Origin: a virus
Direction: 5' to 3' (one strand)
Virus record (IMG/VR): IMGVR_UViG_3300036884_000017
Span: 1 to 41,215 of that record
DNA length: 41,215 nt
Shown here piece after piece: positions 1 through 41,215 of the stretch. Within the stretch, counting starts at the first letter, position 1; the number at the start of each line of letters is the position of its first letter. Made by a program: the position numbers and the translations under genes. The notes under the pieces were generated by a model. That model had not been told where the DNA came from. It made no database searches and worked only from the letters and a program-made list of their open reading frames with translations.

Positions 1-126
1 ATTTTCCTGACAGCACAACCTCGCGCGTAGGCGACGAGCAAGTTACGGAGTATTTCGAGGGGGCGAGCGGCCCGGAGATGACGGCAAAGTACGTGGCTGA
101 ATACTGCCGCCGAAATATATTGATAG
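1..126. repeat. Terminal direct repeat, left copy
   Basis: The first 126 bases are identical to 41073-41198. The repeat lies inside a coding region, and the reading frame is intact when the two ends are overlapped. This is what a circular or circularly permuted genome looks like after assembly. A short true direct terminal repeat is a less likely alternative. The unit genome would be 41,072 bp. Confidence 0.9.
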
Positions 127-155
127 TGCCGCCTGCGCCCGCCGACTACCTGTGA
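1..155 (+). CDS. Hypothetical early protein, C-terminal part (gene crosses the genome closure)
   Basis: This is the 3' end of an 87-aa protein that starts with GTG at 40964 and continues across the overlap. The frame in this copy is set by codons from position 3 and ends with TGA at 153-155. That stop overlaps the GTG start of the DNA polymerase gene (GTGA), so the two are probably translationally coupled. The part seen here has a short acidic stretch (DEQVTEYFEGASGPEM) and ends in VPPAPADYL. I recognise no domain. Its place directly before the polymerase suggests a replication accessory or regulatory role, but that is inference only. Confidence 0.75.
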   Translation, partial: FPDSTTSRVGDEQVTEYFEGASGPEMTAKYVAEYCRRNILIVPPAPADYL

Positions 156-2269
156 AGCTCTACTTCGATACCGAAACCTTTAACGACTTGCCTATCACGG
201 TAGGCACGTACCGCTACGTTGAAACTTGCGAGCTTATGCTAGTGACGTGGGCGCTAGACAACGACGAGCCGCAAGCGTGGGATTTGACCGCCGACGAGCC
301 TATGCCCTTCGAGTTAGTAGAGGCGATACTGCTGGCCGATGAATTCGTAGCGCATAATGCAATGTTCGATAGGCTTGTGTTCGACAAGCATCTAGCGCCG
401 CGCGTCAAGCGGGCTATCTCTCGCGAGCATTGGCGCTGCACGATGGTCAAGGCGCTTTGCCATTCGCTCCCCGGTGGCCTGGGTAAGCTCTGCGACATTC
501 TCAAAGTAGATGCCGACAAGGCGAAGATCAAAGACGGCAAAGAACTCATACAACTATTCTGCAAGCCTCGCCCTAAGAGCATGAAGCTACGCCGCGCGAC
601 GCGACTGACGCATCCGGCAGAGTGGTCGCGCTTTGTCGATTACGCAAAGGCCGACATATCCGCTATGCGCGAAGTGGATGCCAAGCTACCAAGCTGGAAC
701 TATGGGCGCGAAGGTGAGGCCGCACAGCGCGAGCTTGCCCTGTGGCATCTTGACCAGCAGATAAACGATAGAGGCTTCGAGGCCGATGTCGACCTCGCTA
801 CGGCTGCGCTGGCTGCTGCCGACAACGAGCAAATCATTCTTGCGCAACAGTCCTACGAGATGACCAACGGCGAGGTAGCCAAGGCAACGCAGCGCGACGC
901 GCTACTCGCGCATATCCTAGTCGAGTATGGCATCGCCCTGCCTGACCTCAAAGGCTCTACGCTAGAACGTCGCCTTGACGATCCCGACATACCGTATGGC
1001 CTCAAGGAATTGCTGCGTGTGCGGATCGCCGCGAGCACCACTTCTATCAGCAAGTACAAGCGGATCATCAACGGCGTTACCAGCGACGGGCGCATGAAGG
1101 GTACGCTACAGTTTGCAGGCGCAGGGCGTACTTGCCGATGGGCGGGGCGTACCTTCCAGCCTCAAAACCTAAAAAGGCCAACGCTCGCCGCCGAGGAAAT
1201 AGACTACGCTATCGAGGCCATCAAGGGTGGCTTTGTGCACCTCTACGCCGATAACGTCATGGATGCGTGCAGCAACGCCATGCGTGGCGTTATTGTCGCG
1301 CCTCGTGGCAAAAAGCTATGCGTTGCTGACTTGTCAAACATCGAAGGCCGCGATCAGGCTTGGCTAGCCGGCGAAGAATGGAAGCTACAAGCTTTCCACA
1401 ACTTCGATATCATCGTCGGTGAAGACGAAAAGGGCAACCCCTTGCGCCTTGGCCCTGATCTCTACAAGCTAGCGTATAGCAAATCGTTTGGCATAAAGCC
1501 CGAAGACGTTGATAAAGGCCAGCGGCAAATCGGCAAGGTGCAAGAATTGGCGCTCGGCTACCAAGGTCGCGTAGGCGCGTTTATCACGTTCTGCCTTGCG
1601 TACTCGATTGACATAGAGCAAATGGCCCGCGACGCCTACGACCATATCCCCGCCGAAACGATGTACGAGGCGGGCGGCTTCTATGATTGGTGTGTCAAGA
1701 TGAAGATGCCCACGTTCGGCATTAGCCGAGAGGCGTTCTGTGTCTGCGATTCGTTCGCCCGCTTGTGGCGCGAAGCACATAGCCGCATTGCCTCGTATTG
1801 GCCCGAGCTAGAGAATGCCGCACTCAACGCTATTGACTCTCCGGGTTCTACGATCCAATGCCGCAAGCTGAAAGTGCGGCGCGATGGCGCGTGGTTGCGC
1901 ATCGGCTTGCCGAGTGGCCGGGCGCTGTGCTACCCGCAGCCGCGCATTACCGCGAACAAGCTTTCATACATGGGCGTCAATCAATACACTCGCCAATGGA
2001 ATAGGATAAACACCTACGGCGGCAAGCTATTCGAGAATTGTTGTCAAGGCGTTGCCCGCGACGTAATGGCCTGGAACATGCCGGCGATTGAGCAAGCGGG
2101 CTACAAGCAAATCCTCACGGTGCATGATGAAGTCATAACGGAAACGCCTGACAGCAAGGACTACAGCGCCGAAGGGTTGAGCGCGTTGCTTGCTGCTAAT
2201 CCCCCTTGGGCGCTTGACATGCCGCTTGCGGCGGCGGGCTTCGAGGCGTACAGATATCGCAAGGACTAG
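152..2269 (+). CDS. DNA polymerase, family A, with 3'-5' exonuclease domain
   Basis: A replicative phage DNA polymerase of 705 aa, starting with GTG that overlaps the previous stop. The N-terminus carries the exonuclease I motif (D6-T-E8). The polymerase domain shows motif A (V391-A-D393-LSNIEGR), motif B (R458-xxx-K462 ... Y470) and motif C (H658-D659-E660 in TVHDEV). The motif B Tyr is followed by Gln rather than the usual Gly. There is no 5'-3' exonuclease domain, as expected for phage enzymes shorter than bacterial Pol I. It lies in a run of overlapping genes with a VRR-NUC nuclease and an SNF2 helicase, a common phage replication cluster. Confidence 0.95.
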   Translation: MKLYFDTETFNDLPITVGTYRYVETCELMLVTWALDNDEPQAWDLTADEPMPFELVEAILLADEFVAHNAMFDRLVFDKHLAPRVKRAISREHWRCTMVKALCHSLPGGLGKLCDILKVDADKAKIKDGKELIQLFCKPRPKSMKLRRATRLTHPAEWSRFVDYAKADISAMREVDAKLPSWNYGREGEAAQRELALWHLDQQINDRGFEADVDLATAALAAADNEQIILAQQSYEMTNGEVAKATQRDALLAHILVEYGIALPDLKGSTLERRLDDPDIPYGLKELLRVRIAASTTSISKYKRIINGVTSDGRMKGTLQFAGAGRTCRWAGRTFQPQNLKRPTLAAEEIDYAIEAIKGGFVHLYADNVMDACSNAMRGVIVAPRGKKLCVADLSNIEGRDQAWLAGEEWKLQAFHNFDIIVGEDEKGNPLRLGPDLYKLAYSKSFGIKPEDVDKGQRQIGKVQELALGYQGRVGAFITFCLAYSIDIEQMARDAYDHIPAETMYEAGGFYDWCVKMKMPTFGISREAFCVCDSFARLWREAHSRIASYWPELENAALNAIDSPGSTIQCRKLKVRRDGAWLRIGLPSGRALCYPQPRITANKLSYMGVNQYTRQWNRINTYGGKLFENCCQGVARDVMAWNMPAIEQAGYKQILTVHDEVITETPDSKDYSAEGLSALLAANPPWALDMPLAAAGFEAYRYRKD

Positions 2270-2272
2270 AGG

Positions 2273-2299
2273 TTGACAGTAGTTAGCAATTGCTAATAT
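2273..2299 (+). promoter_or_regulatory. Putative promoter with overlapping palindromic operator
   Basis: A perfect -35 box TTGACA (2273-2278) is followed after 15 bp by TAATAT (2294-2299), a short but possible spacing. A perfect 14-bp palindrome TTAGCAATTGCTAA (2283-2296) fills the spacer and overlaps the -10. The same palindrome recurs near 36.2 and 36.9 kb. It lies just after the polymerase stop and before the next gene. Confidence 0.65.
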
Positions 2300-2328
2300 C
2301 GCGCCACTTTCACAAAGGGGAGAACGAA

Positions 2329-2529
2329 ATGCCGGATACTTTGAAACGCTTATTGCTTGACCTTGCCGTACTGGTTGTGGTGGTTCTGTGCTGGCTGGGG
2401 CTGGGCGACGCGCACAGCACTGAGAGCGCGCCGACGAAAGCCGAACGCATACAAGCGATGCGCGCCAACGCTGCCAAGGTGGATGCCTGCGCGATAGGCT
2501 GCAAGGCGCAATGCGGGAGCAAGTTCTGA
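2329..2529 (+). CDS. Small membrane-anchored or exported protein
   Basis: A 66-aa protein. I chose the ATG at 2329 because AGGGGAGAACGAA precedes it. An upstream in-frame ATG (2290) would place the start inside the promoter. Residues 8-24 (LLDLAVLVVVVLCWLGL) form one hydrophobic segment, either a signal peptide or an N-terminal anchor. The rest is polar, with three cysteines near the end (CAIGCKAQC). No family was recognised. The gene directly follows a putative regulated promoter and its stop overlaps the VRR-NUC start. It might be an early host-envelope-acting protein, but this is inference. Confidence 0.7.
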   Translation: MPDTLKRLLLDLAVLVVVVLCWLGLGDAHSTESAPTKAERIQAMRANAAKVDACAIGCKAQCGSKF

Positions 2530-2837
2530 TGCGCGAGTCCGATATCGAAAAGTACCTAGTCCATTGCGTCAAGCGCATGGGCGGCGAGGTACGCAAAGTG
2601 TCGTGGATCGGCAGACGCGGGGCGCCTGATAGGTTTGTTATGCTACCCCTGCGCGAGGATTTTCTGCCGGGGAGTGTCTTCCCCGCTATGTCCATTTGGG
2701 TAGAGCTAAAAGCCCCCAGCAAGAAAGCAGAGCCGCACCAGCTTCGCGAGCATGAACGCATGCGCAAGCTCGGGCAGCACGTCGTTGTGATTGATTCATT
2801 CGAGGGCGTCGATGCCCTTATGCGAGGTGATTTGTGA
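2529..2837 (+). CDS. VRR-NUC domain nuclease
   Basis: A 102-aa stand-alone VRR-NUC protein of the PD-(D/E)xK fold. Visible motifs are E7 in the first helix, G31-A-P-D34-R, and the catalytic E59-L-K61 strand, followed by a helix with Q71-E75. Phages often carry such a nuclease beside SNF2 helicases and family A polymerases, where it is thought to cut branched or flap DNA. The start at 2529 (TGATG overlap with the preceding stop) matches the family start and has GGGAGC upstream. A second in-frame ATG at 2511 would add six residues. Confidence 0.88.
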   Translation: MRESDIEKYLVHCVKRMGGEVRKVSWIGRRGAPDRFVMLPLREDFLPGSVFPAMSIWVELKAPSKKAEPHQLREHERMRKLGQHVVVIDSFEGVDALMRGDL

Positions 2838-3025
2838 ATGCCGAAACGCTAAAGGAAATTAACGACGCGCTGCATGCGTTGTCGCAATGCCGCGCAAAGA
2901 CCAAAGCGACGCGCGCTTTGTTGCAACGCTTGGCCGTTGAAGAATTGGGCCTGCCGCAAATCGACGCGCTCAACATGGATATGGAAACGTTCATGCGCGG
3001 GTTCTTGCAAGGCAATCCGGTGTGA
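2834..3025 (+). CDS. Small hypothetical replication-cluster protein
   Basis: A 63-aa protein with a GTG start overlapping the VRR-NUC stop. Its own stop overlaps the GTG start of the SNF2 helicase. It is predicted mostly helical and charged (ETLKEINDALHALSQCR...) with no transmembrane segment. No domain was recognised. Tight coupling on both sides suggests it acts with the nuclease or helicase. Confidence 0.7.
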   Translation: MNAETLKEINDALHALSQCRAKTKATRALLQRLAVEELGLPQIDALNMDMETFMRGFLQGNPV

Positions 3026-4473
3026 TTGCCGAGCGCAAAGACTTCACGCCGCGCGGCTACGGCAAGCTGATTACAGGCCACATCCTTGACGTGCCACGTA
3101 ATGCTATTTGGGCAGGCATGGGGCTAGGCAAAACTGTCTCAACGCTCAACGCGATTGACTTGGAATGTCTAGCCGGCGACGACCATCCGACGCTCGTATG
3201 CGCGCCGTTGCGTGTAGCGCAAAGCACTTGGCCCGACGAGGCGCGGAAGTGGAAGCACCTGCGGCACGTCGAGGTTGCGCCGATTGTTGGCAGCGTCAAG
3301 GAACGGCTACAAGCCCTGCGCCATGACGTTGCGATACATTCCATTAACTACGAGAATCTGCCTTGGCTTATCGAACACCTCGGCGAGCGCTGGCCCTATC
3401 GCCGCGTGGTGCTGGATGAAAGCACAAAGGTCAAATCGCTGCGCCTCTCATACCGCACCAGCACAACTGGCAAAGAGTTCCTAGCAGGACAAGGCGGCAA
3501 GCGCGCCGCAGCGCTGGGCAGAATCGCGCACACCAAAGTCAAGCAGCTAATCGAGCTTACCGGAACCTGCGCCCCCAACGGCTTGCAGGACTTGTGGGGG
3601 CAAGTCTGGTACATCGACGCCGGCAAGCGTTTAGGCCGTACCTTCACGTCCTTTAAGGAGCGTTGGTTTTGCAAGTCGTTTGACGGCTACAACGTCGAAC
3701 CGAACGAGTGCGCGCAAGACCAAATACAAAACGCACTTAGCGACGTATGCCTGTCTATCGACGCTAAAGACTGGTTTGATCTGGCCGAGCCAATCGTCAA
3801 TAACATCTACATTGATTTGCCGCCCAGCGTGCGCAAGCAATACCGCGAGATGGAACGCAAGATGTTCACCGAGATTGAGGGCCAAGGCGTCGAGGCCGTC
3901 AATGCTGCTGCGCGCACAAGCAAGTGCCTACAGATCGCGAGCGGTTCGGTATGGGTTGATCGGGAGGGCGGCGATTGGCGCCAGCTACACGAGGCCAAGC
4001 TAAACGCGCTAGATGATATCTACGAGGAAGCAGCCGGCATGCCGCTGCTGATTCGCTACCACTGGATACCTAGCCGCGACGCAATCCTGCACGCCTTCCC
4101 CAAGTTACGCGTACTCGATAAGAATCCGCAGACACTGCGCGATTGGAACGCCGGCAAGATACCGGGCTTGATCGCACACGCGCAGAGTTGCGGCCACGGG
4201 TTGAACATGCAAGACGGCGGTAACATCATTGTCAATTACGACCAGTGGTGGGACTTAGAGCACGCGATGCAAATCCTTGAGCGCATCGGCCCTGTGCGCC
4301 AGATGCAATCGGGGTATGACAGGCCGGTGTTTATCCACAACCTTATCGGGCGCGACACGTTAGACGAGGACGTACTAGAGCGGCTAGTCAGCAAGCGCTC
4401 AGTGCAGAACATTTTGCTGCAAGCGATGAAGCGCAAGGGCTACCAAGTACCTGCGATTGTTGACTATCTTTAA
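3022..4473 (+). CDS. SNF2/DEAD-like superfamily 2 helicase
   Basis: A 483-aa superfamily 2 ATPase of the short phage SNF2 type. Walker A is G32-M-G-L-G-K-T38. Motif II is D132-E-S-T, a DEST variant of DEAH. Motif V is GHGLNMQ (about 391) and motif VI is QILERIGPVRQ (about 416). Phage members probably remodel or unwind DNA at replication and recombination intermediates. It starts with GTG overlapping the previous stop and ends 12 bp before the zinc-ribbon gene. Confidence 0.92.
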   Translation: MIAERKDFTPRGYGKLITGHILDVPRNAIWAGMGLGKTVSTLNAIDLECLAGDDHPTLVCAPLRVAQSTWPDEARKWKHLRHVEVAPIVGSVKERLQALRHDVAIHSINYENLPWLIEHLGERWPYRRVVLDESTKVKSLRLSYRTSTTGKEFLAGQGGKRAAALGRIAHTKVKQLIELTGTCAPNGLQDLWGQVWYIDAGKRLGRTFTSFKERWFCKSFDGYNVEPNECAQDQIQNALSDVCLSIDAKDWFDLAEPIVNNIYIDLPPSVRKQYREMERKMFTEIEGQGVEAVNAAARTSKCLQIASGSVWVDREGGDWRQLHEAKLNALDDIYEEAAGMPLLIRYHWIPSRDAILHAFPKLRVLDKNPQTLRDWNAGKIPGLIAHAQSCGHGLNMQDGGNIIVNYDQWWDLEHAMQILERIGPVRQMQSGYDRPVFIHNLIGRDTLDEDVLERLVSKRSVQNILLQAMKRKGYQVPAIVDYL

Positions 4474-4485
4474 GGAGAATGACAA

Positions 4486-4899
4486 ATGCAATTTAAAGCG
4501 AAAAGCAAATGCCCTGCCTGCTACAAAGAACATACCGGCGTTCTTGATAGCGTAACCCTGGACAATTCGCTATGGGTGTGCACTGAGTGCTCGTGGGCGT
4601 GGCGAGGGGGCGACTACCTCGTGCACGACTTCAACAAGTGGGAAGCGCCGCAAAGCGATAAACCGCGCGACTCGCTTGACGCTTCTCTCGCCGTGCTGCG
4701 AAGCGAGCGTCATGTTGGATTGCCCCAAGCCGCTAAGGCGGCGCTTGGTATCCTGACTGAAAAAGAAACGATCCTGCGCACGCTCGCGTTCCTTAACGAT
4801 CTGTGCCACCCCGAGCAATACGGGCATGCTGTTACCGCCGAGGTTCGCGCACGGGCAAGAGGCTGCGCTACCGAACTGGATCGGCTGCTAGAAGGCTAA
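4486..4899 (+). CDS. Zinc-ribbon hypothetical protein
   Basis: A 137-aa protein preceded by AAGGAGAATGACAA. The N-terminus has two CxxC pairs (C9-P-A-C12 and C32-T-E-C35), a typical zinc ribbon that often binds nucleic acid. The C-terminal half is helical with no recognised domain. It is the last gene of the rightward replication block before the convergent terminators. Its function is unknown, with single-strand or template binding the obvious possibility. Confidence 0.75.
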   Translation: MQFKAKSKCPACYKEHTGVLDSVTLDNSLWVCTECSWAWRGGDYLVHDFNKWEAPQSDKPRDSLDASLAVLRSERHVGLPQAAKAALGILTEKETILRTLAFLNDLCHPEQYGHAVTAEVRARARGCATELDRLLEG

Positions 4900-4907
4900 C
4901 CCGTTTC

Positions 4908-4982
4908 GCCGCCCTGTACTCTCGGCAACGTGCGAGAGATGGAATTTGATGACAGCAGGCAAAGACCGCAATACAGGGCGGC
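4908..4982. other. Structured intergenic element (11-bp stem with nested hairpin)
   Basis: An 11-bp perfect inverted repeat (4908-4918 with 4972-4982) encloses an immediately adjacent 6-bp hairpin CTCTCG/CGAGAG (4919-4924 with 4933-4938). A 33-nt single-stranded segment completes the loop. No U-tract follows, so it is not a classical terminator. It sits between converging operons and could be a folded 3' UTR or a small RNA. Confidence 0.45.
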
Positions 4983-4990
4983 ACCCCAAC

Positions 4991-5013
4991 AAAAAGCCTG
5001 CACGGGGCAGGCT
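4991..5013 (-). terminator. Rho-independent terminator of the leftward block
   Basis: A 7-bp perfect stem AGCCTGC/GCAGGCT (4995-5001 with 5007-5013) has a 5-nt loop. On the minus strand it is followed by a run of T (plus-strand A tract 4991-4995). It lies just beyond the Rz stop and would end the whole leftward late operon. Confidence 0.75.
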
Positions 5014-5022
5014 CTTGTCTTA

Positions 5023-5068
5023 CGGCGCAGATAATCCGCAATCACGATTATCTGTGCCGTTGTCATTT
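5023..5068 (+). terminator. Probable terminator of the rightward block
   Basis: A 14-bp stem with one G-T wobble pairs 5023-5036 with 5046-5059 around a 9-nt loop. On the plus strand it is followed by TTGTCATTT. It would stop transcription from the replication block before it enters the lysis genes antisense. Confidence 0.65.
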
Positions 5069-5530
5069 AGGCCAAGCATCGTTTAAGGTTTTAACGTCGC
5101 TCGCATGTCGGTCAGCAACTTCTGCCATTCCTGCATACTTCCCCTGGCAGTCTGAGAATACGGTTGCGAAGGCTGCTGCTGTTTTACGAGCGGCTTCTGC
5201 GGTAGCTGTGGGCAAACTCCCGAGGAGGTCGCGGGTAGTGTTTCGCAAGCTGCCAGTAGCGGAAGACAAAGCAGAAGCAAGCGCGTTGATTTTTTGCTCA
5301 CGTATGCTAGCGTCATTTTGGGCATCCTGTAATTGTTTGGCTAGGGCTTGTTCCCGAAGCCGCGCGGCTTCGGTATCTTTTAGCGCCTGCGCGGTATAGA
5401 CCGCGACAGCCTTATCATAGCCTATCTGCTGCTCATAAGAGAGGAACTTGTGCACGCCGAAGGATATGGCGGCGATGATCGCCAGGAACGCTAGGCACTC
5501 GAATAGCAGCTTGTAGGGGGCAGGGATCAT
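5063..5530 (-). CDS. Rz: Rz-like inner-membrane spanin
   Basis: A 155-aa spanin subunit that helps disrupt the outer membrane in the last lysis step. Residues 7-28 form one N-terminal transmembrane helix, followed by a long coiled-coil periplasmic domain rich in Ala, Glu, Gln and Lys. This is the normal layout for Rz. Its ATG overlaps the holin stop (ATGA), and a shorter lipoprotein gene (Rz1) lies inside it in another frame. The embedded arrangement strongly supports the call. Confidence 0.87.
   Translation of the reverse strand: MIPAPYKLLFECLAFLAIIAAISFGVHKFLSYEQQIGYDKAVAVYTAQALKDTEAARLREQALAKQLQDAQNDASIREQKINALASALSSATGSLRNTTRDLLGSLPTATAEAARKTAAAFATVFSDCQGKYAGMAEVADRHASDVKTLNDAWPK
5083..5325 (-). 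CDS. Rz1: Rz1-like outer-membrane spanin lipoprotein, embedded in Rz
   Basis: An 80-aa protein lying wholly within the Rz gene in a different frame. It has a basic N-terminus, a hydrophobic segment and a lipobox L24-A-A-C27. The mature part is rich in Pro and Gln, as in known Rz1 proteins. Acylated at C27, it would bridge to Rz across the periplasm. The second ATG (MTLAYVS, 5316) has the better Shine-Dalgarno (AGGATG) and may be the true start. Confidence 0.85.
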   Translation of the reverse strand: MPKMTLAYVSKKSTRLLLLCLPLLAACETLPATSSGVCPQLPQKPLVKQQQPSQPYSQTARGSMQEWQKLLTDMRATLKP

Positions 5531-5754
5531 TGCTTATCCTCTAAGGGCGCCGAGGTCTTAAACCGCAGCAAAATGTTGATTGCCACAATAGCCCCCATCG
5601 CGTACTGATAGATGTTCGCCGGTAGGTAAGGTTGCAGTTGCGGCGCTTGGTCTTGCAGCATGGGCAGCGCGACGACCAACGTACCCGCAACGCTGTTAGT
5701 CCAGACGGTAAGCGAGCGGCGAGCGCCGCGCAGCTTGGCGAACAGGGTGCTCAT
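5527..5754 (-). CDS. Putative holin
   Basis: A 75-aa protein with two hydrophobic segments, around residues 20-32 (SVAGTLVVALPML) and 45-60 (YQYAMGAIVAINILLRF). Its ends are charged. Size, membrane layout and position between endolysin and Rz all fit a holin that triggers lysis. I chose the ATG at 5754 because it overlaps the endolysin stop (ATGA). Longer in-frame extensions run back into the endolysin gene. Confidence 0.72.
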   Translation of the reverse strand: MSTLFAKLRGARRSLTVWTNSVAGTLVVALPMLQDQAPQLQPYLPANIYQYAMGAIVAINILLRFKTSAPLEDKQ

Positions 5755-6134
5755 ACGACCACCTGTAGCTGTTGATCCTTTGAGGCGTGGCAAGCATGCC
5801 GTGCTGTTGGCGGCATGATAATGCATCCCTCGCTGGCTGTACGCGGCGCCCCGACGACATCGCCATGCATGTAAAACGCGCTGCGACCGTGCATCTCGTT
5901 TGCCGGATCAGGGATCAACGGTATAGCAAACGCGCCCAGGTGCGAATGCTCAACCGGAGTACCGAATGTGTAGAGGCCGACAGGCAAGGGGCCGATGCTC
6001 TTGCATTCCTGCATATCGACGTTGTTGATACCTTCGGGGTTCTTCCCACAGTTGCCCCCAGCATAGCCAATGCCGATCAGGTTTCCATCTGGGCTGTATA
6101 GCTCGCCCGTCGAAATTCTGTATTTCCATGCCAT
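5751..6134 (-). CDS. DUF2778/Tlde1-like peptidoglycan enzyme, putative endolysin
   Basis: A 127-aa protein with an L,D-transpeptidase-like signature. It has a His-Gly (H90-G91, in YMHGD) followed by S101-E-G-C104-I, the catalytic Cys motif of YkuD/DUF2778 folds. DUF2778 (Tlde1) enzymes cut or exchange bonds in peptidoglycan stem peptides. There is no signal peptide, so export would depend on the holin. It occupies the usual endolysin place in the lysis cassette and no other lysin is visible. The ATG at 6134 follows the upstream stop by 4 bp, with AAAGGA as the ribosome site. Confidence 0.78.
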   Translation of the reverse strand: MAWKYRISTGELYSPDGNLIGIGYAGGNCGKNPEGINNVDMQECKSIGPLPVGLYTFGTPVEHSHLGAFAIPLIPDPANEMHGRSAFYMHGDVVGAPRTASEGCIIMPPTARHACHASKDQQLQVVV

Positions 6135-6138
6135 TTGA

Positions 6139-6498
6139 TTATCCTTTCGGCCCATGTAAAAAAGCAATCCACAACTCGCGGCTTGCCCATACCGCAAAGC
6201 CCAGCAGCCCGTACTTTGCCAGTTCAAAAGTCAGCTTGTGCCAGAATTCCGTGCGCGCCTTGGCCTGGATAATAAGCGCTTCGTGATAGCTCTTATGCCC
6301 CTCAACGTCGGGATTGCCGGCGGCATTCAAGGGGAAGCCTTCTAGCGCTGTTTTTTGTTCTACGAGGTACGCCGTTATGGGTTGCTGTATGGCGGTAAGC
6401 TGATCGCGTAGTAGCTCTACGTCATCGCCAATAGGGCAGGAAAACCCCTTGCGGCGCTCTTGCGTTTCAACCCCTTGGCATAGGCTCTTTGCGTTCAT
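6139..6498 (-). CDS. Lysis-cassette membrane protein, possible second holin or antiholin
   Basis: A 119-aa protein, soluble and charged over most of its length, with one C-terminal transmembrane helix around residues 93-114 (YGLLGFAVWASRELWIAFL). It is directly upstream of the endolysin and almost touches it. A single-span protein here could be an antiholin, a pinholin-like protein or a class III holin. I recognise no family. The start ATG at 6498 is the first in the frame, and the Shine-Dalgarno is weak. Confidence 0.65.
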   Translation of the reverse strand: MNAKSLCQGVETQERRKGFSCPIGDDVELLRDQLTAIQQPITAYLVEQKTALEGFPLNAAGNPDVEGHKSYHEALIIQAKARTEFWHKLTFELAKYGLLGFAVWASRELWIAFLHGPKG

Positions 6499-6544
6499 GT
6501 CTTATCTACAATGGCCGCCGAGTTGAAAAGGGTCGAGCATAGGA

Positions 6545-6877
6545 TCATTCTAGCCCCCACGCTAGCGTAGTTTCATTCCACTTGAACAACGGCCCCGGTT
6601 GTGGTGTCGGCGGTTGCCAATCGTGGTTAGCATCGAGCGCCCACGAAGGAAAGGGCTGCGGAGCAATAAACACGTTGGCGTCTGGATCGTAGAAATATCC
6701 GAGGCCGGGGTATTGTTTGCGCATGTTTCCGTTGTAGCTGCATTGCTCCCAATTTCCAGCGCCGAGCAGTGCCGTTAAGAAGACGATTCCGGTTTCCTCA
6801 TTGGGCGCGTCGGCGTTATTCACGACGACGACATCGACCACAGTGTTGCTGGCATCAAGTTTTGCGAAGTGTGCCAT
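6545..6877 (-). CDS. Tail-fibre-associated small protein
   Basis: A 110-aa protein beginning MAHFAKLD, an opening seen in small phage proteins placed next to tail fibres. Mid-sequence motifs such as NMRKQYPGLGYFYD and the C-terminal GPLFKWNETTLAW are typical of that group. The start at 6877 has GAGG upstream and lies 7 bp after the Gly-rich fibre gene stop. The likely role is a fibre accessory or chaperone. The family is widespread but not biochemically defined to my knowledge. Confidence 0.7.
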   Translation of the reverse strand: MAHFAKLDASNTVVDVVVVNNADAPNEETGIVFLTALLGAGNWEQCSYNGNMRKQYPGLGYFYDPDANVFIAPQPFPSWALDANHDWQPPTPQPGPLFKWNETTLAWGLE

Positions 6878-6884
6878 AGTGGCC

Positions 6885-7697
6885 TCAGAATGTGATCGAG
6901 CCAGTGCCCGTGAAATTATAAATGTGTTTGTGGTTCGTCGTGTCGTGCGTGTAAGTCGGGGAACCTGTGGTCGCGGAGGCCGCCGAATATGCGTCGGAAT
7001 AACTGAGAATGACGACGCCTGAACCGCCGTTGCCCCCCTGTCCGCTGTTGCCGGCATCGGCGCCAGAGCCGCCAGCACCGCCGCCCGTGTTAACCGACCC
7101 GTTTCCGGCGATACCAAATGCGACGCCGTTTGCTCCCCCGCCGTTTCCCCCTGTGCCACCAAGAGAACCGCCCCCTCCGCCAGCATAATAGAGAGATGAA
7201 CCGGATATGCTGGATGCTAATCCGATACCGCCATTGCTAGACGAGCCAGAAGCCCCCGCGCCACCGCCACCGCCGGCATAGGTGTATGTCGAGCCGCCGC
7301 CAGATCCACCGTTGTTGCCCTGCCCCGCTGTTCCCGCGCCTCCGGTGCTGGTTGATCCGCCGCCGCCCGATCCGCCGTCGCGAGTCGAATATCCGGCGCC
7401 GCCCATACCTCCGCCGCCGCCTACGGAAACGACGCCTGCAAATGACGAATTCGTACCCGGAGAAGCATTGACCGAACGCGCTACGCCGTAGGCCCCGCCG
7501 CCGCCGACAACAATCGGATAGGCCTTGCCGATTGCTACGGAAAGCGCTGTACCCGTGCGATATCCGCCAGCACCGCCGCCGCCACCATAGACACCCCCGG
7601 TAGCAACTTCCCCTGCGCCTCCGCCTCCGCCAGCAACCACGAGCCAATCGACGACTCGGGTGGCGGCGAGCATCAATGCGCTAGATAGCATTGGCAT
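6885..7697 (-). CDS. Glycine-rich tail-tip or fibre protein
   Basis: A 270-aa protein with an N-terminal WLVVAGGGGG motif followed by about 170 residues of glycine runs (GGGG, GGSGGG) with interspersed Ala, Ser and Thr. This polyglycine-II-like pattern is known from receptor-binding fibre tips. The C-terminus (SYTHDTTNHKHIYNFTGTG) is more complex. It starts 2 bp after the fibre stop, so fibre and tip are likely translated together. Opposite-strand and shifted-frame ORFs over this region are products of the GC-rich repeats. Confidence 0.75.
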   Translation of the reverse strand: MPMLSSALMLAATRVVDWLVVAGGGGGAGEVATGGVYGGGGGAGGYRTGTALSVAIGKAYPIVVGGGGAYGVARSVNASPGTNSSFAGVVSVGGGGGMGGAGYSTRDGGSGGGGSTSTGGAGTAGQGNNGGSGGGSTYTYAGGGGGAGASGSSSNGGIGLASSISGSSLYYAGGGGGSLGGTGGNGGGANGVAFGIAGNGSVNTGGGAGGSGADAGNSGQGGNGGSGVVILSYSDAYSAASATTGSPTYTHDTTNHKHIYNFTGTGSITF

Positions 7698-7699
7698 GG

Positions 7700-9235
7700 T
7701 TACGCTACCCCGTGCTTGAGTATTGAATAGTAGATATGCGTCGCATCGAACACGTCATATACAAGAATATTCTGCCCGCCCGCAGTAGTTGAGACAGCCG
7801 GCGCGGTGCCGGTTGCTGCTTCGATCCATTGATTACCAAAGGCCAGTGTCGAGGGTGTGCCGTTCTGCGTGATATAGATTGATCCCTTCTGGCACGGCGT
7901 TACGTTCGTCGGATTTGATAGCGTCTGCGCGGTAGTTGCTTGCAGCGTGAGTGTGAAGTTGTTGCCGAGCGATAAGTCGACGGCGACTAGGTTAGAAGCT
8001 ACGGAGAGTGCAACGGGCGCGCCGATCTGGGCTTTTGTCCAGCTATTCACCGTGGCAAGAATCGAGGCCAGAACCGAAGCAATGATGTTCGCGCCGGTAA
8101 TCTTGCGCAGAAGTCCCGATACGCTATCCCACATGCTGAACTCGTCGGCGGCGACAAAGGCCGTCTTGGCGGTAGCCGCGTGCGTCGCCGGGGCGATGAC
8201 GGTGATATCCGCCGTGCCGTTGAAGGCTACACCATCAATGGCCCGCGCCGTGGATAGCGCCGCTGCCGTCGCTGCGCTGCTCGCGGTAAAGGTGAGGCCC
8301 GTTGTGCCTACCGTTATGGCGCCCGAAGTCGTCATAATGTATAGGCGCCCGGCGAGCGTCGCGCCCTCGTCAATGAGCATCGCGCTACCTTCGACTATCT
8401 CCGCCGCTTGATCGTAGTCAGTGGCCCGTGTCCATACTTCGGAGGTGCCGCCCGCGCCTTTCGTCGTTACTGTGTAGATGCCATTCTGCAATGCGGAAGC
8501 TTGGGCAATCATAGCAATGCGGTCATTCAGCGCGGTCGCCGAACCATCGACGGATTGCGAGCCAGTAGCGGTGAACGTGAAGGTCGCGCCGACGCCTAGC
8601 GCGCCATTAGCATACGTGCCGGTTTGCGCGCCGGTAGTCGCCAAGCGGCATGCGCCACGCATGCCAAACCCCGCAGCAGCAGCAGCAGCAGCGGCAGCGC
8701 TTGCGGCGGCGGCATTCGCTTGCGTCGTTGCCGTACTGGCTGACGTGCTGGCATTCGTTGCGCTAGTTGCTGCTGCTGCTGCGCTGGCCGTTAGGATGGA
8801 TAGGTAATCAGCCGGCGACGACGAGCTTGATACCGGCACGACCACAGCGCGGGACATCTTCTCAATAAGCTGCTGCACAAGGATAGTTGCGCGGTCAAGC
8901 GCATCCGAAACGACTTTCGGATTCCACGCGCCGCCGATGGTGAACACCGTCCCTTGCGAGGCGGCGACGTTGCTAGTTATGGTTTCAAGGAAGCCCGCCG
9001 TTGACGGCGCGTTGAGCGTTACCGTCCCGCCTGGATTGGCGTCTTGGTCGGCGTTGAGCGATACGGTGTAGTTTGTCGTCAGCGCAAGCACTGACTCGAC
9101 AGGCGGCGTGGCGAGGTTGGTCTGTGTGACGACAACCTCGCTTGTTGCAAAGCATTTGAAGCCGAAGGCATACGCTGCGCTTATGCCATCGGAAACATAA
9201 GGCCCGGCTTTGCGGGTAGTGGCGGCAACGGTCAT
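7700..9235 (-). CDS. Tail fibre protein, T7-like N-terminus
   Basis: A 511-aa fibre. Residues 1-130 resemble the virion-attachment domain of T7-type fibres (a Y-x-F-x-F core near residues 22-28, NYTVSLNADQ, GGTV). An Ala/Ser/Thr-rich segment (about 150-190) is probably a trimeric coiled-coil stalk, encoded by imperfect GCA/GCG triplet repeats. The remaining beta-rich part ends in a domain that may bind the host surface. The start ATG at 9235 has no clear Shine-Dalgarno. A TGCACGTATT motif lies about 50 bp upstream. Confidence 0.85.
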   Translation of the reverse strand: MTVAATTRKAGPYVSDGISAAYAFGFKCFATSEVVVTQTNLATPPVESVLALTTNYTVSLNADQDANPGGTVTLNAPSTAGFLETITSNVAASQGTVFTIGGAWNPKVVSDALDRATILVQQLIEKMSRAVVVPVSSSSSPADYLSILTASAAAAATSATNASTSASTATTQANAAAASAAAAAAAAAGFGMRGACRLATTGAQTGTYANGALGVGATFTFTATGSQSVDGSATALNDRIAMIAQASALQNGIYTVTTKGAGGTSEVWTRATDYDQAAEIVEGSAMLIDEGATLAGRLYIMTTSGAITVGTTGLTFTASSAATAAALSTARAIDGVAFNGTADITVIAPATHAATAKTAFVAADEFSMWDSVSGLLRKITGANIIASVLASILATVNSWTKAQIGAPVALSVASNLVAVDLSLGNNFTLTLQATTAQTLSNPTNVTPCQKGSIYITQNGTPSTLAFGNQWIEAATGTAPAVSTTAGGQNILVYDVFDATHIYYSILKHGVA

Positions 9236-9283
9236 GGGGCTAGCCTATCATTGGTAGATGCAATTTTCAAGGAGATGCGCGCG

Positions 9284-9295
9284 AATACGTGCATC
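9284..9295 (-). promoter_or_regulatory. Junction motif, site A (TGCACGTA core)
   Basis: The minus strand reads GATGCACGTATT here, overlapping the stop codon of the large ejection protein gene and lying 48 bp upstream of the tail fibre start. It is one of five similar sites, all leftward and all at gene junctions. Confidence 0.5.
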
Positions 9296-12200
9296 AGTGA
9301 TGTACTTCGGCGTTGCCGCTCATCAGCCCGCGCAGCCATTCGCCGACAGTGTGCGGCGACTGCTCGCCGGTATTAACGTCATAGATAAATTGCGTCGACG
9401 CACCGAACTGCCCCAAGCCAGGAAGTAGCAAGCCCGCCGCGTTGCCGACTGCTTTGACCGGCGCCTTGACAGGCTCGCCCGCAGCGCCTTTGACGACAGC
9501 CTTGCCCGCTTTGAACGTGTCGGTAAGGGCGCGTATCCACGGCGGCATGCCGGCGCTCTCGCGGCCTTCCACGAGCGCGGAGAAAGCCTCGCGCACCATC
9601 GGCACCGTGCCAGCCATTTCGCCTGCGATATTCTTGCCCGCCCACACCCACCAAGGCTGCTCGTCCACCTTGGGGCCGAAGGTGATGTAGCCCGCCATCA
9701 GTGCCGGAACGACTTGCGCGAACAGATACCGCGCCAGCAGTTCGGGCTTGCCGAAGCCGTTGGCGTGCAGCAGCTTGTCAAGGGCGTCAACTTGCTGGCC
9801 GTATGCGTTGTTCATAAAGCCGTGCAGTATCGTGAGCTGCTTAAGCACCTCGCTGCGGTTGTTGATAAGGTTGGAGCGTCCCGCCTCTATGTTAGTACCG
9901 TGGGCTTCGCGCACCACGCTATCCGCCCACTTCGCGGCGTCGGCGGCGTTCATGGGTTTGCCAGTGCCGCCAAGCCGAACGGGTACGCCTTCCGTGGTCG
10001 CCCAATCGTAGGCGGCGTGAAAGGTCGGCACGGCGGTAAAGAAGTCCATGTACGCGACGCCAGCATGCCCAAAGCGCTCGGCTTTCGCGTGAATGCTCTC
10101 GGGCTCCATCAGGCTCGCTACCTTCTCGGATAGGTCGCGGTCTTGCTGTTGCTGCCGTGCACGAATCTCGGGACTCTTGGCGAGCGCTTCGATTACTTGT
10201 GCGCTGTGGTTGGTTGCCATATCCTTGACGCGCGCCGCGAAATACTTTTCGCCGCCGCCCGAGAGGTAGCCCAGGCTCTTAGCGCCAGCACTGCCGCCGT
10301 GATTGAACATGGTGCTGATGCGGAAGGCAATGCCGTTGGCCACTACAGCGCGGCGGGTAGAGGCCAGGATCGCCGTTAGCTTGCTGCTGCGCTCGTCGCC
10401 GACTTCGCCATTTACGATGCGGCCCAGCCAGTCGCCCAGGGCTTTGTACTCCTCGTGGCCGTAAGTGCGCTCGAACTGTTTGCGAAAGTCGGAATGCACG
10501 TAGAGCTTGTGAGAATCAATGATCGCCTCGCGGTAAGCCAGATCGCGCAGGGTGTCGCTGATGGCCTTCTCGGTGGCGTGCCAATCGAGGTCAACAAAGT
10601 CGTGGTATCCCGTCGCGCGGGCATTCAAGCTGCCATTGGTCGTCGTATCGGCGCGGTAGTAATTCCGATTGAATAATCCTTCGGCGGGGTTGACAAGTTC
10701 CGCGTCGGCCTTGCGGCGCCCAAGCTTTGAGCGAATCGGATCGTACTTAACGGGCGCGTACCATCCCGGCATTTCGCCGAACTTGGTTTGGAAGGCGCGG
10801 GGTTCTATCTTCTCGGGCGAGGCGTTGCCCAGCCGTTTATTCATGGCAACCATTTCAGGCCAATGTGCGCCCGCCGCTTCGCCAAGTATTCGGGTTGCTT
10901 GCCAATCCTGCTCGCGCATGTTGTCGTGCAATGCCTTCCAAACCTCTACCGGGTTCCAGCGCATGCCATTCACAAGCTTGTCGAAGTTGGATTCGTTGCC
11001 GACGTGCAAGGCGATGCCGATTAGATCGCCGCGAGTAAGGCGGCGCTTTTGCGGAACGTCAAGCGAGTTATCCAGCAAGTTGTGATTCTCGACTATCTCA
11101 TGCAACGACTTCTGCCAATCGGTGCCTAGCTTCTCGGCTTCGGCGCGGAAGTGTTTGGATACCTCGCGGCTCATATCAAGGAAGTGGTAATTGGCGGCGA
11201 AGACAGGCTCAAACAGAGCACGGTGAAAAGGCCCAAGCACTTCGTGCATGTCGTAGCGGTTTGCCTTCTGGCTCTGCGGCAACATCTCGCCGAAGGCCGT
11301 AGCGCGCAAGCCCGAGGCAAGACGATCCAGGGCGACGCGGTAGAGCGGATCGACGCCACGGCGCGGGCGCTCGGCGAGTTGCGCGTCGGTGAACTTCTCG
11401 CCGCGCTCTTGCATCTTGACTATCATCTCGTCGGCCATCGCCTTGACGGCGACGCGCTGCCCGTCAATGGTCATCATCTTGCGCTCTTTGCCGAGGTGTT
11501 CCAGCGTGCGCAGCGTATCCATGAAGCCGCGCGCTTGCTCTACCGTCATCTCCTTAAACGGCATACGCACGGCGGCGTTAAGCATGTCGGGCGTGATGTT
11601 CGGCGAGTAGCCTAGCGCGGTTTGCGATTCGGCCCATTGCTGCAAGTTCTGCACCTCGCGCGTTTCGCCTGTCGGCGGATTCACGCGGAACTCGAAGCGG
11701 TCAAGCAAGTCGGCGATTTGCTCGCGGATATCAGGATCAATCTTTTTGAGTACCGATTCTTTGCTAAACCGTTTGACATACTGCGCGATGCGCCGCGCGC
11801 CGTCTTGCGCTTCGCGTGCGGCTTTCGCTAGTTGGTTGTTGAGCAATGCCGCTCGCTGGGCCTGTACCGCGCCTTCGGTATCCTTGGGCGCGAGCTTGAC
11901 GATAGCCTTATTGGCTTTGGCTTCCGCCGCTTCGTACTGCTTCGGATTAACGTCTTTGAGTTGCTTCGCGGCGATGCTCGCGTCAGCGGCTTCCTTGGCG
12001 CCCTTCTGCAACTGGCGCGCGGGTATCGGCGACTTCGAGAGAATCTTTAAGCCCGTTGCCATGAACTTAGCGCGAGCCTCGTTGTGTATCGCGGCTTCGG
12101 CAGCGCGTTCGATAGCGTCAGGGCTGGATAGCTCGCCGTGCTCCTCAAGCATGCGCTTATCGGTGAGGCCCGCGATTTTGCTTTCCTTGCTCTCGCCTGC

Positions 12201-15200
12201 GGCCAATTCGCGGATAAGGTGGTCGCCCGAACGGAAGCCGAACATCTCGGCAGCAACGTCGGGCGGCATACCTTCCGGCGAGGTCATGCCGCGCAGCTTG
12301 GCGAGGTCAGGGCGGTCTAACGAGCCTTCGGGGTACATCGCCTTCACCTCGTCGGTGTTGAGCTTGTAGCCCTTCTCGGCTTTAATCTCCTCGCCGTTGA
12401 TAGTTGCCTCGCCGGCTTTCAGCCAGCGGCGTGCTTGCTCGATAGGCTCCTTGGCGACTTCCTTCTCGACTTCGGCTTTGATCTTGTCGCGGGCTTCCTT
12501 GGCCTCGCGCTGCACGGCTTTCATGGCGCGCGACTTCGCGCCCGATAACCATTTCATGTCACGAATAGAGCGCGATTGCATATCGCTAATGGCGTCTTCC
12601 GTCGCGCTCTGATGTGCGGCCAGTAGCTCGGCATACTGGCCGGCATCTACGCCGGCTTTGGCGGCTTCCTCCGCGCTATCGAATGGCATCTTGTAGCCGC
12701 GTGCCTGCTCGGCTTCCTTGATGGCCGATTCGCTGGCTACCATACGATCCATGACGCCGCGTACTTCGGGCGATAGCTCGTAGCCTTGGCCGACAAAGTT
12801 CTTGTAGACATTGACGAGCCAGGAGCGAAAGCGCGAAAAGAGGGGTTGCAGTTCGGGCGTAGGCGCTTTGCCTTCCCGCAAGTAGGTTTCAAAGCCCTGC
12901 GCAAATTGCTCGTGATACTGCACCTTGTCGGCGAAGTCCATGCCGTGCCACTCGGCGGCGTCTTTGAGGCCGAACCACTTGGCGAGCGCTTCGATATCTG
13001 CATGCACTTGCGGGCTGGCGTCGGGCTGCTCGGCCATGTGGGTCAGCACTTCAATATTGAAATGGCCCATCTCGTGCAGGAAGGTTGAGAGGTCGGCTTT
13101 TTCCAGCAAGGAGATAACCGTATGATCTTTGGTGAGGTCGTCGCCGAAAGTGATCTTGCCGCGAGCGGTGTCTTGGCTAGGTTGGTGCAAGATGTTCGGG
13201 TCGTTGGCGTCGAACGTGCCGCGATTGCCGATAGCGCTTTTGATTTGCGTCGGGTCGAAAGCGACGTAGTGCACCGTACTTTCGTGCATGCCGTCCATGC
13301 TCTTGCCTTGTGCGCGCTCCGTTCCAAACTTAGTATTTACCGTTTGGTCAATTACTCCGTCATACCCGATTTGCTCAAGCGCTTTGCGGATAATCTCTTT
13401 GGAGGCAAGGGCGCCGCTATCATTTTCGTAGTCGGCGGCGTACTGCAACCCCTCGGATTCTGACAGGATGCGGATAGCATCGGAAGCCTTTAGCCCTTCA
13501 TAGGCCGCTTCGTACAAGTCGCTAATCGCTTGTTCTATCTTGTGATCGCCGTATCGCTCGTCGCTCGCCACGTCACGCAACGCATCGATAAGCTCGACAA
13601 GCTTGCCCTGTGGCTCGCCATATTCGTCGGTTGCTTCGTCGTAGTGGCTTTCCAGATCGAAGAATGTTTCATGCTCGCCGCCCAGCACTACCGGCTTATC
13701 GAGGCGCACCCATACCGGCATTGCCATGCCTTGATGCTCAACGGCAAGCTGCTGCTTTGCTTCGGCGATAACTTCGGGGTCGGAGTAATCCCTATCGGTA
13801 TCGCCCGCAATGCGCTCGGCGAGCAATTGAATGCGCTGCGTCAAATCCGGCCCCTCACCCGCATAGTTGTGGCTAACATCTTCCGGCGTGTTGGTGAAGT
13901 AGAAGCCACCGCCCAAGTTGCTCTCAATATTCGCGCGGGCCTTGTTGAAGGTGTCGAAGTCGCCCGTTGTGCCGTGCAGCGCTTGCACGACTACCGGCTT
14001 GCCGTCTGCGAACTCGACGGCGTGCGAATCGTCCAGGGTAACTACTTCATTGCCATGCGACCACGCCTTAAATTCTGGCGTTTCAGTTTGTGGCTGGCTA
14101 GGCTGCAAGTAAGTATCGCGCTCCTTCTGGCTAACCGGCGTGCCGTCCTTGTGCGTCAGCTTAATAATGCTATCGTCAAATACAACATGGTTGCGGGTTT
14201 TCTGCTCGTCGCCGCTACCGCGTGAAAAAGCGTCGTTGTAGTTCAAGCCTTTTATGCCGATGGAAGATAGGTAATCGCTAGCTTTCTTATCCGACTCGGC
14301 GCCTCGTCTCCCGCCAGTTGCCGCGCGGTGCGCGTCGGATATCCCCGCTGAAATCATGTTGTAGATATCTTGCCCAGTGCGCTGCGGAGCAACGCCTTCT
14401 ATCGTGCCTTCTGGGTGGTGTATCACGGCAAGCGCTTTTTGCACCCCTTCCGGCTGCTCCGATAGCGGCTTATCCCAATCAAGAAAATTCGCCATATGCT
14501 CGTCGGGAATATCGACTTGATAGACGCTACCCGGCGCTTTCTTCCCCAAATCCCCAAGCTTAACTGCCCGAGCTAGGTCGTCAAGCTTGTCCTCAAAGCT
14601 AAGAGGCGCATCAGGAAAAAGGCGGCGCGAAATACGTAGCACGGCTTCGGCGCGTTGGTCTGCGCTCTTGCCTTCTAAGCCATACGCCGTGTTGGCGTGC
14701 CGCACTACTTCCTCGGGGTCTACTTTGGTGTAGTCGCTTGTCTTAATCGGCGCAGCGACTTTGCCCTTGTACGTCGCTTGCTGCTCTAGCCCGTGGCGCT
14801 GTATGCCGAGTGACTTAGCATAGCCCTCCGCCACCTTCGGATTCTCCGCGAAGTACAACCCATGCCCGTAGGCTTGCGCTCCTTCCCCCGTGCCGATAGC
14901 GTCGCTGCTGAATTTGTCGAAGTCGTGCGGGCTTCCGTGGTACGCGGGTTGTTGCAACCCCCTACCCCGCTCCTGCCCGCCCACCACGGCGTTAATGTCA
15001 AGCGGATAATTGACATAGTGCTGTTCGGGTGTGACGCCGTGGCGCGAAGCCATCGCCTCGTTGCTCGCAGAAGCCAGCGCGGCGTAAGCGCGATTGACGG
15101 CGGTAGGAAAGCGCCCTGCCGCTTCGAGTTGCGCGAGATATTCTTTCTCTACGTTCTTGGCTGATTCTTTCCAGGCGTCATCGTTCGCCTTGTCGCCGAT

Positions 15201-16757
15201 TACCTTCTGCGTCGCGTCTTGGAATTGCTTGACCTGCTCCTGATAGAACTCCTGCGCTTCGGCATAGGTCTTGCCATCGGGCGAGGTCTTGAGATGGGGC
15301 AGCAGCGCGGCGTCGGCATCGCTGCCGGCTATCTTCGTCGCATAGTCGGCGGTCGGTATCCGCACGTCGCCTTGCGCTTCTAGCGCTTCTTTCATCTGCG
15401 CAGCGACTTCGGGCATCTGTTCCCGCAGCTTGTCGGCGGTAATGCCTGACTTGTCCAGTGCATCGGCGAACTTCTGCCCGTCGACATACACGTTGGCAAG
15501 GTTGCCGTCTTCGGTGACGTTCTGCATGTACTGCCGGAAGCCTGCGGGATCGTTCTTGCGGAACTCGTTAGCAGTCGCCAATTGGCTGATAGCGGTGAAC
15601 GTGCCGAACATGGCTTGCGCGTCTTCGGCCTTTGCCATGTCGACGTAGTGCTGGCGCACGGCGTCGTAGCTGCTGGGCATCTCGTGCGGCCCAGCCAAGC
15701 CGCCGAAGATCGAACCGGACAGCGCCGATAGCAGGCGATCCTCGGGCGCAGGCTCGGGCTGCTCAACGCCTGCGGCGCGCATGATGCTGCGGCTTGCCTC
15801 GTCCAGCGTAAGGCCGGATACCGCGCCTGCGCCTAGCCGGAAAGCGAGGTTGCCAGGAGTGGCGAACGGCACCACGCCGCCGAGGGTGTTGGTCACATAG
15901 CTGGCGACGCCGGCTTTGAGCGACAGGCCAAAGTTACCCGTTGATTGATACACCTCTTGGAAGGTCTGATCTGCCGCGCTGGCTGCGGGTACGGTCATCG
16001 CCTGCGTGCCACGCGCGACGTGCGCGCCTACCATCGCGGCGACGCTCGCCCCCGCTTCGGGAATAGCCGACTCGCCGCCCGTGGCGATGGCCTGCGACAC
16101 GAGGCCAAGCGTTGAACCTAGCATCTCGGTCGCTTTATGCCAGAAGTCGGGATTCTTCTCGGCAGGGAACATCTGCGCGTAGTCCTGCCCGAAAAACTTG
16201 GCAGCAGCAAAGCCAGGGTTAGGCAGCGTCGCGTCGGGCGAGGCCAATTGCAGCAACTCGTTGATACCGGCGATGGGCAAGCCAGCGGCCATGCCTACCT
16301 TCTCGAAGACAGGGCCGACACTGCGCCCGAAGGCCTGCACCACGGAGCCTATCGTGTCGTTGACTCTCTCGGCGGGCGACTTGGTTGCTTTCTCAAGCGC
16401 GACGGTGTTGGGCAAGTCGCTTGCCACTACGTTCGCTAGGTGCGGGTCTTGGTTGAGCGAGGCTTGCAGCGTCGGTGCTTGCGTCAATAGTTCGCGCGCA
16501 TTCTCCGTCGCCATGCGCTGACGGAATTCGTCGGGGAACTTATCAACGACTTCGGGCGTCGTGTTGTATCGCTTGGCGAGCATGCGATTCGCGCCGGCCC
16601 TGTCGGGATTGGCATCGACTGCCGTGCCGAGGGACATCGCCGCTTGCGCGCGTTGGTTCTGCGCGGCTTGGGCAAGCTGTTCGGCGGCATCGTCGTAGGG
16701 GTTGCTGCTCTGTTCCTGCGGCCCAAGCAATCCTACTACATCGTCATAGCCGCTCAT
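9294..16757 (-). CDS. Giant internal virion/ejection polyvalent protein (two ART modules and a zinc peptidase motif)
   Basis: A 2487-aa protein in the place of T7 gp16, probably packaged and ejected into the host. Around residues 600-850 is an ADP-ribosyltransferase-like module (YHGSPHDFDKF, GHGLYFAENP, NHVVFDDSII). A second one spans about 925-1190 (LHGTTGDFDTF, GGGFYFTNTPEDV, HYVAFDPTQIKSAIG). At about 1225 is HEMGH, an HExxH zinc-peptidase motif. Long helical, charged segments follow, then a C-terminal half (about 1650-2487) conserved in style with podovirus ejection proteins. Such combinations are known as polyvalent proteins. Its ATG overlaps the 593-aa gene stop. Enzyme activity is inferred, not shown. 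Confidence 0.87.
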   Translation of the reverse strand: MSGYDDVVGLLGPQEQSSNPYDDAAEQLAQAAQNQRAQAAMSLGTAVDANPDRAGANRMLAKRYNTTPEVVDKFPDEFRQRMATENARELLTQAPTLQASLNQDPHLANVVASDLPNTVALEKATKSPAERVNDTIGSVVQAFGRSVGPVFEKVGMAAGLPIAGINELLQLASPDATLPNPGFAAAKFFGQDYAQMFPAEKNPDFWHKATEMLGSTLGLVSQAIATGGESAIPEAGASVAAMVGAHVARGTQAMTVPAASAADQTFQEVYQSTGNFGLSLKAGVASYVTNTLGGVVPFATPGNLAFRLGAGAVSGLTLDEASRSIMRAAGVEQPEPAPEDRLLSALSGSIFGGLAGPHEMPSSYDAVRQHYVDMAKAEDAQAMFGTFTAISQLATANEFRKNDPAGFRQYMQNVTEDGNLANVYVDGQKFADALDKSGITADKLREQMPEVAAQMKEALEAQGDVRIPTADYATKIAGSDADAALLPHLKTSPDGKTYAEAQEFYQEQVKQFQDATQKVIGDKANDDAWKESAKNVEKEYLAQLEAAGRFPTAVNRAYAALASASNEAMASRHGVTPEQHYVNYPLDINAVVGGQERGRGLQQPAYHGSPHDFDKFSSDAIGTGEGAQAYGHGLYFAENPKVAEGYAKSLGIQRHGLEQQATYKGKVAAPIKTSDYTKVDPEEVVRHANTAYGLEGKSADQRAEAVLRISRRLFPDAPLSFEDKLDDLARAVKLGDLGKKAPGSVYQVDIPDEHMANFLDWDKPLSEQPEGVQKALAVIHHPEGTIEGVAPQRTGQDIYNMISAGISDAHRAATGGRRGAESDKKASDYLSSIGIKGLNYNDAFSRGSGDEQKTRNHVVFDDSIIKLTHKDGTPVSQKERDTYLQPSQPQTETPEFKAWSHGNEVVTLDDSHAVEFADGKPVVVQALHGTTGDFDTFNKARANIESNLGGGFYFTNTPEDVSHNYAGEGPDLTQRIQLLAERIAGDTDRDYSDPEVIAEAKQQLAVEHQGMAMPVWVRLDKPVVLGGEHETFFDLESHYDEATDEYGEPQGKLVELIDALRDVASDERYGDHKIEQAISDLYEAAYEGLKASDAIRILSESEGLQYAADYENDSGALASKEIIRKALEQIGYDGVIDQTVNTKFGTERAQGKSMDGMHESTVHYVAFDPTQIKSAIGNRGTFDANDPNILHQPSQDTARGKITFGDDLTKDHTVISLLEKADLSTFLHEMGHFNIEVLTHMAEQPDASPQVHADIEALAKWFGLKDAAEWHGMDFADKVQYHEQFAQGFETYLREGKAPTPELQPLFSRFRSWLVNVYKNFVGQGYELSPEVRGVMDRMVASESAIKEAEQARGYKMPFDSAEEAAKAGVDAGQYAELLAAHQSATEDAISDMQSRSIRDMKWLSGAKSRAMKAVQREAKEARDKIKAEVEKEVAKEPIEQARRWLKAGEATINGEEIKAEKGYKLNTDEVKAMYPEGSLDRPDLAKLRGMTSPEGMPPDVAAEMFGFRSGDHLIRELAAGESKESKIAGLTDKRMLEEHGELSSPDAIERAAEAAIHNEARAKFMATGLKILSKSPIPARQLQKGAKEAADASIAAKQLKDVNPKQYEAAEAKANKAIVKLAPKDTEGAVQAQRAALLNNQLAKAAREAQDGARRIAQYVKRFSKESVLKKIDPDIREQIADLLDRFEFRVNPPTGETREVQNLQQWAESQTALGYSPNITPDMLNAAVRMPFKEMTVEQARGFMDTLRTLEHLGKERKMMTIDGQRVAVKAMADEMIVKMQERGEKFTDAQLAERPRRGVDPLYRVALDRLASGLRATAFGEMLPQSQKANRYDMHEVLGPFHRALFEPVFAANYHFLDMSREVSKHFRAEAEKLGTDWQKSLHEIVENHNLLDNSLDVPQKRRLTRGDLIGIALHVGNESNFDKLVNGMRWNPVEVWKALHDNMREQDWQATRILGEAAGAHWPEMVAMNKRLGNASPEKIEPRAFQTKFGEMPGWYAPVKYDPIRSKLGRRKADAELVNPAEGLFNRNYYRADTTTNGSLNARATGYHDFVDLDWHATEKAISDTLRDLAYREAIIDSHKLYVHSDFRKQFERTYGHEEYKALGDWLGRIVNGEVGDERSSKLTAILASTRRAVVANGIAFRISTMFNHGGSAGAKSLGYLSGGGEKYFAARVKDMATNHSAQVIEALAKSPEIRARQQQQDRDLSEKVASLMEPESIHAKAERFGHAGVAYMDFFTAVPTFHAAYDWATTEGVPVRLGGTGKPMNAADAAKWADSVVREAHGTNIEAGRSNLINNRSEVLKQLTILHGFMNNAYGQQVDALDKLLHANGFGKPELLARYLFAQVVPALMAGYITFGPKVDEQPWWVWAGKNIAGEMAGTVPMVREAFSALVEGRESAGMPPWIRALTDTFKAGKAVVKGAAGEPVKAPVKAVGNAAGLLLPGLGQFGASTQFIYDVNTGEQSPHTVGEWLRGLMSGNAEVHH

Positions 16758-18535
16758 TTGCGCATCCCGTTCTTGAGTTTGTAAGCGAGTTGAATATTCG
16801 CGTCGTTGGCGGGCAAACCGCGCTTGGTGAGCGAGGCGACTATCTGCGTGCGATCAGCATCCGGCACAACCCAATCCGCGCCGCGCTGCTCGTCGCTCAT
16901 CTTCCAGGGCGGCAGGGTGGTCTGGAAGAAACCGCCGACGCCTGTACCCGATAGGGCTTGGTCTTTCATCAAGCCCAGCGCGACGCCGCGCGCTTCGTCG
17001 CGACTGAGCGGGGCGCCGTTGCCTTTGGCGCTTTGTGCTGCGATCAGCGTATCACGCAGCGTAGTCTCGAATTGCTCCAGGTCTTTAGCCTTGTCGCTGC
17101 CCGGTTTCGGCGTGAGCGTGAAGCCCGCCGCGAGCATGTCGGCCTTCGTCGCCTGCACGGTGTCATGCACAAGGCCGTTAGCAGCGAGCGCTTTGGTATT
17201 GCCCTTGTCGATGCCCTCTTGCAGAGACAGCAAATGCTCGTAATGCTGTTTGGTTAGCTGGCCGCGCATCAGGGTTAAGTCGCTATTGGCGAACTGCTGC
17301 CGCGCGTTGGCATCCGTCGCCGACGATTGCCGTGACAGATCGTTAAACAGTTTGTTGTCATCTACTACCGGCCCCGCCGATAGGATCGAATCGACGTGCA
17401 TGCCCAAGTTCTGCGCCTTGATGAAAGCCATCTGCTGCGGGCTGATATCCGCGAGCGTCATCTGCTGGCCTTTTGCATCCATCTGGTTTTTGGTATCCCA
17501 GATGTTGCCGAGTATTGACTTGGAATATTCCGCTTGCGCCGAACGAATGCGCGACTCGTGCGCGCCAATCTCTTGCAGCGCGACCTTGCGCCCGTCTTCG
17601 TCCAGGCTACCGGCTTGATAGCGCTTGTTCACCTCGGCCTCTTGCTCAGTGAGGCTACCGGGGTTGCTCTGGATGATCGACAGCGCGGCTTGCGTGCCGT
17701 CTGTCTGCGATTGGCCTGCCGTGAGGATTTGCCGCAGCTTGTCTTGCGTCTCCTCGTCTATCGTTGCCGCAACGTCGGGCAACGCGAGAAATTTCCGCGC
17801 GTCTTTGGTTTGTCCGACAGCGGCAAGGTGGTTGATGACGCCTGCGTAGGTCTGCCCTAGCCCGACATTCACATAGCTGTCTTTGCCGTCGCTGGTCAGG
17901 CCGAGCATTGAGGCTTGATGCTCTAACTCGGTTTTCTGCCGCGCAATAGAAAGCTGATACATCGAATTATCAGCGCCATCCAACGGGTTGAACGACTTAA
18001 TAGCCGTGTCGCTTGACGTTTCCGCGATGGCCCTGGAGCCATTCACTTGCGCGGTGAATGTCTCGGCGCCCGCGTGCGTGGCGACTTGCGACGCAGCGGC
18101 TTGCAAAGTCGGCTGCGACGCCTGCATGAATAGCTCGCGCTGGCGCGGATTGGTGAGCGTATCGCCGATGCTTTCGCGGCGCTGCTGTAGCTCCGTGTGC
18201 ATGCCGCTCACCATGTCAGGGTCAGCGGCGTCCTGCCCTTTCATGTTGAGGTATCCGCTGCTCGGATCGTCGTCAGTGCCGTGTAGCATGCCGGTGACTT
18301 GCTGCGTGTATTGGGCGATGCCTTGCTTGGCTGCCGCCTCGTTGACGCTAGCCTGCTGTTCGGCGACAAGCGCGGCGACTTCGCTGCCGGTGGTGCCCAT
18401 CTGTGTGCCAAAGCGAATCTGCTCTTGCGCGCCGAGCGAAGTCCATTGCATCAGGCGCGAGGTATCCGACATACGTGCGTCGGGCAACCCCTGCGGTGCT
18501 ACCGTGGCGTTGTCATAGGTAGGGACGACAGGCAT
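16754..18535 (-). CDS. Internal virion protein, T7 gp15-like
   Basis: A 593-aa, Gln- and Ala-rich, mostly helical protein without transmembrane segments. The call rests on position: it lies between the gp14-like and the giant gp16-like protein, the standard order of podovirus ejection proteins, and its size fits. The sequence has repeated long helices (TNPRQRELFMQASQPTLQ, EDGRKVALQEIGAHESR). Start and stop overlap the neighbouring genes (TAATG and ATGA). It probably forms part of the trans-periplasmic DNA ejection channel. Confidence 0.8.
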   Translation of the reverse strand: MPVVPTYDNATVAPQGLPDARMSDTSRLMQWTSLGAQEQIRFGTQMGTTGSEVAALVAEQQASVNEAAAKQGIAQYTQQVTGMLHGTDDDPSSGYLNMKGQDAADPDMVSGMHTELQQRRESIGDTLTNPRQRELFMQASQPTLQAAASQVATHAGAETFTAQVNGSRAIAETSSDTAIKSFNPLDGADNSMYQLSIARQKTELEHQASMLGLTSDGKDSYVNVGLGQTYAGVINHLAAVGQTKDARKFLALPDVAATIDEETQDKLRQILTAGQSQTDGTQAALSIIQSNPGSLTEQEAEVNKRYQAGSLDEDGRKVALQEIGAHESRIRSAQAEYSKSILGNIWDTKNQMDAKGQQMTLADISPQQMAFIKAQNLGMHVDSILSAGPVVDDNKLFNDLSRQSSATDANARQQFANSDLTLMRGQLTKQHYEHLLSLQEGIDKGNTKALAANGLVHDTVQATKADMLAAGFTLTPKPGSDKAKDLEQFETTLRDTLIAAQSAKGNGAPLSRDEARGVALGLMKDQALSGTGVGGFFQTTLPPWKMSDEQRGADWVVPDADRTQIVASLTKRGLPANDANIQLAYKLKNGMRK

Positions 18536-19098
18536 TAGGTGCTCCCGAACGGATTAGGGAAACTGGTAGGGTCTTGCTTGTTGAGCCCGTACCACGTCGA
18601 CGCGACGCGACCCGCCGAGGCCAGCAGCGTGGTGCCTGCCGGGACTAGCGGGTTGATGTTGTTGCCCGCCTTATCAAGCAAGTCGGCGTTGGTGGTGTAG
18701 TTGTCGGCTTGCATGTCATAGGCCCAGGCGCGGCGGGTGGCGTTGTCCTGCACTACGAGCGCATCGCGTGCGCCCATGAATGCCGTCGAGGTCAAGATGT
18801 CGTTGGGCGATCCTTCCCCAAGATCAACGCCGTTTGCCGCCATCGACGCGCGCTGTGAGCTAAACATCTGCCCGGTACGCATCTGCGAGGTGTTGACACT
18901 AAGCTGCCCCTCCTGGCGCGCGACCGCTGCCTGCTGCGTCGCTATCTGCGCGTTGCGCAGGGCGATGGCCGAATTGACGGCCAGCGTGTCTTTCTGCGTC
19001 TGCGCTTGGTCGTAGGCGCCTTTGGCGCCCAGCAAGCCGCCTAGAAGCTGCGAGCCAAGAGCGAGGTATCCGAAGGGGGAACTATCATCAGTGGCCAT
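18535..19098 (-). CDS. Internal virion protein, T7 gp14-like
   Basis: A 187-aa protein with an N-terminal small-residue segment (YLALGSQLLGGLLGAKGAY) and a central helix rich in Ala and Gln (NAQIATQQAAVARQEGQL). Next comes the QRASMAANGVDLGEGSPNDIL region, which recurs in podovirus gp14-like core proteins. It is the first of three ejection genes and probably sits in the outer membrane after ejection. The start has GAAGGAACAGC upstream. Confidence 0.8.
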   Translation of the reverse strand: MATDDSSPFGYLALGSQLLGGLLGAKGAYDQAQTQKDTLAVNSAIALRNAQIATQQAAVARQEGQLSVNTSQMRTGQMFSSQRASMAANGVDLGEGSPNDILTSTAFMGARDALVVQDNATRRAWAYDMQADNYTTNADLLDKAGNNINPLVPAGTTLLASAGRVASTWYGLNKQDPTSFPNPFGST

Positions 19099-19148
19099 TG
19101 CGCTGTTCCTTCATGTTGTAGCTTGCGATTGTGGATGCGGGGCGTGCG

Positions 19149-19160
19149 GATACGTGCATC
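19149..19160 (-). promoter_or_regulatory. Junction motif, site B (TGCACGTA core)
   Basis: The minus strand reads GATGCACGTATC in the 65-bp gap between the nozzle stop and the gp14-like start, 50 bp from that start. It matches the other four junction sites. Confidence 0.5.
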
Positions 19161-19163
19161 GCG

Positions 19164-21404
19164 CTACCCTCCGAAAGCGACTTCGGCGGTGAGCGAAACC
19201 AACTCAAGCGGTAGCGGGTCAGTCTGCCGTATAAAGACTTGGCCGCTTGATGCCCATGACGAATCAAGCAGGATTGGCCCCACCTCGTCGCTGATAAGTC
19301 CAGGCGGCGAGCCGTAAGGCTCAATGGTGCGCTGCGCGTATTGCACGAGCTTTGAAGAATCCGGCCCGACGTAGATGCCGCTGGAACGGTAGCAACGCAG
19401 CCATACCTGATTAACATTCTTCGGGCGCCCTTGGCCGAAGCCGTTGTCGATACCTGCCGCGATGGGCAGCGTTGCCGCGTCGGCGGTAATGGGCAGGCCG
19501 ACTTGCACTTTGCTTGCAGCCTGCGGCAAGGTAATGGTGCCGGTGTTGCTGACAACGGGATCGGGCGCGACGGTAGCGCCATCGGCCAATACCTTAACCG
19601 TCATGCCCTCTAGCCACGTCAGCCCCGAGATAGTCGTCGCCGGTGCTCCGCTGTAGGTCGCGCCGCAATCCACAAAGTAGGCGTCGGCGAGCGTGGCGAA
19701 CTTGCGCGTATGCAAGCATTCGACAAAGCGCTTGCTCGCGCCGTTGATCGTGCGCTTGACAATCGCGTAGAGCACGTCCTGATTGTCTTCGGCTATGCAA
19801 CAGATGGCCTCAAAGGTGTCGGCAATGCCGGTGTCGTGGTGCGCCCAGCTTGCAATTTGCTGCTCCGGTACATAGGTCAGCGACAGCAGCGCTCCGGTAC
19901 TGCTGACGGCGTACAGGATCGGATAGGGCGCCTTACTGAATGCCATATCTACGATGGTGTTGTAGTCAAACAGGTGCTGGGCCAACATGCTAACGTCTTG
20001 CGACAGGTAGCCTTGCGCTTGCCAGTTGTAGGACATCTCGCGCACATGCCCGCCGCGTGCTTGCGCGAACAGCACAGCGTTGCCCACCACGATAGGCGTG
20101 ACGTTGTTGGCCCCCATGTAGGACTGTGGGCGCACGGCAATGCTGGCCGGCGTGAGCGCGTCGGAGTTGACCGGATTGACGCGGAATTCGCAGCTTGCTG
20201 TCAGCAGCATCAGGTTAGCTACCGGCACAATGTGCCGTATCGCGCTGGCCTCTCTTGCGGCGATGCGGAAGGCAATGCGATTGTCATCCTTCGTCGGTAT
20301 TGAGTAGGTAAGATTCGACTCCGTACCGGAGCGCGTCGCCCAAAAGTTTTGCGGACGGTTTGCTGTGCCGCCAAAGCATCGCCGCTGCTCGAAGTAGGAC
20401 ACAGCGCCGGGGTAGTTGCCAGTGGCGTCGTTGAAGCCCGTATCACTCAATGGCGGCGTTCTACTCACGTCGGGAGTGATGTTGGTATCCGCGAACGTGA
20501 CGGTAGCCCCGCCGCCCGAAGGGCCAGCCTGCCCGACATAGCCATAGAGGCCATACGTCAAGCTGTAGACGTTATAGCGAACATAAGTCCCTACCGTGCT
20601 CGGATCAACCCAGGTAATCGTATTCTTGTTGCCGGCTACCGACAGATCGTTATTCACGGTGCTGGTTGCGGTAGAGGCTACTGTTTCTTCCAGGCCCGAA
20701 GTGAGTACGCCCGTTACGACATACGCATGCGGCACAGTGCCACTTGCCGGCGATGCGGTAAGCGTTACGCTGGTAAAGGGGCAGGTCGGCGCTTGGAACA
20801 CAGGCGCGGCAAGCCGCCAGTTAGTCGCGCCGTAGCGGCGTAGCTCCTGTACGGGGTAGGTAGGATGTACCAGCGTGAGCACGTCAGCCGATTGCACATA
20901 GTGAATATCGAACAGGTCGGCAGCGGCATAGGGGTGTGGTACTTCATACTCGCCCGTTGCTGGCATCGCGTACCACTTACCCGCCGCGAGGTCAGTAGCG
21001 AACGTGCCAGAAGTGTGCGCGACAAGGCAGTAGTAATTCGTGCCACCATTGGCCCGCGCGTCGCCTACCACATACGCCGTGGTAGTCAGCCAAGCCGCAA
21101 GCGTACCGGCAAGCAATACTGCGCCGAGCGTATGCCATCGGAAATACTTATCGCCGACTTCGATAGCGAACGTCTGGGTATTGTTGTATGAGAACGGGAT
21201 AAGCCGCGATACCTTCGTGCTGTCCTTTGTCTCGCGCACGAACAGCGTGCCGGCCCGATTGCTGATTGGCCCGTGGGGCAGCGGGATGAAGTTCCGGCAA
21301 GTGGCAAGCCCCGCTTGGAACTTCGCGAGGTCAATGCGCCCCCAAGCTTCGGGGGAGAGTTCGCCAGAAGCGAATGAGCGGCGGAGGTCGCGGATAGTAG
21401 CCAT
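19164..21404 (-). CDS. Tail nozzle / tail tubular protein B-like
   Basis: A 746-aa protein. The N-terminus (IRDLRRSFASGELSPEAWGR, then a Cys-Arg-Asn-Phe segment and RAGTLFV) is the hallmark of the large podovirus nozzle family, which reads 'GELSP ... R.D...Y..G...N....P.G...RPGT.FV'. The rest is beta-rich, consistent with the propeller fold of these tail tubes. I chose the ATG at 21404, which overlaps the upstream stop (TAATG). A longer frame reaching 21491 would run into the adaptor gene. It forms the distal tail tube together with the 225-aa adaptor. Confidence 0.87.
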   Translation of the reverse strand: MATIRDLRRSFASGELSPEAWGRIDLAKFQAGLATCRNFIPLPHGPISNRAGTLFVRETKDSTKVSRLIPFSYNNTQTFAIEVGDKYFRWHTLGAVLLAGTLAAWLTTTAYVVGDARANGGTNYYCLVAHTSGTFATDLAAGKWYAMPATGEYEVPHPYAAADLFDIHYVQSADVLTLVHPTYPVQELRRYGATNWRLAAPVFQAPTCPFTSVTLTASPASGTVPHAYVVTGVLTSGLEETVASTATSTVNNDLSVAGNKNTITWVDPSTVGTYVRYNVYSLTYGLYGYVGQAGPSGGGATVTFADTNITPDVSRTPPLSDTGFNDATGNYPGAVSYFEQRRCFGGTANRPQNFWATRSGTESNLTYSIPTKDDNRIAFRIAAREASAIRHIVPVANLMLLTASCEFRVNPVNSDALTPASIAVRPQSYMGANNVTPIVVGNAVLFAQARGGHVREMSYNWQAQGYLSQDVSMLAQHLFDYNTIVDMAFSKAPYPILYAVSSTGALLSLTYVPEQQIASWAHHDTGIADTFEAICCIAEDNQDVLYAIVKRTINGASKRFVECLHTRKFATLADAYFVDCGATYSGAPATTISGLTWLEGMTVKVLADGATVAPDPVVSNTGTITLPQAASKVQVGLPITADAATLPIAAGIDNGFGQGRPKNVNQVWLRCYRSSGIYVGPDSSKLVQYAQRTIEPYGSPPGLISDEVGPILLDSSWASSGQVFIRQTDPLPLELVSLTAEVAFGG

Positions 21405-22081
21405 TACCGATTCGCAATCCAGGTAGTGCGCTGCGCAACAGTCAAGCGGCGCTGATTCGCATCGGAAGCGGTAGCCTTTGCCATCCACCATGTGAAGAAT
21501 TTTTCTTGTATCTCCTTGGCAGCGGCGCGGCCTTCGGCGCCCTTGATGATCGGCCCTGCCAACATGGATTCCAGCAGCATAGTCAGCGCCATCGTGAATA
21601 GCGGCGAGAACTGCGTCGGATCGACCACGTTCGCCGTGTATCGCAGCACAGCGTTTTCCTGATTGGTGTAGAGCACGTCCTGCCCGCCGAGCGTTTCCAC
21701 GACAAACGGCTGTGGCGTGTAGCTGCCCACGGCAACGGAAGGGATAGAGGAATACAAGTCATTCGGCAGGATCATGCCTACGGAATTGTCATCAGCAGCA
21801 TCTGCCGCGAGAATCGACAAGTAGTTAAGCACGCCGGTAGGCGTGCCGTAGGCGTACTTCCATTCGCTCGGGGGCGTGATAGCCAAGAGCGCAAGGGATA
21901 CGCGCTGCTGCGTAAAGCCCCATGTGTGCATTTCCATGATGGCGTCGCGCGCCATCGGGTAGAAGCGGGCGCAATGGCCTGATTGCGCGCTGCCATCGGG
22001 CGGCGCGATGCTAGACACTTGCGCCGGGTCGCCCAAGTGGGCCAGCGCTAGGTTACATATGTCGACTTCGGATGATGCCAT
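21404..22081 (-). CDS. Tail tubular protein A / head-tail adaptor
   Basis: A 225-aa protein beginning SEVDICNLALAHLGD, the classic opening of the T7 gp11-like adaptor family, followed by CARFYPMARDAIMEMHTWGFTQQR. It connects portal to nozzle. The start follows AGGAGTTAGTGAT. A likely terminator lies just upstream of it, between capsid and tail genes. Confidence 0.9.
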   Translation of the reverse strand: MASSEVDICNLALAHLGDPAQVSSIAPPDGSAQSGHCARFYPMARDAIMEMHTWGFTQQRVSLALLAITPPSEWKYAYGTPTGVLNYLSILAADAADDNSVGMILPNDLYSSIPSVAVGSYTPQPFVVETLGGQDVLYTNQENAVLRYTANVVDPTQFSPLFTMALTMLLESMLAGPIIKGAEGRAAAKEIQEKFFTWWMAKATASDANQRRLTVAQRTTWIANR

Positions 22082-22097
22082 ATCACTAACTCCTAAG

Positions 22098-22130
22098 AAA
22101 ACGGGGCGGGCTTTTTAAGGTGCCGCCCCG
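22098..22130 (-). terminator. Likely Rho-independent terminator between head and tail genes
   Basis: An 8-bp GC stem CGGGGCGG/CCGCCCCG (22102-22109 with 22123-22130) surrounds a 13-nt loop. On the minus strand it is followed by TTTTCTTAGG. It lies between the 110-aa gene and the adaptor and may lower tail gene expression relative to capsid genes. Confidence 0.7.
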
Positions 22131-22156
22131 CAAGTTCCCACTCGGAGGTAAGAGGG

Positions 22157-22489
22157 TTACAGCAAAGCTGCCGCGCCGACTTCTGCCTCTGCGGTATCCG
22201 CTTTCGCTTCTGCTTCCGCAGCTTCGATAGCCAGATCATTCCGCCCAGGCATCGCGTCCGACTTGGCCCGCGAGTCTTCCGCCTTGGCGCGCAGGTCAAT
22301 AGCCTTTTGCAGTGCAATGTCGTTCGCCTTGGCGGTAGCCTTGGCGTCGGCAGCGGTTTGCTTGCCATCGAGTAGCACAAGGTGTGTGTCGGAAGCAGAC
22401 ACGGCGCCCTCGGGCATCTCGACGGTATCGCCGGCATCCAGCAGCTTATTGCCGATGAATGCTTTTGCAGTGAGGCGGTAGCGTGGCAT
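22157..22489 (-). CDS. Hypothetical protein downstream of capsid genes
   Basis: A 110-aa protein. The N-terminal 50 residues (YRLTAKAFIGNKLLDAGDTVEMPEG) look like a small beta-barrel domain. The C-terminal half is an Ala/Lys/Asp/Glu-rich helix probably forming a coiled coil. It starts after AAGGAGCCAACACC. Similar two-part small proteins lie next to capsid genes in other podoviruses, but I cannot assign a function. It could be a head completion or decoration protein. Confidence 0.65.
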   Translation of the reverse strand: MPRYRLTAKAFIGNKLLDAGDTVEMPEGAVSASDTHLVLLDGKQTAADAKATAKANDIALQKAIDLRAKAEDSRAKSDAMPGRNDLAIEAAEAEAKADTAEAEVGAAALL

Positions 22490-22501
22490 GGTGTTGGCTC
22501 C

Positions 22502-22990
22502 TTACAAAACGGCGAAGCCGGACGGGTAGAACTTCGCGCCGTCTTGGACTTCGATGCCGAGGTCGGCCGTGACGGTGATTGCCGTGACCGTGCCGACGCT
22601 CACAAAGCGCGCACCAATGTAGCGCTGGCCGAGACTGGCGAGGCGCGGATTGATGCGGCAGGCGAAGCGCTTGCCGATGGTCAGCGACGCGGCCAGGATG
22701 GCGCCCGTACTGCCGATGACGGTCACATTGCCGGTGAGCGCGGCGGCGTCGGCGGCGATGATTTGCATCTCGACGCTGGTGCCGGTGCCGATGGCAACGG
22801 TAGTCTCGAAGCGGCCATATAGGCTTTGGCCTTCGCCCCAGTCGGCGACTTGCCCGCTGGGTACGCCTTGGCTGGCAACGTCGATGGCATTGGTGGAAAG
22901 CACGGAGGTATCCGTGGCGTGAACGTCTTGGCCGGTAACGGTGTTGCCTGTGATCGAACCAGACAATTGCAGGGCTGCATCAACAAACAT
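22502..22990 (-). CDS. Bbp16-like capsid cement protein
   Basis: A 162-aa, beta-rich protein resembling the Bbp16 cement protein of Bordetella phage BPP-1: 'MFVDAALQLSG', a TDVS-like region, then GEGQSLYGRFETTVA and a C-terminal DLGIEVQDG..FYPSGF. In BPP-1 such a protein stabilises the capsid shell from outside. I chose the ATG at 22990, which has AAGGAGATACAACC before it. It follows the major capsid gene by 26 bp. Confidence 0.85.
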   Translation of the reverse strand: MFVDAALQLSGSITGNTVTGQDVHATDTSVLSTNAIDVASQGVPSGQVADWGEGQSLYGRFETTVAIGTGTSVEMQIIAADAAALTGNVTVIGSTGAILAASLTIGKRFACRINPRLASLGQRYIGARFVSVGTVTAITVTADLGIEVQDGAKFYPSGFAVL

Positions 22991-23016
22991 GGTTGTATCT
23001 CCTTGGTGACGAGCGA

Positions 23017-24021
23017 TTAGGAAACGGTCGCTTCGGTGTTCAGCAGTTGGTCGACACGACGGAGCGGCACGCCGTCGAAAGACAACCACGAATTCGCGCG
23101 CCCGAACTGATCCAAGCCCTTCTCAACAGCCAGCGTGTTTTGCGACTTGTTGAGCGATTGCAGGCGGAGAATCGAGTGAATGGTGCGGTTCATGTAGAAC
23201 GCCGGGGAACCCATGCCCATTGCCGGGATGCGATCCAGGGCGCGCGACATTAGCGCGATCAGGTCGGCGGCGCCGGCATTGGCGACGAGCTTGGTTGTGT
23301 CGATGTTGCAGATGCGAACGACATAGCGCCAGTCCTTGACCACGAGGCCGTTCTTCCACTGGTAGTGGGTTTCCAGCGCGCGGTAAGGGTTGCCGCTGCC
23401 GTCATAGACGGTCATTTCGCCGTGATCCTCTTGCAGCAAGCCGGCCTTGGAACCCTTCGGGAACGGGCAGAACACGGTATTCTCGCCCCAGACAACGAGG
23501 TAGATGGACGTGTTGACGTTGCTGGCGCCGCCTGCGTTGATGATGTTCTGCGCGTTGCCGGCACCGCTGATGGCGCCGTAGCGGGCGGCGAGGCCCAGGT
23601 ATTGACGCGGATCGGTGGCGGGGTTGCCGTAGAACAACGTGCCGGTCTGCGTCTGGTTCATGGCTTCGAGGAAAGCCTGATCTTCCGACAAGCGGAACTG
23701 CGGCGTGTTGCCGTTGAGTTCGGCGAGGTCTTTGTCGATTCGGCTGTAGGCTTCCAGCATGCCGCAAGACTCGTCGACTTGCGCCGTGGTGCTCTTGCTG
23801 GACGGCACGCCTTGGTTCAGCGAACGCCAATAGACGGCGGGCAGGCCCGTGCGGATCGTGACGCGATGGCCGGTCGGCAGGTTGCCTTCCAGGAACAGCG
23901 CATCGGACAGCACCTCGTTGGTCTGTGACAGCAGTTCGGCGACGACCGGGATGCGGCCATCGGGATCAATACGCTTGGCCCAATCCGCGAGGGTCAGGGC
24001 ATTGGTTGCGAGAGTTGCCAT
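23017..24021 (-). CDS. Major capsid protein (HK97 fold, Bbp17-like)
   Basis: A 334-aa protein. The opening (TLATNALTLADWAKRIDPDG) and the segments LPTGHRVTIRTGLPAVYWR and GTLFYGNPATDPRQYLGL are typical of the BPP-1-type major capsid protein group. Position between scaffold and cement protein agrees. Preceded by TAGGAGCTATACAAA, a strong ribosome site fitting the most abundant virion protein. No N-terminal cleavage site can be judged from sequence alone. Confidence 0.92.
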   Translation of the reverse strand: MATLATNALTLADWAKRIDPDGRIPVVAELLSQTNEVLSDALFLEGNLPTGHRVTIRTGLPAVYWRSLNQGVPSSKSTTAQVDESCGMLEAYSRIDKDLAELNGNTPQFRLSEDQAFLEAMNQTQTGTLFYGNPATDPRQYLGLAARYGAISGAGNAQNIINAGGASNVNTSIYLVVWGENTVFCPFPKGSKAGLLQEDHGEMTVYDGSGNPYRALETHYQWKNGLVVKDWRYVVRICNIDTTKLVANAGAADLIALMSRALDRIPAMGMGSPAFYMNRTIHSILRLQSLNKSQNTLAVEKGLDQFGRANSWLSFDGVPLRRVDQLLNTEATVS

Positions 24022-24054
24022 TTTGTATAGCTCCTATGAAAAGTAAATTGGGTA

Positions 24055-24738
24055 CTACTTCTTACCGTAAAGCCTTTCGGCGTAGGTCAGTTCCTTCCCG
24101 TCATCGGCGGGCTTGCCGCCCGTTACGAGCTTGTCGGGGCTGATCGCCTTGGCCGCACGGTATGCGAAGCGAATAAACTCGGGGTGGTCGCCGAGGCCGG
24201 TAGCGTTGAGGAGTTGCTTGAGGGCAGGCGAGCCGAAGGCGTTGATAGCCCTGACGGCCATCGCGCCATTCGCTGCGAACTTGGCGCCGCCGAATTCGGC
24301 GTCGGTCTCCGCAGCTTCTACCCATTCTTTGTGCGTGGTTCGCAGAAGGTCGACTTGTTGCTGCCGCATTACCGGCCCAACTTTGTCGATAACCTTCTGC
24401 GCAGCTTCTTGCGTCATGTTCAACTCTTTCGCCACCTCGCTGTATGCTTTGATGACGTTCGGGTTAAATACGTCGCCTTCGGTTGCTTTGAATTCGTACT
24501 GCTCGGGGGCGCCAGCGGGTGCGGCATCCTTGGGCTTGTCCGTAGCTGCTGGGTCGGTCGTCGCAACAGTAGCGGCGGTGGCATCGGCAGTCGCGGTTGT
24601 GGTCGCAGCGGGGGCGGCAGCAACGGGCGCAGTGCTCGCGGCAGTCGTCGTGGCTGCGGCAGGAGCGGCAGCAGGTGTTGCGGGCGCAGTGCTCGCGGTA
24701 TCGGCAGTCGCAGCAGTTGCGACGGGGGTATCAGCCAT
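24055..24738 (-). CDS. Scaffolding protein
   Basis: A 227-aa protein. Residues 2-70 are a low-complexity Ala/Thr/Pro stretch. The second half has the acidic and helical segments usual in phage scaffolds (EGDVFNPNVIKAYSEVAKELNMTQEAAQKVIDKVGP). Position directly upstream of the capsid gene supports the call. It overlaps the stop of the 103-aa gene, with AAGGAGCAACTAGCAA as ribosome site. Missing serine-protease signature suggests scaffold only. Confidence 0.8.
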   Translation of the reverse strand: MADTPVATAATADTASTAPATPAAAPAAATTTAASTAPVAAAPAATTTATADATAATVATTDPAATDKPKDAAPAGAPEQYEFKATEGDVFNPNVIKAYSEVAKELNMTQEAAQKVIDKVGPVMRQQQVDLLRTTHKEWVEAAETDAEFGGAKFAANGAMAVRAINAFGSPALKQLLNATGLGDHPEFIRFAYRAAKAISPDKLVTGGKPADDGKELTYAERLYGKK

Positions 24739-25042
24739 TTGCTAGTTGCTCCTTAATCATCAGATCGTAATGGTCTGGGCAGTGCTGCATCAGCAGATGC
24801 AATACGCCTAGCCCCTCGTGTCGCCGCCCCTCGTTGAAAGCCATGCGCAGGGCATCGCTATCGAACGACGAGCGCCAAACGCCTGCGCTTGCCAGCAAGC
24901 GGTAAATGATTCGGCGCCCTTGGCGCGTCTTCATCTGCCACCGCCAATCTACCTCTTGCTCTTTGGCCTCGGACTTCTGGCGCCGCGCTTGGTCAGCAAG
25001 AGCGTTTTCGGTTTCGTCCAGGGCAAGAGGGTCGTTGTTCAT
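24731..25042 (-). CDS. Bbp19-like head protein
   Basis: A 103-aa protein with a conserved helical core (VDWRWQMKTRQGRRIIYRLLASAGVWRSSF ending in a Gly-rich turn EGRRHEGL). It matches the small Bbp19-like family found between portal and scaffold genes in BPP-1-type phages. The role in the virion is not known. It overlaps the scaffold start. Junction motif C lies 29 bp upstream of the start. Confidence 0.8.
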   Translation of the reverse strand: MNNDPLALDETENALADQARRQKSEAKEQEVDWRWQMKTRQGRRIIYRLLASAGVWRSSFDSDALRMAFNEGRRHEGLGVLHLLMQHCPDHYDLMIKEQLANG

Positions 25043-25071
25043 GGTTCGGTACGATAGCCGGGTAGCTAGTG

Positions 25072-25083
25072 GTTACGTGCATT
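25072..25083 (-). promoter_or_regulatory. Junction motif, site C (TGCACGTA core)
   Basis: The minus strand reads AATGCACGTAAC just after the TGA of the 106-aa gene, 29 bp upstream of the Bbp19-like start. It matches the other junction sites over 8-9 core bases. Confidence 0.45.
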
Positions 25084-25403
25084 CAGCCTGGATACAGCAG
25101 GCCCGCAGCGTTCGCGCTCGTACTTGCAGCCGGGCGTATCTCCATGTCAGTGATTTGCCAGCAGCTTGACGCCTCGGCCTCTTGGCCTTGCGTCTGGTAG
25201 CTGCTGGCGCTCGTAACTTCTACCGCGCAGTGAATGGTCAGCTTGGTGCCAACGGCAGGCGGCTGAGTGAGGCCCAGCTTGGCAAGCGCGTCGTCATCCA
25301 GGCGAAGTTCCAGGCCGTAAGGGTACTTCGGTGCGTCAGCGGCGGTAGGCTCGGTTTGCTCCTTGGCCTCCTCCGCTGACATTTGCATATTGACCATCGC
25401 CAT
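25083..25403 (-). CDS. Hypothetical head-region protein
   Basis: A 106-aa protein. After an acidic N-terminus it has YPYGLELRLDDDALAKLGL and VGTKLTIHCAVEVTSAS, a small beta domain found in proteins near capsid genes of this phage group. I recognise no named family. It is preceded by AGGAGAGCAGC, so it is well translated. A structural or head-assembly role is likely by position only. Confidence 0.7.
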   Translation of the reverse strand: MAMVNMQMSAEEAKEQTEPTAADAPKYPYGLELRLDDDALAKLGLTQPPAVGTKLTIHCAVEVTSASSYQTQGQEAEASSCWQITDMEIRPAASTSANAAGLLYPG

Positions 25404-25418
25404 GCTGCTCTCCTTCGG

Positions 25419-25727
25419 CTACGAGGTAACGCCGGCTTTCTTCAAGTCGGCGGTGATGCTAGTAACCGCGGCCACCAGCAGATCGTTGTTGATGCACAAC
25501 GCGGAGAGTTGCGAGGTAGTGAGGTTGGCGATTTGCGCCGAGGAAAGCGATGCCGTTCCGACAGTGGTCAATGCGGCGACTTGCGCAGTGGTCAGCACGG
25601 CGGCGGGCAGTGCGCCTTGTATGGAGCAAAGCTGCTCGTCAAGCGCAGTAGTCGGATTCTTGAAGCCCGTCTTGCCGGTGGTGTCATCAATCAGGGACAT
25701 CAGCGGGGAACCTTGTTTTAACGTCAT
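25419..25727 (-). CDS. Hypothetical structural-region protein with short leucine-threonine repeats
   Basis: A 102-aa protein. I chose the ATG at 25727 because AAGGAGAAACACC precedes it, although the frame is open much further upstream. The central part has short repeated units (AQVAALTTVGTASLSSAQIANLTTSQLSAL), similar to helical repeat segments in other phage structural proteins. Function unknown. It sits between the small spike-like proteins and the 106-aa gene. Confidence 0.65.
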   Translation of the reverse strand: MTLKQGSPLMSLIDDTTGKTGFKNPTTALDEQLCSIQGALPAAVLTTAQVAALTTVGTASLSSAQIANLTTSQLSALCINNDLLVAAVTSITADLKKAGVTS

Positions 25728-25738
25728 GGTGTTTCTCC

Positions 25739-26008
25739 TTAGTAAAGTGCGAGGCAAAGCGTCGCGGTGGTGTTGGTTGACATAAGTTGGCTGATTTGAA
25801 TCGGCAGCAGCGTACCAGCAGGGACAGCCTTGAAAACCACTTCGCTGCCGTCGGCCATGATTACGTCCAAATCGCCCGCGCCGCCGACATAGATGCCACG
25901 GGAGATGTACGTCAGGGGCACGGTGTCGCTCTTGGTGATCGCTGCGGCTGCTGCGAATGGTGCGAGCGGTTCTTTGTTGGTGTAGGGGTAGTGGACGGCG
26001 GCGGTCAT
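25739..26008 (-). CDS. Small beta-rich spike/decoration-like protein, paralogue 1
   Basis: An 89-aa protein homologous to its upstream neighbour: shared pattern SD-T/S-V-x-L, MADG, AG/S-T-L/I-LPI and TTTATxxxALY. Proteins ending in this way (PAGTLLPIQISQL...) occur next to portal and scaffold genes in several phages and are thought to be virion spike or decoration components. It begins after AAGGGGTAAGCC. Its N-terminus (VHYPYTNKEPLAPFAA) differs from the paralogue. Confidence 0.7.
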   Translation of the reverse strand: MTAAVHYPYTNKEPLAPFAAAAAITKSDTVPLTYISRGIYVGGAGDLDVIMADGSEVVFKAVPAGTLLPIQISQLMSTNTTATLCLALY

Positions 26009-26011
26009 GGC

Positions 26012-26323
26012 TTACCCCTTGATGTAAAGCGCGTACATGCCCGTCGCCGTGGTGGTAGTCGCGGCGATAAGCTTGGCGCTGATGGGCAGGATAGTGCTGG
26101 CCGGTGCGCTGGTCAGTACGAACGTCGTGGTGCCATCTGCCATCGTGCCGGCGATGGTGCCGCCCGCGCCTGACCAAATAGCGTTTGTCGGCCCATTGAC
26201 GAGCGCGACGCTATCGGAAGGCGTGACGGGCTGGCCGCGATACGTTTGCTGCATCGGGTCGCGGTTGTTCTTATCGTAGCTGATGTTGGTAACGGATTGC
26301 CCGAAAAGCAGTTCGGTGGTCAT
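26012..26323 (-). CDS. Small beta-rich spike/decoration-like protein, paralogue 2
   Basis: A 103-aa protein sharing its C-terminal 60 residues in pattern with the adjacent 89-aa protein, so the pair probably arose by tandem duplication and divergence. The N-terminal NISYDKNNRDPMQQTYRG is not shared. Ribosome site AAGGAGCATAACC. Probably a minor virion surface protein. Confidence 0.7.
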   Translation of the reverse strand: MTTELLFGQSVTNISYDKNNRDPMQQTYRGQPVTPSDSVALVNGPTNAIWSGAGGTIAGTMADGTTTFVLTSAPASTILPISAKLIAATTTTATGMYALYIKG

Positions 26324-26325
26324 GG

Positions 26326-28020
26326 TTATGCTCCTTGCGTATAGCCGGTGAGGTTAGAGAGAACATCTTGCAGCGCGTTGCTGCTGCCGCCTTGCGTGGG
26401 GGCATTGCCTAGCTTCTGCGCGGTGTCAGCTTGCTGGTTTACCATCGCGGCTTGTTGCGCTTGCTGCGCTGCCTTTGCGCGCTGCATGCGAACCGCTTGC
26501 ACCTGGTCGTCTGGGATAATCAAGGTGGGATCAACCCCCAGCATGTCGCTGTAGTCATCTGCCCACTTGTCGGCGTTGAACTTGTCGGCGACGGTATCGG
26601 TGGCGCCGAGTTGCCGCTGTACTTGCGCGATCTGTCCGAGGTTGCCTACGAAACGATCAATGCCGTTAGTAGCGATTGCGCGCTGTGCTTGCGCCAAGAC
26701 GCTCACAAGCTCAACATTCAACTGCTGGCCTTGTAGCTCCTTGGGCGGCTTCGGCACGATGCCGGTGTCAAGCATGCGCTGGAAGGTTGTCTCAATCAGC
26801 GGGTCAAGCAATTCGTTCTGCAAGCGCTCAAGCACAGGGCCAAGCATCAACATCTTTTCCTCGTTGCGCGCCGCGACTTCGGTAGCAGTCATCTGCCCGT
26901 TGTCCTGCGAAATCATCATAAAGATGTCCGCAAAGAACGCCGAATTGATGCGCCCGCGCACGTCCTGAATATCCATCAGCAAATGCTGTAGGTCTATTCG
27001 CACGTCAAACATGGTTTCGATCTTCTGCTGCCCGGTCTGCTCCACAAAGGTCAACCCGCCCGGCAAGCGTTCCACGTCGCGATTTTTGAGTGAGGTTGGA
27101 AGTTGCAGCGGGGGATTGGTCATGTAGTCGATGCCGTTGGCTTTGCGCAACTGCTCGTGCTGTAGCTGTTTGATATCGCCTAGCGCTGCCATGCCGGGGC
27201 TGTTGCCGTAAATGTCGCCGCCCACAACGTCCCAGCGAGGCGCGAAGATCGGGAACTTGATATATCCCGATTCGCGCAGCAGCATGTCATTGTCGCCGCC
27301 AACTTCAAAATACACAGAGCGAAACGGCATATTCTTGCTGTCTTTCAGCTTCGCGTCGCGATCCTCGCGAGGCTCGACGCAATGGATAAGAGGTATCCAC
27401 TTGTCAAGCTGGTTGCGGTCAAACATATTGCGCACGGTTTGCGAACAGTTGTCCCGCCCGAACTCCTTGACCAACTCGGCGACGGTCTTCTCGAATTCGC
27501 GATACAGCGTCGTAACGTCGCCCTTCCAGTCAGTCGCAAGGCAATACTCGCCCGCCGTCAGGGGATAGTGGTGTATGACGTTATCGAAGTCTTCCTGCAC
27601 CACGCTGGCCGCAGTGCCGAACGCGCCTAGCTCTTTGTAAATTGTATGCAGCGCTCGGTAGGTGTTCGACTTCTGGAAGATCGACAGCATAACCGTGGTG
27701 CATTCCGAGAGCCAGAGCTTGACGGGCGCGTACTGATTCAGGTCGGTATCGTTTGTTCCCAGCCGAAACCAAGGGCGAGCCGGCGAGGTCAAGCCGCCCA
27801 TCAGCCCAGCGGCGAGCGTGTTGAGCGCTTTGGTGCCGGTGGAGTCGTAGATATTGTTGTGGCGGCGATAGCCCTTGTTGCGATCCTGCCGAAAGTAACG
27901 GCCATTGCGCGGCAGCATGAACGTGGTTATCTCTTGCCAATGGGCATACCACGAGGCGCGCTCGGCGCGTAGCTGGCCGTAGCGATTGTAAAGCTGCTGA
28001 CGCAAGGACTGGTTAGCCAT
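26326..28020 (-). CDS. Portal protein (podovirus head-tail connector)
   Basis: A 564-aa portal of the podovirus head-tail connecting family. It forms the dodecamer through which DNA enters and leaves. Clear family segments are SWYAHWQEITTFMLPRNGR, IYDSTGTKALNTLAAGLMGGLTSPARPWFRL, and MTATEVAARNEEKMLMLGPVLERLQNELL. The C-terminus is Gln/Ala-rich. It lies downstream of the terminase and a small Gly-rich protein, the standard order. Confidence 0.93.
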   Translation of the reverse strand: MANQSLRQQLYNRYGQLRAERASWYAHWQEITTFMLPRNGRYFRQDRNKGYRRHNNIYDSTGTKALNTLAAGLMGGLTSPARPWFRLGTNDTDLNQYAPVKLWLSECTTVMLSIFQKSNTYRALHTIYKELGAFGTAASVVQEDFDNVIHHYPLTAGEYCLATDWKGDVTTLYREFEKTVAELVKEFGRDNCSQTVRNMFDRNQLDKWIPLIHCVEPREDRDAKLKDSKNMPFRSVYFEVGGDNDMLLRESGYIKFPIFAPRWDVVGGDIYGNSPGMAALGDIKQLQHEQLRKANGIDYMTNPPLQLPTSLKNRDVERLPGGLTFVEQTGQQKIETMFDVRIDLQHLLMDIQDVRGRINSAFFADIFMMISQDNGQMTATEVAARNEEKMLMLGPVLERLQNELLDPLIETTFQRMLDTGIVPKPPKELQGQQLNVELVSVLAQAQRAIATNGIDRFVGNLGQIAQVQRQLGATDTVADKFNADKWADDYSDMLGVDPTLIIPDDQVQAVRMQRAKAAQQAQQAAMVNQQADTAQKLGNAPTQGGSSNALQDVLSNLTGYTQGA

Positions 28021-28024
28021 TATG

Positions 28025-28438
28025 CTATTGGCCTAGCAGGGTGTTCTTTCCCAGCGTGAGCGTCCCAGGATCAACGCCCCCCACTCCGGTCAGGAAGGTT
28101 TGCGCAACGCCAGGGGCGCCGCCGCCTTGCCCGACGCCCCCTGTTGCGGCTCTGGCGATAGAAGCATCAGGAGCGCTTGCGGCTTGCGATGCGGGCGCAG
28201 TAGCGGGCGCAGCAATGTTAATGCTTGGGGTTTGCGCTTGCTGTTGCTGTTGCTGCTCGCCGCCTAGCAGCGTACTGCCCAGCGACGCCCCAAGGGATGC
28301 GCCCGCCATCAAGCTCGCCCCGCCAGTGGCATAGGCAAGGCCCGCGCCAATAAGCGCACCAACTAAGCCGCCCCCGCCTTTGTGGTATTGGCGACGGCCA
28401 TCCGGCGAGTAGCCGCTGTGTTTTGTGCGAGCGATCAT
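28025..28438 (-). CDS. Hypothetical Gly/Ala/Gln-rich protein between terminase and portal
   Basis: A 137-aa protein starting at ATG 28438, which overlaps the acetyltransferase-like gene stop (ATGA). After a short basic N-terminus comes a Gly/Ala-rich hydrophobic stretch (GLVGALIGAGLAYATGGASLMAGASLGASLG) and a Gln run. The rest is Ala/Pro/Gly-rich. The hydrophobic stretch could insert in a membrane or line a virion channel. No family recognised. Confidence 0.6.
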   Translation of the reverse strand: MIARTKHSGYSPDGRRQYHKGGGGLVGALIGAGLAYATGGASLMAGASLGASLGSTLLGGEQQQQQQAQTPSINIAAPATAPASQAASAPDASIARAATGGVGQGGGAPGVAQTFLTGVGGVDPGTLTLGKNTLLGQ

Positions 28439-28839
28439 AGGGAAATCTCCACGGTGCGATATATCTCTCGCGCGCCTATATGCCGCCACAAGCGGGCAAC
28501 GGATTCGTAGGCAGCGCCTTGAATGTGCGTGTAGCCGTTGGATCGACACCACGCGAATAGCTGTTCAGCATGATCGGGAGTAACGAGGCAATGCCCGCCT
28601 ACCGCTGTCACAAAGGCCACGCTCTTGTTCGGGTATGACACTGTGCCAATGGTCAGCGCGCCATGTGCTTCCCCGTCTTCGATAAAGACCAGTAGCGATT
28701 GCAGGCCCGCAGTGAGAAACGCGCGCAAATGGTCAAGCGAGTACTCCCCCGCTGAATGCTCAAAGGCGGCAGCAAGAAACGGCAGCACCTTCGGCCACAC
28801 GGCAATGACTTGATGCGGGGGGATGCGCTCTAGCTGCAT
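28435..28839 (-). CDS. GNAT-like acetyltransferase
   Basis: A 134-aa protein with a GNAT-like pattern: IPPHQVIAVWPKVLPFLAAA at the start, LVFIEDGEAHGALTIGTV as central strands, a V-T-A-V-GG turn, and AWCRSNGYTHIQGAAYESVARLWRHIGARE at the end. The classical acetyl-CoA loop is only weakly visible. The gene lies between terminase and portal, as similar genes do in related phages. Substrate unknown. Start has GAGGCAACCCG upstream. Confidence 0.65.
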   Translation of the reverse strand: MQLERIPPHQVIAVWPKVLPFLAAAFEHSAGEYSLDHLRAFLTAGLQSLLVFIEDGEAHGALTIGTVSYPNKSVAFVTAVGGHCLVTPDHAEQLFAWCRSNGYTHIQGAAYESVARLWRHIGAREIYRTVEISL

Positions 28840-28890
28840 CGGGTTGCCTCTTTGCGAGAAAGTGCGCAAAGTGTAAGGCAGCAGCCCGGC

Positions 28891-28902
28891 AATACGTGCA
28901 TC
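28891..28902 (-). promoter_or_regulatory. Junction motif, site D (TGCACGTA core)
   Basis: The minus strand reads GATGCACGTATT and then GCC, overlapping the terL stop and lying 51 bp upstream of the acetyltransferase-like start. It is identical to site A over 12 bases. Confidence 0.5.
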
Positions 28903-30457
28903 AGCTATCGTAAGGGTTGTACGCGAGCAGGTCAGGGCGGTCGTGCTTGACGACGGCGTAAGGGTCATACTCGTTGCGCGGCTGGTGAATGCCCATCTTC
29001 GCCAGCGGCGTGCGCGCAGTGACTGGATAGGCAAACGAGAGCACCAGCGCGTCAGCGCGGTTCGGCGAGGGCAACCCCCTGCGCTTCATGTCCTCCTTGC
29101 TCTCAAGCTGTATCTTACCGTCCATGCGCGGCACAGTCTCGGGGCCGATCAGGTCATCGCGCAGAACATTGTCGTCGGGCAATGCGCCGCCCTCTTTGAG
29201 CCAGTCGCGCGCCTCTTTCCACATCTGCGCTCGCTTGTTCAGACAGCCAGGGTCTGAGGATGCTCCCGAGAACCATACAATCGTCCAGTCGCGGCACATT
29301 GTGCGGCCAGCGCTCACAATGCCCGTGCCGTATCCGCCATCAACAAATACCGCGTCGGCTTTGTGCTCGTCTTCCAGGCGCGCGAGAATGTTGGCTATCT
29401 CTACGTCGTTGTCATTCTTAGCAATTACCTTGAGGATCGAGAACGCAAGCCCTTGCCGCTTGGCGATGACTAGATCATCGTCGCCTGACCACGCGGGGTC
29501 GCATGTGAGTATGACAGGTGCAAACGAATATTGCTCGGACTTCAAGTGACGGCCTATCGCCGTGTCGACGTCCAGCGTCGAAATGAATTGCTTGGCCGAC
29601 ATAGACGGGAAGACGCCACGCACGCGCACCTTTACAAAGTCGCTATCCTCGCCGTAGTCAGCTACCCATTGCGCGATCTGCGCTTTATTGGTAATCGCGA
29701 CGTGGCGGCTATCAATCTGCGTGCAATGCCATCGGTGGCGCATACCGTGGAAGCACTTGTAGAAGTCGCCCGAGTTGCGCGTCGGGTTGCCGAACTTGAA
29801 GAACATCGGTTCGCCATCAGTAAGCCCGCCCTCCGCAACGTCGGCGATCTTGTCCGCGATCTTGCTAGCCTCGTCGAAGATGTAGAACGGCGTGCTGTTC
29901 GCCGCGTGCAAGCCGGCGAACGCCTCGGCGTTGTGCTCGTCCCACGTCTGCCCCACGCACTGCCACGAATCAGGGTGTTGCTTGTGGTACATGCGCAAGT
30001 GGCCTGTGCCGGTAGTCACTTCAAACCAATGCGAGGTAATGCACTTCTTTGTCCACTTCGCAATCTCGGCCCACGTCTTCGAGGACAACTGCGGCGCGGT
30101 GTTCGCAGTGACAATGCCCTTGGCATGGGGGCGCGTGCTCATAATAAAATCAACTAGCCAAGCCACCATCGCCGATTTGCCGATGCCGTGACCGCTGGCG
30201 ATGGCTTCGCGAATCGCATCTACCGCGTGGATGCCATCAAAGCCCCGCCCCTTGATCTGCTCGCCGAGCCGCGCTAGGAAGTCGCAGGCCCACTTGTCAG
30301 GCCCGTACTCACAATCGTAGAGCTTGTTGTATGGCGCCGGTAGCTCACAGACTTGTAGCGCAGGGTCGGTACCCCACGGGTACGCATACATGACAAACGA
30401 AAGCGGGTCAGCATAGAAGCCCGCAAGGTCTGCGCACAGTTCTGCCTCGGCGTTCAC
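28901..30457 (-). CDS. terL: Terminase large subunit
   Basis: A 518-aa packaging ATPase and nuclease. The ATP-binding loop is SGHGIGKS (about 90-97), Walker B is FYIFDEAS (about 193-200), and the nuclease part shows CDPAWSGDDD and FVDGGYGTG acidic motifs. It starts at GTG 30457, which overlaps a stop codon created by a local 44-bp duplication of the terS/terL junction. The family alone does not tell headful from cohesive-end packaging, but the circular permutation of the window fits headful. Confidence 0.93.
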   Translation of the reverse strand: MNAEAELCADLAGFYADPLSFVMYAYPWGTDPALQVCELPAPYNKLYDCEYGPDKWACDFLARLGEQIKGRGFDGIHAVDAIREAIASGHGIGKSAMVAWLVDFIMSTRPHAKGIVTANTAPQLSSKTWAEIAKWTKKCITSHWFEVTTGTGHLRMYHKQHPDSWQCVGQTWDEHNAEAFAGLHAANSTPFYIFDEASKIADKIADVAEGGLTDGEPMFFKFGNPTRNSGDFYKCFHGMRHRWHCTQIDSRHVAITNKAQIAQWVADYGEDSDFVKVRVRGVFPSMSAKQFISTLDVDTAIGRHLKSEQYSFAPVILTCDPAWSGDDDLVIAKRQGLAFSILKVIAKNDNDVEIANILARLEDEHKADAVFVDGGYGTGIVSAGRTMCRDWTIVWFSGASSDPGCLNKRAQMWKEARDWLKEGGALPDDNVLRDDLIGPETVPRMDGKIQLESKEDMKRRGLPSPNRADALVLSFAYPVTARTPLAKMGIHQPRNEYDPYAVVKHDRPDLLAYNPYDS

Positions 30458-30539
30458 AGCAAGTCTTCGGCTGTGAGCGGCCTATCGCTCTCGGCGTTCA
30501 CAGCAAGTCTTCGGCTGTGAGCGGCCTATCGCTCTCGGC
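30446..30539. repeat. 44-bp tandem duplication across the terS/terL junction
   Basis: A 50-bp sequence occurs twice with a period of 44 bp (30446-30495 and 30490-30539). It carries the end of terS, its TGA stop and the overlapping GTG. The result is a 15-codon micro-ORF (30501 down to 30454 on the minus strand) between terS and terL. Its product repeats the last residues of terS (SDRPLTAEDLL) and its stop overlaps the terL GTG. Confidence 0.9.
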
Positions 30540-31079
30540 TTTGCGCGCACGCTTGCGCGCCTCGTATATCGTCGCGGCTACGTCGAGGTTGCCCTGCACC
30601 TTTACGTCGCTGCGCTCGCGGTACTTCTCAGGGTCGTGAGCCTTGAGCAAGAAGATAGCAAGCGTGTCGCTGTACTTGCGCACGGTAGCGGCTACCGGCT
30701 TGCGATTCTCGTCCAGCAGCAAGCGAGGCCTCTTAGCCCGTATCTGGTCGCCGGATTCGGTCGTGCTAACTACATATTCGTCATATATAATCTCGCCGTG
30801 TTCGTCGCGCTCGTACTCGTAGGTTACTTGCCCTTGATGCACAAGAGGCTCGCCCACGCCCTCAAAGCCGCGCCGCGACGCTTCGTCTTCGAGCGCAGAC
30901 ACGCCGCGCCGCATCGCCTTGTCCCACGAGGCTGCGAACAGCTTATCGTCTTCGCGCCAATCGTAAGCGGCATTGCGACTCATGCCTGAGGCTTTGCACG
31001 CACGGCCTACGTTGCAGCACTCGGATAGCGCTGCGCAGAAAGCTGCTGCTCTTTCAGTTGTCCTAATAGTTGCTGGCAT
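30498..31079 (-). CDS. terS: Terminase small subunit
   Basis: A 193-aa DNA-recognition subunit. Residues 12-50 form a helix-turn-helix (ALSECCNVGRACKASGMSRNAAYDWR). The middle segment (RRGFEGVGEPLVHQG followed by DTLAIFLLKAHDPEKYRER) is typical of small terminases of this type. It is directly upstream of terL. Junction motif E and the HTH gene end lie just upstream. Confidence 0.88.
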   Translation of the reverse strand: MPATIRTTERAAAFCAALSECCNVGRACKASGMSRNAAYDWREDDKLFAASWDKAMRRGVSALEDEASRRGFEGVGEPLVHQGQVTYEYERDEHGEIIYDEYVVSTTESGDQIRAKRPRLLLDENRKPVAATVRKYSDTLAIFLLKAHDPEKYRERSDVKVQGNLDVAATIYEARKRARKAESDRPLTAEDLL

Positions 31080-31094
31080 AGTGGTTGCACCTTA

Positions 31095-31370
31095 TCACAA
31101 CTTGCTAGGCAATACGTGCAGCACCTTATAGCCGGCTACGCTCTGCGCTCTGCGCTCGCCACTGAGGTAGCTATGCACCGTGCGTCTGTTGATATCAAAC
31201 TTGCTTGCCAACTCGATAGCCGTCCATTCGCCGGATTCGTAGAGCTGAATGATTAGCTCTACCTCACAATCCGCAAGTTTTGCATTTTGGTGCGATTCGC
31301 CGATTCGGAACCCTTTACCGTTGAGGGCGTAAGTTACTTTCACCAACTTGCGATTCTTTGCACGTTTCAT
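31095..31370 (-). CDS. Helix-turn-helix regulator upstream of terminase
   Basis: A 91-aa basic protein with a helix-turn-helix around residues 36-72 (CEVELIIQLYESGEWTAIELASKFDINRRTVHSYLSGE). It probably binds DNA and may control late genes. I chose the ATG at 31370, 5 bp after GGGGGAGA. A TTG at 31391 is also in frame. The start codon and ribosome site sit in the loop of an 18-bp perfect inverted repeat. Iteron-like repeats lie further upstream. The last codons contain junction motif E. Confidence 0.8.
   Translation of the reverse strand: MKRAKNRKLVKVTYALNGKGFRIGESHQNAKLADCEVELIIQLYESGEWTAIELASKFDINRRTVHSYLSGERRAQSVAGYKVLHVLPSKL
31111..31122 (-). promoter_or_regulatory. Junction motif, site E (TGCACGTA core)
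   Basis: The minus strand reads GCTGCACGTATT and GCC within the last codons of the HTH gene (VLHVL), 31 bp upstream of terS. It shares TGCACGTATTGCC with site D. Confidence 0.45.
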
Positions 31371-31404
31371 TCTCTCCCCCTTAGCTTGCAAAGAATCGCA
31401 AGTT
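31345..31404 (-). promoter_or_regulatory. 18-bp perfect inverted repeat enclosing RBS and start codon of the HTH gene
   Basis: Positions 31345-31362 (AACTTGCGATTCTTTGCA on the plus strand) are exactly complementary to 31387-31404. The 24-nt loop contains AGCTAAGGGGGAGAGAATG, so the Shine-Dalgarno and AUG of the HTH mRNA would be displayed in the loop. As DNA it is a large palindromic operator candidate for the protein's own HTH. Confidence 0.85.
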
Positions 31405-31419
31405 GCCCGCCAGTTTTTG

Positions 31420-31507
31420 CCACATTAACCCACCTGGGTATACCCTTGGGTGGGTTAAAGTGGATGCCTGTCATAACCACTTTACGGGTTAAAGTGGGTT
31501 AATGTGG
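31420..31507. repeat. Iteron-like GGGTTAAWGTGG repeats (candidate operator or origin)
   Basis: Three direct copies of GGGTTAAWGTGG start at 31452, 31486 and 31496, with an inverted copy at 31420-31431. Overall, 31420-31433 and 31494-31507 form a perfect 14-bp inverted repeat. A GGGTATACCC palindrome lies at 31436-31445. The array lies between the helicase stop and the HTH gene start and has no coding content. Confidence 0.7.
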
Positions 31508-31523
31508 GTTAGTAGCCGCTAAC

Positions 31524-33587
31524 CTAGTAACTTTTTGCAAGTACGTATCCCCCATCGTCCTCAAGCAAAATGCCTTTTTCGATCAATTTGTCCACGCATT
31601 TTGCTGCAAACTCTAGGCGACGATCCCGTTTGCCGTCTTGAATTAGCTCCGCCGCCAGGAAGTCAATTATCTCTGTGCGCGTCAGGGGCGCCCCATCTAA
31701 GCGCTGATTCTCTTTGACGACACGAACGCAGGTCTTTTCGTTAGGGCCTAGCTTGACCGCCTTGCGCTTCACGGGCGCCACGTCAGACGGCAGCACCACG
31801 CAGCTAGTTACCTCGTCATCGTCTTCGTCAAAGCCCAGCACGATAGGCGCGAGCGTGAAGCAATACTCGATGCCGTCTTCGCCATCCTTTTGCTTGGTCA
31901 GCTTGAGGCTGCGCGCGTCGTTGTCGCGGATAACCTCTATCTCTGCGTCAGCAGCAGCACGCAAGCCTGACCATCCCCGTGCGCCCTTGGTGCTGTCTTT
32001 GCCTGAGTGGTGAATCAGGATAACCGTCGCCTTTGTGGCGCGGTGGATGCCCTTGCAGTGCCCCAGCGCCTTGCCTACGTCCTCGCCGCTATTCTCGTTG
32101 CCGCCCGCCGTGGTCTGGGCGAACGTGTCAATGATAATCACGTCGGCGCCTCCACTTGCGACGATGGCCTTGGCAACGTCCAGCGCGTCGGCCTTTTGCA
32201 AGAGGTTAGGCGCGGCGGGGATAATGCCGATGTCGAGGGTGTCGAGTTGGATGTCGTGGTGCTGGGCATACGCTTGTAGCCGCTTGCGAAAGCCGCCAGC
32301 CCCTTCGGCAGCGATATAAGCGACTCGCCCCTGCTGCACGCGATGGCCGCGCCACTCGATACCCCGCGCGATGCTCGCGGCCATATCCAGGGCGGTGAAG
32401 CTCTTGCCGCTGCCCGATTCGCCAAAGACGACAATCAACTCGCCGGCAGGCAGGACGTGCTTGATATGCCAGCGCTGGGTTGCCGCGATAGCGAATTCGT
32501 GAGCGGGGATAACGGCAAATCGTTGAACAGGGGATTGCTTTTCATCAGCACCGACATTATCCAGGCGGGCGACATCCGAATCGCTCTCCTCCGTAAAATC
32601 TCCGCCTTCGCTCTCGTCGCAAGTCGTACTTGTTTCCGCATGCGCAATAGCATCGAAATCTGCGAGCGTTTCGGTATCAACGTAGCCAATCGCGTCCTTG
32701 AAGTCTACGTCGGTGCGCGATTCGCAATGTGCGTGTAAGCAGTGGAAATGCCCATTGATGTAACCCCCTGTGTGTGCCGGCCAATAGGTTGTAGAAGATT
32801 CGCCTGAGTCGCCTGTATGCTCGGCTTCAAACGGGCAAGTGATGTGCAAGCGGCCATCGCGTTCGGTACGCTTGAGAAAGCCCTTGTCTGCCAAGTGCTG
32901 CGCGACGGGATCGGAGAGGATCGCGCCGGCTAGTCGCTCGTGCTTAGTAGAAGCTTCGCTCTTGGCGTCAGGCTCTATGCCAAGAGCATCTTGCAACTCT
33001 TGCCAGATCGCCTCAAGCGATTCGCGGGTGAAGGTTGGCACGTCATCAGGCAATCCGCCTTCCCACTCGTAGCGTGCGCCGCTTGGATGCGTGCCGCAGG
33101 CAATGAACTGCTGGCCTGTGGCAAGTAGCTCTACCACGCCGTGGGCGGTCTTGATGCGGCGCTTGTGCAGGTCGCCGTCGAAGTCAAAGAGCAAGAGGAA
33201 CTTTGACGAGTTTGACCTTACTCGCTTTGGCAGTATGGCTTTAGCATTAAAAAAAGAGAGGACGGCTTGCGCTTCGTCGGCGTCTTCGATATCCACGTCG
33301 AAAGCGCGCAGGCGTCGCGTCTGTAGACAGATGCCGTAGTCGCGTTCCTTGGCCCATTGCTTAACATCGGCGGGCGCCGCGGCGTACTGCGTCCAGGCGG
33401 TGAAGCCGGATACCTGCCGCTGCAAGTTGTATTTGCTCGGCGTCTTGCCAAGCTGGCCCATCTTCGAGGCGTCGCTGATAGTGGCTTGCGCGTTGCTCAC
33501 TACCGGCAGCAAGTCGCGCGTCGCGTTGAGAATCAGCGCGAAATGTTGCCAGTCATCCGGCGAGGCACCGGGATATTCTTTTGTCAT
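31524..33587 (-). CDS. Primase-polymerase fused to AAA/RepA-like helicase
   Basis: A 687-aa replication protein. Residues 1-200 look like a prim-pol domain (catalytic acidic pair in DVDIED about 96-101, then ATGQQFIACGTHPSG). Residues 230-290 hold a His/Cys-rich segment (HITCPFEAEHTG ... HCLHAHCESR), probably a zinc ribbon. The C-terminal half is an AAA_25/RepA-type ATPase: Walker A GESGSGKS (about 388-395), Walker B DVIIIDTFAQT (about 479), and VILIHHSGKD. It should prime and unwind phage DNA. The start has AGGGAGGTAGGACAG. It lies on the opposite strand from the DNA polymerase cluster. Confidence 0.88.
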   Translation of the reverse strand: MTKEYPGASPDDWQHFALILNATRDLLPVVSNAQATISDASKMGQLGKTPSKYNLQRQVSGFTAWTQYAAAPADVKQWAKERDYGICLQTRRLRAFDVDIEDADEAQAVLSFFNAKAILPKRVRSNSSKFLLLFDFDGDLHKRRIKTAHGVVELLATGQQFIACGTHPSGARYEWEGGLPDDVPTFTRESLEAIWQELQDALGIEPDAKSEASTKHERLAGAILSDPVAQHLADKGFLKRTERDGRLHITCPFEAEHTGDSGESSTTYWPAHTGGYINGHFHCLHAHCESRTDVDFKDAIGYVDTETLADFDAIAHAETSTTCDESEGGDFTEESDSDVARLDNVGADEKQSPVQRFAVIPAHEFAIAATQRWHIKHVLPAGELIVVFGESGSGKSFTALDMAASIARGIEWRGHRVQQGRVAYIAAEGAGGFRKRLQAYAQHHDIQLDTLDIGIIPAAPNLLQKADALDVAKAIVASGGADVIIIDTFAQTTAGGNENSGEDVGKALGHCKGIHRATKATVILIHHSGKDSTKGARGWSGLRAAADAEIEVIRDNDARSLKLTKQKDGEDGIEYCFTLAPIVLGFDEDDDEVTSCVVLPSDVAPVKRKAVKLGPNEKTCVRVVKENQRLDGAPLTRTEIIDFLAAELIQDGKRDRRLEFAAKCVDKLIEKGILLEDDGGYVLAKSY

Positions 33588-33621
33588 CTGTCCTACCTCC
33601 CTAAAGCAACTTGCGGATATG

Positions 33622-33855
33622 TTATTTGGCTAGGTCTTCGCAAGTCACAATGGGAAGGTCAGGGCGCTTGGGGTGCAGCTTGGTAGTGAATTCCTCAATA
33701 CGAACCGCCATACGCACGTTAGGCGTGCGCTGGCCGTAGTTGCGGGCAAGGTGCATCAGGTACGCGGCAGATGTCTCGGCGTGGCGCGCGAGGCGTTCTG
33801 TCTCGTCAGGCGTCGCGGCAGCGAGCCATGCTTCTAATTTGCTGATAGTAGTCAT
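33622..33855 (-). CDS. Small Cro/YdaS-like regulator (tentative)
   Basis: A 77-aa protein, ATG at 33855 after GAAGGAACCAAA. The segment ETERLARHAETSAAYLMHLARNYGQRTPNVRMAVRIEEFT resembles the helix-turn-helix of small Cro- and YdaS-type repressors, with the usual pattern of a helix, an A-x-Y-L-x-x-L recognition helix and a partner helix. An in-frame extension of 39 codons to 33972 exists but has no good ribosome site. It is a candidate for binding the TTAGCAATTGCTAA operators. Confidence 0.65.
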   Translation of the reverse strand: MTTISKLEAWLAAATPDETERLARHAETSAAYLMHLARNYGQRTPNVRMAVRIEEFTTKLHPKRPDLPIVTCEDLAK

Positions 33856-34064
33856 TTTGGTTCCTTCGTAGCGGTAGGGGCGGTGACTTGTGGCGCGGGC
33901 TTGCCATGCACCAAAGGCTTGTCCTTCTAAGTCGTCATCGTACACAATGCTTTCCACTCCTTTATATTTCATCCACAGATAGACGCCGCAACGTTTTCCG
34001 GGCTATTTAGGCGGGATTGATGGGTTGTTTTCCGCCATTTACGGGGCCGAAGAGTAGTTGTGCG

Positions 34065-34394
34065 TCACTTGACGCACTCGCGCCCGCCGTTGTTCGCGGC
34101 AGGGTGGTCGATCAACCTGCCGAGCGCAGCACCTAGGGTCGAGAGCGCCGCAACCTGCTCGCCGTCGACAGCATTGGCCTCCTTGATGGCGCGGTCGGTC
34201 AGTTGGTTAGCGAGCGCACAGGCCGTGTAGGGGTCGAGCCGCAGCGTAACCTCCGACACCTGAATCTCACTCCCCTTCGTGTCCTCAATGGCACCGTTCA
34301 GGTTTCCCCGCCACCCACTCTTGATCGGTGGCCGCGCTTTCTTCGTTTCGTCGTTCGTTTCGTCGTTCGTTTCGTCGTTCGTTTCGTCGTTCAT
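34065..34394 (-). CDS. Hypothetical protein with DETN repeat, first ORF after attC-like site 1
   Basis: A 109-aa protein. Residues 3-18 are four copies of a DETN/DETK tetrapeptide from a 12-bp tandem repeat. The C-terminal 60 residues (IQVSEVTLRLDPYTACALANQLTDRAIKEANAV ... LGAALGRLID) look like a compact folded domain. Function unknown. The start has GGAAAGGACAAAGAC upstream, directly after an attC-like site, as expected for a gene cassette. No clear attC-like site follows it. The 209 bp from here to the regulator start hold no ORF I can support. Confidence 0.6.
   Translation of the reverse strand: MNDETNDETNDETNDETKKARPPIKSGWRGNLNGAIEDTKGSEIQVSEVTLRLDPYTACALANQLTDRAIKEANAVDGEQVAALSTLGAALGRLIDHPAANNGGRECVK
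34345..34392. repeat. 12-bp tandem repeat, four copies
   Basis: The unit GTTTCGTCGTTC is repeated four times without change. It encodes DETN on the minus strand at the extreme N-terminus of the 109-aa protein. Confidence 0.95.
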
Positions 34395-34419
34395 GTCTTT
34401 GTCCTTTCCGAGCCGTGAG

Positions 34420-34487
34420 GCCCAACACTTCAATCGAGGCGACCTGCCGCAAGAGGCGCGGCAGGCGCCTCATTTCGAACGTTAGCA
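34420..34487 (-). other. attC-like integron recombination site 1
   Basis: A 68-bp imperfect palindrome. Plus-strand layout: GCCCAAC (34420-34426), 15 nt, a 24-nt hairpin (CCTGCCGC/GCGGCAGG), 15 nt, GTTAGCA (34481-34487). The 15-nt arms pair through GAGGCG/CGCCTC and TTC..AA/TT..GAA with a small mismatch and one extra unpaired base. On the minus strand the end box is GTTGGGC, a perfect GTTRRRY. The 3' end of the 155-aa ORF runs into it, as in integron cassettes. Confidence 0.7.
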
Positions 34488-34897
34488 GGCATCACCAGTA
34501 CGCCGCGCATCCACGGTATTACCTCTACCGTCATGCCAAGAATTTCACGCCCATACCCGTACTCGGCGCGAAAGGAAAATGCCTGCGACGCCACAACTTC
34601 GCGCATCAACTCGGCATAGTCCTCCGCGCCGATCAGCAGCCGCGACGGCCGCATGTTGAAATACCTATCAATCCCCTCACGCTGCTTAAACAGCCGATCC
34701 ATGAAGGTTCGCCCATCAATCGCGTGGCGCTCTATCGTCACCGTCTCGCCGATGTAGAAGGCCCGCAGGCGGCGCAATACCCAAAAGCACGCCTTTTGCA
34801 GCCAGGGCGCCGGCCTATCCGTGCGAAGCTGGAACGCCTCTTTATTGTCAAAGCGCGTCAGTCGCTCGGTCATCGTCACAAACTCAACTATCTGCAT
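34430..34897 (-). CDS. Hypothetical cassette-type protein
   Basis: A 155-aa protein of unknown function. The fold seems mixed alpha/beta, with segments such as FYIGETVTIERHAIDGRTFMDRLF and MTVEVIPWMRGVLVMP. It starts 22 bp after the end box of attC-like site 2 with GAGGGGGCGAA as ribosome site. Its last 15 or so codons lie inside attC-like site 1. This layout (short leader, ORF, attC) is that of an integron gene cassette. Not recognised as a known resistance or toxin gene. Confidence 0.65.
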   Translation of the reverse strand: MQIVEFVTMTERLTRFDNKEAFQLRTDRPAPWLQKACFWVLRRLRAFYIGETVTIERHAIDGRTFMDRLFKQREGIDRYFNMRPSRLLIGAEDYAELMREVVASQAFSFRAEYGYGREILGMTVEVIPWMRGVLVMPANVRNEAPAAPLAAGRLD

Positions 34898-34909
34898 TTC
34901 GCCCCCTCG

Positions 34910-35344
34910 TTATATGCCTGCTAACTTTTCATTCCACCGCTGCGCGACCGGACGGCTTCGCCGCTGGTTAAAAACGGCGTTAGGGGCCTTCTGGTGTTCC
35001 CATGCGTACTCGGCCAACAGTTCCCGCTGGTCTTCCCACGGCTGCGTGCAGTAGCCGAGGTCGTCGAGCGAAAAGGCAATGTCCGCGCACCGTTCACACA
35101 GGTAATGCGGCGCCCTCGGAACCTCGCCGTCTTCGCCGTAGATGCGAACCTCGACATCAGTCTCCGGCACCTTGAACCGGGGAACCTCGGCGCACGTCGC
35201 GCCGACATCGATCTTCTCGCCGCAGCTACAGCACTTCCGGGGGCGCTTTGTCTCCAGCGTGGTGTAGTCCTTCGCGTCATACCAGATCGTCATTCCAGGT
35301 TCCCAATCAGGTTCCCAATCGCCGCAACTACAGGTCAGTCCCAT
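34910..35344 (-). CDS. Cysteine-rich zinc-binding cassette-type protein
   Basis: A 144-aa protein with several Cys pairs: CSC at 5-7, CCSC about 38-41, and CERC about 78-81, followed by the conserved-looking YCTQPWEDQRELLAEYAWEH. It probably binds zinc. Its function is unknown. The start follows GGAAAGGGCTGAC just downstream of the third attC-like box. The ORF end (RRSRPVAQRWNEKLAGI) is coded within attC-like site 2, as for many integron cassettes. Confidence 0.7.
   Translation of the reverse strand: MGLTCSCGDWEPDWEPGMTIWYDAKDYTTLETKRPRKCCSCGEKIDVGATCAEVPRFKVPETDVEVRIYGEDGEVPRAPHYLCERCADIAFSLDDLGYCTQPWEDQRELLAEYAWEHQKAPNAVFNQRRSRPVAQRWNEKLAGI
34919..34985 (-). other. attC-like integron recombination site 2
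   Basis: A 67-bp site with the same plan as site 1. It has TGCTAAC (34919-34925), 15 nt, 23 nt with a GGC-TTCG-GCC-type hairpin, 15 nt (CTGGTTAAAAACGGC), and GTTAGGG (34979-34985). Arm pairing is weaker than in site 1, but box order and spacing are identical. Confidence 0.6.
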
Positions 35345-35345
35345 G

Positions 35346-36155
35346 TCAGCCCTTTCCGGGGCGCACGGCCCCTAACACCACGGTCGAGGAGGACGCTTCG
35401 CCGGCAAGCCGGCTCGCGCCCCTCACTTCGCCGGCAAGCCGGCTCGCGCCCCTCACCTCGCCTTTATACGTCTCGGCAATCGCTGTCAGCGCCGCCCGTA
35501 GTTGCCACCCTAAAAACTCGGTATAGGCCGGAGGTATTGCCTCGCTCAGTTCTCCGAGCGTCATCCAGTCAATCCCGAGTGCCTTTGAAGCGGCGGCTTT
35601 GTGCCCGCCGTCCCATACATCCTTTGTCCCGCGCCCGCCGTGCTTTGAGCTTCGGTTTCTTGCGTGCCCGCCATACACCCCGATTACAGGGCGTTCCGTG
35701 TGCCTGCATTGCGGCGGCGCAACCTGGAAACTCGTTTCAAAAAGCCTGTGCCTTTGCAGGTCGTGACCTTGCGCGCCAAGGTCAAACATCGTGCCGCACA
35801 ACAGCACGGGGCTTTGCATCTCGCCCGCTGCGGCTTCCACGTTCTCAATCACCCACGGCAGCCCAGTCGCTTGCAGCAATTCCCGCGTTTGCCCAATAAG
35901 GCGCGGCGCACCTTTCGCGCTCGGTGCGTGCCGCATGGTTGTGTAGCCCTGGCACGGTGGCGAGGCGTGCACCGCGTCAAAGTTCTCCGCTATCCATGCC
36001 GGGTCAAGCGTCAGAGCGTCAGCTACAATCACCGCATGGGGGTTGTTCTGGTGGCGCACAACATCAACGCCGGTAATCTCAAACCCAGCGCGTGCGTAGC
36101 CCATCCCGGCGCCGCCAGCGCAGCAAAACAAATCGAGCAGTCTCGGTTTCTTCAT
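35346..36155 (-). CDS. DNA (cytosine-5) methyltransferase, orphan
   Basis: A 269-aa C5 methyltransferase that transfers methyl groups to cytosine, probably to shield phage DNA from restriction. Motif I is LLDLFCCAGGAG (6-17), the catalytic motif IV is ASPPCQG with Cys68, motif VI is ENV (104-106) and motif VIII is QRHRLFE (134-140). No restriction enzyme gene is near. I chose the ATG at 36155, which has GAGGAGCAAGAAG before it. An ATG at 36170 lacks a ribosome site. The last 35 residues come from a 30-bp duplication and attC-like DNA. The target site cannot be read from sequence. Confidence 0.9.
   Translation of the reverse strand: MKKPRLLDLFCCAGGAGMGYARAGFEITGVDVVRHQNNPHAVIVADALTLDPAWIAENFDAVHASPPCQGYTTMRHAPSAKGAPRLIGQTRELLQATGLPWVIENVEAAAGEMQSPVLLCGTMFDLGAQGHDLQRHRLFETSFQVAPPQCRHTERPVIGVYGGHARNRSSKHGGRGTKDVWDGGHKAAASKALGIDWMTLGELSEAIPPAYTEFLGWQLRAALTAIAETYKGEVRGASRLAGEVRGASRLAGEASSSTVVLGAVRPGKG
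35370..35391 (-). other. attC-like site 3, half next to the methyltransferase 3' end
   Basis: CCCTAAC (35370-35376) plus 15 nt (ACCACGGTCGAGGAG). It matches the left part of sites 1 and 2 in order and spacing, including the TCGAGG core of site 1. No GTTRRRY-type box follows within normal attC length. The missing half seems to lie at 36163-36184. Confidence 0.55.
35396..35455. repeat. 30-bp tandem duplication in the methyltransferase C-terminus
   Basis: Two identical 30-bp copies (35396-35425 and 35426-35455), each with the palindrome GCCGGCAAGCCGGC. It keeps frame and adds one copy of GASRLAGEVR to the protein tail. Confidence 0.95.
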
Positions 36156-36162
36156 CTTCTTG

Positions 36163-36184
36163 CTCCTCATGTCACACGTTAGCC
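36163..36184 (-). other. attC-like site 3, half next to the methyltransferase 5' end
   Basis: Fifteen bases (CTCCTCATGTCACAC, 36163-36177) followed by GTTAGCC (36178-36184). The opening CTCCTC is complementary to the GAGGAG end of the half-site at 35386-35391. The plan resembles the right side of site 1 (CGCCTCATTTCGAAC then GTTAGCA). Confidence 0.5.
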
Positions 36185-36210
36185 CACTGCATCATCACGG
36201 TCATGTGCAG

Positions 36211-36239
36211 ATACTAGCAATTGCTAATTCCTAAAGCAA
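36211..36239 (-). promoter_or_regulatory. Leftward promoter of the methyltransferase block, with two operators
   Basis: On the minus strand, TTGCTT (36239-36234) and TAGTAT (36216-36211) are 17 bp apart. The palindrome TAGCAATTGCTA (36215-36226) overlaps the -10, and a second copy (36235-36246) overlaps the -35. The arrangement suggests repressor control. Confidence 0.65.
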
Positions 36240-36284
36240 TTGCTAATTCCTGATAGGTCAGTAGCGAACCATAAGAAAGTCTGA

Positions 36285-36314
36285 TTGTTATTCGTCATTA
36301 GCAATAGCTACAAT
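36285..36314 (+). promoter_or_regulatory. Rightward early promoter with operator in the spacer
   Basis: TTGTTA (36285-36290) and TACAAT (36309-36314) are 18 bp apart on the plus strand. TTAGCAATAGCTA (36298-36310), a variant of the palindrome, lies in the spacer up to the -10. It would drive the small ORFs from 36350 onward. Confidence 0.65.
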
Positions 36315-36349
36315 GGCGACTCACTAGAAACTTTTAAGGAGCAAGCGAT

Positions 36350-36505
36350 ATGACCAACCGAATAGCCGCCGCGCTGCGTTTTCTTAACTCGCGCATTCGG
36401 GAGGGTAAAGAGTATCCCGACGCTGAATGGTTGACGCAGCAGTTCTTTAAGCTTCGCAATGACGAAGTGCTAGCGCTGCACAACGAATACGACCGGCAAG
36501 ACTAG
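36350..36505 (+). CDS. Small early hypothetical protein, 51 aa
   Basis: A 51-aa ORF after AAGGAGCAAGCGAT, the first gene of the rightward block. It is charged and helical (ALRFLNSRIREGKEYPDAEWLTQQFFKL). Not recognised. As the earliest rightward gene, it may act on the host or on gene control, but nothing in the sequence shows how. Confidence 0.65.
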   Translation: MTNRIAAALRFLNSRIREGKEYPDAEWLTQQFFKLRNDEVLALHNEYDRQD

Positions 36506-36508
36506 CAA

Positions 36509-36661
36509 ATGTTCACCCTTGCTCTCGAAGACCTCGCCGCGTACCCCGAACCGCGCTGGGTAGTTCGCTACTTCGGGCGGTATATTCTGAGCTTCGAGAG
36601 CAAAGAGGAAGCGAGCGAGTACTGCGCTAATCAAGGAGAACGTCATGCAATTCACAGGTAG
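36509..36661 (+). CDS. Small early hypothetical protein, 50 aa
   Basis: A 50-aa ORF starting 3 bp after the previous stop, with weak ribosome site. It has a Trp/Tyr-rich beta-like middle (RWVVRYFGRYILSFESKEEASEYC), a pattern seen in small phage proteins. It overlaps the next start by 17 bp. No known family. Confidence 0.55.
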   Translation: MFTLALEDLAAYPEPRWVVRYFGRYILSFESKEEASEYCANQGERHAIHR

Positions 36662-36836
36662 ATACTTGCAGCTAGTGCGTGAAGCGCTAGACCTCGCACA
36701 CGCGGAGCTACACAACCAGATTGCGACATGCTCCGACGTTTTTCTCTACGAGTTTGATATTCTTGAATGCGAGGCGCAGCAGCGCGAACTCGCGGAGCCA
36801 ATGGTGCGGATCGACAAGCTAATAGCAACTCGCTAA
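36645..36836 (+). CDS. Small early hypothetical protein, 63 aa
   Basis: A 63-aa helical protein with AAGGAGAACGTC as ribosome site. Sequence segments such as YLQLVREALDLAHAELHNQIATC and EFDILECEAQQRELAEPM suggest two amphipathic helices. Function unknown. Last gene before an internal promoter-like site. Confidence 0.6.
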   Translation: MQFTGRYLQLVREALDLAHAELHNQIATCSDVFLYEFDILECEAQQRELAEPMVRIDKLIATR

Positions 36837-36867
36837 ACCATCAGAAAATATTACCATCTAGCTAGCA

Positions 36868-36884
36868 TTAGCAACTGCTAGTAT
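36868..36884 (+). promoter_or_regulatory. Operator-like palindrome with -10 upstream of the Ala-rich gene
   Basis: TTAGCAACTGCTAG (36868-36881) overlaps TAGTAT (36879-36884), repeating the design of the other operator sites. No good -35 is visible, so a weak or activated promoter is possible. The next gene starts at 36910. Confidence 0.5.
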
Positions 36885-36909
36885 CCACAACCTCACAAGG
36901 GGGTAGCAA

Positions 36910-37599
<690 letters not shown>

Positions 37600-37623
37600 C
37601 ACAACCACAAAGGAGTATCACAA

Positions 37624-38040
37624 ATGGGTATCGAAGAACGCCTCGCCGAAAACACCGCCGCGCTGAAAGAACTCGCCGCCGCGCTCGCCACCGCTAACCA
37701 AGTCAATGCCCGCCTCTTGGCGGGGGGCGACGCGGGAAACGCCAAGGCGAAGCCCGAAGCTGCCAAGACGGAGAAGCCTGCGGATACCCCACCTACTGCC
37801 AAGGAAACCGCTGCGCCCGAGCCGAAGGCCGAGAACTCCGCTCCGGCTGTCGATCCTGACGCGCTCAAGAAAGAATTTTTAGCGCTGGGCAACAACGACA
37901 TGCCGGCGATGCAAGCCATCCTCAAGGAATTCAACGTCGAACGCCTCTCGCAAGTCAAGGACGAGGACAAGCCGGCGCTGTATAAGAAACTCGTCGCCGC
38001 TCAACGCCGCGGCCTGATCCATAATGCGCCCGCATCTTAA
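37624..38040 (+). CDS. Hypothetical protein with acidic-lysine linker
   Basis: A 138-aa protein, ribosome site AAAGGAGTATCACAA. An N-terminal helix (RLAENTAALKELAAALATANQVNARLL) is followed by a Lys/Ala/Pro/Glu-rich linker. A C-terminal 55-residue helical domain ends it (LKKEFLALGNNDMPAMQAILKEFNVERLSQVKDED). Similar tails occur in phage proteins encoded beside DUF2800/DUF2815 genes. Probably an adaptor in replication or recombination, by position. Confidence 0.7.
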   Translation: MGIEERLAENTAALKELAAALATANQVNARLLAGGDAGNAKAKPEAAKTEKPADTPPTAKETAAPEPKAENSAPAVDPDALKKEFLALGNNDMPAMQAILKEFNVERLSQVKDEDKPALYKKLVAAQRRGLIHNAPAS

Positions 38041-38050
38041 AGTGATTCAC

Positions 38051-38122
38051 ATGGCAGTAGTCACGGCTTGCCAGATCATCGGCAGGGCGTGGCGCATTCG
38101 GCAGGCATCTCGTAACTTTTAA
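38051..38122 (+). CDS. Possible 23-aa micro-ORF
   Basis: An ATG-started ORF fills most of the 94-bp gap before the DUF2800 gene. The product (MAVVTACQIIGRAWRIRQAS...) has no strong ribosome site and no recognised match. It may be chance. Confidence 0.25.
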   Translation: MAVVTACQIIGRAWRIRQASRNF

Positions 38123-38134
38123 GGGAGCAACAAT

Positions 38135-39430
38135 ATGGCAAATGGACATGCGCGCGTCGCGCCTTCCAAGCTAACGCAACGCCTCGCCTGTATCGGCAGT
38201 CTCGCGATGGAGGAAGGCATGCAAGACACCAGCAGCGAGGCAGCAGATGAGGGCACGGCGGCACATTTCCTGGCCGCTACGTGCTTGAACAGCAACCAAG
38301 ACCCGGCAGCTTGGGTGAAGGGCTGGATTGGCGTAACGCCCGAGGGTCGCGCATATTTCCGTGCGGGTAACGTCGACGTCAAAGATCGGTACTTCGAGGT
38401 TGATCCCGAGATGGTTGCCGCCGTGCGCAAGTACGTGCAATTCGTGGAGCACGCGGCCAAGGGCGGCGATCTGTATGTGGAGCAGCCCTTGCCGATTGAC
38501 CATCTGACCGGCGAGGACGGCGCAACAGGTACGGGCGATGCCATCATCCTCGCACCGCGTATTCTCAAAGTGGTGGATTTGAAGTACGGCGCGGGTAACG
38601 AGGTATTCGCCTTAGACAACGATCAGCTTCTATCCTACGGCAGCGGGGCGCTGCGCAAGTTCGGCATGCTGGACGACTTCGAGGAGTTGCACCTTACCAT
38701 CCATCAGCCGCGCATCAAGAGCGAGCCGGATACTTGGGTGCTCACCGTCGCGCAGTTGCGCGAATGGGAAGCCAAGGTACAAGCTATCACGCCGTCTATC
38801 TGGCTTGCCTACGAGCATCGGGCGAACTGGATCAACGAGAAGCGCGAAGCGGCGCTGTCGTACCTCACCGTGGGCGACCATTGCCGGTATTGCCTCGCCA
38901 AAGCAAAACCTTGCCCGAAGTATGACGCTTTCGTACTGGAAGCTATCGGCGTCGAGGACTTTGCCGACGTGCGGCACGACGAGGTATCGGCTATCCCCGA
39001 GGAGCCTACCGAACTCGCGGCAAAAATGGCGGCGTGCAGCCTGATTGAAGTCTGGATCAAAGCTGTGCGCGCCAAGGTCGAGGCCGAACTGTTCGCAGGT
39101 AAAGAGGTGCCGGGCTACAAGGTCGTGCGAGGCAAGCAAGGCAATCGCGCCTGGAAGGATGCCGCCGCCGCCGAAGTGATGCTCAAGTCTTTCCGCCTCA
39201 AGCAGGAACAGATGTACGATTTTTCGCTGATATCGCCGACGACTGCTGAAAAGCTATTCGAGGCGGAAACCATCGGCAAGAAGCAGTACCCGAAGCTATT
39301 GCCGCTAATCGTGCGCGCTGAAGGCAAAGCCAGCGTCGCGCCGGCAAGCGACAAGCGCCCTGCAATCGCGCTTGGTGCAACGGTGGAAGACTTCGACGTG
39401 AAGACGCCGAGCGCGGAGGATTTGCTGTGA
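38135..39430 (+). CDS. DUF2800 family nuclease-like protein
   Basis: A 431-aa protein of the phage DUF2800 family, related to Cas4/RecB-type PD-(D/E)xK nucleases. Family segments are HARVAPSKLTQRLACIGS, ADEGTAAHFLAATC, TGTGDAIILAPRILKVVDLKYGAGNEV, and the C-terminal cysteine cluster CRYCLAKAKPCPKY, which may hold an iron-sulfur cluster. The D-x-K pair (VVDLK) is the candidate active site. It stands before the DUF2815 protein, a common phage pair involved in recombination or replication. The start has AAGGGAGCAACAAT upstream. Confidence 0.9.
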   Translation: MANGHARVAPSKLTQRLACIGSLAMEEGMQDTSSEAADEGTAAHFLAATCLNSNQDPAAWVKGWIGVTPEGRAYFRAGNVDVKDRYFEVDPEMVAAVRKYVQFVEHAAKGGDLYVEQPLPIDHLTGEDGATGTGDAIILAPRILKVVDLKYGAGNEVFALDNDQLLSYGSGALRKFGMLDDFEELHLTIHQPRIKSEPDTWVLTVAQLREWEAKVQAITPSIWLAYEHRANWINEKREAALSYLTVGDHCRYCLAKAKPCPKYDAFVLEAIGVEDFADVRHDEVSAIPEEPTELAAKMAACSLIEVWIKAVRAKVEAELFAGKEVPGYKVVRGKQGNRAWKDAAAAEVMLKSFRLKQEQMYDFSLISPTTAEKLFEAETIGKKQYPKLLPLIVRAEGKASVAPASDKRPAIALGATVEDFDVKTPSAEDLL

Positions 39431-39627
39431 ACGTCCGACGCGTCAAGTCAACCGCTATCAAGACCGAGCCGCGAGGCTTTACCCAAGTCGCAGGGCTACT
39501 CCCCGCCGAAGTTCGCAACGCGCTCGTAGCGGCTTCGCAGATCAAACAACCTATGGCCCGCGTTTGCGAAGTCAATCGGGTTATCGAGCGCGCCAAAGAG
39601 CAATTCCCATCCATGTTCAAGGAGTAA
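39427..39627 (+). CDS. Small hypothetical protein between DUF2800 and DUF2815
   Basis: A 66-aa protein with a GTG start overlapping the DUF2800 stop (GTGA). It is basic at the N-terminus and helical later (PAEVRNALVAASQIKQPMARVCEVNRVIERAKEQF). Not recognised. Translational coupling suggests a partner role. Confidence 0.65.
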   Translation: MNVRRVKSTAIKTEPRGFTQVAGLLPAEVRNALVAASQIKQPMARVCEVNRVIERAKEQFPSMFKE

Positions 39628-39633
39628 TGACAA

Positions 39634-40269
39634 ATGAAACTCAAAGCCGTTAATGTTCGCGTCACGTTCGCACACGGTATGTTCAAGGCGACCGCGTTGG
39701 AGGATGGCCAGCAAGCCAAGTTCGGCGCGGACTTCATCTACAACAAAAATACCAAGCTGTTCCAGATCATGCCCGATAAGACGGCCAAGCCGATTACGAT
39801 GGCCGAAGCGATGCTCGCCGTTGCGGGCGAAACCTGGAAGGGCAAGGGCAAGGAAATGCTCGAAGACCTGGAAGCCAGCAAGAAGTGCTACCGCAACGGC
39901 AATCGCCGCATCAACAAGAGCGGCGAGGTGTACGAAGGCTACGAAGATTCGTGGTACGTCACGGCCAAGTCGCCAACTCGCCCGACGCTGTTCCACAACG
40001 CCGCCAACGGCAAGATACCGCTGACGGAAGCCGATGGCGTGATCTACTCGGGCTGCTACGTCGATGTCATCTTCGATCTGTATGGCAATTCGCAGCCGAA
40101 GAAGAAGGGCGTATTCGCTGGCCTCAAGGGCGTGCAGTTCCGCGAGGATGGCGACGCATTCAGTGGCGGCGCCCCCGTCACGGCTGACGACTTCGGCGAC
40201 ATTGCCGAAGGCGGCGCGGCTGACGACTTCGGCGACATTGCCAAAGGCGGCGCGGCGGATTTGCTGTAA
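39634..40269 (+). CDS. DUF2815 family protein, probable ssDNA-binding protein
   Basis: A 211-aa protein of the DUF2815 family, proteins thought to bind single-stranded DNA. Typical segments are KAVNVRVTFAHGMFKAT, KFGADFIYNKNT, CYRNGNRRINKSGEVYEGYEDSWYVTA, IYSGCYVDVIFDLYG and GVFAGLKGVQFREDGDAFSGG. The acidic tail (DDFGDIAEGGAADDFGDIAKGGAADLL-type) resembles SSB tails used to recruit partners. It contains a 36-bp duplication. The ribosome site is AAGGAGTAATGACAA. Confidence 0.87.
   Translation: MKLKAVNVRVTFAHGMFKATALEDGQQAKFGADFIYNKNTKLFQIMPDKTAKPITMAEAMLAVAGETWKGKGKEMLEDLEASKKCYRNGNRRINKSGEVYEGYEDSWYVTAKSPTRPTLFHNAANGKIPLTEADGVIYSGCYVDVIFDLYGNSQPKKKGVFAGLKGVQFREDGDAFSGGAPVTADDFGDIAEGGAADDFGDIAKGGAADLL
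40183..40254. repeat. 36-bp tandem duplication in the DUF2815 acidic tail
   Basis: Two 36-bp copies (40183-40218 and 40219-40254) differ at one base (GAA versus AAA). They double the ADDFGDIAEGGA motif of the tail. Confidence 0.95.
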
Positions 40270-40490
40270 TGGCTCTCGTCATCGTTCATATCCAAGATGA
40301 CGAGGCCAAGGGCGTAGCGGTTCATGTGTATGGCGAACCGCTACCCCAAACACTCGCCGGCTTGCCGCCCGAGCACTTCACCCCCGCGCAACGACTCGGC
40401 GCTATCGTGCTCAACGCTATCAGCGAGGAGATGGAACAAGCCGCGCCGAAGATTTTGGTAGCGGGCGCCGACGAAATGCCGTACAACTAA
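40269..40490 (+). CDS. Small hypothetical protein
   Basis: A 73-aa protein with ATG overlapping the DUF2815 stop (TAATG). The first 25 residues look like a beta strand pair (ALVIVHIQDDEAKGVAVHVYG). The rest is helical (FTPAQRLGAIVLNAISEEMEQ). Not recognised. Confidence 0.65.
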   Translation: MALVIVHIQDDEAKGVAVHVYGEPLPQTLAGLPPEHFTPAQRLGAIVLNAISEEMEQAAPKILVAGADEMPYN

Positions 40491-40501
40491 GGAGCAACGC
40501 C

Positions 40502-40723
40502 ATGAAGTTCGACAACCTCAAGCAACAACGCGAAAAGCTTGGCCTCAACCAGCACGACTTTTGGGCGCGCGTGAAGGTTACGCAGTCTGGAGGCTCGCGC
40601 TACGAGAACTCGCGCAATATCCCCGGGGCAGTGCAGCAACTCTTGACCATCGCTTACGGCACGCAGAAAGAAGCCGACGCGATTACCAAGAAGCTGCGCC
40701 TGCCCGCAAGCGACTTGCTTTAA
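40502..40723 (+). CDS. XRE/Cro-like helix-turn-helix regulator
   Basis: A 73-aa protein with a Cro/XRE-type helix-turn-helix near residues 4-40 (LKQQREKLGLNQHDFWARVKVTQSGGSRYENSRNIP). It differs from typical XRE domains in having WARVKVTQSGGSRYE as the recognition region, but the YE-xx-R-xIP end is characteristic. Ribosome site AAGGAGCAACGCC. It is a candidate repressor for the palindromic operators near the early promoters. A terminator follows. Confidence 0.78.
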   Translation: MKFDNLKQQREKLGLNQHDFWARVKVTQSGGSRYENSRNIPGAVQQLLTIAYGTQKEADAITKKLRLPASDLL

Positions 40724-40730
40724 TATCAGG

Positions 40731-40755
40731 GCATCCTCGCGAGAGGGTGCTTTGT
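40731..40755 (+). terminator. Likely Rho-independent terminator after the XRE gene
   Basis: GCATCCTC-GCGA-GAGGGTGC (40731-40750) forms an 8-bp stem with one wobble and a 4-nt loop, followed by TTTGT. It lies 8 bp after the regulator stop. Confidence 0.7.
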
Positions 40756-40840
40756 GGAGGGGCCGCACCAGATAGCTATGCCTATGGCCTCAGCGTCGGA
40801 ACGTCTGTTCCAAAGGGTTCGCCGCTCCTCCACAAAGCAC
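40747..40840. repeat. 14-bp inverted repeat around a 66-bp non-coding stretch
   Basis: GTGCTTTGTGGAGG (40747-40760) is exactly complementary to 40827-40840. The first arm overlaps the terminator hairpin, so the two folds exclude each other. The second arm overlaps the start of the 101-bp duplication. Confidence 0.85.
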
Positions 40841-41037
40841 AATTTAACAAAGGAGATATCTAGTGAAAACACTATCGCAAGCGCTTGAAGCCGAGGGCAT
40901 CGCCGACCCGACGGTGCCAAAGCCCCGCGTATTCAAAGCACAATTTAACAAAGGAGATATCTAGTGAAAACACTATCGCAAGCGCTTGAAGCCGAGGGCA
41001 TCGCCGACCCGACGGTGCCAAAGCCCCGCGTATTCAA
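40833..41037. repeat. 101-bp tandem duplication of RBS and gene start
   Basis: A 104-bp sequence appears twice with a 101-bp period (40833-40936 and 40934-41037). Each copy has AAGGAGATATCTA, a GTG start and the first 25 or so codons. Because 101 is not a multiple of three, the first copy runs into a stop at the junction. Confidence 0.95.
40863..40964 (+). pseudogene. Truncated duplicate of the next gene's 5' end (33 codons)
   Basis: The first duplicate starts with GTG at 40863 and encodes MKTLSQALEAEGIADPTVPK, a few more shared residues, then KAQFNKGDI read from the second copy's leader. Its TAG overlaps the GTG of the full-length gene (TAGTG). It may be a non-functional remnant or a coupled leader peptide. 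Confidence 0.7.
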
Positions 41038-41215
41038 GGCAACCGAAGCCATGGTGCGGGCTATCAAACGTGATTTTCCTGACAGCACAACCTCGCGCGT
41101 AGGCGACGAGCAAGTTACGGAGTATTTCGAGGGGGCGAGCGGCCCGGAGATGACGGCAAAGTACGTGGCTGAATACTGCCGCCGAAATATATTGATAGCC
41201 CGCACCATGGCTTCG
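40964..41215 (+). CDS. Hypothetical early protein, N-terminal part (gene crosses the genome closure)
   Basis: The full 87-aa protein starts here with GTG and continues at base 1 of the window. The last 17 bases (41199-41215) are not part of the real gene, since they are a fold-back copy of 41044-41060. The ribosome site AAAGGAGATATCTA comes from the duplicated leader. Composition is charged and helical. Not recognised. Its stop overlaps the DNA polymerase start. Confidence 0.75.
   Translation, partial: MKTLSQALEAEGIADPTVPKPRVFKATEAMVRAIKRDFPDSTTSRVGDEQVTEYFEGASGPEMTAKYVAEYCRRNILIARTMAS
41044..41215. repeat. 24-bp inverted repeat at the window end
   Basis: 41044-41067 is exactly complementary to 41192-41215. 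The inner 7 bp (CTATCAA/TTGATAG) exist in genuine phage sequence on both sides. The outer 17 bp at the end exist only as the reverse copy, so the end looks like a strand-switch chimera. Confidence 0.85.
41073..41198. repeat. Terminal direct repeat, right copy
   Basis: Identical to bases 1-126. Beyond 41198 the window departs from the circular path (which would read GTGCCGCC) into the fold-back copy. Confidence 0.9.

Follow-up and report, generated by a model that had tools for sequence, protein, structure and literature searches.

The window analysed here, a stretch of 41,215 nucleotides that spans positions 1 to 41,215 of the IMG/VR virus record IMGVR_UViG_3300036884_000017, carries a short array of small genes that are separated by attC sites of the integron type and flanked by a primase/helicase gene (Table 1). 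All genes of the array are encoded on the minus strand. Genes 0, A, and B start 21-25 nt past a GTT box and have a ribosome site, as the original prediction had described for the open reading frames of this region, and gene A also ends as predicted inside site 1, whereas the stop codon of gene B lies 7 nt past attC 2 and not within it. Both genes continue across the predicted cut, in frame in case of gene A (..MPAN/V..; a slash within a sequence marks the cut) and as ..APN/A.. in case of gene B. The products of two phage relatives of gene A (58% and 53%) terminate soon past the cut residue, ending in VMPNENEY-stop and VMPNNS-stop. Homologues of gene B are found in attC-bounded cassettes of the phages L006/L007, L008, L010, and L202, though it shares only 41-47% identity with cassette genes of integrase-bearing phages. 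Searches of isolated phages with genes A and B (megablast, blastn, and tblastn) returned no relatives, while viral contigs do match. Gene 0 falls into no PHROG family, and a 12-nt tandem repeat at 34350-34394 (CGTTTCGTCGTT) encodes the NDET repeats at its N-terminus.

Table 1. Features of the array and its flank, with positions in the window.
Feature	Position	Strand	Remarks
Primase/helicase	31524-33587	-	Flanks the array; not a cassette
Gene 0	34065-34394	-	109 aa; function not assigned; relatives in 4 viral contigs (52-66%)
attC site 1 (intact)	34420-34487	+	65.4 bits (E 1.6e-13); fold z -4.8
Site 1 box GCCCAAC	34420-34426	+	
Site 1 box GTTAGCA	34481-34487	+	Predicted cut G/TT at 34481/34482
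Cassette gene A	34430-34897	-	155 aa; function not assigned
attC site 2 (hairpin apparently decayed)	34919-34985	+	18.0 bits (E 0.026)
Cassette gene B	34910-35344	-	144 aa; cysteine-rich (zinc-ribbon-like)
attC site 3 (apparently degenerate)	35370-35439	+	19.1 bits (E 0.014)
DNA methyltransferase	35346-36155	-	269 aa from likely start; PHROG 363 (E 1e-32)
Lone GTTAGCC box	36178-36184	+	Just 5' of the methyltransferase gene; may mark the outer end of the array

The last ~40 residues of the methyltransferase are encoded by attC 3 and its flank and are absent from relatives of this protein, of which the one in contig L265 (87%) aligns over residues 1-224 only. The methyltransferase is a possible rather than a clear cassette, with the alignment to L265 covering the gene only and with no GTT box at site 3. 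Downstream of its relative in L265, we noted a GCCTAAC and a GTTAGGC box 4 nt apart (L265:5478-5500, GCCTAACTAGAGTTAGGC) that look like an attC site without a hairpin. Between the minus-strand array and plus-strand genes of the window lie AT-rich short repeats (CAATTGCTAATTCCTAAAGCAATTGCTAATTCCTG and similar, at 36210-36300 and 36850-36890) that may form a divergent operator or promoter region, and one plus-strand stretch (36910-37599) matches Imm5-like immunity proteins (PF21805, 40 bits at a cut-off of 25), which is unusual in a phage. Neither an integron integrase nor any other tyrosine recombinase was found anywhere in the record (TIGR02249 and PF00589 absent), in agreement with the original prediction, and an exact 20-mer search of the window found no attI-like motif. 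The locus is therefore not a complete integron with intI and attI, but it has the composition of a CALIN, i.e., at least two attC sites that bound small genes with no intI nearby.

Three attC sites within 1.1 kb

The window was searched with R1, a covariance model that we made from 52 aligned bacterial attC sites and that is not the published attC model. Its training set consists of attC-plan hairpins upstream of intI in bacterial genomes that encode relatives of a phage integron integrase, and these hairpins sit on the strand expected of bacterial integrons. Over 961 kb of phage contigs picked by their primase gene, R1 gave one single hit at E <= 0.5, and its specificity is therefore good; this hit is a 52.5-bit attC in contig L015 directly upstream of a primase gene of the window's type (54% identity), where it is accompanied by one cassette. 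A threshold of 20 bits was used by Qi et al. with their own model (PMC9892861).

The three top hits of R1 in the whole window, all on the plus strand and within 1.1 kb, are followed by a gap in score and then by chance-level hits near 11 bits. Two of them, sites 1 and 2, lie exactly where the original prediction had placed them and have the plan described there, with GCCCAAC + 15 + 24 + 15 + GTTAGCA (68 nt) at site 1 and TGCTAAC + 15 + 23 + 15 + GTTAGGG (67 nt) at site 2, where the predicted cut is at 34979/34980. In attC terms, each of the 15-nt blocks combines the spacer with the L arm. Site 3 had been overlooked. It has a CCCTAAC box and the arms GAGG(A)GG(A)CGC / GCGCCCCTC, yet no recognisable GTT box is present (R'' only), and a 30-nt tandem duplication (35396-35455) is found in its region. 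A fourth candidate site at 36118-36184 was rejected as not significant (10 bits, E 1.9).

The three sites differ in how much of the attC structure they retain. At site 1 the R'' box is perfect and the 5' arm on the plus strand carries two extrahelical bases, AT(C)GAGGCG(A)CC, and its folding beats 200 of 200 shuffled sequences. Site 2 keeps the AAC/GTT core of the boxes with one to two deviations, but folds no better than shuffled sequences (z -0.06). Folding of site 3 is only slightly above that of shuffles. An imperfect hairpin whose L'' side has extrahelical bases is clear at site 1 and poor at the other two. By box, hairpin, and covariance-model match, the sites of the window are attC sites, of which site 1 looks competent for recombination while sites 2 and 3 look decayed, and the array of the window is therefore probably only partly mobile at present.

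The boxes hold a further signal. Across cassette A, GTTAGCA of site 1 (34481) complements TGCTAAC of site 2 (34919) at 7/7 positions, and across cassette B, GTTAGGG of site 2 (34979) likewise complements CCCTAAC of site 3 (35370) at 7/7. Complementarity of the two boxes of one cassette at all four variable bases was seen in 79% of 103 viral cassettes and in 75% of 150 bacterial ones, compared to a background of 7-10% for random pairs (7% in the viral set) and of 8-15% when both boxes come from a single attC. For a descent of the weak sites 2 and 3 from attC sites, this complementarity is the strongest evidence.

It is very improbable that the hairpins are transcription terminators, RNA structures, or chance inverted repeats. 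While attC sites are thought to hold weak terminators (PMC9892861), no terminator-like site was reported at the three attC sites and no Rfam family or tRNA was matched in the window; furthermore, site 1 reaches its score with both extrahelical bases in place, the boxes are complementary across cassettes, and breakpoints in relatives fall precisely at the boxes (see below). A reading of the array as an inert relic, i.e., as an old integron arrival that now consists of fixed and slowly decaying phage genes, is a real if tentative possibility. It would fit the loss of most of the hairpin or of a box at sites 2 and 3, the methyltransferase gene that runs through site 3, and the missing integrase, whereas the score of site 1, which equals that of bacterial sites in live-looking arrays, and the still perfect complementarity of both box pairs speak against it.

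Array genes run against the polarity of attC

The original prediction had recognised in this locus the layout of integron gene cassettes, but it had missed that the attC sites lie on the plus strand and the genes on the minus strand, so that the genes oppose the attC polarity and the bacterial layout is not matched. Canonical cassettes on the minus strand would fit the box layout, as box complementarity is symmetric, and were rejected given how R1 scored either strand (for site 1, 65.4 bits on plus and 8.1 bits on minus with filters off). When direction was scored by the best ORF on each strand between adjacent attC sites, 83 out of 107 viral cassettes had their gene against attC, 13 with it, and 11 were unclear; the corresponding numbers for 162 bacterial cassettes were 17, 129, and 16. 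ORFs on the gene strand of the viral cassettes matched 56 PHROG and 12 Pfam families, compared to 4 and 1 for the longest ORFs on the opposite strand. The polarity of attC relative to intI is of the bacterial type, as 173 of the 174 R1 hits in viral sequences are found on the strand that does not encode intI or the query gene, and it is therefore the genes that are turned and not the sites. That the segments between the sites are gene cassettes whose genes are reversed relative to attC is thus supported at the level of sequence.

How the genes end also relates to the sites. Of the 88 viral genes that have a ribosome site, many terminate at position -7 (TGA before the box) or exactly within the box (TAA/C). 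Read-through of the cut was seen in 46, with the AAC in frame in 43 of them, and genes A and B of the window belong to this kind. The stop codon of such genes comes from the next attC or from sequence just past it. In several cases it overlaps with the next start codon, e.g., at 10128-10131 and 11780-11783 in L006 and at 782-785 in L008, and we infer from this arrangement that translation may be coupled through attC.

Relatives of the array in phages that encode an integron integrase

Relatives of gene B led to contigs L004-L012, several of which are rich in attC sites. A complete integron integrase (479 bits, curated cut-off 265) is encoded in three of the records, L005-L007. A search with the integrase of those records found relatives in 61 viral contigs; intI is present in L005-L007 and L184-L223. 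The viral integrases largely group together in unrooted trees that sampled their closest bacterial relatives only, with a group of 47 tips that includes 45 viral ones using FastTree (131 sequences, support 0.99) and a group of 36 tips that includes 34 viral ones using IQ-TREE (83 sequences, SH-aLRT 98), though some integrase-bearing viral contigs fall outside. The two bacterial tips of the viral group are the MAG contigs L101 and L103, which possibly are prophages or phages binned with their host and, if so, could reveal hosts of these phages.

The records examined for gene content are those of phages, with terminase, tape measure, tail fibre, and temperate integrase in the record of L007, terminase, portal, and major head protein in L202, terminase and tape measure in L199, and terminase together with tail or head genes in L190 and L196. 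The record of L007 also encodes a reverse transcriptase of phage type next to tail fibre genes (L249:2257-3255, ca. 22.3-23.3 kb of the record; phrog_1423, E 2e-110), suggesting that this phage may carry a diversity-generating retroelement besides the integron. Directly upstream of intI we found an attI-like motif, AAC/TTAAATTCRACGACACC and variants thereof, in 31 of 34 loci of the viral group compared to 3 of 36 bacterial loci when a loose pattern was used. The exact attI-like 20-mer occurs in 17 viral stretches. In viral arrays, mostly only ~80 nt separate the last box from the start of intI.

These relatives bear on the source of the array, which the original prediction had sought in ordinary bacterial cassettes captured from a host integron. 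The attC sites of the window indeed resemble integron sites of Betaproteobacteria and Gammaproteobacteria (e.g., L111) very closely in sequence and structure. Yet reversed genes are found in 83 of the 96 clear viral cassettes and in only 17 of 146 bacterial ones, and the integrase-bearing homes found for gene B are all phages, in a search that covered two MAGs on the bacterial side. A pool of cassettes that is borne by phages with their own integrase explains both polarity and the homes of gene B better, and we regard capture from a host integron as unlikely.

Cassette turnover and cargo

Comparisons between metagenome contigs uncovered gains and losses of whole cassettes in this phage family. 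L006 and L007 share 99% identity beyond the array and yet differ by whole cassettes, with an extra unit in L006 between GCGCCCTAAC/G and GGGGTCGAAC/G and another one in L007 between GTGCCCTCCAAC/G and GGCGCATAAC/G. Relative to L184, L185 has one extra cassette inside the array and one at attI, and several cassettes between an AAC/G box and attI distinguish L208 from L211. The breakpoints in all three pairs are at AAC/G or attI, and sequence shared at the joins amounts to only ~4-10 nt, so these are not assembly joins at repeats. Cassettes also appear in different genetic contexts: L006 and L010, two contigs that are largely unrelated elsewhere, share the cassette of gene B at 96.8% identity, and the shared stretch begins and ends at the boxes. 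Other versions are found in L008 and L202.

Gains and losses bounded by boxes, which had been proposed as a test of the original prediction, are therefore seen for the family, and neither a lack of model hits nor a set of merely fixed genes, either of which would have spoken against it, describes this family; the collections that we searched contained no near relative of the window that would show gain or loss of its own cassettes. Because the window has no integrase, attI, or close relative, we infer movement of its cassettes from the family. A blastn search of plasmids with site 1 gave short chance matches only.

Most cassette cargo has no assigned function, including genes 0, A, and B of the window. 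Among the Pfam and PHROG matches of 81 cassette proteins are Dam and C5 methyltransferases, Mom, and Lar restriction alleviation proteins as well as an exoribonuclease, PAPS reductase-like proteins, and DHH proteins. Lar in L195 and Mom in L207 score above the curated cut-off and lie inside cassettes, and Mom of L196 is found between the last attC and intI. One hairpin match in a cassette of L208, to Acb2/Tad1, does not reach the cut-off of this family and is not claimed here.

A probable phage-type integron with reversed cargo

Taking these observations together, the array of the window is probably a fragment of a phage-type integron that lacks the integrase and in which the genes oppose the polarity of attC. 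What the evidence supports best is integron chemistry of the ordinary kind, with the cargo reversed. Each unit would pair a single gene with an attC that lies 5' of it as read on the gene strand, and the integron integrase would fold the gene-sense strand, i.e., the bottom strand of attC, into a hairpin and recombine the cassette by this folded strand. The cut would fall at RYYYAA/C, which is G/TT on the other strand, and the cassette would then travel as a circle. In the relatives, the enzyme is encoded by the phage itself, attI is located between the last gene and intI, and the genes point to intI; the array would presumably be expressed from a phage promoter upstream of it and not from Pc at attI. 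An integrase provided in trans by a co-infecting phage or by the host may have brought in the cassettes of the window and could still mobilise them.

More broadly, there probably is a phage-specific class of integrons in which array and intI form one co-directional, operon-like unit, with the genes running toward attI and intI and against attC, with transcription from a phage promoter, and with entry of new cassettes at the promoter-distal end. By this means phages would acquire, drop, and exchange small genes, those for counter-defence among them, both inside a lineage and across unrelated ones, and the window would be an integrase-less carrier from the same pool. Methyltransferases, Mom, and Lar protect DNA from host restriction, and phages would thus have a dedicated means of reshuffling their counter-defence genes, much as bacterial integrons do with accessory genes. 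Cassette turnover in phages is resolved here to the nucleotide level. The accepted reason for the strand choice of the integrase is that cassettes become oriented for expression from Pc at attI (PMC11023631), and a viral group with the same attC grammar yet the opposite gene orientation would mean that this rule is not universal.

Comparison with known integrons

Clusters of attC sites in lytic phages have been known since 2023, when Qi et al. described integrons as well as groups of attC sites in phages, some of them lytic, and found that IntI1 recombined 5 of 6 phage attC sites tested (PMC9892861); the remark in the original prediction that no well-described lytic podovirus has such an array is therefore out of date. 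For the inverted architecture, we found no report in the open-access literature that we searched. The lytic phages TJE1, PH101, P12002L, and MW202573 of that study are CALIN carriers like the window, with attC sites and small genes but no integrase, and methyltransferases are among the cargo in both cases. MW202573 is also inverted like the window when analysed with R1 (L307, 2069-3738), with five attC sites on the minus strand and the surrounding CDS on the plus strand, on which the text of PMC9892861 does not remark as far as it shows. The R1 hits in TJE1 and M16-3 lie on the gene strand and are thus canonical, unlike those of the window. Furthermore, neither a phage integrase group nor cassette turnover is described in PMC9892861, in contrast to this work.

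The phage systems share with bacterial integrons an IntI of the TIGR02249 family, the structure of attC, the complementarity of boxes within a cassette, and insertion at attI. They differ in that bacterial cassette genes run with attC and away from intI with Pc at attI, while those of phages run against attC and toward intI. The integrons of Treponema (PMC3607928) resemble the phage arrays in the common direction of intI and cassette genes, but there it is intI that is turned and not the genes, with intI located upstream of the array and transcribed toward attI. In phage integrons, intI is instead downstream of attI and the array, and the relation of genes to attC is inverted.

A lagging-strand template favours folding and excision of attC (PMC11023631, PMC8946536), and placing the attC bottom strands on it by artificial inversion of the chromosomal integron of Vibrio cholerae resulted in more cassette excision (PMC11023631). 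In that case the whole array was turned and its genes still run with attC, whereas in the phage layout the bottom strand is the gene-sense strand, and the lagging-strand effect would be the same if the genes follow the replication fork. Should these phages replicate in the direction of their genes, placement on the lagging strand would make their arrays fast-moving.
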